This document shows positions 1 through 64,000 of a stretch of 64,000 bases of DNA, piece by piece. The stretch's first letter is position 1; each line of letters opens with the position of its first letter. The notes under the pieces were generated by a model. The model saw nothing but the letters and a program-made list of their open reading frames with translations. It was not told the DNA's origin and ran no database searches. Source of the stretch: Oscillospiraceae bacterium (GTDB lineage: Bacteria; Bacillota; Clostridia; Oscillospirales; CAG-272); the NCBI GenBank assembly GCA_015064585.1, contig SVRY01000010.1:1-64000 (forward strand), in the 5' to 3' direction. The translations under genes and the position numbers were made by a program.

Positions 1-329
1 AAAAGCACTATATTACCATCAATGTTCACGGTCGTCCGCTGCGCATTCCCGTGCAGGATATCTGTTATGTGGAGCGGCTGGGCAATCAGATCCTGTATCA
101 TTTGACAGATCGCAAGATCGAAGTCAGAGGCACTCTTTCGTTGGCGTATGATCAGCTAAAGGATTACGGATTTTATCAGATTCATCAAGGTTATATTGTG
201 AATATGGAACGCATCTACGATATCAACGGCTACACAGTGATATTGGAGGACAAAAGAGAGATCCCCATCAGTGTACGCAAAAAGACCGAGGTTTTGATCG
301 CATATGCAAAATATTTAGAACGCAGTTAA
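1..329 (+). CDS. LytTR-type response regulator, C-terminal part (cut by window edge)
   Basis: The reading frame is open from the first bases, so the gene starts upstream of the window and only about 108 codons are seen. The visible part matches a LytTR DNA-binding domain: a strand-rich start (HYITINVHGRPLRIPVQDI), then YVERLGNQILYH, then the typical GFYQIHQGYIVNMERI, where the domain contacts DNA. The missing N-terminus is expected to be a phosphate receiver domain. The stop codon lies 10 nt before the start of a histidine kinase gene, so the two form a two-component pair of the AgrA/AgrC type. No autoinducing-peptide gene is visible; it could lie upstream of the window. Confidence 0.85.
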   Translation, partial: KHYITINVHGRPLRIPVQDICYVERLGNQILYHLTDRKIEVRGTLSLAYDQLKDYGFYQIHQGYIVNMERIYDINGYTVILEDKREIPISVRKKTEVLIAYAKYLERS

Positions 330-339
330 AGAGGTCGCT

Positions 340-1671
340 ATGGGATCGCATGATCATTTATATCTGTTAAACGCCCTGATAGAGTACTTCATCAATGCAT
401 CGTTTGTCGTGTATACGGCATATATTTTTTTCGGTGCGTACTTGACGCCGCGATGGGGGAAAATGAAGACCACTGTATATTTGGTTGCCATTGCCGTAGC
501 GTTTATCTATTTACAGTATTATATTCCGGCGGGTATTGCGTGCATACTGTCATTGGTGTTACCGATTACGGTAACGGCGTTTTTGTTTGATGCAAAGAAA
601 AACGAATATGTAAAATATATTTTGATCTTTTCTGCAGTATCGCAAATCGCCGAGCTTTCGGTAGCGTCTTTTCTGGCGGATATGTTTTGGGTACAGACTC
701 CGGAAATATATCAGCTTTGGCGGTATCGTGTGATTTGCATGCTGAGCGCACGATTATTTGTGCTGTTGGTGGCGGTATGGATCCGCATCAGAAAGCATAG
801 GCAGTTGGTGGGCAGATTGCCCGAAAACATGCCAACTCTTTTGATTTTACCTGTTTTGACTGTGGCGGCGGGAATTCTGCTCATGGTGTTCAATTATAAC
901 GGCGGTATTGTGGAGGGAGAGGATGCTCTGAAAAGCATTCTGTATATCTGCTATTCGTTTTTGATATTTTTGAACATTTTGATCTTTCAGCATTTGGACG
1001 AAGTGGAAGAAGCGCTTGCCAAGGAAAAGATGTTGGAGATGGCGCAAAAATTGGTGCAGATGCAGGCAAAGCAGTATACGGAGCTGCTTGAGAGCAGGGA
1101 TGCGATCTTAAAATTGAAGCACGATCACAAAAATCATCTTTTGGGTGTGATCGATGAATTGACAAGAGGTAATTATGATGCCGCTCTTGAGGCACTGCAC
1201 AGTGAATATAATCACCTGACCAGTCAATCGGTGATATCGGAGAACATGGGTGTGGTGCACACCGTGATCCAAAGCAAAAGCAGTATTGCGGCAGAGAAGG
1301 ATATTAAAATCGAATTTGAATACAAAGATCTGCATCAACTGAAAATACCGTCTGTCGATTTGGCGGTGCTGCTTGGAAATGCGGTGGACAATGCCATGGA
1401 AGCGGTGGATAAGGTATTCTCCCTTGAACGAAGACGGATATATGTTTCGGCAAAGATAAAGAACAATTTGTTGGTCATCGTTTTGAAAAATCCCGTATCT
1501 GTACCGGTGGATGTCCACAATTTGAATACCACCAAGGCAAATCCGTTCATGCACGGATACGGGGTGATCGGAATGAAAAGTATTGTACAAAAATACGCAG
1601 GCGAAATTACTTTCACCTGCGAAAATCTTGTATTTGAGACTTATATACTGCTGCGGAATATAACACCGTGA
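340..1671 (+). CDS. AgrC/ComD-like sensor histidine kinase
   Basis: A 443-residue membrane histidine kinase. The N-terminal 220 residues hold about six hydrophobic segments. A linker helix follows, then the phospho-acceptor region with KHDHKNHLLG near residue 260, then a GHKL ATPase domain whose N-box reads LLGNAVDNAMEAVD near residue 345 and whose G-box contains GYGVIGMKSI. This is the arrangement of the quorum-sensing kinases that pair with LytTR regulators. The start follows a GAGGTCGCT ribosome site, 10 nt after the regulator. The ligand cannot be read from the sequence. It is the last gene of its unit and converges on the degV gene. Confidence 0.85.
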   Translation: MGSHDHLYLLNALIEYFINASFVVYTAYIFFGAYLTPRWGKMKTTVYLVAIAVAFIYLQYYIPAGIACILSLVLPITVTAFLFDAKKNEYVKYILIFSAVSQIAELSVASFLADMFWVQTPEIYQLWRYRVICMLSARLFVLLVAVWIRIRKHRQLVGRLPENMPTLLILPVLTVAAGILLMVFNYNGGIVEGEDALKSILYICYSFLIFLNILIFQHLDEVEEALAKEKMLEMAQKLVQMQAKQYTELLESRDAILKLKHDHKNHLLGVIDELTRGNYDAALEALHSEYNHLTSQSVISENMGVVHTVIQSKSSIAAEKDIKIEFEYKDLHQLKIPSVDLAVLLGNAVDNAMEAVDKVFSLERRRIYVSAKIKNNLLVIVLKNPVSVPVDVHNLNTTKANPFMHGYGVIGMKSIVQKYAGEITFTCENLVFETYILLRNITP

Positions 1672-1728
1672 ATAAAAATTGCAGATATTTGTGCCTTGTT
1701 TTTCATATGAGTATGGTTTATAAACAGC

Positions 1729-2595
1729 TTACCGTTCCTTACCCACAAAGAACAGTGCCAGGGTACCGGGCCCTGAATGAGCTCCGATCACAGGACCAAT
1801 ATCGGTAATGATGCTGACCTTGGCACCGTATGTTTCGTTTAACTGTTTTGCCAGCAATTTGGCATCTTCCTCGCAATCGGCATGGGAAATAAATACAGTG
1901 CCGCCTGCCTTGTCTTCTGCCAGCTCGCCGTATTTATCAGCAAGGGCTGCAAGGGAATTCTTTCTGCCTCTGACTTTTGCTTTGCTGATCAGGTGTCCTT
2001 CGTTATCTACGTGCAGAATGGGTTTTAATCCCAGCGTGTTGCCTACAAATGCCACGGCAGGGCTGACTCTTCCGCCCCGCTTCAGATATACAAGATCGTC
2101 CACGGTAAACCAGTGGCTCAGATGGGGAATGATCTTGGCGGCGTATTCTGCCGCTTCTTCAATGGAAGCGCCTTCGTTTTTCTTTTGCAGGGTGAGATAT
2201 ACCAAAAGCCCTTGACCTGCGGAGGCGGCTAAGGTGTCCGTGATGATCAGTTTTCGATCGGGATAGATGCCGCGCAGATCTTCTGCCGCAAGGCGGGCGG
2301 AATTATAGGTGGTGCTAAGACCGCCCGAAAAGCCGAGATACAGAATATCTGTTCCTTGGGAAAGATGCTCTTCAAACGCCAAGCGGAAGCGCTCCATATT
2401 GATAGCGGAGGTTTTGGCAACGCCGCCTTCTTTCATTTGGGTATAGAAGGTTTTTACGTCCATACCGCCATTAAAATATTCTTTTTCATCCCCGTCAAAT
2501 CGAAAGGTCAGATCAAGGCAGGTAACGCCCCACTCGGCAAGTGTTTCGGGGCGGATGTCGCAGGCGGTGTCGGTGATGATTATATAATTATTCAT
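1729..2595 (-). CDS. DegV family fatty-acid-binding protein
   Basis: A 288-residue DegV (FakB-like) protein. It opens with YIIITDTACDIRPETL and carries the lipid-binding hallmarks TSAINMERF near residue 60, YLGFSGGLSTTYNSARLAA near residue 90, and the ending IGPVIGAHSGPGTLALFF. Family members bind a single fatty acid, and FakB proteins present it to the kinase FakA; no fakA is in this window. The ATG at 2595 was chosen because AAGGAGAATTCATC stands just upstream. A longer frame runs back into the marR gene and is not needed. The gene lies 31 nt downstream of marR on the same strand and is probably co-transcribed with it. Confidence 0.9.
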   Translation of the reverse strand: MNNYIIITDTACDIRPETLAEWGVTCLDLTFRFDGDEKEYFNGGMDVKTFYTQMKEGGVAKTSAINMERFRLAFEEHLSQGTDILYLGFSGGLSTTYNSARLAAEDLRGIYPDRKLIITDTLAASAGQGLLVYLTLQKKNEGASIEEAAEYAAKIIPHLSHWFTVDDLVYLKRGGRVSPAVAFVGNTLGLKPILHVDNEGHLISKAKVRGRKNSLAALADKYGELAEDKAGGTVFISHADCEEDAKLLAKQLNETYGAKVSIITDIGPVIGAHSGPGTLALFFVGKER

Positions 2596-2626
2596 GATGA
2601 ATTCTCCTTCATTTGTTATTCTTTGT

Positions 2627-3082
2627 TTACTGTTCGGGAATACCTGCTTTGGTGATGCTTTGCAGGTTGGAAGAGATGATTCCAAGCGCCGTATACAGTT
2701 TGGTGCGTTCCGATTCATCCAGTCCCGCGCCCGCTTTTTCCACGGCGATCTTGGCACGCTGACTTACATAATCGGCGGCTTTTTTGCCTTCTTCGGTTAA
2801 AAAGAGAAGAGCACGGTACAAATTATTGTTTTGTCCTTTTCGGGTGATCAGTCCCTTTTTTTCCATATTGGTTATGATGCGTGAGACGGCGGCTTTGTCT
2901 TTATCGCATATTTCGCCAAGCTTGGCGGCGGTAATGCCTTCTTTGAAACGATTCATGACCACAAGATATTGCGCATAGGCCCCCTTTAGTCCGTATTTGA
3001 CCATTTCATCCCGTTCTAATTTTTGAATACTGCGGTAGATTCCCGATATGAATCCCGAAAACTGTTCAAATCGATCTAACAT
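2627..3082 (-). CDS. MarR family transcriptional regulator
   Basis: A 151-residue winged-helix regulator. The helix-turn-helix and wing cover AAKLGEICDKDKAAVSRII and MEKKGLITRKGQNNNLYRA (residues 50-92), flanked by the two long dimerisation helices usual for MarR. It precedes degV, so it probably controls that gene as well as itself. Its promoter overlaps two copies of a perfect palindrome (see 3100-3155), which fits autorepression. The start has the site AAGGAGAATTCT. The effector is unknown; because of degV, a lipid or fatty acid is a reasonable guess (FabT, a fatty-acid regulator in streptococci, is also MarR-type), but this is inference. Confidence 0.88.
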   Translation of the reverse strand: MLDRFEQFSGFISGIYRSIQKLERDEMVKYGLKGAYAQYLVVMNRFKEGITAAKLGEICDKDKAAVSRIITNMEKKGLITRKGQNNNLYRALLFLTEEGKKAADYVSQRAKIAVEKAGAGLDESERTKLYTALGIISSNLQSITKAGIPEQ

Positions 3083-3099
3083 AGAATTCTCCTTTCATG

Positions 3100-3119
3100 G
3101 ATGTTGACAAATCAACATC
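3100..3119. promoter_or_regulatory. Palindromic operator 1 upstream of marR
   Basis: GATGTTGA-CAAA-TCAACATC is a perfect 8-bp inverted repeat with a 4-bp centre. It sits around the expected transcription start and leader of marR, so a bound dimer would block transcription. It is nearly the reverse complement of operator 2, 20 bp away. Confidence 0.8.
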
Positions 3120-3123
3120 CATA

Positions 3124-3152
3124 ATTATACAGCAAAAATGTTGATTTGTCAA
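3124..3152 (-). promoter_or_regulatory. marR-degV promoter
   Basis: Read on the minus strand: TTGACA at 3152-3147, a 17-nt spacer, TATAAT at 3129-3124. Both hexamers are perfect sigma-A consensus. The -35 box lies inside operator 2, and the start point falls by operator 1. Confidence 0.85.
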
Positions 3153-3155
3153 CAT
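3138..3155. promoter_or_regulatory. Palindromic operator 2, over the marR -35 box
   Basis: ATGTTGA-TTTG-TCAACAT is a perfect 7-bp inverted repeat, matching operator 1 in the opposite orientation. It covers the -35 hexamer of the marR promoter. It also lies about 50 bp upstream of the deoC promoter, so MarR could affect the divergent deo operon as well. Confidence 0.8.
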
Positions 3156-3189
3156 CTTTCTAAATTTTCTTTTTTGTCCCAAAAGGATA

Positions 3190-3218
3190 TTGCGTTCGGG
3201 TATTTTTTGGTGTATACT
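3190..3218 (+). promoter_or_regulatory. deo operon promoter
   Basis: TTGCGT at 3190-3195, a 17-nt spacer, TATACT at 3213-3218. It starts the deoC-deoD-deoB-cdd transcript. No separate DeoR-type operator was recognised. Confidence 0.7.
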
Positions 3219-3249
3219 AAAGGTAGAAAATGTATATGAGGTGATGGAT

Positions 3250-3912
3250 GTGCATATAAAAGAAATACTTGGTCACTGTGATCATACACTGTTGGCACAA
3301 TGCGCCACATGGGAGGAGATTCGGGCAGTTTTAGACGATGGGATGCGTTATGGCACAGCGTCGGTCTGTTTGCCGCCGTCCTATGTAAAGCAGGCTAAGG
3401 AATATGTAGGGAATAATCTTGCGATTTGCACGGTGATCGGTTTTCCCAATGGTTATAATACCACTTCTGTCAAATGCTTTGAATGTGAAGAAGCGCTGAA
3501 GGATGGTGCGGATGAAATCGATATGGTCATCAATCTGGGCTGGCTGCGGGACAAGAGGTACAGCGAGATTGAAAAGGAGATTTGCTTTCTAAAGCAGATC
3601 TGCAAGGACAAGGTTTTGAAGGTGATCATTGAGACCTGTCTTTTAAGCGAAGAAGAAAAAATTGAAATGTGCCGCATCGTCACCGATGCGGGGGCAGACT
3701 ATATCAAGACCTCCACCGGCTTTTCCAAATGGGGCGCTACCAAAGAGGATGTGGCGCTGATGGTAAAGCATGTGGGAAAAAACGTGAAAGTAAAAGCGGC
3801 GGGCGGTATTTCGGATCTGAATGACGCCGAAGCCTTTTTGGCACTGGGGGCGCACCGTCTGGGTACCAGCCGCGTGGTCAAAGCCGTAAAAGCGGCAAAT
3901 AAAGAATTTTAA
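3250..3912 (+). CDS. deoC: Deoxyribose-phosphate aldolase
   Basis: DeoC cleaves 2-deoxyribose-5-phosphate to glyceraldehyde-3-phosphate and acetaldehyde, the last step of deoxynucleoside breakdown. The 220-residue protein shows the class I aldolase barrel, with LGHCDHTLL at the N-terminus, the Schiff-base lysine in DYIKTSTGF and the second lysine in VKAAGGI. The GTG start at 3250 is preferred because GAGGTGAT at 3238-3245, a strong match to the anti-Shine-Dalgarno sequence, then sits at normal spacing; an in-frame ATG at 3244 overlaps that site. It is the first gene of the operon, 11 nt before deoD. Confidence 0.95.
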
Positions 3913-3923
3913 GGAGGTAAGAG

Positions 3924-4625
3924 ATGGCTACACCGCATATAACCGCAAACAAAGGCGACTTCGCCAAAACCGTTCTGATGCCGGGAGACCCTCTGCGCGC
4001 AAAATTCATTGCGGAAAATTATTTGGAAAATGCTGTGCTTGTGAATAATGTACGCGGTATACAGGGGTATACCGGTTATTACAAGGGAAAGAGAGTTTCG
4101 GTGATGGCTTCCGGTATGGGACAGCCTTCCATCGGTATTTATTCCTATGAGCTGTATCATTTTTACGATGTGGAGAATATCATCCGTGTGGGTTCCTGCG
4201 GCTCTTTTGACAAGGATCTGCATGTAAGAGACATCGTGATCGCCATGGGTGCCTGCACCAACGGCAATTACGCCGCACAGTTTGCCCTGCCGGGTACTTT
4301 TTGCCCCATTGCGGATTTTTCGCTGGTGAAACGTGCGGCACAGCTTTGCGATGAAAAGGGCGTACGCTATAAGGTGGGCAATATCTTTTCCTCCGATACC
4401 TTTTATAACGATAGCTCCAGCGGCTTGGAATGGGCAAAAATGGGGGTGCTTGGCGTGGAAATGGAATCTGCCGCACTGTACTGCAATGCGGCAAGAGCAG
4501 GCAAAAAGGCGCTTTGTATTTGCACCGTCAGCGATTCGCTGATCTATCCCGATGAAAATGCCAGTGCCGAAGAGCGCCAGACCTCTTTCACTGCCATGAT
4601 GGAAATTGCGCTGGAATTGGCTTGA
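3924..4625 (+). CDS. deoD: Purine-nucleoside phosphorylase, DeoD type
   Basis: DeoD splits purine (deoxy)nucleosides with phosphate, giving the base and (deoxy)ribose-1-phosphate. The 233-residue protein carries MPGDPLRAKFIAENYL near residue 18, MASGMGQPSIGIYSYEL near residue 63 and GVEMESAALYCNA near residue 175, all typical of the hexameric high-molecular-mass class. AAGGAGGTAAGAG precedes the ATG. Its sugar phosphate product is the substrate of DeoB, encoded 4 nt downstream. Confidence 0.95.
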   Translation: MATPHITANKGDFAKTVLMPGDPLRAKFIAENYLENAVLVNNVRGIQGYTGYYKGKRVSVMASGMGQPSIGIYSYELYHFYDVENIIRVGSCGSFDKDLHVRDIVIAMGACTNGNYAAQFALPGTFCPIADFSLVKRAAQLCDEKGVRYKVGNIFSSDTFYNDSSSGLEWAKMGVLGVEMESAALYCNAARAGKKALCICTVSDSLIYPDENASAEERQTSFTAMMEIALELA

Positions 4626-4629
4626 TGCA

Positions 4630-5793
4630 ATGAAAAAACGTGTGTTTTTGATCGTGCTGGACAGTCTTGGCATCGGTGAACTGCCGGATGCGGCAGACTT
4701 TGGGGATGTGGGAAGCAATACGCTTGGTTCCATCCGTTCTCACCCGAATTTCCATTGTCCGCATCTTGCTTCGCTGGGACTATACAACATTGAATCCGTG
4801 GGCGGCGGTGTGCCGCACCCGATGGCAAGCTTTGCACGTATGCGGGAAGCATCCCTTGGCAAGGATACCACCATTGGGCATTTTGAGATCGCAGGGCTGA
4901 TCTCCCAAAAGCCGCTTCCTACCTATCCGCAGGGATTTCCCCCTGAGGTAATACGGGAATTTGAGCGCATAAGCGGTTATCGTACTATATGTAATCTTCC
5001 TTATTCGGGTACCGAGGTGATAAAGGATTATGGAAAACGGCATTTGGAAACGGGAGAACTGATCGTTTATACTTCGGCAGACAGCGTATTTCAAATTGCT
5101 GCCCATGAGGATAAAGTGCCTTTGGAAGAACTATACCGTGTTTGCCGGATCGCAAGAGAACTGCTGACGGGGGAGCATGGCGTGGGCCGGGTGATCGCGC
5201 GTCCTTTTGCGGGGGCGTATCCCTTTTACCGCACCGCCGGACGGCATGATTATTCCATACAGCCCCCCGGAAAGACACTGCCCGATTGGATGCGGGAAAA
5301 GGGTTTTGCCAGTATTTCGGTGGGCAAGATCTACGATATTTTTGCGGGAAGAGGCTTTACCGAGTGCTACCGTACCGCCAATAATACAGAAGGCATGGAC
5401 AGAGTGAAAATGCTTGCCCAAAAGGATTTTTCGGGGCTTTGCTTTGTAAATCTGGTGGATTTTGATATGGTATACGGTCATCGAAACGATGTAGGAGGGT
5501 ATGCAGCGGCGCTGAGTGCTTTTGATAGCCAATTGGGAGGTCTTTTCCCTCTGTTGAGGAAAGATGATCTTTTGATCATTACCGCCGATCACGGATGCGA
5601 CCCCGCAACGCCTTCCACCGACCATTCCCGAGAATATACGCCGCTTATTGTGTACGGTGAAAAGGTAAAAGCGGGCGTGGATCTGAAAACAAGGGAAAGC
5701 TTTGCCGATATTGCCGCCACTGTTGCGGATTATTTCGGTATAGCACATACTTTTGCCGGGAAAAGTTTTTGGAATGATATCAGAAAGGATTAA
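4630..5793 (+). CDS. deoB: Phosphopentomutase
   Basis: DeoB converts (deoxy)ribose-1-phosphate to the 5-phosphate and so links DeoD to DeoC. The 387-residue protein has the metal sites of the alkaline-phosphatase superfamily: LIVLDSLGIGELPDA at the N-terminus, the catalytic threonine in GKDTTIGHFEI, and the later metal ligands in LVDFDMVYGHRND and ITADHGCDPATPSTDHSRE. The ATG at 4630 gives the usual N-terminus MKKRVFLIVLDS; a longer in-frame version would overlap the end of deoD and lacks support. Confidence 0.95.
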   Translation: MKKRVFLIVLDSLGIGELPDAADFGDVGSNTLGSIRSHPNFHCPHLASLGLYNIESVGGGVPHPMASFARMREASLGKDTTIGHFEIAGLISQKPLPTYPQGFPPEVIREFERISGYRTICNLPYSGTEVIKDYGKRHLETGELIVYTSADSVFQIAAHEDKVPLEELYRVCRIARELLTGEHGVGRVIARPFAGAYPFYRTAGRHDYSIQPPGKTLPDWMREKGFASISVGKIYDIFAGRGFTECYRTANNTEGMDRVKMLAQKDFSGLCFVNLVDFDMVYGHRNDVGGYAAALSAFDSQLGGLFPLLRKDDLLIITADHGCDPATPSTDHSREYTPLIVYGEKVKAGVDLKTRESFADIAATVADYFGIAHTFAGKSFWNDIRKD

Positions 5794-5795
5794 CC

Positions 5796-6200
5796 ATGGA
5801 TCATAAAGCTTTACTGCAATTGGCAGAGCAGGCAAGAAAAAATGCCTACGCACCCTATTCGGGTTTTACCGTGGGAGCGGCACTGCTGACTAAAGAGGGA
5901 AGGGTGTACACCGGGTGCAATATCGAAAACGCCACTTACGGTGCCACGGTATGCGCTGAGCGCACAGCACTTTTCAGTGCAGTTTCGCAGGGAGAGCGCC
6001 GCTTTTGTGCCATTGCCGTTTCGGGCGGTAAGGCAGGGAAAGCGGGAGGACTTTGTCCTCCCTGCGGCATTTGCCGTCAGGTGATGGCAGAGTTTTGTGA
6101 TAAAGAGTTTACCATCGTTTTGGGAAATTCCGAGGCGTATCAAACATATACTTTGGCAGAACTTTTGCCTCTTGCTTTTTCTCTTGACAAAAACGATTGA
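5796..6200 (+). CDS. cdd: Cytidine deaminase
   Basis: Cdd deaminates cytidine and deoxycytidine to the uridine forms. The 134-residue length fits the small tetrameric class. The zinc site is complete: TVCAERTALF contains the Cys and catalytic Glu, and CPPCGICRQV the two other Cys ligands. The substrate motif GCNIENATYG is present. It starts 2 nt after deoB and ends the salvage operon. Its stop codon lies inside the 9-bp inverted repeat that overlaps the ddl promoter. Confidence 0.95.
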   Translation: MDHKALLQLAEQARKNAYAPYSGFTVGAALLTKEGRVYTGCNIENATYGATVCAERTALFSAVSQGERRFCAIAVSGGKAGKAGGLCPPCGICRQVMAEFCDKEFTIVLGNSEAYQTYTLAELLPLAFSLDKND

Positions 6201-6225
6201 CAGAATCGTTTTGATGTGCTATGAT
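6190..6225 (+). promoter_or_regulatory. ddl promoter with overlapping inverted repeat
   Basis: TTGACA at 6197-6202, a 17-nt spacer and TATGAT at 6220-6225 form a promoter between cdd and ddl. An inverted repeat, AAAACGATT-gacag-AATCGTTTT (6190-6212), covers the -35 box and the cdd stop codon. It could be an operator, or a short terminator for the deo operon; the sequence alone does not decide. Confidence 0.65.
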
Positions 6226-6259
6226 AGCAACGCAAATTCAATATGGAGCTAATTGTAAT

Positions 6260-7321
6260 ATGAATAAAATTAATTTTTGCTGTTTGTTTGGAGGCAATTC
6301 CTCCGAGTACGCGGTATCGCTGAAAAGTGCCTACGGCGTGATCACCAATACCGATACCGAAAAATACAATATTCTGCCTGTGGGTATTACCCGCGATGGC
6401 AGTGCTTGGTATTTGTATCGGGGGGCATATGAAAACATCCGTGACGGCAAGTGGATCGAGGATACCGAACATCTGACCCCCGCCTATTTAACCCCCGGCA
6501 GCCGTCTTTGCCTATGTCCCCAAGGGGAACCGGCAAGCTATTTGACGGTAGATGTGGCATTCCCCGTGATGCATGGCGCGTACAGCGAGGACGGCAGAAT
6601 GCAAGGATTGCTGGATATGTGCGGCGTTTCCTATGTGGGTCCCGGTTGCATTGCTTCGGGTTGTTGCATGGATAAGGGCATTACCAAGCAGATCCTCAAG
6701 TGCCAGGGTATTCCCCAGGCAAGAGCGATTCTTGTGGCAAAAGAGGACTTGGATAAGGCATATGACAGGATCCGATTTGCCGTTAAGAGCGGATTCGGCT
6801 ATCCCGTGTTTGTCAAGCCTGCCTGCGCCGGTTCTTCGGTGGGTGTTTCCCGTGTGGAGAGCGACAGAGAACTGCGTGCGGCACTGGACAAAGCACTGGC
6901 AGAGGACAGCAAGGCGCTGATCGAGGAGTTTATTGAAGGACGAGAGATCGAAGTGGCGGTGATGGGCAATGAAAATCCGATCGCATCCCCCTGCGGAGAG
7001 ATCGACCCGGGTGCTGCCTTCTATGACTATGAAACCAAATATGTCAGCTCCACTGCCAGCTACTACATACCTGCCAGACTGGACGAGGAAGTAGCAAATA
7101 AGGTGCGCTCGCTGGCACAGCGGATCTATAAAGCAATGGGGTGCCGTGGGCTTTCCCGGGTGGACTTCTTTGTGAAAAAGGATAATACCATTATTTTCAA
7201 TGAGATCAACACACTGCCCGGCTTTACTCCCATCAGTATGTATCCCAAGCTCTTTATGCATATGGGAATGACCTATTCGGAAGTAATTGACAATCTTTTG
7301 ACGCTTGCTATGGAAAAATAA
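6260..7321 (+). CDS. D-alanine--D-alanine ligase (VanG-like sequence type)
   Basis: An ATP-grasp ligase joining two D-amino acids for peptidoglycan. The 353 residues include FGGNSSEY at the N-terminus, the ATP-binding VKPACAGSSVGVSRVES, the omega loop FYDYETKY, and the metal site NEINTLPGFTPISMYP. The N-terminal half reads like the VanG group (GITRDGSAW, ENIRDGKWIED). The omega loop DYETKY is the Ddl form rather than the His-containing D-Ala-D-Lac form, so D-Ala-D-Ala is the likeliest product. D-Ala-D-Ser cannot be excluded, but no vanT or vanXY genes are nearby. The acidic residue usually found just before VS in this block is Ala here, while the catalytic Glu two positions earlier is kept. 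The ATG at 6260 was chosen for the standard MNKINFCCLFGG start. Confidence 0.85.
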   Translation: MNKINFCCLFGGNSSEYAVSLKSAYGVITNTDTEKYNILPVGITRDGSAWYLYRGAYENIRDGKWIEDTEHLTPAYLTPGSRLCLCPQGEPASYLTVDVAFPVMHGAYSEDGRMQGLLDMCGVSYVGPGCIASGCCMDKGITKQILKCQGIPQARAILVAKEDLDKAYDRIRFAVKSGFGYPVFVKPACAGSSVGVSRVESDRELRAALDKALAEDSKALIEEFIEGREIEVAVMGNENPIASPCGEIDPGAAFYDYETKYVSSTASYYIPARLDEEVANKVRSLAQRIYKAMGCRGLSRVDFFVKKDNTIIFNEINTLPGFTPISMYPKLFMHMGMTYSEVIDNLLTLAMEK

Positions 7322-7325
7322 ATAG

Positions 7326-7365
7326 GCAAAAAGGAACTTGTGCGCGCGCACAAGTTCCTTTTTGC
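7326..7365. terminator. Bidirectional terminator after ddl
   Basis: A near-perfect palindrome with stem GGAACTTGTGC/GCACAAGTTCC, flanked by AAAAA on the left and TTTTT on the right. It ends both ddl (plus) and the converging gene at 7368 (minus). Confidence 0.9.
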
Positions 7366-7367
7366 AT

Positions 7368-7979
7368 TTATTCATTTGTCTGATGGCGCTTTTTGAATTC
7401 CTTATATTTTTTGATCTGCTCGGAGCCGTAACCAAAGAAGAATTCCCTGTGAAAGCGGGTATGATAATTGTGCAAAAGCCATAGCAGTTCATTGTCGTCC
7501 ACTTTTGTTACCTTTAATTTTTCTCCGCCGGCGGTGACGATGATCATGTTTACTTCCACGGTGACCAAGCCGTATGCACCTTTGACAACCTGCTTGTAGA
7601 TCCACAAAACGGAATCGTAGGGAATGACCCATTTTTGTCTTTCAAAAATCAAGGCTTGCTCGGCGCAAATGACTTTGCTTTTGGGCATTTTTTCTGCATT
7701 TTCCAAACCGGATAAGCAGAAATCAAGGCTCTTTCCGCTCTTTTCTATCGCCTTCATGCTTTTTTCAAAGGGGAGATAATTGACAAAGTATACGATCAAT
7801 AGAACAGGACCTGCAAACAAAAGACAGGATAGGATAACAATTACCGCATCGGGTGCCGGAATCGTAAAATGGAAGACATTGACGGAAATTATAAGTACAA
7901 TGAATATACAGGTCAGCGCGATGCCTGCCCATTTTGTGAAGTTTGCTGTTTTTTGTTTTCTGATGATCTTATTTAACAT
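7368..7979 (-). CDS. Two-pass membrane protein of unknown function
   Basis: A 203-residue protein that I do not recognise. Two hydrophobic helices lie at about residues 17-37 and 45-68. A soluble domain of about 130 residues follows, with predicted beta strands (WVIPYDSVLWIYKQVV, LVTVEVNMIIVTAGGEKLKV), resembling the PH-like domains of YcxB-type membrane proteins. The C-terminus is basic (KKYKEFKKRH). Its start overlaps the end of the upstream gene by 11 nt, so the two are translated together. Confidence 0.7.
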   Translation of the reverse strand: MLNKIIRKQKTANFTKWAGIALTCIFIVLIISVNVFHFTIPAPDAVIVILSCLLFAGPVLLIVYFVNYLPFEKSMKAIEKSGKSLDFCLSGLENAEKMPKSKVICAEQALIFERQKWVIPYDSVLWIYKQVVKGAYGLVTVEVNMIIVTAGGEKLKVTKVDDNELLWLLHNYHTRFHREFFFGYGSEQIKKYKEFKKRHQTNE

Positions 7980-8373
7980 AGTTGTCTTTTCCTTTCGGTT
8001 TGCTATTATGAATGGCTATATTGCCGGCGCAAACACCGCAATACAATTTTCCATCAATACACTTAACATCTCTTTTCAGATCTTTTGGCGGAATCAGTCT
8101 CAAATTCAAGCCGCAACGTGCACAAGCGCATTGACCGTTTGTTTCCAAAAATTGATCGCGCTCTATTTCTTCTTTCGATCGCTTTTTGGCTGTTCTTTTA
8201 TCGTTTAAGATAACAAGAAGCACAGTAAGGGCGATGAAGGCAATACCGACAAGCAGTAACGCAATGGATGCGGAATCGAATTTGCCCGATATTGTTGTTC
8301 CAATTGCCTCTCGAATGCCATTGATCACGCAGTAAAGTCCGGTGAGCCCCAAAATTGCTGCTAAAACTAACAT
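7969..8373 (-). CDS. Small membrane protein with a zinc-ribbon tail
   Basis: A 134-residue protein of unknown function. Two hydrophobic helices (residues 2-22 and 35-58) are followed by a charged stretch and a four-cysteine module, CARCGLNL ... LYCGVCAGN, spaced like a zinc ribbon. AAGGAGATATCA precedes the ATG. It is translationally coupled to the membrane protein at 7368-7979; a cooperating pair is likely, but no role can be assigned. Confidence 0.7.
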   Translation of the reverse strand: MLVLAAILGLTGLYCVINGIREAIGTTISGKFDSASIALLLVGIAFIALTVLLVILNDKRTAKKRSKEEIERDQFLETNGQCACARCGLNLRLIPPKDLKRDVKCIDGKLYCGVCAGNIAIHNSKPKGKDNYVK

Positions 8374-8465
8374 TGATATCTCCTTAATGTGTGTTGTTTT
8401 GCCGTTTGGCGGATAACAGCGTTATGGTGGCTGTTATTTACTTGTATAGTTTATTATATGAAAGC

Positions 8466-9149
8466 TTACAGCGAATCAATGGCTTTTAAGACATAGCGCA
8501 TGAGTTTTGTAACGTCATCCATGTTCAGTGTGCCGTCCCCGGTCACCTCACCAAGGGCAAGCGCCTCTGTATTGGTGATCGTATGGGCCTTTAGAATATG
8601 GCGCATCAATGCGGTTACATCGTCCATATTCACATTGCCGTCCAGTGTGACATCGCCTTTTTCATAATTGGAAATCTGTACACTGCCTGCGGCATCTGAC
8701 AGTGTAAAATTGATCTCCTTTCTTCCTTCATAGTAAAAGGTAGTACCTTTTTCGGGAACAACTTTGATACTAGTGGAAGCGGAACCGATGATCTCAAAAA
8801 CAATGCTCACCAAAACACCGTCGCCTTCGATGTTTTTGAGCCCTCCGTATTGAAAATTCAGCTTGTTTTCATAGCGGTCAATACCGGAATCCACACAAAT
8901 ATCAGCGCCCAAACCTAAGGTATAGGAAATGGGTTTTAATACCGTACTGTCGAATATTACATCATAGGCAAGACCGCCAAAACCGTAGGGATTATTCAAT
9001 GCAATATCCACCGTGACCGTATCGCCAACCGAGCCCTTCACATCGGTCACGGTCAGTTGATAAGCTTCTTCAGCCAGCACTGAGCCGCTGAGCATCAAAG
9101 CCGATGTGAGCATGATCACCGCAAGAAAAATACTTAATACTTTCTTCAT
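8466..9149 (-). CDS. Secreted cohesin-dockerin protein
   Basis: A 227-residue exported protein. Residues 1-26 form a signal peptide ending SVLAEE. Residues about 32-155 form a cohesin-type beta domain (GDTVTVDIALNN, GFGGLAYDVIFDS, CVDSGID, NFQYGGL). Residues about 165-225 form a dockerin with two EF-hand-like repeats, GDVTLDGNVNMDDVTALM and GEVTGDGTLNMDDVTKLM. Cohesins bind dockerins in cellulosomes, so this is a two-ended adaptor. It is 14 nt downstream of the larger 713-residue protein, whose cohesin is closely similar. Self-assembly or cross-linking on the cell surface is inferred. It has no sortase signal. Confidence 0.85.
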   Translation of the reverse strand: MKKVLSIFLAVIMLTSALMLSGSVLAEEAYQLTVTDVKGSVGDTVTVDIALNNPYGFGGLAYDVIFDSTVLKPISYTLGLGADICVDSGIDRYENKLNFQYGGLKNIEGDGVLVSIVFEIIGSASTSIKVVPEKGTTFYYEGRKEINFTLSDAAGSVQISNYEKGDVTLDGNVNMDDVTALMRHILKAHTITNTEALALGEVTGDGTLNMDDVTKLMRYVLKAIDSL

Positions 9150-9163
9150 GATATGTACCTCAT

Positions 9164-11305
9164 TTAAAACAGTTCAACTTCCCAGCCTGCCAAATACTGC
9201 ATAATGCGAATGGCATCGCGGTTATTGACCGTGCCGTCGCCGTTTGCATCCATGGCAGCTTCGGTGATCTCCACATCCCAACCGGCAAGATACTGCATCA
9301 AACGCACAGCATCGCGGTTGTTGACCGCTCCGTCACCGTTGATATCACCCTTGATATAATCAATCACGGTGATACCGCCGTCGATACCAACCAAGTCAAA
9401 GTCTATCTCATTTCGTCCTTCATAACGGAAGGAGGAACCTTTTTCGGGAACTACGGTGATGGCAGTAAAGCCTTCCTTGGCATTTTCCTTGATCTTAAAG
9501 GTTATGGTTACCAAAATACCGTCGCCTGTCACATTGGTAATACCGCCGTACTGGAAGTTTACTCTGCCGACATAACCGTCTATGCCGGAATCTACGCAAA
9601 TAGCGGCACCAATACCCAATTCATAGGAAATCAGTTCCAAAACGGAAGAATCATAATAAACATTGTATGCCATGCCGCCAAATCCGGGGTTGTTTTTCAG
9701 ATCGACTGTCACGGTCACTGTATCACCGGCAGTACCGGTCGTGTTTCCGATCACAATGGAAGGTGCATTCGGGTCAACTACCGTATAATCGGGATCCTTT
9801 TCCAGGCAGCGGGTACAAATGCCGTTTTGGTAATCATGACCGAGGGCGGCAATTGTTATATCAAAAACAAAACTTCCATATGTGGTCGTCTTCCATGTGT
9901 AACATCCTGTGCCCGCTTCTGTACAGGTAGCAGCCTTGGTAACACTGTAGGTATAGTCGGTTGCGGAAAGCTTCGGCAAAGTTATCGTTGTTGTGCCGGC
10001 GCATACAGTGCAGGTACCCGTCAAAGTACCGGTGGCAGATGCTGTAGGCGCAGTACTGAGCGAATACTGATAATTATGGTTTTCAGAACAGTCTTTTTCC
10101 CATATCGCATATAGTGTAATACTCTTATTGCCGTCTTTCAGTTCGGGACATACATCTTCCGCTTTCAATGCAGCATCTTGATCAAACACCGTTGTGCTGC
10201 CATCCGGCGATGCCGACCACCCTACAAAACGATAGCCTTCGCGTGTTAGTTTAAAGGTGGATGCATTATACAGACCGTTTGGAAAAGTAACGCCATACAA
10301 AATTTTATCATTGATTGCATCGGATGTCGATGTTTTATAAACCAAAGAGGAGGACAGATAATAATCGGTATTTCGTAAAACAGCTATTTCAGAAACGAAA
10401 TCAGAAATAACGACCCAGCCTGTTTTTCCGTCAATGGTAGTTTTTCCCCATGTATATCCATTGGCATTTTTTGTGTTACCGACATCCACCGTAAAGGTGG
10501 TTCCTTTTGCAAACGATTTAACAAGGCTGTTACTTGTTCCCGCGCCGCTTCGCATATTCAGTCCTTCGTTTGCTGTAACTTCGTATTTGTGACCGGTAAT
10601 AGTCGAATCTATGGTACCGCCGTTGGCGTGGTAGTTGATAGTAAGAATTGGAATTGTTGTTCCGGTTCCAGTGAGGGTATTGCCATTCATACGAACCACA
10701 AAGGTAGTTTGAGATTTTAATGATGTTAGTGTTATGCTATTATCCCAATCAATCATGCAGGGTCCATCATTATTACATTCTACATAATACACTTTTGATT
10801 CCGATACTTTCGTAATAAAAATCGAATGATTGTTATTGATTCTTACAACATCACCAGCATAATATTTATCTACTGTCTTATAATAACCCCATCCTTTGTT
10901 ACTATTGACACCACTAGCATTATAATTTGTTGTTGCATAAGATCCAAAAACTTTATATGCCATTAAATTAGCAAATCCAAAACATTGCCACCCATTATAA
11001 TAGCCACACTTACACGTACAGGGTTCACCTTTATATGCACAATAACCGTTTTTAGTGCATTTAACACCATTGTAGTTAGATACACCTGAACAAACAACAT
11101 TACCAGCCTTTGCAATTCCTTCAGTATCAACACCATTATACTGATTCCAATATTTCCCATCAGGATATTCTACTCTCAATTTAGCAAGTTTGCTGGAAAA
11201 CTGTTCTTCAGTTAAGTTTGTAGCCGCACTCACATTGATTGTTACCATCGGAATAACGGCCAACACCATCAAGAATGCCAGCAACAGGGAAAACGTTTTC
11301 TTCAT
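9164..11305 (-). CDS. Large secreted amidase-like protein with SH3, InlB, cohesin and dockerin modules
   Basis: A 713-residue exported multidomain protein. A signal peptide (1-27) ends VSAAT. Residues about 60-210 resemble a papain-like CHAP/NlpC amidase, with the candidate Cys in WQCFGFANLMAYKVFG, His in NNNHSIFITKV and the following YYVECNN. A bacterial SH3 domain lies at about 232-302 (GLNMRSGAGTSN, GKTGWVVISDF). An InlB-type repeat ends with GYRFVGWSAS and ITLYAIWEKD. A Cys-rich linker contains GHDYQNGICTRC. A cohesin (about 513-640) and a two-repeat dockerin (651-712, GDINGDGAVNNRDAV) finish the protein. SH3 plus amidase suggests binding and cleavage of cell wall. It is the first gene of a two-gene unit and is divergent from the small XRE regulator. 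Confidence 0.8.
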   Translation of the reverse strand: MKKTFSLLLAFLMVLAVIPMVTINVSAATNLTEEQFSSKLAKLRVEYPDGKYWNQYNGVDTEGIAKAGNVVCSGVSNYNGVKCTKNGYCAYKGEPCTCKCGYYNGWQCFGFANLMAYKVFGSYATTNYNASGVNSNKGWGYYKTVDKYYAGDVVRINNNHSIFITKVSESKVYYVECNNDGPCMIDWDNSITLTSLKSQTTFVVRMNGNTLTGTGTTIPILTINYHANGGTIDSTITGHKYEVTANEGLNMRSGAGTSNSLVKSFAKGTTFTVDVGNTKNANGYTWGKTTIDGKTGWVVISDFVSEIAVLRNTDYYLSSSLVYKTSTSDAINDKILYGVTFPNGLYNASTFKLTREGYRFVGWSASPDGSTTVFDQDAALKAEDVCPELKDGNKSITLYAIWEKDCSENHNYQYSLSTAPTASATGTLTGTCTVCAGTTTITLPKLSATDYTYSVTKAATCTEAGTGCYTWKTTTYGSFVFDITIAALGHDYQNGICTRCLEKDPDYTVVDPNAPSIVIGNTTGTAGDTVTVTVDLKNNPGFGGMAYNVYYDSSVLELISYELGIGAAICVDSGIDGYVGRVNFQYGGITNVTGDGILVTITFKIKENAKEGFTAITVVPEKGSSFRYEGRNEIDFDLVGIDGGITVIDYIKGDINGDGAVNNRDAVRLMQYLAGWDVEITEAAMDANGDGTVNNRDAIRIMQYLAGWEVELF

Positions 11306-11343
11306 TTGTTATTTCCTTTCTTAAACATATATTATCTAAAACA

Positions 11344-11372
11344 ACAATATCACAATATGAGATAAAAGTCAA
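11344..11372 (-). promoter_or_regulatory. Promoter of the amidase/cohesin operon
   Basis: On the minus strand: TTGACT at 11372-11367, a 17-nt spacer and TATTGT at 11349-11344. AAGAAAGGAAAT is the ribosome site before the start at 11305. Confidence 0.7.
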
Positions 11373-11373
11373 T

Positions 11374-11388
11374 ATCTCGTTTTGAGAT
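11374..11388. promoter_or_regulatory. Candidate XRE operator
   Basis: ATCTC-GTTTT-GAGAT is a 5-bp inverted repeat right beside the -35 box of the minus-strand promoter and upstream of the XRE gene. A further GAGAT lies at 11359-11363. A binding site for the neighbouring small XRE regulator is inferred from position only. Confidence 0.45.
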
Positions 11389-11445
11389 TTTATATAATAT
11401 ATATAATATATATAAATATAAAGTTTATGCAAGGGAGGGATAGCG

Positions 11446-11661
11446 GTGCGTTTACGCGATCTGCGGGAAGATTCCGATATTACGCAAAAAGAAATTGCCG
11501 ATTATTTGCACATAAAACAAAACACCTACTCCCAATATGAAAACGGACAGCGTCAGATTCCCCTTCCCCTGCTCATTTCCTTAGCAAAATACTATAAAAC
11601 CTCCACCGATTATATCTTGGGGCTGACCGACATCCGCGCTCCCTATCCCCCAAAACAATAA
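11446..11661 (+). CDS. Small XRE-type transcriptional regulator
   Basis: A 71-residue Cro/C1-type helix-turn-helix protein with almost no other domain. The HTH is in QKEIADYLHIKQNTYSQYE (residues 14-32), followed by the usual GQRQIPLPLLISLAKYY and YILGLTD. The start is GTG at 11446, preceded by AAGGGAGGGA. The gene is divergent from the secreted amidase/cohesin operon and shares its AT-rich regulatory region, so it may control that operon and itself. It ends in a terminator hairpin shared with the LRR lipoprotein gene. Confidence 0.85.
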   Translation: MRLRDLREDSDITQKEIADYLHIKQNTYSQYENGQRQIPLPLLISLAKYYKTSTDYILGLTDIRAPYPPKQ

Positions 11662-11697
11662 AAGACACATCACGCTTTTTCACATGATGTGTCTTTT
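11661..11697. terminator. ACACATCA hairpin a (bidirectional terminator)
   Basis: Stem AAAGACACATCA/TGATGTGTCTTT with a 12-nt loop, between the convergent XRE and LRR genes. It is the first of seven hairpins sharing this stem. Confidence 0.85.
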
Positions 11698-11710
11698 CGT
11701 TCTATTCTGT

Positions 11711-13129
11711 TTATTGTAAGGTCGGCACGCCGTCAACGTATTCCCAGCTGCCGCCCCAGTGAACAGTGGCGGGACAGTTAAAATTCCATGTGGGCCACCA
11801 TTTTTCGGGCTGTGCACTCACACCGCAATAAATATTTTCCATCTTAGCGCATCCGTCAAAGGCATACAGATCGATCTTGGCAACCTTTTCGGGAATCACG
11901 ATCTCGGTCAGCGCCTTGCAGTTTTGGAAGGCGTAGCCGCCAATGAGGGTAACATTCTTGGGGATTTTGATCTCACAAAGCGCTACGCATCCTCGAAATG
12001 CATACTCGTCAATACAGGTAACACTCTCGGGCAGCACGACCTTTTTCAGCCCGATGCAGCCGTCAAACAGCTGATACACTACCGCGGTAATCCCTTCGGG
12101 AAGTACAATTTCCGAAAGGGAGGTGCATTTTTGGAAGGCAAATCTGTCAATGCCGCGCACGCTCTCGGGAATGATAACCGTTTTCAGCGCACTGCACTGC
12201 GCAAAAGCAGAGTTGCCGATTTGGGTCACCCCGTCATGGATATTGACAGTTTTCAGCTTTTTACAGCCCCGAAACAGCGCATCCGCGATCATCGTCACCC
12301 CCTCGGGCACAGTAAAGCTCTCCATTGCCTCGCAGAAAGAGAAGGCATCCCAGCCAATTTGAGTCACCCCTGCAGGGATATCAAATCCCTTCATCCGAGA
12401 GCAGCCCGAAAAGGCAGTATCTTCGATGCTTTGAAGCGTTTGGGGCAGTATTACCTCGGTCAGTCCCTTGCAATCGCAAAAAGCAGCGCTGCGAATGGCG
12501 GTGATCCCTTCGGGAAGGGCAATTTTCTGTAAGGAACTGCAACGAAGAAAGGCACCCTCTTGTATCTCCCGTAAGCTCTCGGGCAGGGTCACGCTCTTTA
12601 GATTTGTGCAGTTTTCAAAGGCAAATGCGCCGATCTCGGTAATTCCCTCGGGAAGGATCAAGGAATATAACGCTTCACAGCCCGTAAACGCCCCTTCTGC
12701 CACCGCCGTTACCGGCAGTCCGTTATGCTCTGCGGGCACGATCACAGCCCCGTTTTTGCCATCTCCCATGCCCGAGAGAACACAGTATCCGTCCATTTCG
12801 GTAAATAAAAGCCCTTGCGTTTCGTTCACCGCCCCGCAGACGGTGCAAACGCCGTTTTGCCATGTATGTCCCTTGGCAGGTATCTCTTGCGCCTGCGTCA
12901 ACACCTCACCGCAGGTCAAACAGTGTCTTCCCTCGCTCTTGCCGGGTTCTGTACAGCTTGCTTCCACCGCCGCATCGATCATGATCATATGCTCGCAAGC
13001 TTCGTTTTCCGTCCCCTGCTCCTTGCCCTGCTCCTTGTCGGGCGCCTTATCAGGCTGTTTTTTGCCGCACGATACACTTAACAGTGCCAACGCACACAGC
13101 GCCAACACCCAAATAGATTTTCGTAACAT
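11711..13129 (-). CDS. BspA-type leucine-rich-repeat lipoprotein
   Basis: A 472-residue surface lipoprotein. The signal peptide ends in the lipobox LSVSC near residue 21, so the mature protein is lipid-anchored to the membrane. A low-complexity Lys/Asp/Glu linker follows, then a Cys/His module with GHTWQNGVCTVCGA near residue 90. From about residue 130 to the end runs a ladder of about 13 LRR_5 repeats of 23 residues, with the pattern AFxxCxxLxxVxLPEGITxIG. Such BspA-like ladders serve in adhesion or protein binding in many gut bacteria; the partner is unknown. The Cys module also appears in two other secreted proteins nearby. Confidence 0.9.
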   Translation of the reverse strand: MLRKSIWVLALCALALLSVSCGKKQPDKAPDKEQGKEQGTENEACEHMIMIDAAVEASCTEPGKSEGRHCLTCGEVLTQAQEIPAKGHTWQNGVCTVCGAVNETQGLLFTEMDGYCVLSGMGDGKNGAVIVPAEHNGLPVTAVAEGAFTGCEALYSLILPEGITEIGAFAFENCTNLKSVTLPESLREIQEGAFLRCSSLQKIALPEGITAIRSAAFCDCKGLTEVILPQTLQSIEDTAFSGCSRMKGFDIPAGVTQIGWDAFSFCEAMESFTVPEGVTMIADALFRGCKKLKTVNIHDGVTQIGNSAFAQCSALKTVIIPESVRGIDRFAFQKCTSLSEIVLPEGITAVVYQLFDGCIGLKKVVLPESVTCIDEYAFRGCVALCEIKIPKNVTLIGGYAFQNCKALTEIVIPEKVAKIDLYAFDGCAKMENIYCGVSAQPEKWWPTWNFNCPATVHWGGSWEYVDGVPTLQ

Positions 13130-13220
13130 ACCGTCATTCCTTTCCGATTACCTTTTGTCGTTATTGTGTATACAGCATATCATATCATTGTCGTTTTGTC
13201 AATACATTTTTAAAAAAAGT

Positions 13221-13260
13221 AAGACACAACCGTTCGGAAAAATCCGATAGGATGTGTCTT
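13221..13260 (-). terminator. ACACATCA hairpin b (terminator of the GH43 gene)
   Basis: Stem AAGACACA/TGTGTCTT, extended by an inner CC/GG and CGG/CCG. On the minus strand it is followed by ACTTTTTTT, so it ends the GH43 gene. It is a diverged member of the shared-stem family. Confidence 0.8.
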
Positions 13261-13287
13261 GTTTTTATGATGCAATTTTTGGGGGGC

Positions 13288-14256
13288 TTATTCCTCGCCG
13301 GAGGGACAGGGAATATCCACATCGTAACCGATGGCAACGCCCATGACGGGATAACCGGTTTCGTCAAAATCAACCTTTTGGATGTTCATGTAACGGGTAT
13401 CGGGCTCTGCCTTTTCGTTGTGACGCTTCAGTCCATGGTAGGCACACCAAAGCTCGGTGCCGTCGGGAGAATAGAAGAAGGAAGCGTGACCGGGTCCGTA
13501 TACGCCGTTTCCGTAAACGAGCAGGGGACTATCGTGCTTTTTCCAGTTGGCGCCGTCGCAAAGATCGCCGCCTGTATGCTCCAGCACACCCAAAAGGTAG
13601 TGATCCGACCAACAGCCGTTGGCGGAATAAATGATGAATAAACGGTCATTCTTTTCCACAAAGAAGCCGCCCTCCACGCACGCCCAGTCGCCGACATAAG
13701 GAGGAATCAGTTCCCACTCCTTTTCGGCAATGGCAATGTTTGCCCATCTTTCTCTGTTCAGCTCGGTGGGGGACTTCATTTCGTAAATATCCAGCACCTG
13801 TCCCAGCTCGTCATCTACGCGGGAATTGCACATATACTGCTTTCCGTCTTTGGCAATATACGATGTGGGGTCAATGGAGAAAATATCGGGCGTGGGCTTG
13901 CAAACGAATTCCCAATCGCCAAAGGGATCGGGGGACAGCGCACGCAGAACGATTAGTCTTTTCGGGCCCTTATCTTCCTTGATGCGCCCGCTTGTGTAAA
14001 TATACCAGCCGCCGTCTGAGCCTCTATGCATTTCGGGCGCCCAAATATCACCCCAAATACCCTGCTCTAAACCGTTCGGGCGGTAAATGATCTTAGATTC
14101 ACCCTTTCTGATGATATCAGCCACATGCTTACAGCGGAAGATCTCCAAATATTCATGACGGGTAAAAAGCGAATAATAATAACCTGTTTCCTTATCATAG
14201 GTGATAAAAGGATCGGGGGTGTCAAAATCGGCAATCGGATTGCGAAATGTGTTCAT
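13288..14256 (-). CDS. GH43-family glycoside hydrolase
   Basis: A 322-residue five-bladed beta-propeller hydrolase. The inverting catalytic set of GH43 is visible: the base Asp in DTPDPFITYD near residue 15, the pKa-tuning Asp in FSIDPTSYI near residue 130, and the acid Glu in CVEGGFFVEK near residue 195. IWAPEMHRG is another family mark. Members release arabinose or xylose from plant glycans. There is no signal peptide, so it acts on imported oligosaccharides in the cytoplasm. No sugar transporter is adjacent, so the exact substrate is open. AAGGAGATTCTT precedes the ATG. Confidence 0.85.
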   Translation of the reverse strand: MNTFRNPIADFDTPDPFITYDKETGYYYSLFTRHEYLEIFRCKHVADIIRKGESKIIYRPNGLEQGIWGDIWAPEMHRGSDGGWYIYTSGRIKEDKGPKRLIVLRALSPDPFGDWEFVCKPTPDIFSIDPTSYIAKDGKQYMCNSRVDDELGQVLDIYEMKSPTELNRERWANIAIAEKEWELIPPYVGDWACVEGGFFVEKNDRLFIIYSANGCWSDHYLLGVLEHTGGDLCDGANWKKHDSPLLVYGNGVYGPGHASFFYSPDGTELWCAYHGLKRHNEKAEPDTRYMNIQKVDFDETGYPVMGVAIGYDVDIPCPSGEE

Positions 14257-14268
14257 AAGAATCTCCTT

Positions 14269-14330
14269 AATACTGCGTAGTATTGCTTATTGGCAATTGA
14301 GAGTGTAGCACAGAAAAAACAATAAGTCAA
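14269..14330 (-). promoter_or_regulatory. GH43 promoter with leader palindrome
   Basis: On the minus strand: TTGACT at 14330-14325, a 17-nt spacer, TACACT at 14307-14302. Just downstream, AATACT-GCGT-AGTATT (14269-14284) forms an inverted repeat before the ribosome site, a possible repressor operator. Confidence 0.65.
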
Positions 14331-14347
14331 GGTATTCGAAAAAAGAA

Positions 14348-14388
14348 TCAGACACATCATCCCGAAAAATTCCAAATGATGTGTCTGA
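14348..14388. terminator. ACACATCA hairpin c (orphan, between divergent genes)
   Basis: Stem TCAGACACATCAT/ATGATGTGTCTGA, 13 bp, followed by AATTTTATT. It lies between two divergent gene starts (GH43 and M42), so it ends no visible gene. This position argues for a dispersed repeat or for loss of the gene it once followed. The 302-nt gap otherwise holds only the two promoters. Confidence 0.7.
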
Positions 14389-14464
14389 ATTTTATTGAGT
14401 TTTTAATTCCTGCAACGGGACCGGCATTTTATCTTTCTATTTTCAAAAAATAATTTCCGACGCA

Positions 14465-14493
14465 TTGACACGACACACGATCGGTAGTATAAT
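14465..14493 (+). promoter_or_regulatory. M42 peptidase promoter
   Basis: TTGACA at 14465-14470, a 17-nt spacer, TATAAT at 14488-14493: perfect sigma-A consensus. Confidence 0.85.
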
Positions 14494-14558
14494 TGATCTG
14501 TATTCCATCAAGCCTTGCAAAACAAGTGCATTTCTATATTCAGTAGAGGAGCTACCCC

Positions 14559-15593
14559 ATGAAAATCGACACTTCTTATTTACTGCAAACCATGCAGCAG
14601 TTAATCGAAACGCCCAGCCCCACCGGCTACTATGTAAAGATCAAGCCCGTTTTGGAAGAACTGGCACAGGCGCTCGGGTATACCGTAACCTATGACAATC
14701 GCGATACTACCTACATCACCGTCCCCGGAGAAGACAGTTCCAAAACCGTATGCGTCAGCTCTCATGCGGACACCCTTGGTTTCATGGTGCGCGGCATTAA
14801 CGGCGACGGCACGCTGCGCATCCGCGCCCTTGGCGGCATCAACTATGCCAACGTGGAAGGCGAAAACGTAACCGTCCATACCCGAAACGGCAAAACCTAT
14901 ACCGGAATGCTTGCCTGCACCCACCATTCCTCCCATGCGTATGACGATGCCGCTTCCATGGCAAGAAACGAAAACACCGTGCACGTGCTTCTTGACGAAG
15001 AGGTGAAAAATGCCGGCGACGTAAAGGAGCTTGGTATTCACCATGGCGATTATGTCTCCATTGACCCCCGCTTTACCGTTACCGAAAGCGGTTATATCAA
15101 GTCCCGTTTCATCGACGACAAAGCAAGCGTTGCCTGCTGCTTCACGGCTCTGAAATACATGGCAGAAAACAATTTGAAACCGAAATACAATACCGTTTTT
15201 GCCATTACCATGTATGAGGAGATCGGTCTTGGCGGCGTTTACGTACCCACCGAGGTCTCGGAATACCTGGCGGTGGATATTGCCATTTTGGGTCCCGATT
15301 CGGATGGAAGCGAAGAGAAGGTATCTATTTGCGCAAAGGACGCTTCCCTGCCCTATGATTACACTCTGACAAGCCGCCTCATTGCCGCGGCTGAGCACAG
15401 CGAATGCGACTATGCGGTGGATCTTTTCTACCGCTACGGCTCGGATGCGGGCGCTGCCATCAAAGGCGGCAACAATCTGCGCGCCGCCCTCATCGGTATG
15501 GGCGTGTACGCCAGCCACGGCGTGGAGCGCACTCACCGAAAGGGTGTGGAAAACACCGCAAAGCTGTTACTGGCATACGTGCTGGGTAAATAA
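14559..15593 (+). CDS. M42-family metallo-aminopeptidase
   Basis: A 344-residue cytoplasmic aminopeptidase of the M42 (PepA/FrvX/YsdC) family, which forms tetrahedral dodecamers that trim peptides. The dinuclear metal site is seen in order: His and Asp in SSHADTLGF near residue 68, the bridging Asp in SRFIDDKAS near residue 186, the catalytic Glu pair in MYEEIGLGG near residue 220, Asp in LGPDSDGSEE, and His in SHGVERTH near residue 323. The start ATG follows AGAGGAGCTACCCC. It is a single-gene unit ended by hairpin d. Confidence 0.92.
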   Translation: MKIDTSYLLQTMQQLIETPSPTGYYVKIKPVLEELAQALGYTVTYDNRDTTYITVPGEDSSKTVCVSSHADTLGFMVRGINGDGTLRIRALGGINYANVEGENVTVHTRNGKTYTGMLACTHHSSHAYDDAASMARNENTVHVLLDEEVKNAGDVKELGIHHGDYVSIDPRFTVTESGYIKSRFIDDKASVACCFTALKYMAENNLKPKYNTVFAITMYEEIGLGGVYVPTEVSEYLAVDIAILGPDSDGSEEKVSICAKDASLPYDYTLTSRLIAAAEHSECDYAVDLFYRYGSDAGAAIKGGNNLRAALIGMGVYASHGVERTHRKGVENTAKLLLAYVLGK

Positions 15594-15601
15594 CGAAAAA
15601 A

Positions 15602-15641
15602 CAGACACATCATAAGGAATTGCTTCCAAATGATGTGTCTG
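15602..15641. terminator. ACACATCA hairpin d (terminator of the M42 gene)
   Basis: Stem CAGACACATCAT/ATGATGTGTCTG with an inner GGAA/TTCC stem and loop TTGC, followed by ACTTTTT. It sits between the M42 gene and the converging DUF1254 gene. Confidence 0.88.
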
Positions 15642-15699
15642 ACTTTTTATTTGGTTATGATCTTATAAAATTGGATTTATTATTTAAAACTCAATACTA

Positions 15700-17316
15700 T
15701 CAAATCTTTATCTTTCTGTTTTTCAAAGCAACGACACAAAGTCCCATGGCAGCAACGAGCACCATAGCAATATGAACAATTGCAAAATCTCCCGTTTCGA
15801 AAGCGCCACCCTGTTCTTTATACACTTCTATTGCCGGCATCGTCCAATCGTTTGCAAGAATCTCATCGCAGGGGAGATAAATTCTGAAGTAAAGGCTGAA
15901 TCCTTCTGTACCTACAGGAAGCCAGTTGGGATATTTTTCTCTGTCAGCGGGTGCTTTGTTGGAAACGTAAATATCAATACTGCCATCCTTGTTAAATACT
16001 GCATTGCGGTCATTGATGCAATACCGGTTCTCTTCGTTGGCAATGAGATATTGATCCTTTCCGTATGCAGTGATTGACCAGAACCCAAAGCCGTCGTTTT
16101 TGTTGAGAAGCGCAAGCTGTTCGGGAGTGAGATGTATTGTGTACGATTTCTCGCCGGTAAGCTCGGCACCGTTTACATCTGTGGTTGCATTCGGATAAAT
16201 AGCCATTTCGGGGGGATTGGCGCCGAATCCTCCCAGAGCAATCAAGCAACGGTAAATATAGGCGGTACCGTAATCACCGATAGGTGCGCCTGCATAGTTC
16301 CAGCATCCATTGGCTTTGTAATACTGCAAAGAGCCGGCTGTGCAGTTGGAAACAAGGTTTTGTCTTATCCACCCGTACATCAGGGTAACCGCAGCCTCTC
16401 CTCCGAGAGATTCATAGTCAAATTCGAGTCCTGCACCAACTCCCACTGCGGAAATGGCAGCTATCATTTGTGCGTCGGCTTCTTTAGGAGGATTCTTTTC
16501 AAGAAGCTTGTTCGCTCTTTCAAAATATTGCTTTGCCGAAAGATTATAAATGACGTAATTAAGCGGGACGATATCCTTGTATTCTTCTTCAATCTCGCCC
16601 TTGGCAGGTATATCCTGTGTGCCGTTTTTATACTGCTCCAGCGTGTACATCTTCATCTGATACTGGATCGTTCTGGTAACGATCCAATTATCCAGTGCAT
16701 TGTTTTCATTGTCCGCACATACAGTACGTCCAAGGATCCAAGCCATATTAGTGGGACACTTGATCTCAACCATGCCATCCGGTATTTCACCCGCAAAGCC
16801 GGGACCGGTAATAATGTATGTAGTTCTGCCCTCTTGGTACATACATTCAACAATTTCCACGGTGTTGCTGAAAGCATCCATAAGCTGCATAATGCAATAG
16901 CGGTTTGTCTTGGGCATTTCCATAATAACAGGACTTTCTTCCAGATCAAGGAATGCTTGACTATACAGAGTATCCACATTGGGAAGCACAATATCCTTTG
17001 CGTTTGCGTCGGCAAGTGCGGGTACGTGAACGAACTGATTAACAGGTGCCTGTGTATAGGTTGCGGTTTCTGTATTAGTGGTTTTTTCTTTGGTCACATC
17101 CATGAGCACAAGGGGGAAAGAATAAATGTAAGCTTGATTGAGAAGCCCCATTATATTCAGACCGCAGCCGGTACAAACGCCCAACTGATTGGGTGTATGT
17201 GTATGTTCATCAACATCATCGGCTGATACGGGCATAATAGCCAGCGAAGCAACCATCATTAATGCCAACACAATACACACTATTTTTTTCAGTGAATTGA
17301 ATTCGATTCTTTTCAT
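15700..17316 (-). CDS. Secreted DUF1254/DUF1214 protein with C-terminal membrane anchor
   Basis: A 538-residue exported protein. A signal peptide (about 1-32) ends PVSADD. A short Cys module, HTPNQLGVCTGCG, follows. Residues about 60-190 are the DUF1254 domain (YIYSFPLVLMDV, LPNVDTLYSQAFLDL, YCIMQLMDAFSNT). The DUF1214 domain ends near residue 500 (NDGFGFWSITAYGKDQYL, GFSLYFRIYLP). The C-terminus has FETGD, a hydrophobic helix and the basic tail KNRKIKI, like a weak sortase signal. The biochemical role of the family is unknown. It has its own promoter and converges on the M42 gene. Confidence 0.85.
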   Translation of the reverse strand: MKRIEFNSLKKIVCIVLALMMVASLAIMPVSADDVDEHTHTPNQLGVCTGCGLNIMGLLNQAYIYSFPLVLMDVTKEKTTNTETATYTQAPVNQFVHVPALADANAKDIVLPNVDTLYSQAFLDLEESPVIMEMPKTNRYCIMQLMDAFSNTVEIVECMYQEGRTTYIITGPGFAGEIPDGMVEIKCPTNMAWILGRTVCADNENNALDNWIVTRTIQYQMKMYTLEQYKNGTQDIPAKGEIEEEYKDIVPLNYVIYNLSAKQYFERANKLLEKNPPKEADAQMIAAISAVGVGAGLEFDYESLGGEAAVTLMYGWIRQNLVSNCTAGSLQYYKANGCWNYAGAPIGDYGTAYIYRCLIALGGFGANPPEMAIYPNATTDVNGAELTGEKSYTIHLTPEQLALLNKNDGFGFWSITAYGKDQYLIANEENRYCINDRNAVFNKDGSIDIYVSNKAPADREKYPNWLPVGTEGFSLYFRIYLPCDEILANDWTMPAIEVYKEQGGAFETGDFAIVHIAMVLVAAMGLCVVALKNRKIKI

Positions 17317-17345
17317 ATTATCGATCCTCCTTTCAGAATAAACAT

Positions 17346-17374
17346 ATTGTATATTAAATCATGGATATTGTCAA
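17346..17374 (-). promoter_or_regulatory. DUF1254 gene promoter
   Basis: On the minus strand: TTGACA at 17374-17369, a 17-nt spacer, TACAAT at 17351-17346. The rest of the 387-nt gap (17317-17703) holds only this promoter, the plus-strand promoter at 17635 and a small hairpin ACAACC-cat-GGTTGT near 17600. Confidence 0.75.
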
Positions 17375-17634
17375 GCAGTCAAACTATATTCAATGAAATA
17401 TATGATACTATTTATTAAAATTGTGGCATTTATTGTACATACTTTAAGTGATATACAAAATCGCAGCTTCGTAAAATTAAACACACAAAAAACGCACGCA
17501 TATGTTTCTTTTTTGGGTTCAGAATTACGCAAATGCCTACTTCCATCTGCCCGACATGTGCACCGTTGCTTTCACAAACCGGCGTGGCATTTCTGATACA
17601 ACCCATGGTTGTGTTTTTCTGTCAATTTAATCTA

Positions 17635-17662
17635 TTGAAATAAAATATTTTTCTGGTATAAT
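17635..17662 (+). promoter_or_regulatory. Promoter of the XRE/helical-repeat gene
   Basis: TTGAAA at 17635-17640, a 16-nt spacer, TATAAT at 17657-17662. Confidence 0.7.
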
Positions 17663-17703
17663 ACTCTCAACGGTACCGAAAATCATTTCAAAGGAGAAAA
17701 ATC

Positions 17704-18807
17704 ATGACGACAATAGGACAAAATATCAGAAAACTCCGCAAGGAACGCCAAATGACACAGGAAGAACTTGCGGCACAATTGAACATCTCGGCACAGGCGG
17801 TGTCAAAATGGGAAATGGAAACCTGCTCGCCGGATATTTCACAAATCGTCCCTCTTGCCGCGCTTTTCGGCGTATCGGCCGACGTTCTTTTCGGAATCAG
17901 CCCAGACAGTATGGAAAAAGAAATTGAAGAAACACGGAAATACTGCGATGCCCTCGAAACCTCAAACGAAGATGCACTTGAAACCTGGATGAAGTTGTAC
18001 GAGAGATATCCCCACAATAACTTTATCCGTTTTGAAATTGCCAAAACTCACGAATACTGCGCAAGCCCGGATGATAAGGAAGATTATATTCGCCACAATC
18101 AAAAAGCCGCAGAATTTTACGAAAAAGTTTTGGATGAAAGCGCCGACAACGATCTTCGAAGCAAAACGCTCGAAGCACTTCATCACATCTACAGCGAACG
18201 TCTTTTTGATTCCGAAAACGCGCTTCGCATAGCCAATATGGGCGGCGATTGGGGTACTCTCAAGGCAGAAATGCTGTCGAAAACCGACGGATATGAAAAG
18301 AAAAATTACTGGTGCCAGCAGGTTTTCCAATATTACGGCGAAGGCATGGCATGGGCACTGGTGCGCATGCGCTTCCCCGATACCCAAACCAAAATATTTG
18401 CTTATGAAACTGCCGAAAAGATCCTGGATCTCACCTATCTTGGGGATAAGGCGTGGATCTCGTATGTTTATATGAATCTTTATACACACCTTGCCAAATG
18501 CTATGTAACCGTCGAGAATTACGAGAAAATGTATGAGGTTTTGGAAAAATGGTACGAAACGGCTCTGTTTGAAGATAACCTTCCTCTCGGAGAACACAGA
18601 TATGAGAATAATCCGTTCATGACTGAAATAGTTTACAACCACGACCTTGCCTATACACACCACAACCGCGACTATATTTTATGTCATATTGGGGATCATG
18701 TATTTGACAGTGTTCGGGATTGCGAAAAATTCAAGGCTTATATCGAAAAAGTGAATGCAATGCCGGGCATCGAGTATCCTTTCGGCGGCGTGGATTTTGA
18801 AGATTGA
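17704..18807 (+). CDS. XRE regulator with long helical C-terminal domain
   Basis: A 367-residue protein. Residues 5-60 are a clear XRE helix-turn-helix (IRKLRKERQMTQEELAAQL, SAQAVSKWEMETCSPDIS). The remaining 300 residues are alpha-helical and rich in Tyr, Glu and Lys, read like degenerate TPR helices, and contain no enzyme motif I recognise. Such proteins act as stand-alone regulators, the helical part often binding a peptide or protein. AAAGGAGAAAAATC precedes the ATG, and hairpin e ends the transcript. No obvious target is adjacent. Confidence 0.85.
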   Translation: MTTIGQNIRKLRKERQMTQEELAAQLNISAQAVSKWEMETCSPDISQIVPLAALFGVSADVLFGISPDSMEKEIEETRKYCDALETSNEDALETWMKLYERYPHNNFIRFEIAKTHEYCASPDDKEDYIRHNQKAAEFYEKVLDESADNDLRSKTLEALHHIYSERLFDSENALRIANMGGDWGTLKAEMLSKTDGYEKKNYWCQQVFQYYGEGMAWALVRMRFPDTQTKIFAYETAEKILDLTYLGDKAWISYVYMNLYTHLAKCYVTVENYEKMYEVLEKWYETALFEDNLPLGEHRYENNPFMTEIVYNHDLAYTHHNRDYILCHIGDHVFDSVRDCEKFKAYIEKVNAMPGIEYPFGGVDFED

Positions 18808-18842
18808 TACAGTACTTTGTAACAATCAGCCTCAAAAAAATA

Positions 18843-18884
18843 TTGGACACATCACTCTTGAAACCTCAAAAATGATGTGTCCAA
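18843..18884 (+). terminator. ACACATCA hairpin e (terminator of the XRE gene)
   Basis: Stem TTGGACACATCA/TGATGTGTCCAA, 18-nt loop, followed by CTTTTTTATTT. It belongs to the TTGG subtype, the same as hairpin g at 20393. Confidence 0.88.
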
Positions 18885-18955
18885 CTTTTTTATTTGATTG
18901 GCTTAATTGCAAAGTTTTCTTTTGCTTACCTTTTCTTTTTTAAAAGAAAAGTAAG

Positions 18956-18994
18956 TTACTTGCTTGCTTCTTCGATCGCAACTGCAACAGCAAC
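18956..18994 (-). pseudogene. Remnant 1 of a GGGtGRT gene (last 12 codons)
   Basis: On the minus strand this reads VAVAVAIEEASK followed by a stop, identical in protein to the C-terminus of the intact gene at 20498-21496 but with silent differences. The match ends abruptly at 18994. It follows hairpin e just as the intact gene's 3' end follows hairpin g. Confidence 0.8.
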
Positions 18995-19046
18995 ATGTCA
19001 TTTGGAATGACGGGTGTTGCCGCTCCCATTGGAGCAAATGGTTTTC

Positions 19047-19142
19047 TTACTTAGAAGCTTCCTCAATAGCTACTGCTACTGCTACCGTCATTCCTACCAT
19101 GGGGTTGTTACCTGCGCCGATCAGACCCATCATCTCTACGCG
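19047..19142 (-). pseudogene. Remnant 2 of a GGGtGRT gene (last 30 codons)
   Basis: The minus strand encodes VEMMGLIGAGNNP then MVGMTVAVAVAIEEASK and a stop, identical to the last 30 residues of the intact GGGtGRT protein. About a quarter of the bases differ, nearly all silent. The coding match stops at about 19142, so only a tail is left. The gap 18808-19500 holds hairpin e, the two remnants, degraded hairpin f and the promoter at 19442. Confidence 0.85.
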
Positions 19143-19218
19143 TTAGTCCCATCATTGACACATGGTGGAGTGATAAGCCTTATAAAACCTAGCTTTTACC
19201 TTGCAAAATCCTTTCGCC

Positions 19219-19284
19219 GGACACATCATATTCAATTTTCCTGAAAACATTATATCGCGTTTTGATGTCGCCGTAAATGATGTG
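19219..19284. repeat. Degraded ACACATCA hairpin f
   Basis: GGACACATCAT at 19219 and ATGATGTG at 19277-19284 can still pair over 8 bp, but with a loop of about 47 nt and without a T-run. It looks like a decayed member of the hairpin family. Confidence 0.5.
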
Positions 19285-19441
19285 CTCAAAGAGTTTGCGA
19301 AAACGCTACAAATCAAATATTTCCCTGCGCAATATTTTAGATTTTATGAAATGCTTATAAGAATAAAAAGATAACTGTTGTTTGATAAAGATATATAATT
19401 TATTTTAAATGTACAAAAATGTATTTTCTACTATTTAGTAC

Positions 19442-19470
19442 TTGACAAATGCTTTTTTATGGTATATAAT
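19442..19470 (+). promoter_or_regulatory. Promoter of the two-gene cassette
   Basis: TTGACA at 19442-19447, a 17-nt spacer, TATAAT at 19465-19470: perfect consensus. Confidence 0.88.
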
Positions 19471-19500
19471 AGTATTGCAAAAAAAGAAAGGAGAGTAAAA

Positions 19501-19893
19501 ATGGATACAAATTCAATTATTTTAGAATTATTGAGCAGAATTAAGGTTCTCGAAAATAAGGTTGAGGTATTGGAAAAAAAACTTATTGAGGAACAGAAGG
19601 AGGATCTTAATAAATCCGAAAAACCTGCGTTCCCTGTCGAAAAAATAAGCGATAAATACCGTGCTCTGGCAGAGTATTTGTACGAAAGCTGGGAAAAGAA
19701 GATAGTTTTGACATATGCGGAGATCGAAAATATTTTAGCATTTAAGCTACCATCTACCGCATACAATCTTCCAAGAACATATTGGGCAAATACACTGACT
19801 CACACATACGCAACAAGTTGGATGTTAGTTGGCTATAAAACAAAGGTTAACGTTTCTGATATGAGCGTTACTTTTGAAAAAATAATATATTAA
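19501..19893 (+). CDS. Coiled-coil protein with a DUF7662-like domain
   Basis: A 130-residue protein. Residues 3-40 form a coiled coil (SRIKVLENKVEVLEKKLIEE). Residues about 48-130 match from memory the small domain named DUF7662 (KYRALAEYLYES, LTYAEIENILAFKLP, TYWANTLTHTYATSWM). That domain is common in mobile gene sets and near restriction-type genes, but its activity is unknown. GAAAGGAGAGTAAAA precedes the ATG at 19501. It is more AT-rich than the neighbouring core genes. It is followed 12 nt later by an unrecognised gene, with which it forms a cassette between two GGGtGRT 3' ends. Confidence 0.65.
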   Translation: MDTNSIILELLSRIKVLENKVEVLEKKLIEEQKEDLNKSEKPAFPVEKISDKYRALAEYLYESWEKKIVLTYAEIENILAFKLPSTAYNLPRTYWANTLTHTYATSWMLVGYKTKVNVSDMSVTFEKIIY

Positions 19894-19905
19894 GATATAA
19901 TAATT

Positions 19906-20376
19906 ATGGGGGTTAAGAGTAATATGGCTGTTGTAGATGTTATAAAGGACAAAATTGAAAGATGCGGTCTTAGTCGAATTGAACTGCACAACTCACTGCG
20001 CCCGCTGAAGAGCCCGACTTATTTTTGGCTTTCTCCAGACAGAAGCGGAATTAAAACCAATAAGCTTCCGGAAAGTCAAACACTGAAATGGGAGATGTTC
20101 GAAGGAATTGTCAAAAAAGCGAATTCATTAGGTGGAACAATGTATCGAGGAGATTCTATTGCCAGAAGCGGAGGAAAGCTTGGCGAGGACCTTACCGAGG
20201 AAATGATCGACGGATTTATTCCATTACAGTATGAAGGGGCAAGCTACGGAGATTCTGTATTGAGTCGTTCAACTTACTTTTCATGCATTTTGGAATGGGC
20301 AGGCGTAGTAACTATTCATAAAAGCACAGGACGCGGAAGTTACATAACCGTAAATAAAGAATACCGCAATATATAA
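19906..20376 (+). CDS. Unrecognised protein, second gene of the cassette
   Basis: A 156-residue protein that I do not recognise. The N-terminal part (DVIKDKIERCGLSRIELHNSL) looks helical and regulator-like. The middle has TYFWLSPDRSGIKTNKLP. The C-terminal part (STYFSCILEWAGVVTIHK, GSYITVNKEY) reads like a winged-helix end. No signal peptide or membrane helix is seen. The start is uncertain: ATG 19906 has no clear ribosome site, and ATG 19924 has only a weak GGGGG/AAGAG. It is AT-rich, co-transcribed with the DUF7662-like gene, and ended by hairpin g. Confidence 0.55.
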   Translation: MGVKSNMAVVDVIKDKIERCGLSRIELHNSLRPLKSPTYFWLSPDRSGIKTNKLPESQTLKWEMFEGIVKKANSLGGTMYRGDSIARSGGKLGEDLTEEMIDGFIPLQYEGASYGDSVLSRSTYFSCILEWAGVVTIHKSTGRGSYITVNKEYRNI

Positions 20377-20392
20377 GTTTAATATAAAAACA

Positions 20393-20434
20393 TTGGACAC
20401 ATCACACGCGAAAACACGTTTATGATGTGTCCAA
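20393..20434. terminator. ACACATCA hairpin g (bidirectional terminator)
   Basis: Stem TTGGACACATCA/TGATGTGTCCAA, 18-nt loop, then CTTTTTGTATT. It ends the cassette on the plus strand and probably the converging GGGtGRT operon on the minus strand. Confidence 0.85.
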
Positions 20435-20497
20435 CTTTTTGTATTATGGGTTTTGGCCAAAGGTCGCAAAGTGCGCTCTTTTTGCTTAAAATTTGAA

Positions 20498-21496
20498 TTA
20501 TTTGCTTGCCTCTTCGATAGCAACTGCAACAGCAACGGTCATACCAACCATGGGGTTGTTGCCGGCACCGATCAGACCCATCATTTCTACATGGGCGGGA
20601 ACGGAAGAGGAGCCTGCGAACTGAGCGTCAGAGTGCATACGGCCCATGGTGTCGGTCATACCGTAAGAGGAAGGACCTGCAGCCATGTTGTCGGGGTGCA
20701 GAGTACGTCCGGTACCGCCGCCGGAAGCAACAGAGAAGTACTTCACGCCGTTTTCGTTACACCACTTCTTGTAGGTACCGGCAACGGGGTGCTGGAATCT
20801 GGTGGGGTTGGTGGAGTTACCGGTGATGGAAACGCCAACGTTTTCCAGCTTCATGATAGCAACGCCTTCGGGAACGTTATCGGAGCCGTAGCAACGAACG
20901 TCTGCACGGGGACCCTTGGAGTAGGGAGTTTCGTTTACGATCTCAACAGTTTCGGTGTAGGGATCGAACTTGGTCTGTACATACGTAAAGCCGTTGATAC
21001 GGGAAATGATCATAGCGGCATCCTTACCAAGACCGTTCAGAATAACGCGCAGGGGCTTGGATCTAACCTTGTTCGCGTTCAAAGCGATCTTAATAGCGCC
21101 TTCTGCAGCAGCGAAGGATTCGTGACCTGCTAAGAAGCAGAAGCACTCGGTTTCGTCGGAGAGCAGCATTGCGCCCAGGTTACCGTGACCAAGACCTACC
21201 TTACGGTTTTCAGCAACGGAACCGGGAATGCAGAATGCCTGCAGACCGATACCAATAGCAGCAGCAGCGTCAGCAGCCTTGGTGCAACCCTTCTTGATTG
21301 CAATAGCAGCGCCGACAGTGTATGCCCATTTTGCATTTTCAAACGCGATGGGCTGGGTTTCTTCAACGATCTTGTAAGGATCAATACCCTTTGCAGTGCA
21401 GATTTCCTTACATTCTTCCACAGAGGAAATGCCGTATTCTTTCAGAACGCCAAGGATCTTGGCTTCTCTTCTTTCATAGCTTTCAAACAATGCCAT
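20498..21496 (-). CDS. GGGtGRT protein
   Basis: A 332-residue protein of the GGGtGRT family, named for the motif seen here as SGGGTGRTLHPDN near residue 260. Other marks are WAYTVGAAIAIKKGC, GHGNLGAMLLSDETECFCF, FLAGHESFAAAEGAIK and the C-terminal MMGLIGAGNNPMVGMT. The family is widespread in anaerobic Clostridia and is nearly always beside the NifU-like scaffold gene found here 19 nt upstream. Its reaction is unknown; a role tied to Fe-S metabolism is inferred from that pairing. It is the second gene of the operon. Two broken C-terminal copies lie 1.4-1.5 kb beyond its 3' end. Confidence 0.88.
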   Translation of the reverse strand: MALFESYERREAKILGVLKEYGISSVEECKEICTAKGIDPYKIVEETQPIAFENAKWAYTVGAAIAIKKGCTKAADAAAAIGIGLQAFCIPGSVAENRKVGLGHGNLGAMLLSDETECFCFLAGHESFAAAEGAIKIALNANKVRSKPLRVILNGLGKDAAMIISRINGFTYVQTKFDPYTETVEIVNETPYSKGPRADVRCYGSDNVPEGVAIMKLENVGVSITGNSTNPTRFQHPVAGTYKKWCNENGVKYFSVASGGGTGRTLHPDNMAAGPSSYGMTDTMGRMHSDAQFAGSSSVPAHVEMMGLIGAGNNPMVGMTVAVAVAIEEASK

Positions 21497-21515
21497 ATCG
21501 TCACTTCCCTCCTAA

Positions 21516-22223
21516 TTATTCCTTACGGGGGTCAATATACTTGACCGCATCTGCAAAACGTCCATAAGTACCCTTGGACTTTTCATATGCTTCGTTCGGT
21601 TCCATGCCCTTCTTGATGAAGTCGGTCATCTTACCCAGAGAAACGAATTCATAACCGATCACCTGATCATCTGCGTCCAGAGCCATTCTGGTGCAGTAGC
21701 CTTCGGTCATTTCCAAATATCTAACGCCCTTAGCCTTGGTGCCGTACATGGTACCAACCATGGAGCGTGCGCCCTTACCCAGGTCTTCCATGCCTGCGCC
21801 GATTACCAGACCGCCTTCAGAGAATGCAGACTGGGTTCTGCCGTATACGATCTGCAGGAACAGTTCTCTCATTGCGGTGTTGATAGCATCGCAAACAAGG
21901 TCTGTGTTCAGTGCTTCCAGGATGGTCTTACCGGGAAGGATTTCAGCAGCCATTGCTGCGGAGTGGGTCATACCGGAGCAGCCGATGGTTTCTACCAGTG
22001 CTTCTTCGATAATGCCGTTCTTAACATTGAGGGACAGTTTGCAAGCGCCCTGCTGGGGAGCACACCAGCCCACACCGTGTGTGTAGCCGGAGATATCAGC
22101 CAGCTGTCTTGCCTGTACCCATTTGCCCTCTTCGGGCAGAGGAGCGGGACCGTGGTTGGGGCCCTGTGCAACGACGCACATTTCCTGTACTTCGCTGCTC
22201 ATTGCGTATTCACAATTGCTCAT
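21516..22223 (-). CDS. NifU/IscU-like Fe-S scaffold protein, partner of GGGtGRT
   Basis: A 235-residue IscU-like protein, longer than classical IscU (about 130). The first half carries the scaffold features: GWCAPQQGACKLSLNV and the Cys motif ETIGCSGMTHSAAMAAE, followed by KTILEALNTDLVCDAI. The C-terminal part (GKGARSMVGTMYGTKAKGVR, RYLEMTEGYC) is specific to the GGGtGRT-linked group. It probably holds or passes an Fe-S cluster to or with the GGGtGRT protein. AAAGGAGATAGAGAAAC precedes the ATG. It is the first gene of the pair. Confidence 0.85.
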   Translation of the reverse strand: MSNCEYAMSSEVQEMCVVAQGPNHGPAPLPEEGKWVQARQLADISGYTHGVGWCAPQQGACKLSLNVKNGIIEEALVETIGCSGMTHSAAMAAEILPGKTILEALNTDLVCDAINTAMRELFLQIVYGRTQSAFSEGGLVIGAGMEDLGKGARSMVGTMYGTKAKGVRYLEMTEGYCTRMALDADDQVIGYEFVSLGKMTDFIKKGMEPNEAYEKSKGTYGRFADAVKYIDPRKE

Positions 22224-22271
22224 GTTTCTCTATCTCCTTTTTTAATGTAGACAATTTGCTTATCTTTTTTC

Positions 22272-22300
22272 ATTATACAACATTCCGATAAGAAAATCAA
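22272..22300 (-). promoter_or_regulatory. Promoter of the NifU-like/GGGtGRT operon
   Basis: On the minus strand: TTGATT at 22300-22295, a 17-nt spacer, TATAAT at 22277-22272. Confidence 0.8.
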
Positions 22301-22390
22301 GCACTTTTTTCGGGCAAAATCAATTTTCTGCACATTTTGACAATGTGGACGCATATTCCGTCTTTTCCCTGTGCACCCTTATATTATACA

Positions 22391-22419
22391 TTGATTTACA
22401 GGTGCTTTTTCGGTAAAAT
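22391..22419 (+). promoter_or_regulatory. Promoter of the SleB-like gene
   Basis: TTGATT at 22391-22396, a 17-nt spacer, TAAAAT at 22414-22419; it looks vegetative rather than sporulation-specific. Confidence 0.65.
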
Positions 22420-22449
22420 GAAATTACATTTACGAAAGGATGTGGAAAC

Positions 22450-23283
22450 ATGAAAAAACGACTGCTATGCTTTTTGCTTGCTTTTATGGTCCTGACCCTA
22501 TCTTCCGCCACACCGTCGGCAGCAGATGCCCAAACAGCCAACACGCAAGAGATCCTGGTGGTTGCGGGCAAATATCTGCCCATACGCAATTTTAACGGAC
22601 AAAACTACGTGTCTTTATACGGTTTGTGTCTTGCCATTGAAAAAAGCTCTGCCGATTACAGCGGGGGGAATGCCTTTTCCATTCAAGTGACCAAGGGGGA
22701 ACTGTCGGCAAGCGCTGTGGAAGGGGAAAAATTGGTTACGGCAAACGGCAGATACCTCTTCAGCGAACATGAAAATATTTTTTGCGACAAGGTACTGTAT
22801 GTACCTATGGATTCGGCAGTCAAGGCTGTGGGCGGCAGAATTGAACAGATCGAAAACGGTTATTACTACCTGGAAACCAATGCTTCCGCCGCCATTGCCC
22901 CCGCCGAAGACTATTATGACGCCGACTGCGTGCTTTGGCTGGGGCGCATCATTGAAGCGGAATCGGGCAATCAGCCCCTGGAGGGTAAAATTGCCGTGGG
23001 CAGTGTGGTGATGAACCGTGTGGACAGTCCCGACTATCCGGACACCATTTACAGCGTAATATTTGACAATCAATACGGCGTACAGTTCACCCCTGCCGCC
23101 ACAGGCGCTGTATGGTGTGACCCCGGGGAAGAAAGCATTCTTGCTGCCAAGATCGTTCTTGACGGCTACCGCACCGATCACGATATTCTGTATTTCATGA
23201 ATGAGGCCATTGCGACCTCCACGTGGATCTCAGAAAACTGCGACTATGCCTTCACCATTGCCGATCATTCATTCTGGAGCTGA
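22450..23283 (+). CDS. Secreted SleB/CwlJ-type cell-wall hydrolase
   Basis: A 277-residue exported hydrolase. A signal peptide (1-26) ends SAADAQ. Residues about 35-150 resemble the copper-amine-oxidase N-terminal (stalk) domain often attached to wall enzymes (YLPIRNFNGQNYVSLYGL, VLYVPMDSAVKAVGG). Residues about 160-277 are the Hydrolase_2 domain, with the catalytic Glu in LGRIIEAESGNQPLEGKIA and GSVVMNRVDSPDYPDTIYS, ending YFMNEAIATSTWI. Relatives cut peptidoglycan during spore germination or wall turnover; the vegetative-type promoter slightly favours wall turnover. It has its own promoter and terminator. Confidence 0.88.
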   Translation: MKKRLLCFLLAFMVLTLSSATPSAADAQTANTQEILVVAGKYLPIRNFNGQNYVSLYGLCLAIEKSSADYSGGNAFSIQVTKGELSASAVEGEKLVTANGRYLFSEHENIFCDKVLYVPMDSAVKAVGGRIEQIENGYYYLETNASAAIAPAEDYYDADCVLWLGRIIEAESGNQPLEGKIAVGSVVMNRVDSPDYPDTIYSVIFDNQYGVQFTPAATGAVWCDPGEESILAAKIVLDGYRTDHDILYFMNEAIATSTWISENCDYAFTIADHSFWS

Positions 23284-23328
23284 GAATAAACAAGCGCCAA
23301 GGAGTTGTCCTTCGGCGCTTGTTTATTC
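23284..23328. terminator. Bidirectional terminator after the SleB-like gene
   Basis: Stem GAATAAACAAGCGCC/GGCGCTTGTTTATTC with an inner AAGGA/TCCTT. The converging acetyltransferase stop codon lies inside the right arm. Confidence 0.85.
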
Positions 23329-23937
23329 TATTGCGGAACAATCAATTTTTCTGCCTTGAAAATAGGTTTCTCTGTCCTTTTCCCCGATTTCTCGAATGAC
23401 TTTGCAGGGATTTCCGTAGGCGACTACACCTGTAGGAATGTCCTTTGTGACCACACTGCCCGCACCGATCACGCTGTTATCCCCAATGGTAACACCGGGT
23501 AAGACTATGACCCCCGCCCCCAGCCAGCAGTTGCGTCCGATATGAATGGGTGCGTTAAACTGATACGCTTTTTCACGAAGCTCGGGTAGGACGGGATGCC
23601 CTGCCGTGGCAAGGGTAACATGGGGACCAAACATGGTATGATCTCCCACGTAAATATGAGTATCGTCCACCAGCGTCAGTCCGAAATTGGCATAGACATT
23701 GTTGCCGAAATGCACGTGCCGTCCGCCCCAATTACAGTGCAGAGGCGGTTCTATATAGCAGTTTTCACCGATTTCCCAAAACATATCCTTCAGCATTTTC
23801 TGCCGCTTCTCTCCCTCGGCGGGACGGGTCATATTGAATTCGTACAGCCTGTCAAGGCACTTTGTCTGTTCCCGCATCAGCGCCTCATCGGTACAGACGT
23901 ACAGTGCGCAGTTGTGCATTTTATTGTGAATAGTCAT
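23323..23937 (-). CDS. Maltose/galactoside-type O-acetyltransferase
   Basis: A 204-residue left-handed beta-helix acetyltransferase of the Maa/LacA/NodL group, which moves acetyl from acetyl-CoA to a sugar. An N-terminal helical cap (ALMREQTKCLDRLYEFN) is followed by hexapeptide repeats (NNVYANFGLTLVDDTHIYVG, NCWLGAGVIVLPGVTIG, NSVIGAGSVVTKDIP), and the catalytic His lies in TLATAGHPV near residue 113. The ATG at 23937 has the site AAGGAGCAAACC; a longer in-frame version has no such site. The sugar acceptor cannot be told. Confidence 0.9.
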   Translation of the reverse strand: MTIHNKMHNCALYVCTDEALMREQTKCLDRLYEFNMTRPAEGEKRQKMLKDMFWEIGENCYIEPPLHCNWGGRHVHFGNNVYANFGLTLVDDTHIYVGDHTMFGPHVTLATAGHPVLPELREKAYQFNAPIHIGRNCWLGAGVIVLPGVTIGDNSVIGAGSVVTKDIPTGVVAYGNPCKVIREIGEKDRETYFQGRKIDCSAIE

Positions 23938-23966
23938 GGTTTGCTCCTTTATAACAAATAAATATT

Positions 23967-24087
23967 GGGGCGTTGCCCCAAACCCCATTCAGGAAACTTT
24001 TTGCAAAAAGTCTCCTGAAAACCTTCCAAAACTTTTAAAAACCTTATTTAAAGTTTGGGGGTCCAACTCTTTTTCAAAAAGAGTTGG
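23967..24087. repeat. Palindromic dispersed repeat, copy 1
   Basis: Non-coding segment made of GGGGCGTTGCCCC (23967-23979), a hairpin with ACTTTTT/AAAAAGT (23990-24017), a T/A-rich stretch and the inverted repeat CCAACTCTTTTT/AAAAAGAGTTGG (24063-24087). The same GGGGCGTTGCCCC start and the same kind of T/A hairpins recur at 41045-41327. Confidence 0.65.
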
Positions 24088-24125
24088 CAGAGTTAGCAGA
24101 CGCTTCGCTTACTGCCGACAGGATC

Positions 24126-24593
24126 TCAAATACAATCACATCTTTCAAGCAGCCTTGCCGTTTCCTCTGCGGCAATCCTGACATACTCGGGGCAGGGACG
24201 GCGTTTGTAATATTCCTCGGTGCGCGCTTCGGGTTCTCCGCCCTTCTCTGCCGCCACCCCCTTCATGGCAAGCAGCTCGGCACAATTGATGGAGCCGTTG
24301 CGCGCTTCCAAGGCTGATACCAGCTCTCTGACCTTTTCATAATGCTTTGCTTTGGCATCCTTTTCTCCATCCTCCGGGTCATACCCCAGCGCAAGCCCCA
24401 GCACCATCACAGCGCCCGACACGCATCCGCAGGTCAGCCGAAGTCTGCCCATGCCGCCTCCAAAGGATGCGGAAAGCTTTGCCGCCATGGCACGGTCCAT
24501 TTTAAGATCCTCGGCGAAGGCGCAAAACACAGCCTGCGAGCAGTTATATCCCGCAAGAAACAGTTCCTTCGCAATCATTCCGTAGTCTTTCAT
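24126..24593 (-). CDS. C_GCAxxG_C_C family redox protein
   Basis: A 155-residue protein with the cysteine pattern of the C_GCAxxG_C_C family: YNCSQAVFCAFAED near residue 17, GGGMGRLRLTCGCVSGAV near residue 48, and Cys residues in NCAELL and RRPCPEYV. Members are common in anaerobes and are thought to be redox-active or to bind a cofactor, but no reaction is proven. Its start overlaps the stop of the Fe-S protein upstream by 4 nt (ATGA), so the two are translated together. Confidence 0.88.
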   Translation of the reverse strand: MKDYGMIAKELFLAGYNCSQAVFCAFAEDLKMDRAMAAKLSASFGGGMGRLRLTCGCVSGAVMVLGLALGYDPEDGEKDAKAKHYEKVRELVSALEARNGSINCAELLAMKGVAAEKGGEPEARTEEYYKRRPCPEYVRIAAEETARLLERCDCI

Positions 24594-25414
24594 TTTGTAT
24601 CCTCATAAAGCTTCAGATTTCTTAGAATGGTCTGTCTGCCTCTGAAAGAAAATGCTCTGTCCTTAAATTTCTCCTTAGGCATCCTTTCCACCATTTCATA
24701 CGTCAATTCATAGATCATATCTTCCTTAAAAAACGGTATTGGCGTGATCGGCACGTCCCGATTCATGGGACAAACCGTCTGGCAGACATCGCAGCCCCAA
24801 ACAATACCGCTTTGCATCATTTTTTGGATTTCTTCCTCGCTCAGTTCTCCCTTTTTCTGGGTGATCGCCGAAAGGCAGGCATCGGGACTCGGACACGCCT
24901 TTTGGCAAGCACCGCAGTGCAGGCACTCTATTTCCTTTCTCAAAGGGAGAATTTTTCCGTCCTCATAGTATTCTTTTGCAGGCAGGGTAGACAGCACCTC
25001 CGCCAAAAAAATATAGCTTCCGTAGGGCTTTGTAATCACAAGATGATTATCTCCTTTGACCCCCAGCCCTAATTTCAGCGCCGCATCCCGTTCATCGATG
25101 GGGGAATGATCGGAGGTGACGGCGAATTTTTGGTTTGGATATATTGTCTGCAGCTTCGGGATCAACCGTTTTTCCAAAAGAGAAAAATATAAATGATAAT
25201 CCCGCGCCGCCGCATACAAAGAAACATTGCGTCGGAAATGCTCGCCGTTATAGTAGGGTACGGCAAACAAAAGTACACTTTGGCAATCGGGCATTTTTCT
25301 TGCAAGCAGTCCCTCATTATATATACGGCAATCGGAAAGAGCAAGCGCACCGCCAATGGCGATCCCTTCGCCATTCAAAACATCGCGCACCTCTTTTCGC
25401 ATTTGGCAAATCAT
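24590..25414 (-). CDS. QueG-like double 4Fe-4S protein
   Basis: A 274-residue iron-sulfur protein related to epoxyqueuosine reductase (QueG), the last step of queuosine synthesis, but shorter than true QueG (about 380). It carries two 4Fe-4S motifs, CLHCGACQKACPSPDAC and GCDVCQTVCPMN, and the upstream KLGLGVKGDNHLVITKPYGS, which matches the cobalamin-binding part of QueG. No other queuosine gene is nearby, so a different reductase role is possible. GAGGTGAG lies 5-12 nt before the ATG at 25414. It is coupled to the C_GCAxxG gene. Confidence 0.8.
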   Translation of the reverse strand: MICQMRKEVRDVLNGEGIAIGGALALSDCRIYNEGLLARKMPDCQSVLLFAVPYYNGEHFRRNVSLYAAARDYHLYFSLLEKRLIPKLQTIYPNQKFAVTSDHSPIDERDAALKLGLGVKGDNHLVITKPYGSYIFLAEVLSTLPAKEYYEDGKILPLRKEIECLHCGACQKACPSPDACLSAITQKKGELSEEEIQKMMQSGIVWGCDVCQTVCPMNRDVPITPIPFFKEDMIYELTYEMVERMPKEKFKDRAFSFRGRQTILRNLKLYEDTK

Positions 25415-25471
25415 TCATCTCACCTCGTTTATCAGTGTAGCACAAACAACTTCAAAATACAAGAGCGGCTC

Positions 25472-25500
25472 TTGACAAATTGCAAAAAATGGGGTATCTT
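25472..25500 (+). promoter_or_regulatory. Promoter of the GyrB-like/addBA/ABC operon
   Basis: TTGACA at 25472-25477, a 17-nt spacer, TATCTT at 25495-25500. It is the only clear promoter for the next 12 kb. Confidence 0.65.
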
Positions 25501-25542
25501 ATATAATGTATCAGTATCGAATCTGCAAAGAGAGGAAACATC

Positions 25543-27534
25543 ATGGCAACAAAGAAAACCATGCCCATATACGATAACAACGCCATCACACAGCTCAAGG
25601 GTGCCGACCGTGTGCGCAAACGCCCCGCCGTTATTTTCGGTTCGGACGGTCTTGAAGGCTGTGAGCATTCGGTCTTCGAGATCCTCTCCAACTCGGTGGA
25701 CGAAGCCAGAGAAGGCCACGGCAATATCATCACCCTGACCGCCGAAAAAGATCATACCGTCACCGTGGAAGACTGCGGACGGGGCATCCCCCTTGGTTAT
25801 AACGAAAAAGAAAAGCGCTATAACTGGGATCTGATCTTCTGTGAACTGTATGCAGGCGGTAAATATAACAACAACGACAGCGGCGCATACGAATACGCCC
25901 TCGGGCTCAACGGTCTGGGCGCCTGCGCCACCCAATACAGCTCCGAATTCATGGATGTTTATTCCTACGACGGCGAAAACCGCCACGAGATCCACTTCAA
26001 AAAAGGTAAAGTTGTCGGCAAGCTGATCTCCCGTCCCCTTGAAAAAGGAGAAAAAAAGCGCGGGACTGTCATCCGTTGGCGTCCCGACCTTGCAGTTTTT
26101 ACCGACATTGATATTCCAAACGACTATTTCACCGATATGATGAAGCGGCAAGCAGTGGTCAACCCCGGCATCCGCTTTGTGCTCAAGATCCAAGGGGAAA
26201 GCGGTTTTCAAACAGAAGAATTCTTATACGAAGACGGTATTTTAGACCGCGTAAAGGAATTTGCAGGTGAATCTGCCATGACCGAGCCTGTCTTTTGGAA
26301 TACCGAGACCCAAGGACGCGACCGCGCCGACCTGCCGGAGTACAAGGTTAAAATGAACCTGGCATTTTGCGTTTCCAACCGCACAAATGTGCTGGAATAC
26401 TATCACAACTCCAGTTATCTGGAAAACGGCGGTTCTCCCGACAAAGCGGTGCGCTCCGCTTTTGTTTCGGGGCTGGACAAGTATTTAAAAAACACAGGAA
26501 AATACAAGAAAAACGAAGGAAAAATCAATTTTTCGGATATTGCAGACTGCTTAGTACTGGTATCCTCCGGCTTTTCCACCCAAACCTCCTACGCTAACCA
26601 GACCAAAAAGGCCATTACCAACACCTTTATCGCCGACGCCATGACCGATTGGATCAAGCGCAAGCTGGAGATCTATTTCACCGAAAAGCCTCTGGAGGCG
26701 GAAAAATTCGCAAATCAGGTGCTCATCAACAAGCGCAGCCGCGAAAGCGCGGAAAGCACACGGCTGGACATTCGCAAAAAGCTCAGCGGCACCATGGACA
26801 TGACCAACCGCGTGGAAAAATTCGTGGGCTGCCGCAGTAAAGATCCCGAAATCAGAGAGCTTTACATCGTGGAAGGCGACTCGGCTATGACCTCGGTCAA
26901 GCTGGCGCGCAATGCGGAATTTCAAGCGGTCATTCCGGTACGCGGAAAGACCCTGAACTGTCTGAAAGCCTCCTACGACCGTATTTTCAAAAGCGACATC
27001 ATCACAGACCTTTTAAAGGTCATCGGATGCGGCGTGGAGATCAAGGGCAAGCAAAAGGGAGACATTCCCACCTTCAATTATGATAACCTGCGTTGGAGTA
27101 AGATCATCATCTGTACCGATGCCGATGAGGACGGCTTCCAGATCCGCACACTGCTTTTGACTCTGTTCTACCGTCTCCTGCCTACACTGATCGAAAAAGG
27201 CAAGATCTACATTGCCGAAACACCTTTGTTTCAAGTGGAGACCAAGGACAATTCTCTGTTTGCCTATAACGAATGGGAAAAGGCAGAGATCTTAAAGAAT
27301 CTGGAGGGCAAAAAATATACCCTGCACCGCTTCAAAGGTCTGGGCGAAAACACGGCGGAAATGATGGGACTGACCACCATGAATCCTGCCACAAGACGCC
27401 TCATCCGCGTAACTCCCACCGATGCCGCCGAAACCTTTACCATGTTTGATACCCTTCTTGGCGACAATCTGCCCGCCAGAAAAGAATTTATTCAAAACAA
27501 CGCCGGCCGCTACGCCAAAGATGCGGACATCTGA
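25543..27534 (+). CDS. Atypical type IIA topoisomerase B subunit (GyrB/ParE paralogue)
   Basis: A 663-residue GyrB/ParE-like protein. The GHKL ATPase is at residues about 30-200 (SNSVDEAREGH, VEDCGRGIPLG, ALGLNGLGACATQYSSEF), the transducer at about 220-390 with FSTQTSYANQTKKAI, and the TOPRIM domain from about 440 (YIVEGDSAMTSVKLARN, IICTDADEDGFQIRTLLL). A C-terminal HRFKGLGENTAEMM follows. The TOPRIM motif reads EGDSAMTS instead of EGDSAGGS, and the ATP-lid motif is also unusual, so this is a paralogue and not the main gyrase. No A subunit is adjacent; the next gene is addB, 20 nt on. Confidence 0.85.
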   Translation: MATKKTMPIYDNNAITQLKGADRVRKRPAVIFGSDGLEGCEHSVFEILSNSVDEAREGHGNIITLTAEKDHTVTVEDCGRGIPLGYNEKEKRYNWDLIFCELYAGGKYNNNDSGAYEYALGLNGLGACATQYSSEFMDVYSYDGENRHEIHFKKGKVVGKLISRPLEKGEKKRGTVIRWRPDLAVFTDIDIPNDYFTDMMKRQAVVNPGIRFVLKIQGESGFQTEEFLYEDGILDRVKEFAGESAMTEPVFWNTETQGRDRADLPEYKVKMNLAFCVSNRTNVLEYYHNSSYLENGGSPDKAVRSAFVSGLDKYLKNTGKYKKNEGKINFSDIADCLVLVSSGFSTQTSYANQTKKAITNTFIADAMTDWIKRKLEIYFTEKPLEAEKFANQVLINKRSRESAESTRLDIRKKLSGTMDMTNRVEKFVGCRSKDPEIRELYIVEGDSAMTSVKLARNAEFQAVIPVRGKTLNCLKASYDRIFKSDIITDLLKVIGCGVEIKGKQKGDIPTFNYDNLRWSKIIICTDADEDGFQIRTLLLTLFYRLLPTLIEKGKIYIAETPLFQVETKDNSLFAYNEWEKAEILKNLEGKKYTLHRFKGLGENTAEMMGLTTMNPATRRLIRVTPTDAAETFTMFDTLLGDNLPARKEFIQNNAGRYAKDADI

Positions 27535-27554
27535 TCGATCAAGGAGACAAAGGC

Positions 27555-30500
27555 ATGCTTCATTTCGTATACGGCACAAAAAACAGCGCGAAAAGTGAAT
27601 ACATCGCCCAACAGATCACCAAACACTTAAAAAACGGCAAGCGGGTGATCCTGCTGGTGCCCGAGCGCCGTTCTGTGGCAATGGAGCGCAAGATGATCTC
27701 TGCCGTCCCCGACAATTGCAAGCTGGGATTGGAGATCCTTTCCTTCCGCCGCCTTTGCAACCGCGTTTTCAGAGAATACGGCGGACTGCACGAAAAATAT
27801 ATCAAAAGAGGCGGCAAACTGCTGTTGCTATGGCGGGTACTGCAAGAGCTTTCTTCTGTTCTTACCGTTTATAAAGATCTGGATCTTGGTAACCGCAAGG
27901 TCATCGGATCGCTTCTTGACACCATCACCGCCCTTGACCGCGCCGCCTTAAGTGAAGAAATACTCATAAAACAGGCGAAGCGTGCTGACATGGCTCACAA
28001 CGACCTGCTTTGCGGCAAGTTAAACGACCTGGCGCTGATACGCGGCGCCTTTCATACCGTGTTGGCAAAGGATTTTGACGATCCCGAAGAGGATCTGACC
28101 CGTCTTTGCCATACGCTGGACAAGCATCCCTTTTTTGAAAATTATACCGTATTCATCGACGAAACCGCCAGTTTTTCGGGAAAAGAACTGGCGGTTATCC
28201 GTCGTATTCTTGCGCAGTCCCCTTCTGTAACAATCACCATCGGCAAACTCCCGGAAGATGATCGGGCGGTATGCCGCAAACTCATTTGGTGTGAAAAAGC
28301 CCTCAAAGAACAAGCCGAAGCGGCAAATTGCCCCATCGGTTCGGCAGTGGTTCTTCCCGACAGTCAAAACGGTGTGCAAAGCCTTGTCTTTTTGCGCACG
28401 CATATCTTTTCGGAAAACATTTGTCAATGCAATAATACCGAAGGACTTTCTCTGTATGCCTGCCAAAGCCGCGCCGAAGAAGCGGATATGATCGTCTGCA
28501 ACATACTGAATCACATTGAAGCAGGAGGAAGATGGCGGGACCACGCGGTGGCACTGCGTAATATCGACCAGTACCGCGGTATTCTGGACCGCCGGATGCA
28601 GGCATCGGGCATTCCCTTTTATTTTGCCGATAAGCGTCCGCTTTCCGCCCAACCTGCCGTAAAAGGCCTGCTTGGCGCACTGAACTGCATCATTGGCGGC
28701 TACCGTCTAAAGGATCTTAGTCTTTACATGAAAAGCGGCTTCACCGCCCTTTCCTTCCTTGCAATCTGCCAGCTGGAGGACTACGCAAAAATATGGCAGA
28801 TAGAAGGCAAACGGTTTGGCAGTACCTATGAATGGTGCATGAATCCCAAGGGCAGAAGCATCGGCACCGATCCCAAACAAGCGGAAAAGCTCATCGAGCT
28901 CAACAAATGGAAGAATCAACTGATCCTGCCGCTGGAAGAGCTGGCATCAGACCAAAGCGGTGAATTGACAGTGGGTCAGCGCGCCCGTATACTCTACCGC
29001 TTCTATGAAAAAAATGAATATCCTGCTCGCATTTTGGCATCTGCCCACCAAAAAAGCGAAAGCGGTGACAGTGCAGGTGCCATGCGCCTATGCCAGACCA
29101 ACGATCTGATATGCGAATGCCTAAACGAACTTGTAGAAACCGCAGGCGATATGCCCTGCTCACTTTCTTTGTTTGCCGAAATGTTCTCTGCGGTAGTGGA
29201 TGAACATGACATCGGCAGTATTCCGCAAAAAAACGATGAGGTGCTTATCACCGATGTATTCTCTTTGGGAAGCGAACATTACGACCATCTTTATATCCCG
29301 GGACTGTGCGACGGCAGTTTCCCCTCCTCTGCAGGCGGTGAAGGGCTGCTGAGCAACGCCGAGCTGAAATTCTTAGCCGAAGACGGCATTGATCTGCCCG
29401 GTATACAAGAACAGCGCTCGGCAGACGAATTTTTTGCCTTTGAGGAAGCTGTCGGCGCGGCGGGAAATGAATTGATCCTATCTTACCCCGCAAGGGATCT
29501 CTCCTCTAACGGTGCATCCCCTTCCCCATTCCTTTCGTCAGTTGCAGCACTCTTCCCCTCTCTTACTGTAAAAACTTACAGCGACCTGTCCTTTACCCAT
29601 CGGCTGGGCAGTGTCAATATGCTGAAAAAGCTATATTTTTCGGGACAAACAGGGAAATATGCGCCTGTGTTTGAACGTGTATTTGGCAATACCGTGGCTG
29701 AAACTGCCTACGGCGGCGGCATTGACGCCGACTATGCCGCGGCAATTTACGGAAACACCATGTTGCTATCCCAGTCCAAACTGGAAAAATTCATCCAGTG
29801 TCCCTTTGCGTATACCTGCCAATATCTCTTCCGTTTACACGAGGATGTTTCCGCCGACACTGCCGCCAACGAATACGGCACCTTAATGCACGCCATTTTT
29901 GAAGAAGTTCTCAAAGAACTGACCGTCAAAGGCGATCCTTCCGAGGCAAGCGACCAAACTATTTCTGAACTGGTACAAAACAAGATAGACAGCTTCGGCT
30001 CCGCAATGCTGGGAGAAAGCAATGACCCCCGTACCGCACAGCTTCTGCGCCGCGCAGGCACCACTGCGTTCTTATTGCTCACGGGCATGCGGGATGAATT
30101 TGCCGCCAGCCTGTTTCGCCCCGCCTTCTTCGAGCTGCCGTTCGGCATGCAAAGCGAAGAAGATGCTCTGGTGCTTCCTTCTCTGCAATATCTGTCCGAA
30201 GGCGGACTGTGCGCATCTTTACGCGGAATTGCCGACCGCGTAGATCTGTACCGCACCGACGACACGGTCTATTTCCGTATCGTTGACTATAAAACCGGCA
30301 ATAAAGAATTTGAAATCAAAGATCTGGAAAAAGGGCTTTCGGGGCAGATGCTTCTGTATATGCGCGCTGTCTGCGCCTGCCGCGACCCCAAATTCCTGCA
30401 GGCGATCAACGCCGATGAAAACACCCGTCTTGCCCCTGCCGGCATCGTATACTGCATTGCCAAACGCCCCACCTGGCAAGCATCCCCGCACATGACACCC

Positions 30501-30827
30501 CAAGAGATCCTCACCGCCGCCCGCGGCAAGATCTCCCGCCACGGTGTAGCGATCAACGATCCCGATCTTCTGTCTGCCCTTGACACCACAGGCAGTCAAA
30601 AATATCTGCCCACAGGCAAAGGCAAGCGCATGGAGCGGGAAGAATTTGAAGCCATGATGGAAGCTCTGCCCAAAACGCTGGGAGAAGTTACCCGCCGTAT
30701 GCACGCAGGCTGTACAGATATTGATCCCTTAAAGGAAGGAAGCAAGCTGGATGCCTGCAAATATTGCAGTTTTTCCGCCATCTGCAGAAGACAAGAAATT
30801 TCCGACAAGGACGGTGAAGAAGCATGA
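27555..30827 (+). CDS. addB: ATP-dependent helicase/nuclease subunit B
   Basis: AddB is the second subunit of the AddAB helicase-nuclease that resects DNA ends for recombination repair and recognises Chi. The 1090-residue protein has the four Fe-S cysteines of the family: FIQCPFAYTCQYLF near residue 752, and CKYCSFSAIC near residue 1072. The nuclease motif VDYKTGNKEF is near residue 915. The N-terminal ATP site reads GTKNSAKSE where the family usually has GxxGSGKT, so nucleotide binding here may be weakened. It overlaps addA by 4 nt. Confidence 0.93.
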   Translation: MLHFVYGTKNSAKSEYIAQQITKHLKNGKRVILLVPERRSVAMERKMISAVPDNCKLGLEILSFRRLCNRVFREYGGLHEKYIKRGGKLLLLWRVLQELSSVLTVYKDLDLGNRKVIGSLLDTITALDRAALSEEILIKQAKRADMAHNDLLCGKLNDLALIRGAFHTVLAKDFDDPEEDLTRLCHTLDKHPFFENYTVFIDETASFSGKELAVIRRILAQSPSVTITIGKLPEDDRAVCRKLIWCEKALKEQAEAANCPIGSAVVLPDSQNGVQSLVFLRTHIFSENICQCNNTEGLSLYACQSRAEEADMIVCNILNHIEAGGRWRDHAVALRNIDQYRGILDRRMQASGIPFYFADKRPLSAQPAVKGLLGALNCIIGGYRLKDLSLYMKSGFTALSFLAICQLEDYAKIWQIEGKRFGSTYEWCMNPKGRSIGTDPKQAEKLIELNKWKNQLILPLEELASDQSGELTVGQRARILYRFYEKNEYPARILASAHQKSESGDSAGAMRLCQTNDLICECLNELVETAGDMPCSLSLFAEMFSAVVDEHDIGSIPQKNDEVLITDVFSLGSEHYDHLYIPGLCDGSFPSSAGGEGLLSNAELKFLAEDGIDLPGIQEQRSADEFFAFEEAVGAAGNELILSYPARDLSSNGASPSPFLSSVAALFPSLTVKTYSDLSFTHRLGSVNMLKKLYFSGQTGKYAPVFERVFGNTVAETAYGGGIDADYAAAIYGNTMLLSQSKLEKFIQCPFAYTCQYLFRLHEDVSADTAANEYGTLMHAIFEEVLKELTVKGDPSEASDQTISELVQNKIDSFGSAMLGESNDPRTAQLLRRAGTTAFLLLTGMRDEFAASLFRPAFFELPFGMQSEEDALVLPSLQYLSEGGLCASLRGIADRVDLYRTDDTVYFRIVDYKTGNKEFEIKDLEKGLSGQMLLYMRAVCACRDPKFLQAINADENTRLAPAGIVYCIAKRPTWQASPHMTPQEILTAARGKISRHGVAINDPDLLSALDTTGSQKYLPTGKGKRMEREEFEAMMEALPKTLGEVTRRMHAGCTDIDPLKEGSKLDACKYCSFSAICRRQEISDKDGEEA

Positions 30828-33800
30828 GCAAGCGCGTATGGAATCCCCAACAAAAAAATGCCTTGGCTGTACGAAACCGTGACACACTGGTGTCCGCCGC
30901 CGCAGGCTCGGGCAAAACCGCCGTGCTTTGCCAGCGCATTCTTGACCGCATCACCGACAAGGAACATCCCCTGGAGCTTTCCCGATTGCTCATTGTTACC
31001 TTTACCAATGCGGCGGCGGCAGAAATGCGCGCACGTCTGCAAAAAGGCATTTCCGAAGCACTGGCAGAACATCCCGGTGCACATCTGCGCCGTCAGTCCA
31101 TGATGCTGCACCGTGCCAACATCTGCACCATTGATAAATATTGCATTTCTTTCGTCAAATCCCATTTTCATCTGCTGGGTGTTTCCCCCGATGTCGGCAT
31201 TGCAGAAGACAGTGCGATCTCAGACATCAAACGGCGCATCATGCAAAAAACCATCGACCGCTATTACGAAACCGAACCCGCCTTTGCCGCCACCTCCGAT
31301 CTGTTTGTGACCGACCGTGACGAAAAGGATTTTCCCGATACCCTTATCAAGCTTCACAGCAATCTTTCCACCTTTGCCATGGGCACCGGTGCCATACTGC
31401 AAGTGGCAAACGATTTGGAGAAAGCCGCCGAAAACGGGCTGTTTGACAGCAAATGGGGAAAGATCCTGCAAGAGGATCTTTTGCAGCGTTTGGAGCTCTA
31501 CCGTGCTCAGTGTATAGAGGTACGCGATCGGTACAGTGCCTGTGTCCTAAAAAAAGGGAAAATGGCAAGCGACGAGCCGGATGCGCATATTGCCATTGTA
31601 AACACCTTGATCGAACCGCTTTCGCGCGGGGATGCCGCAGGATTTTTTCATGCGCTTCATAACAAACCGAAATATCCCACCCGCCTGCTTCCCCACGATG
31701 ACTATGCCGATGCTTTTATCAAGTATGCCAGAGATCCCTTTAAGGCGGATTTTCAAAACAGCGAAACGCTGGGTATTCAGTTCGATCCGGCAAGTATTGC
31801 CCCTCTCTATCATGCCTTGGCGGCGCATTGCCGTATTCTGTACCGTCTGATCTCGGAATACGAAAGCGCTCTCATGGAGGAAAAGAAGAAACTGAATCTT
31901 TTGGAGTTTTCCGATATGGAGCGCATGACGCTGTCGCTTTTAGAGGACGCAAATGGGGAAATAACCGATTTGGCAAAAGAACTGCGCAATGATTTTGACG
32001 AGATCTTCATCGACGAATATCAGGATGTAAACGACATTCAAAACCGCATTTTCACCTGTTTGGCAAACGGCAACCGCTTCCTTGTGGGGGATGTCAAGCA
32101 AAGTATCTACGGTTTCCGTTATGCCGACCCCACCATCTTTTCCTCATTGCGCGCGTCATTTGCCGACTATACAGAGGAAAATGCCCCCACCTGCCGCATC
32201 TTCATGCAAAACAATTACCGATGCGATAAAGCCGTGGTGGATTTCACAAACACCGTCTGCAACACGCTCTTTCCCCACTGCCGCGGCATGTATTATATGC
32301 CCGAAGACGCACTGGTGTATTCCAAAACCGAAGCGGATAAAAATATCCCGGTGGAAGTACACCTGACCAAGAAAAACGAGCACTTTTTTCCCGACGCCGC
32401 AAATGCCGAAGGCGCATTTCTTGCCCATCGCATTGAACAGCTGATCGCGCAGGGACGCCGTCCCTGCGAAATTGCCGTTCTCTGCCGCTCGCTTGGTTCG
32501 GTAACAGTATCGGCGCTTACCGAAGAGCTTGGAAAACGGGGAATTCCCCTTGCCGTTTCGGGTATGTCCTCCTACTTTGAACAGCCCGAAATTCTGCTCA
32601 CGCTCTCCTTACTGTACGCTGTGGACAATCCCACAAAAGACATTCCTTTGGCAGCAGTACTGCGCTCGCCGCTGTTTGGATTTCGTGACAAAGAACTGAT
32701 CGAGATCGGCATTCTGGAAGCGGAAACTCTTTGGGGCAAACTGCAAATTGCCGCCGAATACGGCGATGCTAAGGCAGCTCATGTTTTGGCAGTGCTGGAT
32801 ACCTATCGGTGCATCGCCGCCGAGGAAGGCGTAGATGCCCTGCTCTTTACCCTTTTGGAATCCCCCGACTTTCGCATTGCCGTTTATGAGGCACAGGCTT
32901 CCGACAGTGTAGAAGAACGCCTGGAATATCTTTACGGCATCGCCCTTGGCACTGACAGTCTTGGTTCTTTTCTTTCCCGCATCGAGCGTCTGCGCGCCGA
33001 AGGCATTAAGGAGCGCAAAGACAGGGATCAAAATACCAATAAAGTGCGCATAATGACCATTCACGGCGCCAAAGGATTGGAATTTCCGGTTTGCTGTCTG
33101 ATGGACTGCGGAAAATACTTTAACAGCCATCCCCCCGATGCCGGCGATTTTGATCCCTATCTCGGCCCCGCTGTTTCCCTGAAAGACCCCTTGGGGTATG
33201 CCAATCTTGCATGCGTGCAAGAAAGCGCACGCAAATGGGAAGCATATAATCGCGATTTGGATGAGGAAATGCGCATTTTATATGTTGCCCTCACCCGTGC
33301 CAAAGAACATCTGATCCTGACGGGTACTCCCAAAACAGCCTCCATCTCCACTTTTATGGCAAAATGCCGTTTTTATGCTTCGGTAAATCACCGAAAGGTG
33401 CTTTCCGAGAACCCGTCTTATCTTGCCTGGGTGCTCATTTCGCTTTTGGGAAGCGGAAAAGAGGATTGCTACGGCATTTATGAAAACGGTATATTGTATT
33501 CAGGCAAAGCCCAACCCGTCCCCTGCATCCATGCGGATCCCATGACAGATGCCAAAGGCGAAGATTCCCCCGATATTGACTGTGAGACGGCGGCAAAACT
33601 GGAAGAAAGGCTGATTGCACGGCGCGATTTTGCCTATCCCCACGCCATTGCCTGCCGCATTCCCGCCAAGCTTTCTGTCTCCACCCTCAAAGAGGATCTG
33701 CTCACCGAGGACGAAAACGCCGCTCTGCTTCGCTCGGACAGCGCCATCACGCTCAAGAAGCCCCGCTTTTTGGATGCAGGCACCCTGCGCGCCGATCCTG

Positions 33801-34348
33801 CCCGCCGCGGCAGCGCCACCCATGCGGTCATGCAATTCTGCGACTTTGCCTACGCCAAAGCAAACGGCGCCAAAGCAGAGATCGAGCGCCAGCGCGCATA
33901 CGGTTTTCTTTCCGACACCGATGCCGAAATTGCCGATCCTTCTGCCATCGACCGTTTCTTTGCAAGCGATCTGTACAAAGAAATGGAAAAAGCCAAAACA
34001 ATTTACCGCGAACGCCGTTTTATGATCACCCTGCCTGCTAAGACATTTACCTCCGATGCAGGGGCGGCGGACGAAGAACTGCTGGTGCAGGGAGTGATCG
34101 ACTGTTTCTTTATGGACAGCCTGGATCGAATATGGCTTATCGACTATAAAACCGACCATTTTCCATCGAAAATGTCAGAGAAAGAGGCGGAAAAAGAATT
34201 GATCCTGCGGCACGGTACGCAAATGCGCTACTACAGGGAAGCACTTTACCGTCTGTGCGGTAAAGAGGTATACCGCAGTTTGATCTATTCCTTCCACTTA
34301 AACCGTGCGGTCACACTGCCAAATGAAGATCGAAAGGACACACCGTGA
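30824..34348 (+). CDS. addA: ATP-dependent helicase/nuclease subunit A
   Basis: AddA supplies the UvrD-like 3'-5' helicase motor and one nuclease domain of AddAB. The 1174 residues show SAAAGSGKTAVLCQRIL (Walker A, about residue 26), IFIDEYQDVNDIQ (motif II, about 395), VGDVKQSIYGFRYADP (about 422), VRIMTIHGAKGLEFPV (motif V, about 742), LYVALTRAKEHLIL (motif VI, about 820), and the C-terminal nuclease IWLIDYKTDHF near residue 1105. It starts inside the addB stop and overlaps the next gene by 4 nt. Confidence 0.95.
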   Translation: MSKRVWNPQQKNALAVRNRDTLVSAAAGSGKTAVLCQRILDRITDKEHPLELSRLLIVTFTNAAAAEMRARLQKGISEALAEHPGAHLRRQSMMLHRANICTIDKYCISFVKSHFHLLGVSPDVGIAEDSAISDIKRRIMQKTIDRYYETEPAFAATSDLFVTDRDEKDFPDTLIKLHSNLSTFAMGTGAILQVANDLEKAAENGLFDSKWGKILQEDLLQRLELYRAQCIEVRDRYSACVLKKGKMASDEPDAHIAIVNTLIEPLSRGDAAGFFHALHNKPKYPTRLLPHDDYADAFIKYARDPFKADFQNSETLGIQFDPASIAPLYHALAAHCRILYRLISEYESALMEEKKKLNLLEFSDMERMTLSLLEDANGEITDLAKELRNDFDEIFIDEYQDVNDIQNRIFTCLANGNRFLVGDVKQSIYGFRYADPTIFSSLRASFADYTEENAPTCRIFMQNNYRCDKAVVDFTNTVCNTLFPHCRGMYYMPEDALVYSKTEADKNIPVEVHLTKKNEHFFPDAANAEGAFLAHRIEQLIAQGRRPCEIAVLCRSLGSVTVSALTEELGKRGIPLAVSGMSSYFEQPEILLTLSLLYAVDNPTKDIPLAAVLRSPLFGFRDKELIEIGILEAETLWGKLQIAAEYGDAKAAHVLAVLDTYRCIAAEEGVDALLFTLLESPDFRIAVYEAQASDSVEERLEYLYGIALGTDSLGSFLSRIERLRAEGIKERKDRDQNTNKVRIMTIHGAKGLEFPVCCLMDCGKYFNSHPPDAGDFDPYLGPAVSLKDPLGYANLACVQESARKWEAYNRDLDEEMRILYVALTRAKEHLILTGTPKTASISTFMAKCRFYASVNHRKVLSENPSYLAWVLISLLGSGKEDCYGIYENGILYSGKAQPVPCIHADPMTDAKGEDSPDIDCETAAKLEERLIARRDFAYPHAIACRIPAKLSVSTLKEDLLTEDENAALLRSDSAITLKKPRFLDAGTLRADPARRGSATHAVMQFCDFAYAKANGAKAEIERQRAYGFLSDTDAEIADPSAIDRFFASDLYKEMEKAKTIYRERRFMITLPAKTFTSDAGAADEELLVQGVIDCFFMDSLDRIWLIDYKTDHFPSKMSEKEAEKELILRHGTQMRYYREALYRLCGKEVYRSLIYSFHLNRAVTLPNEDRKDTP

Positions 34349-36078
34349 AACATCTGTTACGATTTTTAAAAAAATACCAACTGGACTGCATCATGGCACC
34401 CCTACTCAAGCTTTTGGAATCCTGCTTTGAGCTGTTTGTGCCGCTGGTCATTGCCTACACCATAGATGAAGGCATTTTAGGAAACGATCCCTCTGCCATC
34501 AACCGCAGTTTTTGGCTTTTGGCGCTTTTAGCGGCAGTGGGCTTTGCCTCTGCCCTTCTGGCGCAATACTTTGCCGCCCATGCTGCGGTGGGCTTTGCCT
34601 ATGATATGCGGCAAAAGGTATTCCAAAAACTGCTTACCTTCTCCAACCGTGACATTGATCATTTCGGCACCTCAGCCATGATCACCCGCATGACCAGCGA
34701 CATTCAGGGACTGCAAAACGGCGTCAATCTGACCCTGCGCCTCTTCTTGCGCTCCCCCTGCATCGTTTTCGGTGCCATGATCATGGCATTTACCGTGGAT
34801 GCCAAAAGTGCGCTGATCTTTGTGGGCACCATTCCCATCCTTGCTGTTATCGTATTCGGCATCATGGCGATCACAGTCCCCCTTCACAAAAAGGTGCAAA
34901 CAGGGCTGGATTCTTTAATGGTGCGCCTTAGAGAAAATCTGGACGGTGTCCGGGTCTTGCGCGCCTTCCGTCAAGAAAACGAGCAGGAAGCGGCATTTTC
35001 CATGGAAAACACCGAGCTGAAAAAACGTCAGCTCAAGGCGGGACATTACTCCGCACTAACTGCCCCCCTTACTTTTCTTGTAATCAATCTTGCTACCCTG
35101 CTGCTTATTTACACAGGCACACTGCAGATCAAACACGAAACCCTCACAAGCGGCGAGGTCGTAGCACTGTATAACTACATGGCGCAGATTTTGGTGGAGC
35201 TTTTAAAACTGGCAAATCTGATCGTGACCATGACCAAAGCCAAGGCATGCGGCGACAGGGTATGGGCAGTACTGTCTTTGGACGAAGATCCCCTTACCCG
35301 CAAAGCAGATGAAGTGCAGTGCGCCCCCCCCAATGACCCTTCGACGGCAGTAGAATTTGCAAGCGTCACCCTTCGTTTTGATGAAAACGCCCAGCCGGTA
35401 CTGCATCACATTGATCTGACGGCAAAGCGCGGAGAAACCGTAGGCATTATCGGCGGAACAGGTGCGGGCAAAAGTGCCCTTGTCAATCTGATCCCTCGTT
35501 TTTACGACGCAAGCGAAGGAGCGGTCTTGGTCTTGGGGCGCGATGTGCGCGCTTACGATCCCAAAGAGCTTCGTTCTCATATCGGCATTGTGGAGCAAAA
35601 AAGCCGTCTGTTTGCGGGCACGATCCGCGAAAACCTGACCTTTGGCGGAAAGACCGCCGATGATGCTTCTCTTTGGCAAGCACTGAAAATTGCGCAGGCA
35701 GAACAGTTGGTTGCCGACAAAGGCGGACTGGATGCCGCTGTGGAACAGGGCGGACGCAATTTCTCGGGCGGTCAGCGTCAGCGCTTGACCATTGCCCGCG
35801 CCCTTGTGGGAGGTCCCGAGATTCTGATCCTTGACGACAGCGCCTCCGCGCTTGACTACATCACCGATTCCGCACTGCGCCACGCACTGAAAACCCTTAC
35901 CAATACCACTGTGTTCATCGTTTCTCAGCGCACCGCTTCCATCCGCCATGCCGACAAAATCCTTGTTTTGGATGACGGAAAGGCCGTGGGCATGGGCACA
36001 CATGATGCACTGCTCACAAACTGCGCCATCTACCGCGAAATTTACGATTCTCAGTTCAAGGCAGGTGACAAGGCATGA
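34345..36078 (+). CDS. Heterodimeric ABC exporter, subunit with degenerate ATP site
   Basis: A 577-residue ABC half-exporter. Six hydrophobic helices fill about residues 15-310, and the ATPase is at about 330-577. Walker A is IIGGTGAGKSALVNLI, the signature is NFSGGQRQRLTIARAL, and Walker B is ILILDDSASALDY, with Asp in place of the catalytic Glu. This marks the degenerate-site subunit of heterodimers such as TM287/288 or BmrCD. It overlaps both addA and the second subunit by 4 nt. Substrates of relatives are drugs, lipids or peptides; none can be chosen here. Confidence 0.92.
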   Translation: MKHLLRFLKKYQLDCIMAPLLKLLESCFELFVPLVIAYTIDEGILGNDPSAINRSFWLLALLAAVGFASALLAQYFAAHAAVGFAYDMRQKVFQKLLTFSNRDIDHFGTSAMITRMTSDIQGLQNGVNLTLRLFLRSPCIVFGAMIMAFTVDAKSALIFVGTIPILAVIVFGIMAITVPLHKKVQTGLDSLMVRLRENLDGVRVLRAFRQENEQEAAFSMENTELKKRQLKAGHYSALTAPLTFLVINLATLLLIYTGTLQIKHETLTSGEVVALYNYMAQILVELLKLANLIVTMTKAKACGDRVWAVLSLDEDPLTRKADEVQCAPPNDPSTAVEFASVTLRFDENAQPVLHHIDLTAKRGETVGIIGGTGAGKSALVNLIPRFYDASEGAVLVLGRDVRAYDPKELRSHIGIVEQKSRLFAGTIRENLTFGGKTADDASLWQALKIAQAEQLVADKGGLDAAVEQGGRNFSGGQRQRLTIARALVGGPEILILDDSASALDYITDSALRHALKTLTNTTVFIVSQRTASIRHADKILVLDDGKAVGMGTHDALLTNCAIYREIYDSQFKAGDKA

Positions 36079-37835
36079 AAAAAAGAAAAGGCGCCCGTCC
36101 GGGCACGCTTCGCCGTGTTTTGCACTATATCGGACACACCAAGGGCGTGCTTGTACTCTCTCTCGTATTCTCTCTTTTGGTGGTCATTTGCACGCTGGGC
36201 ATTCCCTACTGCATTGGGCTCGCCATTGATGCGGTTACTTCCAAACCAATTGATACAGATAAAGCCCTTGACTATCTGCTCATCGGCATAGGGTTGACCG
36301 CCCTTGGCACCGTATCCCATTTTGCCCTGGATTTTGCAGGCAAACGGGCGGTCTACAGCGTTTTGCACCGCATCCGCGGGGATGCCATGGCAAAGATCAA
36401 CCGCCTGCCCCTTTCCTATCTTGACAAGTGCCGCACAGGCGACATCATGAGCCGCATTACCTCGGATTCCGAACACTTTGCCGACGGGCTTCTCATGGGC
36501 TTTACCCAGTTTGCCACCGGCATCTTTACCATCTTCGGTACAGTATTTTTCATGTTCGGCATTCACCCTAAAATTGCGGTGTTCGTCATCATCGCAACCC
36601 CCCTTTCTCTGTTTGCCGCCCGTTTCATTGCCACAAAGACCTACCGTTTTTCGCGTGACCGCGCCGAAGCACAGGGGGCGGCAACCGCTTATACCGAGGA
36701 AATGCTGGGGGGACTGCGTACCGTCATCGCCTTTTCGGCACAAGAGGAAGCCGCCAACCGTTTTGCCCGAAAAAATGAGAGGCTGAAAGAAACCTCTTTG
36801 AGGGCGGTGTTCTTCTCATCTCTTGTCAATCCCGTAACCCGTTTTGTCAATGCGCTGGTATATGCGGGCGTTGCCTTTTTCGGAGCGCTTGCCATTTTAA
36901 AAGGCGGATTTTTTGCCGCCTCCGGCTTTTCCATAGGACTGCTCTCCACTCTTCTCAGCTACGCATCCCAGTACACCAAGCCTTTTAATGAAATTTCGGG
37001 TGTGGCTGCCGAGCTGCAAAGCTCCCTTGCCTGCGCCGAACGCATTTTCGATCTGTTGGATGCCCCCGAGATATCCCCCGACGGAGAACTTACCCTTGCC
37101 AGCACCCATGGAGTCGTTTCGATCCATGATCTTTCCTTCTCCTACGAAAAAGATCAAAAACTCATCGAAAACATGAATTTGTCGGTACGATCGGGACAAA
37201 GGATTGCCATTGTGGGTCCCACCGGATGCGGCAAGACCACACTCATCAATCTGCTCATGCGCTTTTACGAGCCAAATGCAGGAAAGATCATGCTGGACGG
37301 CACCGATATCCGTACCCTAAGACGCGGCAGTCTGCGTGAGCAGTACGGCATGGTTCTGCAAGACACATGGCTGTCCCATGGCACCGTCAAAGAAAATATC
37401 GCCATGGGAAGACCGGGTGCCACAATGGATGAAATCATACAGGCGGCAAAGCAAGCCCATGCGCACTCCTTCATTTCCCGCCTGCCCAAGCAGTATGATA
37501 CGGTGCTTGGCGAGGGAGGCGGCGCACTGTCTGCCGGACAAAAACAACTGCTTTGCATCGCGCGCATCATGCTGTGTATGCCTCCCATTCTGATCTTGGA
37601 TGAGGCCACCTCCAATATCGATACCCGTACCGAACTGAAGATCAACGACGCCTTTGAAAAGCTGATGAAAGGCAAAACCTCCTTCATCGTCGCCCACCGC
37701 CTTTCCACCATCCGTTCTGCCGACCTCATACTGGTTATGAAAAACGGTAACATCGTGGAAATGGGGGATCATGATACCCTGCTTACGCAAAACGGCTTTT
37801 ACCACCAATTGTGGCACAGTCAGTTTGAAGCATAA
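36075..37835 (+). CDS. Heterodimeric ABC exporter, catalytic subunit
   Basis: A 586-residue ABC half-exporter with six hydrophobic helices (about 20-320) and an ATPase (about 340-586). Walker A is IVGPTGCGKTTLINLL, the signature is LSAGQKQLLCIARIML and Walker B is ILILDEATSNID, with the catalytic Glu present. The signature SAGQ deviates from SGGQ, which fits the asymmetric pairing with the subunit upstream. An H-loop HRLSTIRSADL follows. It is the last gene of the operon and is ended by the hairpin at 37841. Confidence 0.92.
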   Translation: MKKRKGARPGTLRRVLHYIGHTKGVLVLSLVFSLLVVICTLGIPYCIGLAIDAVTSKPIDTDKALDYLLIGIGLTALGTVSHFALDFAGKRAVYSVLHRIRGDAMAKINRLPLSYLDKCRTGDIMSRITSDSEHFADGLLMGFTQFATGIFTIFGTVFFMFGIHPKIAVFVIIATPLSLFAARFIATKTYRFSRDRAEAQGAATAYTEEMLGGLRTVIAFSAQEEAANRFARKNERLKETSLRAVFFSSLVNPVTRFVNALVYAGVAFFGALAILKGGFFAASGFSIGLLSTLLSYASQYTKPFNEISGVAAELQSSLACAERIFDLLDAPEISPDGELTLASTHGVVSIHDLSFSYEKDQKLIENMNLSVRSGQRIAIVGPTGCGKTTLINLLMRFYEPNAGKIMLDGTDIRTLRRGSLREQYGMVLQDTWLSHGTVKENIAMGRPGATMDEIIQAAKQAHAHSFISRLPKQYDTVLGEGGGALSAGQKQLLCIARIMLCMPPILILDEATSNIDTRTELKINDAFEKLMKGKTSFIVAHRLSTIRSADLILVMKNGNIVEMGDHDTLLTQNGFYHQLWHSQFEA

Positions 37836-37840
37836 CCCAA

Positions 37841-37875
37841 AAAGAACCGTCTTCTCAAAAAGAAAACGGTTCTTT
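37841..37875. terminator. Terminator after the ABC exporter
   Basis: Stem AAAGAACCGT/ACGGTTCTTT, 15-nt loop, then GTTCATTTG. It may also serve the converging lipoprotein gene. Confidence 0.75.
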
Positions 37876-37877
37876 GT

Positions 37878-38732
37878 TCATTTGGGCAGTTTTCCCACCC
37901 GTTCATCATAAGTGATGTGTTTGTGGTCGAGACAGCCTACCTTTCCATACTCGGGATCAGCGGGATCGATCGACTTAATTGCCTCGCTTTGAATGCAAAG
38001 ATATCCTTTGCTGTCCACGTAAAACTTATAGTAAGCAAGATCCATGCCAGCATCTTCGTTCATGTGCGCAATGGTATCGGGAATTGACGCTTCCACTTTG
38101 GTACCCGCAAAAGCCATGTGCGTCGGATTCTTGGCATGCGTTTTTTTGATCTCGCCATCTTCACTGAATCGAACGATCAGTTCGGTATCGACGTCATAGC
38201 CGCTAAGGTACAGTTTATACGTAAATTCGTAAATTCCATCCTCGTAAACATAATTGCATTGCAGATGGGAAAGGGGAGCGTCATACTCTTCGATCAATCT
38301 CTGCCCCGCTATTTTTCTCAGATCCAATGCCTTCTGTGTCCACGCACTGTGTGCCTCCACTTTGTATTTGGCAAAAAAGCCTGTGGCATTGGGATCATAA
38401 TTCAGCTGTGTAATATCGCTGTTTTTTGAATAGGCAACAAATATCGTATCGCCCTCTTTAACATCGCCTATCGTACGACACAGAATACGGTAATACTCTC
38501 CCTTTTCATTGTAAGCATAATATGTGCGCATTTCGGGCTTACTAAAGGATGTATATCCATCATTTTCGTCGGTTACCGTCAATTCAAGCACCTTCAGATC
38601 TGCAAGCGGATCATAAAAAGGCGGGAAATCATCAACGGTTTTCTTTTCATTTTGTGCCGATCCTGTTCCGGAGCAGGCAGCAAGCGGCACGAGCATACCA
38701 ATACATAACAGTATACAAAACATTCTCTTCAT
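37878..38732 (-). CDS. Lipoprotein of unknown function
   Basis: A 284-residue exported lipoprotein. The signal peptide MKRMFCILLCIGMLVPLAAC ends in the lipobox LAAC at residue 20. The mature part is rich in Tyr, Asp and Lys and contains two stretches that look like beta-sandwich repeats (DLKVLELTVTDENDGYTSF, GYDVDTELIVRFSEDGEIK). I recognise no family. The ATG at 38732 has the site GGAAAGGAGAAGACAAA; a longer in-frame version lacks one. A strong promoter about 170 nt upstream leaves a long leader with a hairpin. Confidence 0.8.
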   Translation of the reverse strand: MKRMFCILLCIGMLVPLAACSGTGSAQNEKKTVDDFPPFYDPLADLKVLELTVTDENDGYTSFSKPEMRTYYAYNEKGEYYRILCRTIGDVKEGDTIFVAYSKNSDITQLNYDPNATGFFAKYKVEAHSAWTQKALDLRKIAGQRLIEEYDAPLSHLQCNYVYEDGIYEFTYKLYLSGYDVDTELIVRFSEDGEIKKTHAKNPTHMAFAGTKVEASIPDTIAHMNEDAGMDLAYYKFYVDSKGYLCIQSEAIKSIDPADPEYGKVGCLDHKHITYDERVGKLPK

Positions 38733-38820
38733 TTTGTCTTCTCCTTTCCCATCGTTCGTTCCACCATTCTCTTTATACATACAAGTCAAGAAAAATGCAA
38801 TAAATTGGAATGAAATTTCA

Positions 38821-38872
38821 AAAAATCAAAAAGCACCCTCACCGTGCCCAAAATGGGTATGGCTTCGGGCAC
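38821..38872 (-). promoter_or_regulatory. Hairpin and U-run in the lipoprotein leader
   Basis: On the minus strand, GTGCCC/GGGCAC (38872-38844) is followed by GGTGAGGGTGC and then TTTTTGATTTTTT. It lies between the promoter at 38900 and the lipoprotein start, so it may be an attenuator or end a short RNA. I match it to no known riboswitch class. Confidence 0.45.
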
Positions 38873-38899
38873 CTTGATGTCGAAATGTTTTACAGTTAT

Positions 38900-38928
38900 A
38901 TTATAACAGAGAGACCCTCTTTTGTCAA
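38900..38928 (-). promoter_or_regulatory. Strong promoter upstream of the lipoprotein
   Basis: On the minus strand: TTGACA at 38928-38923, a 17-nt spacer, TATAAT at 38905-38900, perfect consensus. The gap 38733-39022 holds this, the leader hairpin and the uvrB upstream region. Confidence 0.85.
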
Positions 38929-39022
38929 GCGCAAAACCGCGACCGAAAAATTTCATATACCCCTTTTATTCTTTTCAAATTTGTGCTAAAATGAAAGGAG
39001 AATGTTTGAAAGGAGCAGAAAC

Positions 39023-41035
39023 ATGGACAAATTTAAGTTGGTATCTCCCTACAGTCCCACAGGCGACCAGCCACAGGCAATTGACGCACTGGTGGATGGG
39101 GTAAATGCGGGCATGAAAGCGCAAACACTGCTTGGTGTCACCGGCTCGGGCAAAACCTTTACCATGGCAAACGTCATCGCCAAGCTCAATCGTCCCACCC
39201 TGGTGCTTGCCCATAACAAGACCCTTGCCGCCCAGCTCTGCTCCGAATTTCGTGAGTTTTTTCCCCACAATGCGGTGGAATACTTCGTTTCCTACTACGA
39301 CTATTACCAGCCCGAAGCATACATTCCGGGCAAGGATGTTTATATCGAAAAGGACTCCTCCATCAACGACGAGATCGATATGCTGCGCCATTCCGCCACC
39401 TCCGCCCTTTTTGAACGGCGGGACGTGATCATCGTTTCTTCGGTTTCCTGTATCTATACCTTAGGTGACCCCGAGGAATACCAAAATCAGCTCATCGGCA
39501 TCCGTCCCGGCACCCAAATGGACCGCGACGACTTCATCGACCGTCTGATCGCCATCCGATATGAGCGCAACGACCTGAATTTTACCCGTAATAAATTCCG
39601 CGTCAGAGGGGATACGGTGGAGATCCATCCCGCAAACGTGGACAACAAAGCCTACCGCGTGGAATTTTTCGGAGACGAGATCGACCGCATCACCGAGATC
39701 CACACCGTCACGGGGGAAGTACTGCAAACTCTTTCCTATCTGCCCATTTTCCCCGCCACCCACTATGTTTCCTCGGATGAAAAGCGCGAAAAGGCGCTGG
39801 CTGAGATCAAGCGGGAAATGGAAGAGCGGGAAGCTTACTTCAAAAAGGAAGGCAAGCTGATCGAAGCCCAACGGATCCGCGAACGCACCGAATACGATAT
39901 GGAAATGCTGCGAGAGATCGGCTTTTGCTCGGGAGTTGAAAACTATTCCCGCATCCTCTCGGGCAGACCCGCAGGCTCCACCCCCTTTACCCTTCTTGAC
40001 TTTTTCCCAAAGGATTTTCTTTTGTTTGTGGATGAGTCCCATGTAACCCTGCCCCAGGTCAAGGGAATGAGCGGAGGAGACCGTGCCAGAAAGCAAAATC
40101 TGGTGGACTACGGTTTTCGTCTGCCCTCAGCATTCGACAACCGTCCGCTGTTTTTTGACGAATTTGAAAGCAAGCTGAATCAGACTATTTTTGTTTCCGC
40201 CACCCCCTCCGACTATGAAAACGAGCATTCCATGCAAACAGTGGAACAGATCATCCGCCCCACGGGTCTGCTTGACCCCAAGATAGAGGTGCGCCCCATT
40301 GCAGGACAGGTGGACGACTTAATGGGCGAGATCCGTATTCGCACCGAGCGGGGCGAACGGGTACTTGTCACCACGCTGACCACCAAAATGGCAGAAGATC
40401 TGACCGAATACTTTGAACTAAACCTGATCAAGGTGAAATACATCCACCACCATGTGGAAACCATGGAAAGAACCGAGATCATCCGCGATCTGCGCATGGG
40501 CAAATTTGATGTACTGGTGGGCATTAACCTGCTAAGAGAGGGTCTTGACATTCCCGAGGTATCGCTGGTTGCCATCCTGGATGCCGATAAAGAGGGGCTG
40601 TTCCGCTCCGAAACCTCCCTGATACAGACCATAGGGCGCGCCGCCCGCAATGTGGAAGGCACTGTTATCATGTACGCCGACAGCATTACAAAATCCATGC
40701 GTCTTGCCATTGACGAGACTGAGCGCCGCCGCCGCATTCAAAATGCCTATAATATCGAACACGGTATCACCCCCGAATCGGTACGCAAAGCGGTCAGGGA
40801 TCTGATCGAGATTGGAAAGAGCGAAGAAAAGAAGAAAGAAAAGGGAAAACGGCGCGAAAAGATTACCGTCAAAACTGTGGAAGAATCCCCAAAGAATCCT
40901 GTTTTGACCGATGCGGAAAAAGAAAAACGCATCGCGGAGCTGACCCGCGAAATGACAAGCGCCGCCATGAATCTGAACTTCGAGCGTGCAGCAGAGCTGC
41001 GCGACCGTATTGCAGCGCTGAAGGCAAACGATTAG
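39023..41035 (+). CDS. uvrB: UvrABC excision nuclease subunit B
   Basis: UvrB verifies DNA damage delivered by UvrA and recruits UvrC. The 670-residue protein shows Walker A in [14 protein letters not shown] near residue 38, the damage-probing beta-hairpin in [13 protein letters not shown] near residue 92, [12 protein letters not shown] (motif II), [18 protein letters not shown] (motif V), TIGRAARN (motif VI) and a C-terminal UVR motif near residue 630. The ATG at 39023 follows AAAGGAGCAGAAAC. An upstream in-frame ATG at 39002 sits too close to its own ribosome site. No Gram-positive LexA box was found upstream. Confidence 0.96.
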
Positions 41036-41044
41036 AATATATAT

Positions 41045-41327
41045 GGGGCGTTGCCCCCTACCCTTTTTGTAAAAAGGGTAGGACCCAAAACTTTAGTACA
41101 AATCTTGATTCTTTACATGCAAAGATTCTCATTCTCCCTGAAAAAAGGGTAGGACCCAAAACTTTAGTACAAATCTTGATTCTTCACAAGCAAAAATTCT
41201 CATTCTCCCTGAAAAAAGGGTAGGACCCAAAAACTTTAGTACAAGTTTTAAATTTTCGCAAATCGGTATTAAAGTTTTTGATCAAAACTTTTTTCAAAAA
41301 GTTTTGCAGGGCTTGGGGCAGCGCCCC
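41045..41327. repeat. Palindrome-bounded tandem-repeat region (dispersed repeat, copy 2)
   Basis: The 321-nt gap between uvrB and uvrA holds no gene. It begins with GGGGCGTTGCCCC (41045-41057). Two full tandem units of about 71 bp follow (41071-41140 and 41141-41211, unit start AAAAAGGGTAGGACCC), then a partial third from 41212. The inverted repeat CAAAACTTTTT/AAAAAGTTTTG is at 41283-41306, and it ends in GGGGCAGCGCCCC (41315-41327), close to the inverse of the first palindrome. Parts recur at 23967-24087. Confidence 0.85.
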
Positions 41328-41356
41328 AAAACATTTTACAAACAACCAGAGGTAAT

Positions 41357-44194
41357 ATGGACAACAAATATCTTACCATAAAGGGCGCACGCGCCCACAA
41401 TCTGAAAAATATAGATTTAAAGATCCCGCGGGACAAGCTGGTGGTGTTCACCGGTCCTTCGGGCTCCGGCAAATCTTCGCTGGCGTTTGACACCATCTAT
41501 GCCGAGGGTCACCGCCGCTTTGTGGAAAGTCTTTCCTCCTATGCCCGTATGTTCATAGGGCAAATGGACAAGCCCGAGATCGACTCCATTGACGGACTTT
41601 CTCCCGCCATTTCCATCGACCAAAAAACCACCTCCCGCAATCCCCGCTCCACGGTAGGAACGGTGACCGAGATCTACGACTATCTGCGCCTGCTGTACGC
41701 CCGCACCGGCACGCCTCACTGTCCCGTCTGCGGCAAAGAGATCGTTGCCCGCACCGTGGACAGCATTCTGGATGAGATCCTTTCCATGCCCGAAGGTACC
41801 CGATTCATGGTGCTTGCCCCCGTGGTACGCGCCAAAAAGGGTATGCATGAGAAGGTATTTGAGGATGCCCGCAAAAACGGCTATGTCAGAGCCAGGATCG
41901 ACGGAATTCTCTATGAGCTGTCCGATCTGCCCGCCCTTGACAAGAACATCAAGCATAGCATTGACATCGTGCTTGACCGTCTGGTTCTGCGCGGCGACAT
42001 CCGCTCCCGCCTTTCCGATTCGGTAGAGGCGGCACTGCGCCTTGCCGACGGACTGCTTACCATTACCACTGTCAGCCGTGAAGGCGACAGCGACAGCAAC
42101 TATTCTCTGAATTTCGCCTGTGAGGAGCACGGCATCAGTTTTCCCGAGCTATCCCCCCGTATGTTTTCTTTCAACAATCCCTTCGGTGCCTGCCCCGAAT
42201 GCGACGGACTGGGAGAAAAGACCGCTTTCAGCCCCGAAAAGATCATTCCCGATCCCACGCTATCCCTGCGGGAAGGAGCCATTGCGGTCAACGGCTTTAA
42301 AACCATCGACGAAAACACCTACAACGGGCCCTTGTATATGGCTGTGGGAAATCAATACGGCTTCACGCTGGATACCCCCATTTGCGAATACTCCGACAGA
42401 GCAAGGGAGGTTCTGCTTTGGGGAGGGCCTGAAAAATACGCCGTGACCCGCCATTTTGAAGGGATCGAACGAAGCGGCATTGTTCGCTTTGAAGGCATCA
42501 TCCCTATGATCAAAATGCGCTATGATATGGGACACAATGAGTACTACGAACAATTTATCGACAGCATTCCCTGCCCCAAATGCAACGGAAGGCGGCTCAA
42601 ACCCGAAATTTTGGCAGTAACTGTCGGAGGCAAAAACATCGATGAATACTGCTCCATGCCCGTCAATCAAGCACTGGAATTCACAAAAAATCTGGTTTTT
42701 GACCGCGAAAAATCGGTAATTGCCAAGGATATTCTCAAAGAAGTCAAAGCCAGACTGGGCTTTTTGAACAGCGTGGGATTGGATTATCTGACCCTTTCCC
42801 GTCAGTCGGGCACTCTCTCGGGAGGCGAAGCCCAGCGTATCCGCTTAGCTACCCAGATCGGATCGGGGCTTATGGGCGTACTGTACATTTTGGACGAACC
42901 CAGCATCGGTCTACATCAGCGCGACAACCAAAAGCTGATCGATACTCTCAAGCGTCTACGGGACAGCGGAAACAGCGTGATCGTGGTGGAACATGACGAA
43001 GAAACCATGCTCGCCTCTGATTATATCGTAGACATCGGTCCCGGAGCGGGCGTACACGGCGGCAATGTGGTTGCCTGCGGCACGCCAAAGCAGGTCATGG
43101 ATAACAAAAATTCGGTAACGGCAGATTTTCTTACCGGCAGACGCAAAATCGAGGTGCCTGCTGTGCGCCGTCCCGGCAACGGACAGTTTTTGACCGTAGT
43201 AGGGGCAAAGCAAAACAATCTGAAAGATCTGACCGTAAAATTTCCTTTAGGAAAACTGACCTGTGTAACCGGCGTGTCCGGCTCAGGCAAATCCAGCCTT
43301 GTCAACGGCATTCTGTATCCCCACCTTGCCCGTGTGTTGAACCGCGCCTACACCTTCCCCGGCAAAGCAGATGCCATTTTAGGGGTGGAAAATCTGGACA
43401 AGGTGGTCTGTATTGACCAATCTCCCATCGGCAGAACGCCCCGATCCAACCCTGCCACCTACACGGGCGTTTTCTCCGAGATCCGCGAGCTGTTCGCCAA
43501 GACCCCCGATGCAAAACGGCGTGCCTATACCGCGGGGCGCTTTTCCTTCAATGTCAAAGGCGGACGCTGTGAAGCCTGCGAGGGAGACGGTGTCAAAAAG
43601 ATCGAAATGCACTTTCTGCCCGATGTCTATGTCACCTGCGATGCCTGCCGCGGTATGCGCTATAACCGCGACACACTGGAAGTGCGTTACAAAGGCAAAA
43701 ACATTTTTGAAGTGTTGGATATGACTGTGGAAGAAAGCCTAGCCTTCTTTGAAAGCATCCCTTCCGTGCGCCGCAAGCTGGAAACCCTTTACGATGTGGG
43801 ACTGGGCTATATCAAATTGGGGCAGTCTTCCACCACCCTTTCGGGCGGCGAAGCACAGCGCGTGAAACTTGCCACCGAGCTTTCCCGCCGCAGTACCGGC
43901 AAAACCATTTACATTTTGGACGAGCCCACCACAGGGCTTCACAGCGCCGACGTGGAAAAGCTCATCACCATTTTGCATCGGCTTGCCGACGGCGGCAATA
44001 CCGTACTTGTCATCGAACACAACCTGGACGTAATCAAGGTTGCCGACCATATCATCGACCTCGGTCCCGAGGGAGGCGATAAAGGCGGAACGCTGGTAGC
44101 ACAGGGCACTCCCGAAGAAGTGGCTCAAATCCAAGGATCCTATACAGGTGCATTTTTGAAAAAACTGCTTTTCAAACGGGATGTGGAAGCATAA
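41357..44194 (+). CDS. uvrA: UvrABC excision nuclease subunit A
   Basis: UvrA is the dimeric ABC-type ATPase that finds bulky DNA lesions and loads UvrB. The 945 residues contain two ATPases: Walker [16 protein letters not shown] near residue 33 and [16 protein letters not shown] near residue 642, with signatures [19 protein letters not shown] and [19 protein letters not shown]. The zinc modules are CEEH ... CPEC (about 255-280) and CEAC ... CDAC (about 738-765). The site AGAGGTAAT precedes the ATG. It is separated from uvrB by the repeat region, so it may need its own promoter, which I could not place with confidence. Confidence 0.97.
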
Positions 44195-44271
44195 ATGACA
44201 TCTTTGGGGAAATTAAGGCAGTGAATTTCCTATAAATTGAAAAATATTTTTAAAAAAGTTGAAAAACCATC

Positions 44272-44300
44272 TTGCATTTATTGATTATATGTGTTATAAT
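44272..44300 (+). promoter_or_regulatory. secG promoter
   Basis: TTGCAT at 44272-44277, a 17-nt spacer, TATAAT at 44295-44300. Confidence 0.75.
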
Positions 44301-44377
44301 CCTTTTATGTGACAATTCACCGACTGCGTCGGGATGACAAATTCGCGCCGGTAGGCGATTATACGGAGGATATATTT

Positions 44378-44791
44378 ATGGTTAGTATTATTTTGGGTGT
44401 AGTTCTGATTATCGCAGCTATCTTTTTGATCGTAGCTGTTTTGATGCAGGAAGGCAAGAGCGAAGGTCTTTCCGGTGCGCTTTCCGGTGCCGCTGATTCT
44501 TCTTTTGGCAAAAACAAGGAAGAAACCCGTTCCGATAAGCTTTCCAAGCTCACTTCTATTGTTGCCGTTGCCTTTGTTCTCATCGTTCTTTTGGTTACCA
44601 TTCTGTCCGGTGTTGACTCCAACAAGCTCAAGGATGATGCCATCGACGGAAACCTCAGACCCGACGTGACCGAGGAAGAGGAAAAGGACGACGATAAGAA
44701 GGAAGAAGAAAAGGAAGACGATAAGACCGAAGAAGGCGATAAGACCGAAGAAGGCGATAAGACCGAAGAAGGCGACAAGACCGAGGAATAA
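44378..44791 (+). CDS. secG: Preprotein translocase subunit SecG with acidic repeat tail
   Basis: SecG is the small accessory subunit of the SecYEG channel. The first 85 residues match the family: a hydrophobic helix (IILGVVLIIAAIFLIVAVLM), the conserved QEGKSEGLSGALSG, SSFGKNKEETRSDKL, and a second helix (IVAVAFVLIVLLVTILS). The last 45 residues are a very acidic tail built of GDKTEE repeats coded by an 18-bp tandem repeat (44717-44790); ordinary SecG lacks it. The ATG at 44378 has ACGGAGGATATATTT. It is a single-gene unit. Confidence 0.92.
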   Translation: MVSIILGVVLIIAAIFLIVAVLMQEGKSEGLSGALSGAADSSFGKNKEETRSDKLSKLTSIVAVAFVLIVLLVTILSGVDSNKLKDDAIDGNLRPDVTEEEEKDDDKKEEEKEDDKTEEGDKTEEGDKTEEGDKTEE

Positions 44792-44829
44792 AACAAAGCC
44801 GAAGGTTTGTTTTCCCAATATAGCAACCC

Positions 44830-44870
44830 AAGAGACTGTTGCAAAACAACAACAGTCTCTTTTATTTTTT
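44830..44870 (+). terminator. secG terminator
   Basis: Stem AAGAGACTGTTG/CAACAGTCTCTT, 8-nt loop, then TTATTTTTTT. Confidence 0.9.
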
Positions 44871-44882
44871 TAACAAAGTGTA

Positions 44883-44911
44883 TTGATTTTAAGAATCAAA
44901 AATGATATAAT
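44883..44911 (+). promoter_or_regulatory. Promoter of the DUF1846 gene
   Basis: TTGATT at 44883-44888, a 17-nt spacer, TATAAT at 44906-44911. Confidence 0.75.
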
Positions 44912-44949
44912 GATAAAAGATTTTCAAACAGCGAAAAGAGGGTGACACT

Positions 44950-46431
44950 ATGCAAAAAGGCTTTGATAACCAAAAATATCTCAGCTTGCAATCCGACTGC
45001 ATTCGGAAACGAATCGGACAGTTTGGCGGTAAGCTATATCTGGAACTGGGCGGCAAGTTATTCGATGATTATCATGCCAGCCGTGTGCTCCCGGGCTTTG
45101 AACCGGATAGCAAGATCCGTATGTTTGAGCAGCTCAAAAATGAAATTGAGATCGTGATCGTTATCAACGCAGGCGACATAGAGAAAAGCAAAAAGCGCGG
45201 CGACTTAGGCATTACCTATGACGATGATGTTCTGCGTTTGACCGACGCTTTTGGCAGGCTTGGTTTTCTTGTGGGTAGCGTTTGCATCACCTGCTATACC
45301 GGTCAACCCGGCGCTGATGCCTTTATTCGCCGCCTGCAACGCCTGGGCATCAAGAGTTATCTCCACTACCCCATTGACGGTTATCCCTCAGATATCAAAA
45401 AAATCGTCAGCGACGAAGGCTACGGCAAAAATCAATACATAGAAACCTCCCGTCCGTTGGTTCTGGTCACAGCGCCCGGCCCCGGAAGCGGGAAAATGGC
45501 TGTCTGTCTCTCCCAGCTCTACCATGAACACAAACACGGTGTACGGGCAGGATACGCCAAATTTGAAACCTTCCCCATCTGGAATCTGCCGCTTCGGCAT
45601 CCGGTCAACATGGCATACGAAGCCGCCACTGCGGATCTTGACGACATGAATATGCTGGATCCCTTCCATCTGGAAGCATACGGCGAAACAGCGGTAAATT
45701 ATAACCGCGATGTGGAGATCTTCCCCGTGCTGAAAGCCATGATGGAAAAGATCTTAGGGCAATCTCCCTATAAATCACCCACCGATATGGGGGTCAACAT
45801 GGCGGGATTTTGCATCTATGATGATGCAGTTGCCCGTGAGGCATCCTGCCGCGAGATCCTGCGCCGATATTATCACGCACAAGTGGCAATTCGTCAAGGT
45901 GAACCTGCCGAAAACCAAAAAAGCAAATTGGAACTGTTAATGCAGCAATTGGGCGTCACCGACGAGCTTTGCCCCGCCATTGAAATTGCCCGTGCCAAAG
46001 CCGAAGCCACCGAAGCCCCTGCGGGTGCCATGGTATTGCCAAACGGAAAAGTGGTCACCGGAAAGACCAGTTCTCTGCTTGGTCCCTGCGCTGCGCTTCT
46101 TCTCAATGCCCTCAAGTCCCTTGCTGGCATTCCCAAGCATCAGGAACTGATCAGCCCGCAAACGCTGGAGCCTATTTGCCAATTAAAGATCGAGCATCTG
46201 CGCAACCGCAATCCCAGACTGCATTCCGATGAAGTAATGATCGCGCTGTCCATCAGTTCGGTCACCAACCCCTCTGCCGCCGCCGCGCTGGCACAGGTTA
46301 AAAACCTCAAAGGATGCGACGCACACTTCACCGTCATCCCCTCCTCCGTGGATGAAAAAATATACAAAAAGTTGGGTATCAATGTTACCTGCGAACCGAA
46401 ATATCAAGTGTACAAATTGTATCACGGATAA
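44950..46431 (+). CDS. DUF1846 family protein (UPF0371)
   Basis: A 493-residue member of the DUF1846 family, which is widespread in Firmicutes and structurally known but without a proven reaction. It shows the N-terminal FDNQKYLSLQSDCIRKRI, ELGGKLFDDYHASRVLPGF, the nucleotide-loop-like VTAPGPGSGKMAVCLSQLY near residue 180, and KFETFPIWNLPLRHPVNMAY. The C-terminal lobe holds ITCEPKYQVYKLYHG-type sequence usual for the family. The glycine-rich loop suggests nucleotide or phosphate binding, by inference. GAGGGTGACACT precedes the ATG. Confidence 0.92.
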   Translation: MQKGFDNQKYLSLQSDCIRKRIGQFGGKLYLELGGKLFDDYHASRVLPGFEPDSKIRMFEQLKNEIEIVIVINAGDIEKSKKRGDLGITYDDDVLRLTDAFGRLGFLVGSVCITCYTGQPGADAFIRRLQRLGIKSYLHYPIDGYPSDIKKIVSDEGYGKNQYIETSRPLVLVTAPGPGSGKMAVCLSQLYHEHKHGVRAGYAKFETFPIWNLPLRHPVNMAYEAATADLDDMNMLDPFHLEAYGETAVNYNRDVEIFPVLKAMMEKILGQSPYKSPTDMGVNMAGFCIYDDAVAREASCREILRRYYHAQVAIRQGEPAENQKSKLELLMQQLGVTDELCPAIEIARAKAEATEAPAGAMVLPNGKVVTGKTSSLLGPCAALLLNALKSLAGIPKHQELISPQTLEPICQLKIEHLRNRNPRLHSDEVMIALSISSVTNPSAAAALAQVKNLKGCDAHFTVIPSSVDEKIYKKLGINVTCEPKYQVYKLYHG

Positions 46432-46432
46432 T

Positions 46433-46475
46433 AAAAAGGCTTTTCCCTCTTGCTTTTGAGGGGAAAGCCTTTTTT
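46433..46475. terminator. Bidirectional terminator after the DUF1846 gene
   Basis: Stem AAAAAGGCTTTTCCC/GGGGAAAGCCTTTTT with a short loop; it ends the DUF1846 gene and the converging gene at 46474. Confidence 0.9.
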
Positions 46476-46884
46476 ACGGTTCCATATAATCTCTCACGAT
46501 CCGTTCAAAGCCGGTTATGTCTTCCGAAAGCGGCACATGGATGGAAAAACGAATGCCGGCTTCATCTTCGATTGGCATGATGCTTACCGTATTTTCTCCG
46601 CTTGACACAATCTGCCTTAACAATGAGAGATCAAGAGAAGTAAATATAAACATCGGCAGAATCATATGGATATGCCCTTCCATGGGAAAAGAACCCTTTG
46701 TGATCTGAACCGAAATGTTGCCCTTCAGATCCTTTACATATTGATTGCAGAAAACAGCAAGACGGTAAAAAACCACTGCTTTTTCGGAATTTGCCTTGAC
46801 AGATTGAAAACAGCCTTCCATATCCGCAGGCGGCTTTGGGTCAGCATAGTTTGCTTCATAAATGCAGTGAACATTCAGTGACAT
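46474..46884 (-). CDS. Unrecognised small protein behind a long structured leader
   Basis: A 136-residue soluble protein that I do not recognise. It reads as a mixed alpha/beta fold: MSLNVHCIYEANYADPKP, a helix around EKAVVFYRLAVFCNQYVK, strands NISVQITKGSFP and GHIHMILPMFIFT, and a C-terminal FSIHVPLSEDITGFERIVRD. The ATG at 46884 has a good GGAGGCAAT site. The frame stays open for 187 codons upstream, but that stretch is hairpin-rich leader and is not protein-like. Its promoter lies about 510 nt upstream at 47395-47423, so translation or transcription may be controlled by the leader RNA. Confidence 0.7.
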   Translation of the reverse strand: MSLNVHCIYEANYADPKPPADMEGCFQSVKANSEKAVVFYRLAVFCNQYVKDLKGNISVQITKGSFPMEGHIHMILPMFIFTSLDLSLLRQIVSSGENTVSIMPIEDEAGIRFSIHVPLSEDITGFERIVRDYMEP

Positions 46885-47390
46885 ATTGCCTCCAATATAT
46901 GTAAATAAGGAGAGCAGTTGTATTGCCGATACTCCGTGTGTCATAGCACACGGAGCGGCAGACAACAAGCTCTCCCGAAACAAAAACCGTGTGGAGGATA
47001 ATCCCCACACACGTCTCACATCACTGCAATCCATGACCGCAAACCGCCATCTGCCCAATCGGTGGACGGTTGTTGGCTTTTTCATGTGGAATACCCTGTT
47101 TATCCTGCGGTCATCGGTGGTTGCGACACCGATAGCCGAGACGGCTTTTGCTCCCAAAGAGAACTCAAGCGTTGCGGTACGGAAACAAAAAATCCGTGCC
47201 CGATCCGAAGCGACCGACACGGAGAGAGGAAAAAATTCCATCGCGAAAAATCCTATTCTCGGAAACCTCTTGAAAAAACGCAAAAGATGTGTTATACTAT
47301 CTAATGGGTGTCGGTTATCCGATTGTATAGGAGTGCCCTGTTCGCTTCTGTGCAGGGCTGTCGTAGTTGCGATACGGCAGCCTGCCTTTT
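46885..47390 (-). ncRNA. Structured leader or long ncRNA upstream of the 46474 gene
   Basis: About 505 nt dense in hairpins, transcribed from the perfect promoter at 47395-47423. Seen stems include GGAGAGC/GCTCTCC enclosing CTCCGTGTG/CACACGGAG (46909-46975), GTGTGG/CCACAC followed on the minus strand by GGTTTTTG (46982-47010), the long-range pair TGACCGCA/TGCGGTCA (near 47034 and 47106), and CCGTG/CACGG followed by ATTTTTTG (47186-47222). Two elements, 47088-47137 and 47330-47382, are related: both contain GGA-T-CCCTGTT and a stem with the loop GTTGCGA on the plus strand, and the stem bases change in a compensating way. I match it to no RNA family. Confidence 0.55.
47270..47298 (+). promoter_or_regulatory. 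Promoter of the opposing short RNA
   Basis: TTGAAA at 47270-47275, a 17-nt spacer, TATACT at 47293-47298, pointing against the leader promoter. Confidence 0.6.
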
Positions 47391-47392
47391 TT
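47305..47392 (+). ncRNA. Candidate short RNA, antisense to the leader start
   Basis: From the promoter at 47270, a transcript of about 88 nt would contain TCGG-ttat-CCGA, GCCCTG/CAGGGC and the terminator stem GGCTGTCGTA-GTTGCGA-TACGGCAGCC followed by TGCCTTTTTT. The second and third stems share three bases and so compete. No plus-strand gene follows, so a free small RNA is likely, complementary to the 5' end of the minus-strand leader. Confidence 0.5.
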
Positions 47393-47394
47393 AT

Positions 47395-47423
47395 ATTATA
47401 CAGCAAAAAACAATTTTTGTCAA
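47395..47423 (-). promoter_or_regulatory. Promoter of the structured leader
   Basis: On the minus strand: TTGACA at 47423-47418, a 17-nt spacer, TATAAT at 47400-47395. It is a perfect consensus promoter. Confidence 0.85.
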
Positions 47424-47545
47424 CTGTTTTCCCAAAATTGCGCAAAACCGAAAAAACATCGGAACATCATTTTCTCAATGATCAAACAATTTTCAAAAGT
47501 TTTAAACACCTCAAAATATAGGTTGCTTTTTGCCTTTTGGGATTC

Positions 47546-48091
47546 TTAAATTCCAAGGATCCTTGCCGTTTTGAGAATGGCAATTTGGGTCTTTCCGTCG
47601 GTGATCTTTCCTTGCATGACCATTTCAGCAAGCTCGGAAATGTGATAACGCTCAACAGATAAGAATTCGCCTTCATCTAAATGTGCCTTGCCGCCATGCA
47701 AGCCTCTTGCCAGATAGATATAAATGATCTCGGAAAGAATGGCGGGAGAGGAATAGTCAATATGCAAAGGAATGATCTCATCGGCACTGTAGCCCGTTTC
47801 TTCGGACAGCTCTCGAATGGCAGCCTCCAGCGGATCTTCCCCCTTTTCCAGCTTTCCTGCGGGAATCTCCAGGGTAACATCCTGCACACCGTAACGGAAT
47901 TGGCGCACCATCGTAACCATACCATCCGCATCCAGCGGCAGTACACATACACCGCCCGAATGGCAGATCACTTCTCTTGACACCTTGCTGCCGTCGGGAA
48001 GCTCGGCGCGGCAAAGGGCGGCATCAAAAATTCTGCCCTTAAAAACATATTCGCGGGACAATTCTTTTTCAAACAATTTTTCACTCATCAT
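47546..48091 (-). CDS. NUDIX hydrolase, ADP-ribose pyrophosphatase type
   Basis: A 181-residue NUDIX hydrolase. The Nudix box spans GKLEKGEDPLEAAIRELSEE at residues about 86-105, followed by TGY, with all metal-binding Glu residues. VTMVRQFRYGVQDVTLEIPA before it is typical of the ADP-ribose pyrophosphatase (NudF) group, which splits ADP-ribose to AMP and ribose-5-phosphate. The start is one of two adjacent ATG codons (48091 or 48088) after GGAGACTATA. The 220 nt upstream hold two small hairpins (AAACGGG/CCCGTTT and GCCGC/GCGGC) and no gene. Confidence 0.88.
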   Translation of the reverse strand: MMSEKLFEKELSREYVFKGRIFDAALCRAELPDGSKVSREVICHSGGVCVLPLDADGMVTMVRQFRYGVQDVTLEIPAGKLEKGEDPLEAAIRELSEETGYSADEIIPLHIDYSSPAILSEIIYIYLARGLHGGKAHLDEGEFLSVERYHISELAEMVMQGKITDGKTQIAILKTARILGI

Positions 48092-48274
48092 TATAGTCTC
48101 CATTCTGACGCATAGCGGCAGAACCAATAGTGCTATTAAATTTTCGTGCCGCTTTGCGGCAAAAACGGGACGGGACCCGTTTGGGAAAAACGCAGGCGTA
48201 TTTCCTGAAAATTCGGAGCGTGAATCGATAAGCTACAGTTGCCCAAAATCAATCTTTCACGTCATCCTTATAAT

Positions 48275-48304
48275 AAATGCTGTTACCGTTTGGCAACAGC
48301 ATTT
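48275..48304. terminator. asnA terminator
   Basis: Stem AAATGCTGTT/AACAGCATTT, 10-nt loop, next to the asnA stop. On the plus strand it is followed by TGTTTTTT; on the asnA strand the T-run is weaker. Confidence 0.65.
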
Positions 48305-48310
48305 TGTTTT

Positions 48311-49318
48311 TTACAGCAAATGAATTCCCTTTTCGGCAAGTGCCTTGCGGTCTTCTTCCAACCAAACAGAAGACTGCACCTCACCGATATGAGCCTTGCG
48401 CAGGAAAAACATACAAATACGGGATTGACCGATACCGCCGCCCACCGTGTAGGGCAGTTCGCCGTTCAGCAGCGCCTTCTGAAAGGGCAGTTCTGCACGC
48501 TCGGGGCATCCTGCTTCTGCAAGCTGTCTTGCAAGGGCTTCTTCATCCACGCGAATACCCATGGAAGAAAGCTCCAGCGCCATATCCAATACGGGATAAT
48601 ATACAATAATATCGCCATTGAGCGACCAGTCATCATAGTCAGGCGCACGTCCGTCGTGTTTTTTGCCGGAACGAAGCTTGCCGCCGATCTGAGAAATAAA
48701 TACCGCACCGTGTTCTTTGGCAATGGTATATTCTCTTTGCTTAGCGTTCAAATCGGGATAGCGGTCTTCCAATTCCTGCGAGGTAATAAAATAAATATCC
48801 TCGGGCAGGAATTTCTGCGCAAAAACGTACTCACGGGCAATATAGTCCTCGGTATGCCGCAATGCACGGTAGCAATGGCGCACCATTTCTTTTAAGGTCT
48901 CTTCGTTGCGGTCTTCTTTTCTCAGTACTCTTTCCCAGTCCCACTGGTCCACATAAATCGAATGGATATTATCGGTATCCTCGTCTCTGCGAATGGCACT
49001 CATGTCGGTATACAGCCCTTCTCCCACTGCAAAGCCGTACTGCCCCAGGGCATAACGCTTCCACTTAGCAAGCGACTGCACCACCTGCACTTCTTTTTTG
49101 TCCCCTCTGATATCAAAGGAAACAGGACGTTCCACACCGCTTAAGGTGTCATTTAAGCCGCTGTCGGTGGTAACAAACAGGGGGGCGGAAACACGCACCA
49201 GATTGAGCTGGATCGCAAGATCTCTTTCAAAAAAATCCTTTACCTTCTTAATGGCGTTTTGAGTCTGACGCACATCCAACAAGGATCGATAGTTTTCCGG
49301 TATTGCAAATAAACTCAT
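48311..49318 (-). CDS. asnA: Aspartate--ammonia ligase
   Basis: AsnA makes asparagine from aspartate and ammonia using ATP. The 335 residues fit the family (about 330) and show a class II aminoacyl-tRNA-synthetase-like core: [19 protein letters not shown] near residue 45, the conserved [13 protein letters not shown] near residue 117, [20 protein letters not shown] near residue 225, and [18 protein letters not shown] near residue 290. The ATG at 49318 follows GGAGATATAT. It lies downstream of the phosphohexomutase gene, separated by a strong hairpin. Confidence 0.96.
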
Positions 49319-49357
49319 ATATATCTCCAAATAGTAAAATCGAAACTACGTCACTTG

Positions 49358-49383
49358 GCACCCCGCATTTTTATGCGGGGTGC
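49358..49383. terminator. Hairpin between the phosphohexomutase gene and asnA
   Basis: Perfect 11-bp stem GCACCCCGCAT/ATGCGGGGTGC with a 4-nt T loop. There is no T-run on the minus side, so it may be a processing or stabilising hairpin rather than a full terminator. Confidence 0.6.
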
Positions 49384-49402
49384 GCAAATAAAACACGTAA
49401 AA

Positions 49403-51115
49403 TTATTGCCAGGATGCGCTTTCCTTTTCGCAGGCGGCGAGAATTGCTTTTGCCTCCGCTTCGTTTTCTCCGCGGCAGAGCAGATAGAATTTGATCTTGG
49501 GCTCGGTACCCGAAGGACGTACCACAACGGTATTACCGCCTTCCAAATCGAAGCAAAGAACATTGGACTTGGGAAGACCTGTAGGAGTAACACTGCCGTT
49601 CGCGGCGGTAATGGTGCCTTCCTTGTAGTCACGAACAGCCACAACAGGCAGTCCGCCCACAGTTTTGGGAGTATTTTCGCGCAGCTTTGCCATCAGCTTT
49701 GCCATGCGTTCGGTGCCGTCAAGACCTGCCATGGTTACGTTTACGGTCTTTTCCACATAGAAGCCGTAGCGTTCAAATACAGATTCCAACGCATCGATGA
49801 GGGTCATGTTCTTCTTGCGGTAGTAAGAAGCCATTTCAATGATCAAGAGAGTTGCCACAACAGCGTCCTTGTCGCGGGCATAGGTTCCCTTGAGGTAACC
49901 GTAGCTTTCCTCAAAGCCGAGAATATAGCTTCCGTGACCGGAGACCTCGCTCTGATAAATTACTTCCCCGATAAACTTAAAGCCGGTCAGCACATTGTGC
50001 AGTTTTACATCAAATTTGCGGCAGATAGCGGCTGCAAGCTCGGTGGTTACAATGGTCTTGACCGCAAAAGGTTCGGGGGGCATGGTGCCGTTTTCGGTGT
50101 GTGCGGTGAGGATATAATCCAGCAGAAGCGCACCCATCTGGTTTCCGGTAATAGTCACAAACTTGCCGTCCTTGCCGCGCGCCATCACGCCCACACGGTC
50201 AGCATCGGGGTCGGTTCCCACGATCAGATCGCTCTTGATCTTTTCCGCCAGTTCAATACCCAATGCAAAGCCTTCGGGGTTTTCGGGGTTGGGACTCTTT
50301 ACGGTGGGGAAATTTCCGTCGGGAGTAGCCTGTTCAGGAACAGGATACAAATACTTCAATCCCGCTCTTTTCAAAACTTCGGGTACCAAACGGTAGCCTG
50401 CGCCATGGAAAGGCGTATAAACCACCTTTAGATCATCGGCAGTGCGGGCAATCGCCTTGGGATCTACCTGCTGTGCCATTACGTTTTCCAGATATACTTC
50501 ATCCAGTTTGGGACCCACAATCACGATCTTGCCTTCGTCAAGTGCCGCTTCATAATCGCAGCTCTTCACGCCCTCGAAAATATCGGTAGCATTGATAGAG
50601 TCCGAAACAACAATTGCCTGCTCCAAAGAGATCTGCGCGCCGTCTTCCCAGTATACCTTATATCCGTTGTATTCCTTGGGGTTGTGGGATGCGGTGATGT
50701 TAACACCGGCAATACAGCCCAAATGGCGAAGACCGAAAGATACCATGGGGGTAGGGCGCAGTTCGTCATACAAATATACCTTGATACCGTTTGCCGCCAA
50801 AACAGAGGCAGTAATGCGGGCAAATTCAGGGGAGTTGTTACGGCTGTCATAACCGATCAAAACGCCGCGTGCGGCATTTCCTGCTTCACGGTTAATCAGA
50901 TCAGCCAATCCTTGAGTTGCCTGTGCCACCGTATAACGGTTCATGGCAAAGGTACCTGCGTTCATTGTGCCGCGCAGTCCTGCGGTTCCGAATGCAAGGG
51001 GGCCTTGGAAATAGTAACGGATCCACTCGGCATCGTCTGCCTTCGCAGTGAGTTCCGCCACCGTTTCGCTGTCTGCCAGTTTACACCAGCGTTCAAATTC
51101 TTTCATGTAGTCCAT
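49403..51115 (-). CDS. Phosphoglucomutase/phosphomannomutase family protein
   Basis: A 570-residue alpha-D-phosphohexomutase that interconverts sugar-1- and sugar-6-phosphates. The phosphoserine loop is TASHNPKEYNGYKVYW near residue 142, the metal loop is VGTDPDADRVGVM near residue 300, the sugar loop is GFEESYGYLKGT near residue 405, and the phosphate-binding VRPSGTEPKIKFYL is near the C-terminus. The length fits the large PgcA-like group. The ATG at 51115 follows GAGGAGGAAGC. It starts 1 nt after the TSCPD gene and is last in the htpG operon. Confidence 0.93.
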   Translation of the reverse strand: MDYMKEFERWCKLADSETVAELTAKADDAEWIRYYFQGPLAFGTAGLRGTMNAGTFAMNRYTVAQATQGLADLINREAGNAARGVLIGYDSRNNSPEFARITASVLAANGIKVYLYDELRPTPMVSFGLRHLGCIAGVNITASHNPKEYNGYKVYWEDGAQISLEQAIVVSDSINATDIFEGVKSCDYEAALDEGKIVIVGPKLDEVYLENVMAQQVDPKAIARTADDLKVVYTPFHGAGYRLVPEVLKRAGLKYLYPVPEQATPDGNFPTVKSPNPENPEGFALGIELAEKIKSDLIVGTDPDADRVGVMARGKDGKFVTITGNQMGALLLDYILTAHTENGTMPPEPFAVKTIVTTELAAAICRKFDVKLHNVLTGFKFIGEVIYQSEVSGHGSYILGFEESYGYLKGTYARDKDAVVATLLIIEMASYYRKKNMTLIDALESVFERYGFYVEKTVNVTMAGLDGTERMAKLMAKLRENTPKTVGGLPVVAVRDYKEGTITAANGSVTPTGLPKSNVLCFDLEGGNTVVVRPSGTEPKIKFYLLCRGENEAEAKAILAACEKESASWQ

Positions 51116-51116
51116 G

Positions 51117-51407
51117 TTATGCTTCCTCCTCAGTGATATTTTTAAGTGAAGGGGAACTCTCCCCATTTTGGATCAATGTAAGTGCTTTTGCGAGCTGATC
51201 GGGACAAGAGGTTGCCTTAAATCCGCAGCGAATACCTTCCAGCCGATCGATCACTTCGGCAATCGGCATTCCCGAAACCAGTGCGGCAATTCCCTTGGTA
51301 TTGCCATTACAACCGCCGTAGTACTCAGCCGAGATCAGTCGGTCCCCGTCCACTTCGATTTTGATGTGAGAGGAACAGGTCCCTTGATTCTTGTATAAAT
51401 AAGTCAT
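51117..51407 (-). CDS. TSCPD-domain protein (TIGR03905 type)
   Basis: A 96-residue protein with the TSCPD domain, named for the motif seen here as KATSCPDQLAKAL. Conserved cysteines also appear in QGTCSSHI, YYGGCNGNTKG and GIRCGFK. The domain is also found at the end of ribonucleotide reductases and may bind metal; the stand-alone form has no known function. It is placed between an unknown gene (1 nt gap) and the phosphohexomutase (1 nt gap), so expression is tightly linked. Confidence 0.88.
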   Translation of the reverse strand: MTYLYKNQGTCSSHIKIEVDGDRLISAEYYGGCNGNTKGIAALVSGMPIAEVIDRLEGIRCGFKATSCPDQLAKALTLIQNGESSPSLKNITEEEA

Positions 51408-51408
51408 T

Positions 51409-52251
51409 TTATATATTCTCTCTTTCCTTTTGATAGATCCCCAACAAATCGTATCGGGGATGGGTCAGTGCCAAATAGAATAAATACTGTTCAATCGCTT
51501 CCGATTTTCCGTAAAAATGCAGATCGTAACTGTCAGCAGATGCATACAGCTCCGGCAGGCGCATAATGCAGTCGGAACATAGTCCGTAACAGCCCGCCGC
51601 CCGCAAAGGTTCGGCAAGAGACGTGCCATCCGAAAGCGGCAGTGTTACCGCCAAATAGCAGGTCTGTGCAGGGATTGCCACCTCTCTGCGCAGCAATACC
51701 AGATCCAGCGCTGTTCCTTCGCGGTTTTCTACGCGCACCATGCTTTGAATCTTGAGTCCGTACCGAGCGATCATACTGCGAAAACCTGTATGCAGTCCGC
51801 GCTCGGGATCGGAAAACGGCAGAATACAAGCATCGCTGTATTCATCATAACAATTTTCAAGCGCCTCTTCATGCCCGGACGCATATATAGCGCGTACCTT
51901 TGGCAAATGCAACGTAAAATGGTCAAAGGCACCGTCACTGCCCCGATTGCGCAGGTAACAGATACTTGTCACATCGCCTGCATTCTGTCTTTCCCGCCGT
52001 TTCGGCTTTAAGGCAGCATAATAACTTTTGGCAAGTTCCGCCGGATCCATTCTGCCATTGACCACACTCAATGCTTCGCTCCAAATGCGGTGCAATTCCT
52101 CCCTGTCTTCCGGATCCTCGGTGATCTGCGCCATCAGATAAGCAAGCTCTTCGGTCTGCCCGCGGCCAAGCGGATCCAAAACATCCTGCTTTTTTTGAAG
52201 GTAGGCAACATTTTCCGCCACTATTTTTAGCGCATGCTCATAATTCATCAT
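51409..52251 (-). CDS. Unrecognised protein in the htpG operon
   Basis: A 280-residue soluble protein that I do not recognise. The first 100 residues are helical and acidic. The remainder holds TSICYLRNRGSDGAFDHFTL, a Cys-rich CYGLCSDCIMRLPELY near residue 235, and a C-terminal EAIEQYLFYLALTHPRYDLL. No nucleotide or metal motif is certain, though the CxxC pair could bind metal. It lies 6 nt after htpG and 1 nt before the TSCPD gene, so it is part of one transcript. Confidence 0.7.
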   Translation of the reverse strand: MMNYEHALKIVAENVAYLQKKQDVLDPLGRGQTEELAYLMAQITEDPEDREELHRIWSEALSVVNGRMDPAELAKSYYAALKPKRRERQNAGDVTSICYLRNRGSDGAFDHFTLHLPKVRAIYASGHEEALENCYDEYSDACILPFSDPERGLHTGFRSMIARYGLKIQSMVRVENREGTALDLVLLRREVAIPAQTCYLAVTLPLSDGTSLAEPLRAAGCYGLCSDCIMRLPELYASADSYDLHFYGKSEAIEQYLFYLALTHPRYDLLGIYQKERENI

Positions 52252-52257
52252 ACAGTT

Positions 52258-54084
52258 TTACAGTTCCTTTTCCAGCCCTGCATAGCTGTCTGCCAGAAAA
52301 CGCTTGAGTTCTTGGGCAGTCAACTGACGCTGTGAAAGCAGAGCCAACATATAGATCTGACCCGCCACCCGCTTTTTGGCATCTTCATCATCCGAGGCGA
52401 TCAGCTTGGAAACCAGCGTGTTCTGACGGTTCAAAATCAGCGTAGTTTCGTTTGGCATACCGCCCTGCATACCGTACATTTTCATCATATCACTCATGCG
52501 GCGCTGTTCTTCACTGCAATTCAACACAGCGGGTACAGTGGGATCTTTGAGAGCAGTCACACGCAAAGCAAGCTGTTCATCCCCGCTTGCCGAGCGGAAT
52601 ATATTCTCAAGCAAGGCATCTTCTTGGTCAGCATTTTCTCCTTCCCTCAGTGCCTTTGCCACATCCGCATCAATGCGCAGGAATTTCCATTCATCCTCTT
52701 GTTCAAGCAGGGAAATATACTGCGTATCCACCACTTTATCCAACAGCAGTACAGGAATATCTGCGTTTTCAAACATCGAAATATATTGCGCTTGGGTTAC
52801 AGGGTCGGTGGCATAATAGCATTTTTTATCGGTACGCTCGCCAACCGCTTCTTTGTATTCGTCAATTGTCAAAAATGTTCCGTCGGTTTTTTCAAAAATA
52901 ACCGCGCCCTTGATTCTGTCATGGAATTTACGATCTCTCAGCGATCCGTATTCCACAAATATTTTCAAGTCTCTCCAAAGCTTTTCATAGTTTTCACGGT
53001 CATTTCGATACATGCCGTTCAGCTTATCGGCAACCTTCTTGATAATATGTGCGGATATTTTAGCAACATATCCGCTGTTTTGCAGATAACTGCGGGATAC
53101 ATTCAGCGGCAGCTCGGGACAATCCAGCACACCGCGCAGCATTAAAAGGTATTCGGGAATTACTTCTTTGATGTTGTCCGCCACAAATACCTGATTGTAG
53201 TACAGTTTTACCTGCCCCTCCAAGCTGTCGTATTCGCTTGCGATCTTTGGAAAATACAAGATCCCTTTAAAGTTCAGAGGATAATCCGCATTGATATGGA
53301 TCTGAAACAGCGGTTCCCGATAGTCACGGAATACCTTGGTATAAAAATCTTTGTATTCTTCTTCGGTGGCTTCCGAAGGATTTTTTTGCCAAAGAGGATT
53401 GACGTCATTGATAGGCGTTTCCTCCCCATCCTCTTTCTTTTCTGCCCCAAAATCGGTAAAATAAATGGGAATGGGCATAAAAGAACAGTACTTTTCAAGC
53501 ACTTCCTTGATTTTTGCTGAGGACAGATATTCTTGCCCTTCCTTGCCCAGATACAAAATAATATCGGTTCCGCGTTCTCTCTCGCTTTCGCTTTCAATAA
53601 AAGCATAGTCACCGTTTTCATCGCATTGCCATGTGACCGTTTCCCCGCTACGAAATCCGCGCGTTATCACCTTTACCTGATCTGCCACCATGAAAGCGGA
53701 ATAAAAGCCCAGACCGAAATGTCCGATGATACCGTTTTTATCGTCACCGCCTTCGTATTTTTCAACGAAATCCAGCGCACCGGATAGTGCAATTTGACAA
53801 ATATATTTCTTAACCTCATCCTCAGTCATGCCGATTCCGTTGTCCGAAACCGTCAATGTCTTTTCTGCGGGGTCAAGTGTTACATCCACACGGTAATCTG
53901 TGCTGTCCTCTTCAATTTCTCCAAGAGAGCCCAAACGCTTCAGTTTAGTAACGGCATCACAGGCATTGGAAACCAATTCTCTTAAAAAGATCTCTTTTTC
54001 GGAATACAGCCATTTTTTGATTACAGGAAATATATGAGAGGTTTCAACAGAGATACCTCCTCGTTGTTTCACATTTTCTTCCAT
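52258..54084 (-). CDS. htpG: Chaperone HtpG (Hsp90)
   Basis: The bacterial Hsp90 chaperone. The 608-residue protein begins with the GHKL ATPase: FLRELVSNACDAVTKL near residue 37, VSDNGIGMTEDEVKKYI near residue 80, GHFGLGFYSAFMVADQV near residue 120. The middle domain has EPLFQIHINADYPLNFKGI and GVLDCPELPLNVSRSYLQN with the catalytic-loop Arg. The C-terminal part carries AQYISMFENADIPVLLL. ATG 54084 is preferred over ATG 54090, as the ribosome site GGAGAG is then at better spacing. It leads a tight gene cluster. Confidence 0.95.
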   Translation of the reverse strand: MEENVKQRGGISVETSHIFPVIKKWLYSEKEIFLRELVSNACDAVTKLKRLGSLGEIEEDSTDYRVDVTLDPAEKTLTVSDNGIGMTEDEVKKYICQIALSGALDFVEKYEGGDDKNGIIGHFGLGFYSAFMVADQVKVITRGFRSGETVTWQCDENGDYAFIESESERERGTDIILYLGKEGQEYLSSAKIKEVLEKYCSFMPIPIYFTDFGAEKKEDGEETPINDVNPLWQKNPSEATEEEYKDFYTKVFRDYREPLFQIHINADYPLNFKGILYFPKIASEYDSLEGQVKLYYNQVFVADNIKEVIPEYLLMLRGVLDCPELPLNVSRSYLQNSGYVAKISAHIIKKVADKLNGMYRNDRENYEKLWRDLKIFVEYGSLRDRKFHDRIKGAVIFEKTDGTFLTIDEYKEAVGERTDKKCYYATDPVTQAQYISMFENADIPVLLLDKVVDTQYISLLEQEDEWKFLRIDADVAKALREGENADQEDALLENIFRSASGDEQLALRVTALKDPTVPAVLNCSEEQRRMSDMMKMYGMQGGMPNETTLILNRQNTLVSKLIASDDEDAKKRVAGQIYMLALLSQRQLTAQELKRFLADSYAGLEKEL

Positions 54085-54114
54085 TATCATTCTCTCCTTC
54101 TTTACGCTTTTATC

Positions 54115-54447
54115 TTAACCGATCTGCCCGGCAGTGAGTGCAATGAGCATACGGATGTTATCAGGTTGCATTTTAGCTTCGTGTGCCGCCTTGTTGCGGC
54201 GGATCTGCCCGCACTTTCGGCAACGGTGCAGGATAATATATCCTTTTTTAGGATCTGTCTCCACCTTTACTGCGTCCATGATACCGCGGCAAGCATTGGC
54301 GCGGTCCCCCGGCAATTCATCCACATGCAGGGAGCATAGGCAAAACGGACAATGGTTTCGGGAAGTATATCCCAAGGGCAAAACCTCTTTATTGCAGTTT
54401 TGACAAACAAATCCTTGGTCATTTTTGGTAAATCTTTTGGTTTCCAT
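54115..54447 (-). CDS. RNHCP-domain protein
   Basis: A 110-residue zinc-ribbon protein of the RNHCP family, named for the motif seen as SRNHCPFCLCSLHVDE. The metal-binding cysteines are in FVCQNCNKEV, HCPFC and HRCRKCGQIRRNK. The family resembles ribosomal or RNA-binding zinc ribbons and has no proven role. It lies 30 nt upstream of htpG on the same strand, which suggests co-transcription. It is divergent from the secreted Asn/Gly-rich protein. Confidence 0.88.
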   Translation of the reverse strand: METKRFTKNDQGFVCQNCNKEVLPLGYTSRNHCPFCLCSLHVDELPGDRANACRGIMDAVKVETDPKKGYIILHRCRKCGQIRRNKAAHEAKMQPDNIRMLIALTAGQIG

Positions 54448-54549
54448 AAACTTCTTTCTTTAATTGGGTTGTTTTGGCAGGCATATTCATACTGCCAATC
54501 GAAAATACTAAATTCGCAATACAAAAATTGCCGAAAGGATATGATTCAA

Positions 54550-55134
54550 ATGTATAATTTCAAATTCAAAAAACCAGCTTCCCTGCTGCTGGCAGTACTT
54601 CTCTTTTCTCTTTTGACTTTCCATATTTATGCCGATGCCAAAAGAGACTTCAAAAGTGCCGCAGACAATGCGGGCAATGCCATCACAGATGCCGTGGACG
54701 GCATAGGAGACGCCGCACAGGATGCGGGAGATGCCATTGAGGATGCCACCGACAAAAATCACAGAGATGATGAAGCAAACGATGGCAACAACGCCGAGGA
54801 CGGCGTAACCGACGACGGAGCCACCGGAGATACCGACGGCGTTATCGGCGATGAAAATGAAGACAACAGAGAAGATAACAATACCAACGGTAACGGTAAC
54901 GGCACCACTGACGGCAATACCAACGGTAACGGTAATGGCACCACTAACGGTAATGGCAACGCAGGCACCGAAGACGGCGGCGAATCGGGCGACATGGATA
55001 GCGAGAAGGAAACACGCAACACAACCATCTGGACCATTGTGATCGCTCTCATTATCGCTGCCATTGTCATCCTTCTCATCGTTTTGCTCATGCCCGGCAA
55101 ATCATCCTCCGCCGGAGGCAAATCCAATCATTAA
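54550..55134 (+). CDS. Exported acidic Asn/Gly-repeat protein with C-terminal membrane helix
   Basis: A 194-residue protein with an N-terminal signal (LLLAVLLFSLLTFHIYADA), a helical stretch with GNAITDAVDGIGDAAQDAGD repeats, then a low-complexity linker of Asn, Gly, Thr and Asp (NTNGNGNGTTNGNGNAG). A C-terminal hydrophobic helix (IVIALIIAAIVILLIVLL) is followed by PGKSSSAGGKSNH. It is likely a wall-spanning stalk anchored in the membrane. ATG 54550 has AAAGGATAT at normal spacing; ATG 54541 in frame is closer. Function unknown. Confidence 0.75.
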   Translation: MYNFKFKKPASLLLAVLLFSLLTFHIYADAKRDFKSAADNAGNAITDAVDGIGDAAQDAGDAIEDATDKNHRDDEANDGNNAEDGVTDDGATGDTDGVIGDENEDNREDNNTNGNGNGTTDGNTNGNGNGTTNGNGNAGTEDGGESGDMDSEKETRNTTIWTIVIALIIAAIVILLIVLLMPGKSSSAGGKSNH

Positions 55135-55147
55135 AATAAATGGAAGT

Positions 55148-55176
55148 GCACAGGCTTTGTCTGTGCCTTTTATTTT
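55148..55176 (+). terminator. Terminator after the Asn/Gly-repeat gene
   Basis: Stem GCACAG/CTGTGC, 7-nt loop, then CTTTTATTTT. It overlaps the stop of the converging mnmE gene. Confidence 0.75.
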
Positions 55177-56546
55177 CCCACGCAAAAACGTGAGAAAATG
55201 CTGTCAACCACCTCTTCGCTGACGCCTCTTCCATCCAGTCTGCCCAGTTCCCCTGCCGCCATTTCCAAGTCCAGCGCCGCCATATCGGGGGTCAATCCAT
55301 TCTGCACAGCCAGCATGGCAGTTTGCAATAGTTCAATAGCACGAGCGATCATTGCATGCCGATGAGCACCTGTCAGTATAGGGGTGTGATCATAATCGAT
55401 CACGCCTTCCACAAACAATCTTTCGATCATTTTTTGCAGTGTATCCAATCCCTGTCCTGTCAGCGCGGAGATCTCCACGCGGTTTTCAAAGGGTTTGATC
55501 AGATCTTGGGGTATCATAACAGCGCAGTCCGATTTATTGCATACGCAGATCACAGGACAATGCCAATTCACAAGACGGGAAAGCAGTGCTGTGTCCTCGC
55601 TGTTTGGTTCTTTGGAACCGTCCAGCACAAACAGGATCAACTCCGCCTTTTCGGCAAGTTTCAGCGAGCGTTCCACGCCCATTTTTTCCACAATATCGTC
55701 GGTTTCATGCACCCCGGCAGTGTCGTGCACCGTCAGCCGCACCTTACCGACCTGAATTTTCTGTTCCACCGTGTCGCGGGTGGTACCCGCAATGGGCGAA
55801 ACAATGGCACGGTCAAAGCCTGCCAGTGCATTGAGCAGGGAGGATTTCCCGGTATTGGGTTTTCCCAAAATAACCGTCGTAATACCCTCTGCCACAGCAT
55901 GACCCGTGCGGTAGCTGTCCCTCAATTTGACAAGATCCGCTAAAATTTTATCAAGGTCTTTCAAAAATGCATCGTTGGTCAGCCCCGAAAGATCCTCGTC
56001 GGGATAGTCGATCTGTACATAAGTAGCGGCAATCAGGGCAGTGAGGGCATCATGGATGCGTTCAATTTCTCTGCCCAAAACGCCTTTTGCCTCAGCCGAT
56101 GCCAGTTTTAGCTGTTCCTCGCCCTCCGCTTCGATCAGCGAGATCACAGCCTCCGCTTCGGTCAACCCTAATTTTCCCGCAAGGAAAGCGCGCTTGGTAA
56201 ATTCACCCGCGCCCGCCTGCTTGGCGCCCGCCGAAAGCACCGATGCCAGCACCTTTTCAGTCAGCAAAAGCCCTCCATGGCAGGAAATTTCCACTGTATT
56301 CTCCCCTGTATAGGAATGGGGCGCATGAAACACAGTGGCAATGCCGGTATCAAATTCCTTACCGTCCACCAAAATCTTTCCGTAAACAGCTCTGCCGCCG
56401 TTGTATTCATTTAGTTTTCTGCCGGATGCCGGCAAAAATACCGCATCCGCTATTGTAATCGCGTCTTCTCCCGAAATGCGGATCACCGCAATACCGCCCC
56501 TGCCATAGGGTGTGGAGATGGCGGCAATGGTATCGTTTGATGTCAC
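55170..56546 (-). CDS. mnmE: tRNA modification GTPase MnmE
   Basis: With MnmG, MnmE modifies the wobble uridine of several tRNAs. The 458-residue protein has the folate-binding N-domain (DTIAAISTPYGRGGIAVIRI, HGGLLLTEKVLASVL), the helical domain, the inserted G domain with GKPNTGKSSLLNAL near residue 227 (P-loop), GTTRDTVEQ (G2), DTAGVHETDD (G3) and CNKSDCAV (G4), and the C-terminal FCVGK, which holds the catalytic Cys. No mnmG follows in the window. It is the last gene of the secA unit, 13 nt after a membrane protein gene. Confidence 0.96.
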   Translation of the reverse strand: MTSNDTIAAISTPYGRGGIAVIRISGEDAITIADAVFLPASGRKLNEYNGGRAVYGKILVDGKEFDTGIATVFHAPHSYTGENTVEISCHGGLLLTEKVLASVLSAGAKQAGAGEFTKRAFLAGKLGLTEAEAVISLIEAEGEEQLKLASAEAKGVLGREIERIHDALTALIAATYVQIDYPDEDLSGLTNDAFLKDLDKILADLVKLRDSYRTGHAVAEGITTVILGKPNTGKSSLLNALAGFDRAIVSPIAGTTRDTVEQKIQVGKVRLTVHDTAGVHETDDIVEKMGVERSLKLAEKAELILFVLDGSKEPNSEDTALLSRLVNWHCPVICVCNKSDCAVMIPQDLIKPFENRVEISALTGQGLDTLQKMIERLFVEGVIDYDHTPILTGAHRHAMIARAIELLQTAMLAVQNGLTPDMAALDLEMAAGELGRLDGRGVSEEVVDSIFSRFCVGK

Positions 56547-56559
56547 TTCTGAATACCTC

Positions 56560-57918
56560 TCACGTATCGTAATAATATCGATCGTCTATACTTGTCAATA
56601 ACTTTTCGGTAAAACTATGCATCAATATGGCATACGCCGCCCATACAAACAAGTCAAAGGTCTGCAGAATGGGGAACCACAAAAACAGTACCGTGGTCAA
56701 CACCGAAAACAAAACCGCAAAAACAATAAAATATAAAACTGCTCTCAAAAGCTCATTCAGTGTTTTGCGTATTTTGGCTGTCTTTTCCGTACTCTGCCCT
56801 ACTTCGGTGATCGAACCGGTATGTTCAACGATCATTCGCTTTAACGCACGCCGCATCGAAATAACAACCGTGCCCAGAATGCCCAGTTTCAACGCCGCCA
56901 GCACACAGTAAACCGCAAAAACCATAAACAGATCCATTTCACGGAACACCTTGTATCCCATCCAATCAGAGAATACCACCTGCTGTTCAATGAGTTCAGG
57001 ACCAAAATTGGTCATGCTGAACCAAACCATCAATCCCCATTCCACCGTTGCCACAACCGTATACAGTGATGACAGCAGCACTGTTTTTTCGGCTGCGCCC
57101 GGATACATCCGCTTTAAAAAGCGTGCGGCAAATATCATCAGTACACCTGCCGCAATATCCGGCAGAATATCAATACCGTCCATACGAACGGGAACTGCAA
57201 ATAAGAATGCCAGTCCAAGCAAAAGGGAGATCCGCTTGAGATCGCGGTATACCGTCAACGGGCGGTTGGCAAGATACTCAGTGGCATACCGCTCTTCCAC
57301 CCGGGAAAGAAACTTGCTTTCCTTTAAGGGCTTCCAAAAACGGCGCATCCGAATATACCACAATATACCGTATACCGTTACCAACAGCACATTGATCGCC
57401 ATCAGCATCCACATCACAAAAGTCCAGTTGGTCTGCGCCTCTGTCACTTCGCCGTAATCGGTGACCAAATAGGTAAGCGCCGGAAATATGGCAAAAACGT
57501 TTTTTACCACTGTAAAAATAATGGTCATACCAAGCGCGGTTCCCCCCGTGCTTCGATAGATCTCACGGCTGTCGCTTCGCAGGGACAAATAAGTCAAGCC
57601 GCTGTCAAGCATATACATGGATCTGCAAAACAAGTATGCTTCCGACAGCCCAAAACAGAAGGCAAACACCAAAAACCACGTGTATTCCGAGGGATCGATG
57701 ATGGGCACCAGGAAAGTGCATAAAAATCTGCCCAGTGCCACAAACAACAGCATATATAAGCTCTTCCTTGCAGCCGCCATCCGCTCATCAATTTCAAAAG
57801 CGTGATTTAAACCGTATAAAAGCAGAATAACACCGATAAAATCCGGCAGGAAGTCCACTACCAAAATATTGGGGTTGATAAAGAAGAACAGCCCCGCCAA
57901 AATATATCCGATCCGCAT
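56560..57918 (-). CDS. Polytopic membrane protein, paralogue of the next gene
   Basis: A 452-residue integral membrane protein with about ten hydrophobic helices that I do not recognise. The N-terminus has VVDFLPDFIGVILLLYGL, which repeats internally as GIDILPDIAAGVLMIFAARF near residue 250, so the protein looks like a duplication. The same DFIG motif begins the neighbouring 230-residue protein. No transport or enzyme signature is seen. It sits 9 nt after that paralogue and 13 nt before mnmE, in the secA transcript. Confidence 0.75.
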   Translation of the reverse strand: MRIGYILAGLFFFINPNILVVDFLPDFIGVILLLYGLNHAFEIDERMAAARKSLYMLLFVALGRFLCTFLVPIIDPSEYTWFLVFAFCFGLSEAYLFCRSMYMLDSGLTYLSLRSDSREIYRSTGGTALGMTIIFTVVKNVFAIFPALTYLVTDYGEVTEAQTNWTFVMWMLMAINVLLVTVYGILWYIRMRRFWKPLKESKFLSRVEERYATEYLANRPLTVYRDLKRISLLLGLAFLFAVPVRMDGIDILPDIAAGVLMIFAARFLKRMYPGAAEKTVLLSSLYTVVATVEWGLMVWFSMTNFGPELIEQQVVFSDWMGYKVFREMDLFMVFAVYCVLAALKLGILGTVVISMRRALKRMIVEHTGSITEVGQSTEKTAKIRKTLNELLRAVLYFIVFAVLFSVLTTVLFLWFPILQTFDLFVWAAYAILMHSFTEKLLTSIDDRYYYDT

Positions 57919-57927
57919 CCGCTCACC

Positions 57928-58620
57928 TCATTTTTTCTTCTTTTTCTTTTTGGGAGTCTGTAAAGACTCTTTTGCCGCCTCACGGTCGGCTTTTTTCTTT
58001 TCAAAACGCGCATACGGATTGGTTTTAAATGCGCTTTCTTTGATGGGCATATCCTCGTCCCCTTCATAGCAGATCCACATGTAGCAAGAGAAGATCTGAA
58101 TAAAATGAAGCACCAACATCCAGTACCACAGCACATTGGCAATCAGCCAGGAAATACCGATGGTGTTTGTCACAGTCTTATTGGCAAACTCCATATTGGC
58201 AAGCAGTCTTGTCAAAACATAGAAGAGAATCGCCACCGCCGTAATTCCCAAATTGCGGCGGCATTTACGGGCAATCTTCCCTCTGCCCACATCGGTTGAG
58301 ATCTGAATCAGTCCCATCAGCAAAAAATGCAGCGAGAGTGTAAAAATAAGGGTATGCGCGATCTCTAAATGAAGCAGATACTGCGAAAGCTGCTGCTTCT
58401 CCATCAATGCGTAGACGATCTCTAAAACGGTAATGGCAACCGACGGTACCAGCAAAACACCGAACCATTTTACAGCACTTTCAAAATGCGCACTGTACGG
58501 CTTCAACCGTCTACAGCCCGCTATAATCAGATAACAGCCGATAAAATCCGCCAAAAGGTCAATTTTCCAAGGGATGTCCGCAAAGAACAGCCATCCCAAT
58601 GATATCAGTCCGAATCCCAT
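57928..58620 (-). CDS. Membrane protein paralogous to the 56560 gene
   Basis: A 230-residue membrane protein with about five hydrophobic helices. Its start, IDLLADFIGCYLIIAGCRRL, matches the N-terminus of the protein encoded next to it. The C-terminus is soluble and strongly basic, ending in KKKKKKK after TNPYARFEKKKADREAAKES. It lies 10 nt after secA. The basic tail may contact RNA, ribosomes or acidic lipid; this is inference. Function unknown. Confidence 0.72.
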   Translation of the reverse strand: MGFGLISLGWLFFADIPWKIDLLADFIGCYLIIAGCRRLKPYSAHFESAVKWFGVLLVPSVAITVLEIVYALMEKQQLSQYLLHLEIAHTLIFTLSLHFLLMGLIQISTDVGRGKIARKCRRNLGITAVAILFYVLTRLLANMEFANKTVTNTIGISWLIANVLWYWMLVLHFIQIFSCYMWICYEGDEDMPIKESAFKTNPYARFEKKKADREAAKESLQTPKKKKKKK

Positions 58621-58630
58621 ACATCACCTG

Positions 58631-61390
58631 TCAATCATCGTCTTCGGCAGATGCCATACCGCAACACTTCTTGTACTTCTTACCGCTTCCGCAGGGACAA
58701 GGATCGTTTCTGCCGATCTTCTGCGCGCGGCGCACGGGTGCCTGCTTGACAGGCGCTTTACCGCCGCCTTGCGCGCCGCCCTGCACGCCTTCCGAAGTGA
58801 CCTTAGCAACCGTTTCGCGCTTCACTTCCTGCCTGGGGGATACCGACAGAATGCCGCGAATAGTATCTTCGCGGATATTTGCCACCATTTCGTCAAACAT
58901 ATCGCCGCCCACCAGTCGGTATTCCACCAAAGGAGAACGGTTGGCATAGGCATTGAGTCCCACACTGCCCCGCAGATCGTCCATGGCATCCAAATGATCC
59001 ATCCACTTGGCATCTACATTTCTCAATAGGATCACGCGCTCGATCTCGCGCATCTGTTCGGGCTCAAAAAGGATATCCTTACTCGCATATAGTTCATTTG
59101 CGCGTCTATGCATTTCAGCAGTAATTTCCTCGGCGCTCTGTGCTTCCAGCTCTTCGGGCGTAAAGTTCAGATCCTCATCCTTGAAGATCAGACCGTAATA
59201 ATGCTGTTTCAGTCCTTCCAGATCCCATTCCGAAGGCTCTCCTGCCAAATACTGGCCTGCCGCCATATCAATAGACTGCGAGATCCAATTTCCGATCTGA
59301 TCATGCAGATCCTTACCGTCCAAAACCTCACGGCGCTGCTTATAGATCAGATTACGCTGTTGGTTCATGACGTCGTCATAATTCAATACATTGCGGCGTC
59401 TGCCGAAGTTTTCGGATTCCAAACGCTTTTGAGCGCTTTCTATAGAACCTGAGAGTATCTTAGCATCAATTGCCTCGGTGTCGGGAAGCCCCAAACGGTC
59501 AACCACGGAAGCCACTCTTTCCGAACCAAACAGCCGCATCAGATCATCTTCCAGCGAAAGGAAGAATCTTGATTCACCGGGGTCGCCCTGACGTCCTGAA
59601 CGGCCTCTTAACTGATTGTCGATACGGCGGCTTTCATGCCGTTCGGTACCGATGATGAACAGTCCGCCCACACGGCAGACCTCTTCATATTCGGGTCTGA
59701 TCTCTTCTTTATACTTTTCAAACAGTTTTTTATATACTTCTCTTGCCGCGAGCACCTCTTCGGAAACGCTCTGCGACGAGCCCACCGCCAAACCGATGAT
59801 CTCTTCCTCGTATTCCATTTTGCGCATTTCCTGCTTGGCAAGGAATTCGGGGTTACCGCCCAACATAATGTCGGTACCGCGTCCTGCCATGTTGGTGGAA
59901 ATGGTTACCTTGCCCAGCTTGCCCGCCATTGCCACGATCTCGGCTTCCTTTTCATGGTGCTTGGCATTCAAAACCGTGTGCTGGATACCGCGGCGGCGCA
60001 GCATGGCAGACAGTTCTTCGGATTTATCCACAGATACCGTACCTACCAGTACAGGCTGTCCCTTTTGATGGCAGGTTTCGATCTGCTTAATGATCGCTTG
60101 GTATTTTCCGCGAATGTTCTTATACACCAAATCGTTGTGATCTAAACGGATCATGGGCTTATTAGTGGGAATCTCCACTACGCCCAGATTGTAGATCTGC
60201 TCAAATTCATCCTTTTCGGTCAGCGCCGTACCGGTCATGCCCGCCAGTTTAGCATACATACGGAAGAAGTTCTGGAATGTGATGGTTGCCAGCGTTTTGG
60301 TTTCCTTCTCGACCTCCACGCCCTCTTTGGCTTCAATTGCCTGGTGCAGACCGTTGGAATAGCGTCTGCCGGGCATAATACGTCCGGTGAAGGAGTCTAC
60401 GATCAAAACTTCGCCATCCTTTACCACATAGTCCACATCCCGCTTCATGACACCGAAAGCACGGATGGCTTGGTTAACATGGTGAGAAATGGTGGAGTTT
60501 TCTGCATCCGAAAGATTCTCAATTTCAAAAAACTGCTCGGCTTTTTTCATCCCCGAAGCGGTCAGCACCGCTGTTTTTGCCTTTTCGTCCACGATATAGT
60601 CGGCATCCACGGTATCGGGCAGTTCCTTGGTATCCATTTCCTTGATGCGGTGGCAACGCATACTGCGCACCAACGCATTTGTGCGGTCATATAATGCGGT
60701 GGACTTTTCACCCTGACCCGAAATGATAAGCGGCGTTCTTGCCTCGTCAATGAGAATGGAGTCCACCTCGTCCACGATGGCATAGGCAAATTTGCGCTGA
60801 ACCAGGTTTTCCTTATAGATCACCATGTTGTCGCGCAGATAGTCGAAACCGAATTCATTGTTGGTTCCGTAAACAATATCGCAGTTATAGGCGGCGCGCT
60901 TTTCCTTTTTGGTCTGTCCGTGGCAGATCATACCGGTGGTCAATCCCAAAAATCCGTATACTCTGCCCATTTCTTCATAACCCATGCGGGCAAGGTATTC
61001 GTTGACGGTTACAATGTGCACGCCTTCTCCGGTCAGTGCGTTCAGATATGCGGGCAGGGTTGCCACAAGGGTCTTACCTTCACCGGTCTTCATTTCGGCA
61101 ATGTTGCCCTGATGCAGAATGATACCGCCCATGAGCTGTACACGGAAGGGGCGCTTGGAAAGCACACGCCAGTCGGCTTCTCTGACCGTGGCAAAGGCAT
61201 CGGGCAAAATATCGTCAAGGCTCTCGCCCTGCTTTAATCTGTTCTTCAGCACAGATGTCTGTGCACGCAGTTCATCGTCGCTCATGGCAGCATATTTTTC
61301 AGCTTTGGCTTCAATGGCCTCCACCAGCGGCATGATCTTTTTCAGCTTGCGTTCACTTTCAGTTCCAAAAATTTTATCTAAAAGACTCAT
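58631..61390 (-). CDS. secA: Protein translocase ATPase SecA
   Basis: SecA drives preproteins through SecYEG. The 919-residue protein has Walker A in EMKTGEGKTLVATLPAYL near residue 95, YGTNNEFGFDYLRDNM near residue 165, VDEVDSILIDEARTPLIISG (Walker B region) near residue 200, GTVSVDKSEELS and NMAGRGTDIMLGGNPEF in the second motor domain. It ends with the SEC-C zinc motif NDPCPCGSGKKYKKCCG, which binds SecB or ribosomes. The ATG at 61390 follows CAGGAGTAATAATCAA; the longer frame upstream is not protein-like. It leads secA-membrane pair-mnmE. Confidence 0.97.
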   Translation of the reverse strand: MSLLDKIFGTESERKLKKIMPLVEAIEAKAEKYAAMSDDELRAQTSVLKNRLKQGESLDDILPDAFATVREADWRVLSKRPFRVQLMGGIILHQGNIAEMKTGEGKTLVATLPAYLNALTGEGVHIVTVNEYLARMGYEEMGRVYGFLGLTTGMICHGQTKKEKRAAYNCDIVYGTNNEFGFDYLRDNMVIYKENLVQRKFAYAIVDEVDSILIDEARTPLIISGQGEKSTALYDRTNALVRSMRCHRIKEMDTKELPDTVDADYIVDEKAKTAVLTASGMKKAEQFFEIENLSDAENSTISHHVNQAIRAFGVMKRDVDYVVKDGEVLIVDSFTGRIMPGRRYSNGLHQAIEAKEGVEVEKETKTLATITFQNFFRMYAKLAGMTGTALTEKDEFEQIYNLGVVEIPTNKPMIRLDHNDLVYKNIRGKYQAIIKQIETCHQKGQPVLVGTVSVDKSEELSAMLRRRGIQHTVLNAKHHEKEAEIVAMAGKLGKVTISTNMAGRGTDIMLGGNPEFLAKQEMRKMEYEEEIIGLAVGSSQSVSEEVLAAREVYKKLFEKYKEEIRPEYEEVCRVGGLFIIGTERHESRRIDNQLRGRSGRQGDPGESRFFLSLEDDLMRLFGSERVASVVDRLGLPDTEAIDAKILSGSIESAQKRLESENFGRRRNVLNYDDVMNQQRNLIYKQRREVLDGKDLHDQIGNWISQSIDMAAGQYLAGEPSEWDLEGLKQHYYGLIFKDEDLNFTPEELEAQSAEEITAEMHRRANELYASKDILFEPEQMREIERVILLRNVDAKWMDHLDAMDDLRGSVGLNAYANRSPLVEYRLVGGDMFDEMVANIREDTIRGILSVSPRQEVKRETVAKVTSEGVQGGAQGGGKAPVKQAPVRRAQKIGRNDPCPCGSGKKYKKCCGMASAEDDD

Positions 61391-61429
61391 TTGATTATTA
61401 CTCCTGTTACATCGGTATATACAGAAATT

Positions 61430-61458
61430 ATTATACATGATTTTAACGAAAATTTCCA
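61430..61458 (-). promoter_or_regulatory. secA promoter
   Basis: On the minus strand: weak TGGAAA at 61458-61453, a 17-nt spacer, TATAAT at 61435-61430. Confidence 0.55.
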
Positions 61459-61486
61459 TACTTTTTTGGAAATAAACCGGGAAGTA

Positions 61487-61515
61487 TTGAAATTTTTTTA
61501 TGAGGATGTTATAAT
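61487..61515 (+). promoter_or_regulatory. trmL promoter
   Basis: TTGAAA at 61487-61492, a 17-nt spacer, TATAAT at 61510-61515. Confidence 0.75.
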
Positions 61516-61551
61516 AAAACCACTATTTTATCAAATCATGAGGAAAACACC

Positions 61552-62049
61552 ATGTCACATATACATATCGTTTTGGTAGAACCCGAAATTCCGCAAAATA
61601 CCGGCAATATTGCCCGCACCTGCGCCGCTACAGGTGCCACACTGCATTTGGTCAAGCCCCTCGGTTTCACCGTTGACAACGCCAAGCTCAAGCGAGCAGG
61701 TCTGGACTACTGGGACAAATTGGATATCCGCTACTACGAAAATTTGGAAGAATTTTTAAAACTGCACGAAAACGATCCTTTGTTCTTTTTCACCACCAAA
61801 GCACCCCGTATGTATACAGAAGCTGTCTATCCCGCAGAGTGTTTCCTTGTTTTCGGAAAAGAAACAGCAGGGCTTCCCGAATGGCTTTTGCAGGAAAACG
61901 GGCAGAACTGCGTGCGCATTCCCATGCGGGACACCCTGCGCTCGCTGAACCTTTCCAACTGCGCCGCCATTGCTGTCTATGAAGCACTGCGCCAGCAGGG
62001 ATTTCCCGATTTGCGCGCAGACGGCGAACCCACCGGCTTTCATTGGTGA
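61552..62049 (+). CDS. trmL: tRNA (cytidine/uridine-34 2'-O) methyltransferase
   Basis: TrmL methylates the wobble-base ribose of some leucine tRNAs with S-adenosylmethionine. The 165-residue protein is a minimal SPOUT enzyme: VEPEIPQNTGNIARTCAATG at the N-terminus, HLVKPLGFTVDNAKLKRAGL, the knot loop VFGKETAGLPEWLL near residue 105, and IPMRDTLRSLNLSNCAAIAV near residue 124. The length and motifs match TrmL (YibK). The downstream gene begins 5 nt after its stop. Confidence 0.95.
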   Translation: MSHIHIVLVEPEIPQNTGNIARTCAATGATLHLVKPLGFTVDNAKLKRAGLDYWDKLDIRYYENLEEFLKLHENDPLFFFTTKAPRMYTEAVYPAECFLVFGKETAGLPEWLLQENGQNCVRIPMRDTLRSLNLSNCAAIAVYEALRQQGFPDLRADGEPTGFHW

Positions 62050-62054
62050 ATGGC

Positions 62055-63773
62055 ATGAACTGTATTGGCGACGGCAAGCTGCTCTGCCTTATGGACAAAC
62101 AAAGCATACAAAGTCTTTCCCTGTACGGTATGCCATCTTTTCTCTCCCTTTCCACCGGACTGTCTCTGCCCGCAAAATACAAAAGCGGCACCTGTTTGGG
62201 CGAAACACCCTTATTATCCACCTTTGACGGCAGAGTATCGCTTTTGGATTTCAGTTATGACGGTTGCTTTGTCCGCTATACTGAAACCACCGACTCCCTT
62301 ACCTATCAATTGCATATCCCGCCCTATTGCCATATCTATCAGTTTCCCGAAATAACCGTTGACCACAACAATCTTCCCTGCGTTATGCTCCGCATCCCCG
62401 TGGGAACGCCCACCCCCGACGGCACTTGCAGCAGTAAAGAATGCCGTCTCATGATCACCATTGTGGGGCAGGGAAAATTCTCAAACGACGGCAGGGCGAT
62501 CCTGCTGTCTCCCGGCCGCAGTGCACTGCTGTTCGATGCATCATCCCCTAAAGAACAGCCAAAGCACCTTGCGCAGTCCATTCGTCTTCTGAGGGCCCCT
62601 GTCATTACCGAAAGTTTGTTCTATCAAAATGCGCGCAAGCGATACCAAACGCCCCTGACTTTGAACCGCAATGCCGAAATGATGGCAGATATACTGACCT
62701 GCCTTACCGCAAGCACAGGCGGGGTGCTTTCCGGGCACGGCGAAATGTGTTGCCTGCTTGCCGATCTTCCGCTGATCGGTCAAGCACTGTTGCACATCGG
62801 CAAAACCGAAGAAGCGGCAGAACTTGCCTGTTTTCTGCTGTCCCACCGGGAAACACGCGGCTATTTACCGCTTTATATGTCCCCGACGGATCGTTTTTCG
62901 GCAAGCGAAGAAACCGAGAACGAAAAAGCGCACTATCCTGCCATTTGTCTTTTCTTTCTGGATCTCTTAGACAAAGCGCCCGATCACGAAGACGCAAGCC
63001 GTCTGCGCCGTGCCCTGGTTCATCTTCTGTCCCTTTCGGAATCCGCCATGATCCACGGCGAACTTGGGTTTTCGGGATTGGAATATCCCATTCGCCGCGG
63101 CAAACTGCCCGCAAACCGCATTTTGTACGGCAATGCGACGGCAACAGCGGCGTATCTCTGGCTTGCACAGCGCTTACAGCAATCCCCGCTTCCTCTTTCT
63201 GTTCCCTGCACCCCCGATGCACAAACGGTTTCTGCCGCAAAAGCGCATTTCAGCACTGATTTTGACGGTCATTTTATCCCGCGCGTCGACTCCGTTGGCC
63301 GTATAGGTAAAATGAAGCTGCCAAAGGTTCTTTACGGCCCTTGCCCCGCCTGCGGCGAGCATCCCTATATCGGCTGGCTGTCCCGTGCAAGCTACGGCAG
63401 TTATCTCTGTCCCGGATGTCTTGAAAAAGGGAAACGAGAATGGATCGATCGGGAAAAAGATATCTATGCCCTTCCCGGCTCTTATGCCGCTACCGAAACA
63501 CTTCTGTATAAAGCCGGCATCAAGACCCATGCACAGTGGCAGGATACCATTGAAAATTGCGTTCGCTATGCATTGCAAACAGAGGAAAAACCCTTCTTTT
63601 ACGATCTGGCACTGCTAACCTCGGTAGTGAAAGAAGCGGGCGCGCCGATCTATTCCGATTTGATGGATCAGCTTGATCAAATGATCCGTGATCACCGCAC
63701 TCCCTTTTCCGCTCCCGAAGCCGCCGCATACCTGTTAGCGAGCGCGCCCAAAAAACAGCTTACATTTTCATAA
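62055..63773 (+). CDS. Unrecognised protein with a central zinc-ribbon
   Basis: A 572-residue soluble protein that I do not recognise. The first 190 residues look beta-rich (YQLHIPPYCHIYQFPEITVD). Residues about 190-410 are helical with repeats resembling an alpha/alpha toroid (ADILTCLTASTGG, IGKTEEAAELACFLLSHRET, LRRALVHLLSLSES), as seen in some glycoside hydrolases. A four-Cys ribbon, CPACGEHPYIGWL ... CPGC, is near residue 435. No catalytic motif is certain. ATG 62055 is preferred, with GGTG upstream; GTG 62046 is possible. It is coupled to trmL. Confidence 0.7.
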   Translation: MNCIGDGKLLCLMDKQSIQSLSLYGMPSFLSLSTGLSLPAKYKSGTCLGETPLLSTFDGRVSLLDFSYDGCFVRYTETTDSLTYQLHIPPYCHIYQFPEITVDHNNLPCVMLRIPVGTPTPDGTCSSKECRLMITIVGQGKFSNDGRAILLSPGRSALLFDASSPKEQPKHLAQSIRLLRAPVITESLFYQNARKRYQTPLTLNRNAEMMADILTCLTASTGGVLSGHGEMCCLLADLPLIGQALLHIGKTEEAAELACFLLSHRETRGYLPLYMSPTDRFSASEETENEKAHYPAICLFFLDLLDKAPDHEDASRLRRALVHLLSLSESAMIHGELGFSGLEYPIRRGKLPANRILYGNATATAAYLWLAQRLQQSPLPLSVPCTPDAQTVSAAKAHFSTDFDGHFIPRVDSVGRIGKMKLPKVLYGPCPACGEHPYIGWLSRASYGSYLCPGCLEKGKREWIDREKDIYALPGSYAATETLLYKAGIKTHAQWQDTIENCVRYALQTEEKPFFYDLALLTSVVKEAGAPIYSDLMDQLDQMIRDHRTPFSAPEAAAYLLASAPKKQLTFS

Positions 63774-63781
63774 AAACAATC

Positions 63782-63813
63782 GGCAGGCTCAAATTTTTGC
63801 ATTTGAGCCTGCC
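63782..63813. terminator. Terminator after the 62055 gene
   Basis: Stem GGCAGGCTCAAA/TTTGAGCCTGCC, 8-nt loop; the T-run after it is weak. Confidence 0.75.
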
Positions 63814-63829
63814 CCCTTGGTTTATATTT

Positions 63830-63977
63830 TGTTGTTTTGACCGGTTTATGCGACCGGGTGCCGTCGGCGGTAATCATATGTTAAAAATACGCCTTTAGCC
63901 CCCATTGGAATACAGCTTGTCCCAATAACAGCCCTCTTTCCCCGAGACTGTCAAGCGGCAGTCTCGGGGATTTGTTT
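63830..63977. other. Hairpin-rich non-coding end of the window
   Basis: No gene is seen in 63814-64000. Stems are GGCG/CGCC around 63868-63893, CATTGG/CCAAT (63903-63925) and a perfect 11-bp CCCCGAGACTG/CAGTCTCGGGG (63940-63969) followed on the plus strand by ATTTGTTT. It may be a small structured RNA ending in a terminator, or the leader of a gene beyond the window. Confidence 0.35.
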
Positions 63978-64000
63978 GGTTTACTCGGGTTTTGTGGCTG

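Follow-up and report, generated by a model that had tools for sequence, protein, structure and literature searches.

A probable antisense-RNA-controlled tandem transcription attenuator with variable, matched loops in Oscillospiraceae and related Clostridia

The segment at positions 46885-47423 of a 64,000-nt stretch of DNA from an Oscillospiraceae bacterium (contig SVRY01000010.1; this whole stretch is referred to as the window) is best explained, we believe with good confidence, as an antisense-RNA-controlled tandem transcription attenuator, and it is very probably a stand-alone RNA switch by which transcripts are ended early. Its antisense component, named S here, is by the covariation of its homologues a conserved structured RNA family. 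A wider reading, to which we would give an even chance, is that the locus represents an unnamed family of antisense-RNA attenuators, widespread in Clostridia (Oscillospiraceae and relatives), whose S would act twice on one nascent leader, as a full complement and then at a two-loop kissing site, with loop pairs changing in lockstep, and in which up to nine copies per genome would be mutually orthogonal, possibly bistable switches.

Two promoters face each other in the segment. The minus-strand promoter of the leader RNA, R, lies at 47395-47423 (P_R, of sigma-70 type, TTGACA-17-TATAAT) and agrees with the consensus at 12/12 positions, and the plus-strand promoter of S lies at 47270-47298 (P_S, TTGAAA-17-TATACT with an extended -10 TG, 10/12), which at the sequence level places it inside leader R. 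The initial annotation had described a perfect leftward promoter and an opposing rightward one, and both proved to be conserved: by consensus scoring P_R was present in 26/26 homologous loci with a mean of 11.8/12, and P_S scored at least 10/12 in 24/25 homologues, where it ended 5-12 nt upstream of the S start, a score of 10 being reached by 1.2% of control windows. Transcript R is placed at 46905-47389 on the minus strand on the basis of conserved blocks over approximately 480 nt in homologues at unrelated sites, and its first 85 nt or so (A') are the complement of S. In the homologue alignment the conserved unit runs from P_R through a hairpin designated T3, about 480-520 nt, and the flanking genes differ; the segment had earlier been put at about 500 nt, and the unit includes a further terminator, T1 (about 47223-47186), which that description had missed. 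A stretch upstream of P_S at 47225-47268 (AAAAATTCCATC.CGAAAAA..CTAT..CGGAAACCTC) is kept in nearly all close homologues; it may serve S as an UP element or as the site of a regulator.

S is predicted to start at about 47305 and to extend over approximately 85 nt (47305-47390, plus strand, 3' end approximate) as three hairpins, H1, H2 and H3, on a closing stem, with its own terminator at the 3' end formed by H3 and a T-run at about 47390. The predicted fold had an energy of -40 kcal/mol and a z score of -5.1, and the 505-nt minus-strand leader had a folding z score of -4.8, in agreement with the many hairpins first noticed. An alignment of 26 close S homologues gave a structure of 32 pairs in which 98.4% of the pair cells were standard and 12 pairs carried two-sided changes, a result matched by 0/500 shuffles. 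Among the non-Watson-Crick cells of these 26 sequences, read on the plus strand, there were 175 G-U against 1 A-C, which identifies the plus strand as the structured one. A further 44 distinct S sequences were aligned to the S covariance model; 96.5% of cells paired, two-sided changes were found in 27/32 pairs and G-U outnumbered A-C by 268 to 11, figures which lean towards the structure because the alignment was fitted to the model, although the changes were still far beyond both controls. The covariation that had been suggested as a check on the locus was therefore found in both sets of homologues, and the proposal of a sense/antisense RNA pair is strongly supported.

S combines fixed stems with two large hypervariable loops, for which the 26 loci have 24 loop-2 and 16 loop-3 sequences. 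On the plus strand the loop of H2 (CCCUGUU) is at 47336-47342 and that of H3 (GUUGCGA) at 47366-47372, and both loop sequences recur on R about 200-300 nt farther downstream, in the order loop 3 then loop 2, in an element which we call B. In the window CCCTGTT is thus found at 47336-47342 and again at 47094-47100, and GTTGCGA at 47366-47372 and again at 47120-47126, so that the duplicated hairpin element reported earlier is real. Within B, on the minus strand, hairpin B3 (47112-47134) carries the loop UCGCAAC, which A' also has and which is complementary to S loop 3, and hairpin B2 (47089-47105) carries the loop AACAGGG, complementary to S loop 2. The stems of B3 and B2 differ from those of S although the loops match, a pattern which had been described as covariation within one locus and which holds in 22/23 homologous loci.

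The correspondence of the loops is specific to each locus. For loop 2 the longest shared stretch averaged 6.1 nt within the same locus and 4.1 nt against other loci, and for loop 3 the values were 6.0 and 4.2 nt (0/20,000 permutations in each case). A joint search for both loops in 23 loci found both exact in 17 and one mismatch in 5 more, the sole exception being a divergent copy, L062. The match was perfect at both loops in L065, from the metagenome-assembled genome RGIG4237, despite an insertion of approximately 320 nt between A'/T1 and B, and in five copies within that genome each loop pair matched its own B. L065 has its loop 2 in common with another copy, L087, of RGIG4237. Of two further divergent copies, L124 matched B in full at both loops and L130 in full at loop 2 and at 6/7 nt of loop 3. 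Between A' and B loop identity was 97-99% and stem identity 35-47%, which argues for selection on the loops and against recent duplication as the cause of their likeness. On the minus strand B3 had 21 G-U against 2 A-C, making its structured strand the opposite of that of S. S and B thus fold on opposite strands and have complementary loops, which would be the mark of a direct contact of S with R at B, where S should form a kissing complex. B itself looks like a second attenuator unit which has lost its own S promoter and retained the recognition loops and a terminator.

Tandem S units, 2-5 per locus and each with loops of its own, were observed in L120 and L121 (contigs C11 and C16 of genome G154), in L122 and L123 (G185) and in L140 (G478:C84), with a spacing of 180-320 nt in G154 and G185. 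L122 and L123 (G185:C36 and C100), with two S units each, share one pair of loop-2 sequences (TTCTAGG, TCCGTGG) but in reversed order, an exchange that may point to cross-regulation or recombination.

Two conserved intrinsic terminators were found on the minus strand of R. T1, between A' and B (about 47186-47223), is a GC hairpin followed by a T-run and was present in 24/25 homologues scanned. The top of T1 has the sequence of the 3' strand of S hairpin H2 and tracks the variants of that strand (shared motif 7.7 nt within the same locus and 6.0 nt with other loci, 0/20,000 permutations), and for this reason A' could pair with T1. T2, after B (46981-47011), reads UGUGUGGGG-AUUAUC-CUCCACACG followed by UUUUUG and lies downstream of B in most loci. 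The 3' flank of B2 (UCCACA, 47085-47090, minus strand), a candidate antiterminator strand, has its complement at 47004-47009 within the 5' strand of T2. Complementarity of at least 6 bp between this flank and the T2 5' strand was seen in 18/22 loci, with compensatory variants (CUCCCAUC/GAUGGGAG, ACCCUGC/GCAGGGU and UCCCGCC/GGCGGGG); the pairing was weakly locus-specific (1181/20000 permutations between loci) because a CCCCAC/GTGGGG core is common. T3 (46909-46977, minus strand) is a long conserved hairpin, GGGAGAGC...UUGUCUGCCG...CGGCAA...GCUCUCC, with no clean T-run. In most close copies T3, with its UUGUCUGCCG/CGGCAA, lies between T2 and the gene. Where two terminator-like hairpins had originally been placed before the gene, there are thus the terminator T2 and the hairpin T3. 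Distant copies appear to have a simpler plan of S, one terminator-like hairpin and a gene, as a single attenuator would, and in several of them part of the 5' strand of the hairpin is complementary to A', an effect that comes from a few loci (107/20000 permutations). Taken with the competing complementary segments, T1 and T2 support the earlier proposal of an attenuator, in which the alternative antiterminator pairing and termination itself are putative.

In the mechanism that we propose, P_R would drive leader R leftward to the downstream gene and P_S, within the leader, would drive the short, strongly folded S in the opposite direction. S complements all of A' and, through two loops of 6-7 nt, the loops of B3 and B2, and it would kiss the loops of both A' and B. 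Binding of S to A' would block the pairing of A' with T1 and allow T1 to form; binding to B would keep the B2 hairpin closed and its flank off the 5' strand of T2, so that T2 would form. With either terminator formed R would end early and the gene would be off, and when S is scarce R would read through. More R should mean less S, since R contains the S complement and its transcription crosses P_S; facing promoters and complementary products would set S and R against each other, and such a double-negative loop could be bistable. Variation of the loops would prevent cross-talk between neighbouring copies. The anatomy, the structured strands and the lockstep loops are observed; kissing, termination, the direction of control and bistability are inferred. 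Against this explanation count the weak locus specificity of the pairing between the B2 flank and T2, the small number of distant loci behind its counterpart there, the frequent lack of a gene directly after T3 in close relatives, and the expectation that A', in the same transcript, should take up S before B is made.

The regulated gene of this leader is likely the one at 46474-46884 on the minus strand, which has a Shine-Dalgarno sequence (GGAGGC) and encodes a 136-residue protein of no known family. No homologue of this protein was found in Pfam, NCBIfam, PHROGs or 58 relatives, it resembles the small proteins encoded after four other copies only marginally, such that no homology is claimed, and an AlphaFold model had a pLDDT of 42, too low to be informative. 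The segment itself had been judged free of protein-like sequence, and its 323-residue minus-strand frame was indeed not kept, as homologues showed only short, unrelated frames there. An open reading frame follows soon after T3 in the window and in four relatives. In the majority of close relatives whose loops are intact, no recognisable gene comes directly after T3, and the distant copies precede, among others, a gene for a DUF6809 protein and genes for proteins with signal-peptide-like starts. The output genes differ between copies.

These downstream regions bear on a second explanation, which we consider unlikely, that S acts chiefly in trans as a regulator, or that R is a functional RNA in its own right, with A' and B serving as a sponge that inactivates S and no nearby gene being controlled. 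Four loci (L049, L061, L067 and L068) have perfect loops and no gene straight after T3, some of them have an ordinary terminator following T3, and T3 is conserved without a known role, all of which would suit a sponge. On the other hand, two terminators with alternative partners in R would be pointless for a pure sponge, the distant copies lie directly upstream of genes, and the reading frames found soon after T3 in the window and its four relatives also favour control of an adjacent gene.

Searches with the whole segment by blastn in 59 close relatives returned mostly promoter-like matches. A motif, AAAAGATGTGTTATACTAT, is an extended -10 promoter common to L009, L013, L024, L025 and others and draws blastn matches unrelated to the element. 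When the S region was used to search 395 genomes of the family, 16 were positive, with E values down to 5e-32 outside the window's own genome, one of these 16 (G118) being a promoter match only. Scanning 84,980 species for an exact pattern yielded 25 stretches, 23 of which were the element, all in Clostridia or Oscillospiraceae metagenome-assembled genomes, most of them named for deer or goat gut samples; six element copies were found in RGIG4237. Matches in Spirochaetaceae and Chloroflexota (L076, L082) were rejected as chance, judged by their sequence. The S covariance model was positive in 18/395 genomes of the family, 16/394 of the order and one genome outside the order, and by both blastn and this model the window's own genome has one copy. 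In Clostridia (Oscillospiraceae and relatives) a single genome can thus have as many as nine copies of the element. The nine S copies are in genome G572 (L139, L145, L151, L154), where at least three precede genes with secreted-type N-terminal starts, each with different loops, and where one downstream product has, by eye, repeats of leucine-rich type. A divergent S copy (L106/L131, G008:C3) adjoins two small genes that by eye look like XRE-type regulators in a mobile-element-like setting. A genome of the same genus (L158, G001) has the same DUF1846 and NUDIX neighbours with the element absent from the gap between them, and since other cargo is found there the element is accessory. This gap (window 46431-47545) is a variable spot, in which L158 carries other small genes and repeats.

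A sporadic distribution with many copies per genome and absence from the same place in a same-genus genome is also what a type I toxin-antitoxin locus might show, with R as the toxin mRNA and S as the antitoxin, and the layout, in which a structured mRNA is overlapped at its 5' end by a short antisense RNA, is compatible with it. We regard this as quite improbable, since R has no conserved small frame of the hydrophobic toxin type among the loci compared and the downstream proteins, of 120-150 residues, are unlike one another and missing at many loci. Less probable again is a former replication or transfer control of a plasmid or integrative element, of the ColE1 or pT181 kind, which has become chromosomal: hypervariable loops on fixed stems do resemble incompatibility determinants and the location is accessory, but no replication gene lay beside the copies inspected by eye and no phage, plasmid or IMG/VR match to the element was obtained. 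Hairpin-rich sequence is common, but chance hairpins in an intergenic region are refuted by the homologues, the covariation and the lockstep loops, and are a negligible prospect.

The tandem riboswitch offered in the initial annotation is unsupported, as there is no conserved ligand-binding core, the loops vary more than any other positions, and those of A' and B change together. No Rfam riboswitch reached its threshold at the locus (SAM-II, 22 bits against 44 required). Searches of the window and 20 homologous loci against Rfam at gathering and permissive thresholds gave no family match to S or the locus, only tRNAs passing, and the initial annotation had recognised no RNA family with this layout; within the literature covered, which was partial and left most subscription journals outside, no paper was found that names the family.

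An 'apparent dearth' of natural antisense transcription attenuators has been described in synthetic biology as a roadblock to orthogonal sets (PMC3753616). If the attenuator explanation is true, every copy would have a 'key' of its own, and the many copies together would amount to a large natural collection of RNA switches that work independently. Dozens of natural S/target pairs, which differ in their loops and several of which share one genome, would allow the specificity rules of two-loop kissing to be read from sequence and tested together. The genes behind these leaders in gut Clostridia would gain a testable regulator, and the duplicated target raises the question of why an antisense RNA with a full complement needs a second, loops-only site.

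Several described systems share parts of this plan. In ColE1 an antisense RNA of about 100 nt with three small-loop hairpins (RNA I) lies over the 5' end of an RNA of about 500 nt (RNA II) and the loops set specificity; it acts on primer formation at the origin, whereas the locus here has terminators and a second target for the loops, and no origin is known in it. The par locus of pAD1 (RNA I/RNA II) uses antisense pairing through dispersed direct repeats and has a toxin peptide and a shared terminator, whereas no toxin frame was found here. The C4 (c4-a1b1) RNA of phages P1 and P7 is a small RNA whose target recognition uses two short, separate stretches, and it comes from the same strand and promoter as that target; recognition via two short stretches would be common to both, but S comes from the opposite strand. 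Within the partial literature covered, we know of no described system with a second target carrying copied loops together with many differing-loop copies per genome. C4 antisense RNA (RF01695) is listed for Proteobacteria and phages (PMC2864571). Its covariance model gave no match up to E 10 at the locus and up to E 1 in 20 homologous loci, and those of the plasmid ctRNA families of Rfam, e.g. pT181, were also without match at the locus and in 20 homologous loci.

The closest parallels are in mechanism. pT181 has an antisense-RNA transcription attenuator (PMC3753616), and pT181 and pIP501 resemble the present locus in having a short structured antisense RNA opposite a leader, an intrinsic terminator in the leader and loop-loop contact, here a predicted one; they differ in controlling a plasmid replication gene with a single antisense target, whereas the locus here is chromosomal, with a second target B that has other stems and the same loops, two terminators, and many copies per genome with differing loops. 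In Shigella the antisense RNA RnaG kisses two hairpins of the nascent icsA leader and promotes an intrinsic terminator (PMC5394118). RnaG/icsA, set apart here by its description, is a single locus with a 450-nt antisense RNA made inside icsA and no repeated target. On the best reading of these comparisons the S/R locus would work like the pT181 and RnaG/icsA attenuators and, by the tests run, belongs to no Rfam family.
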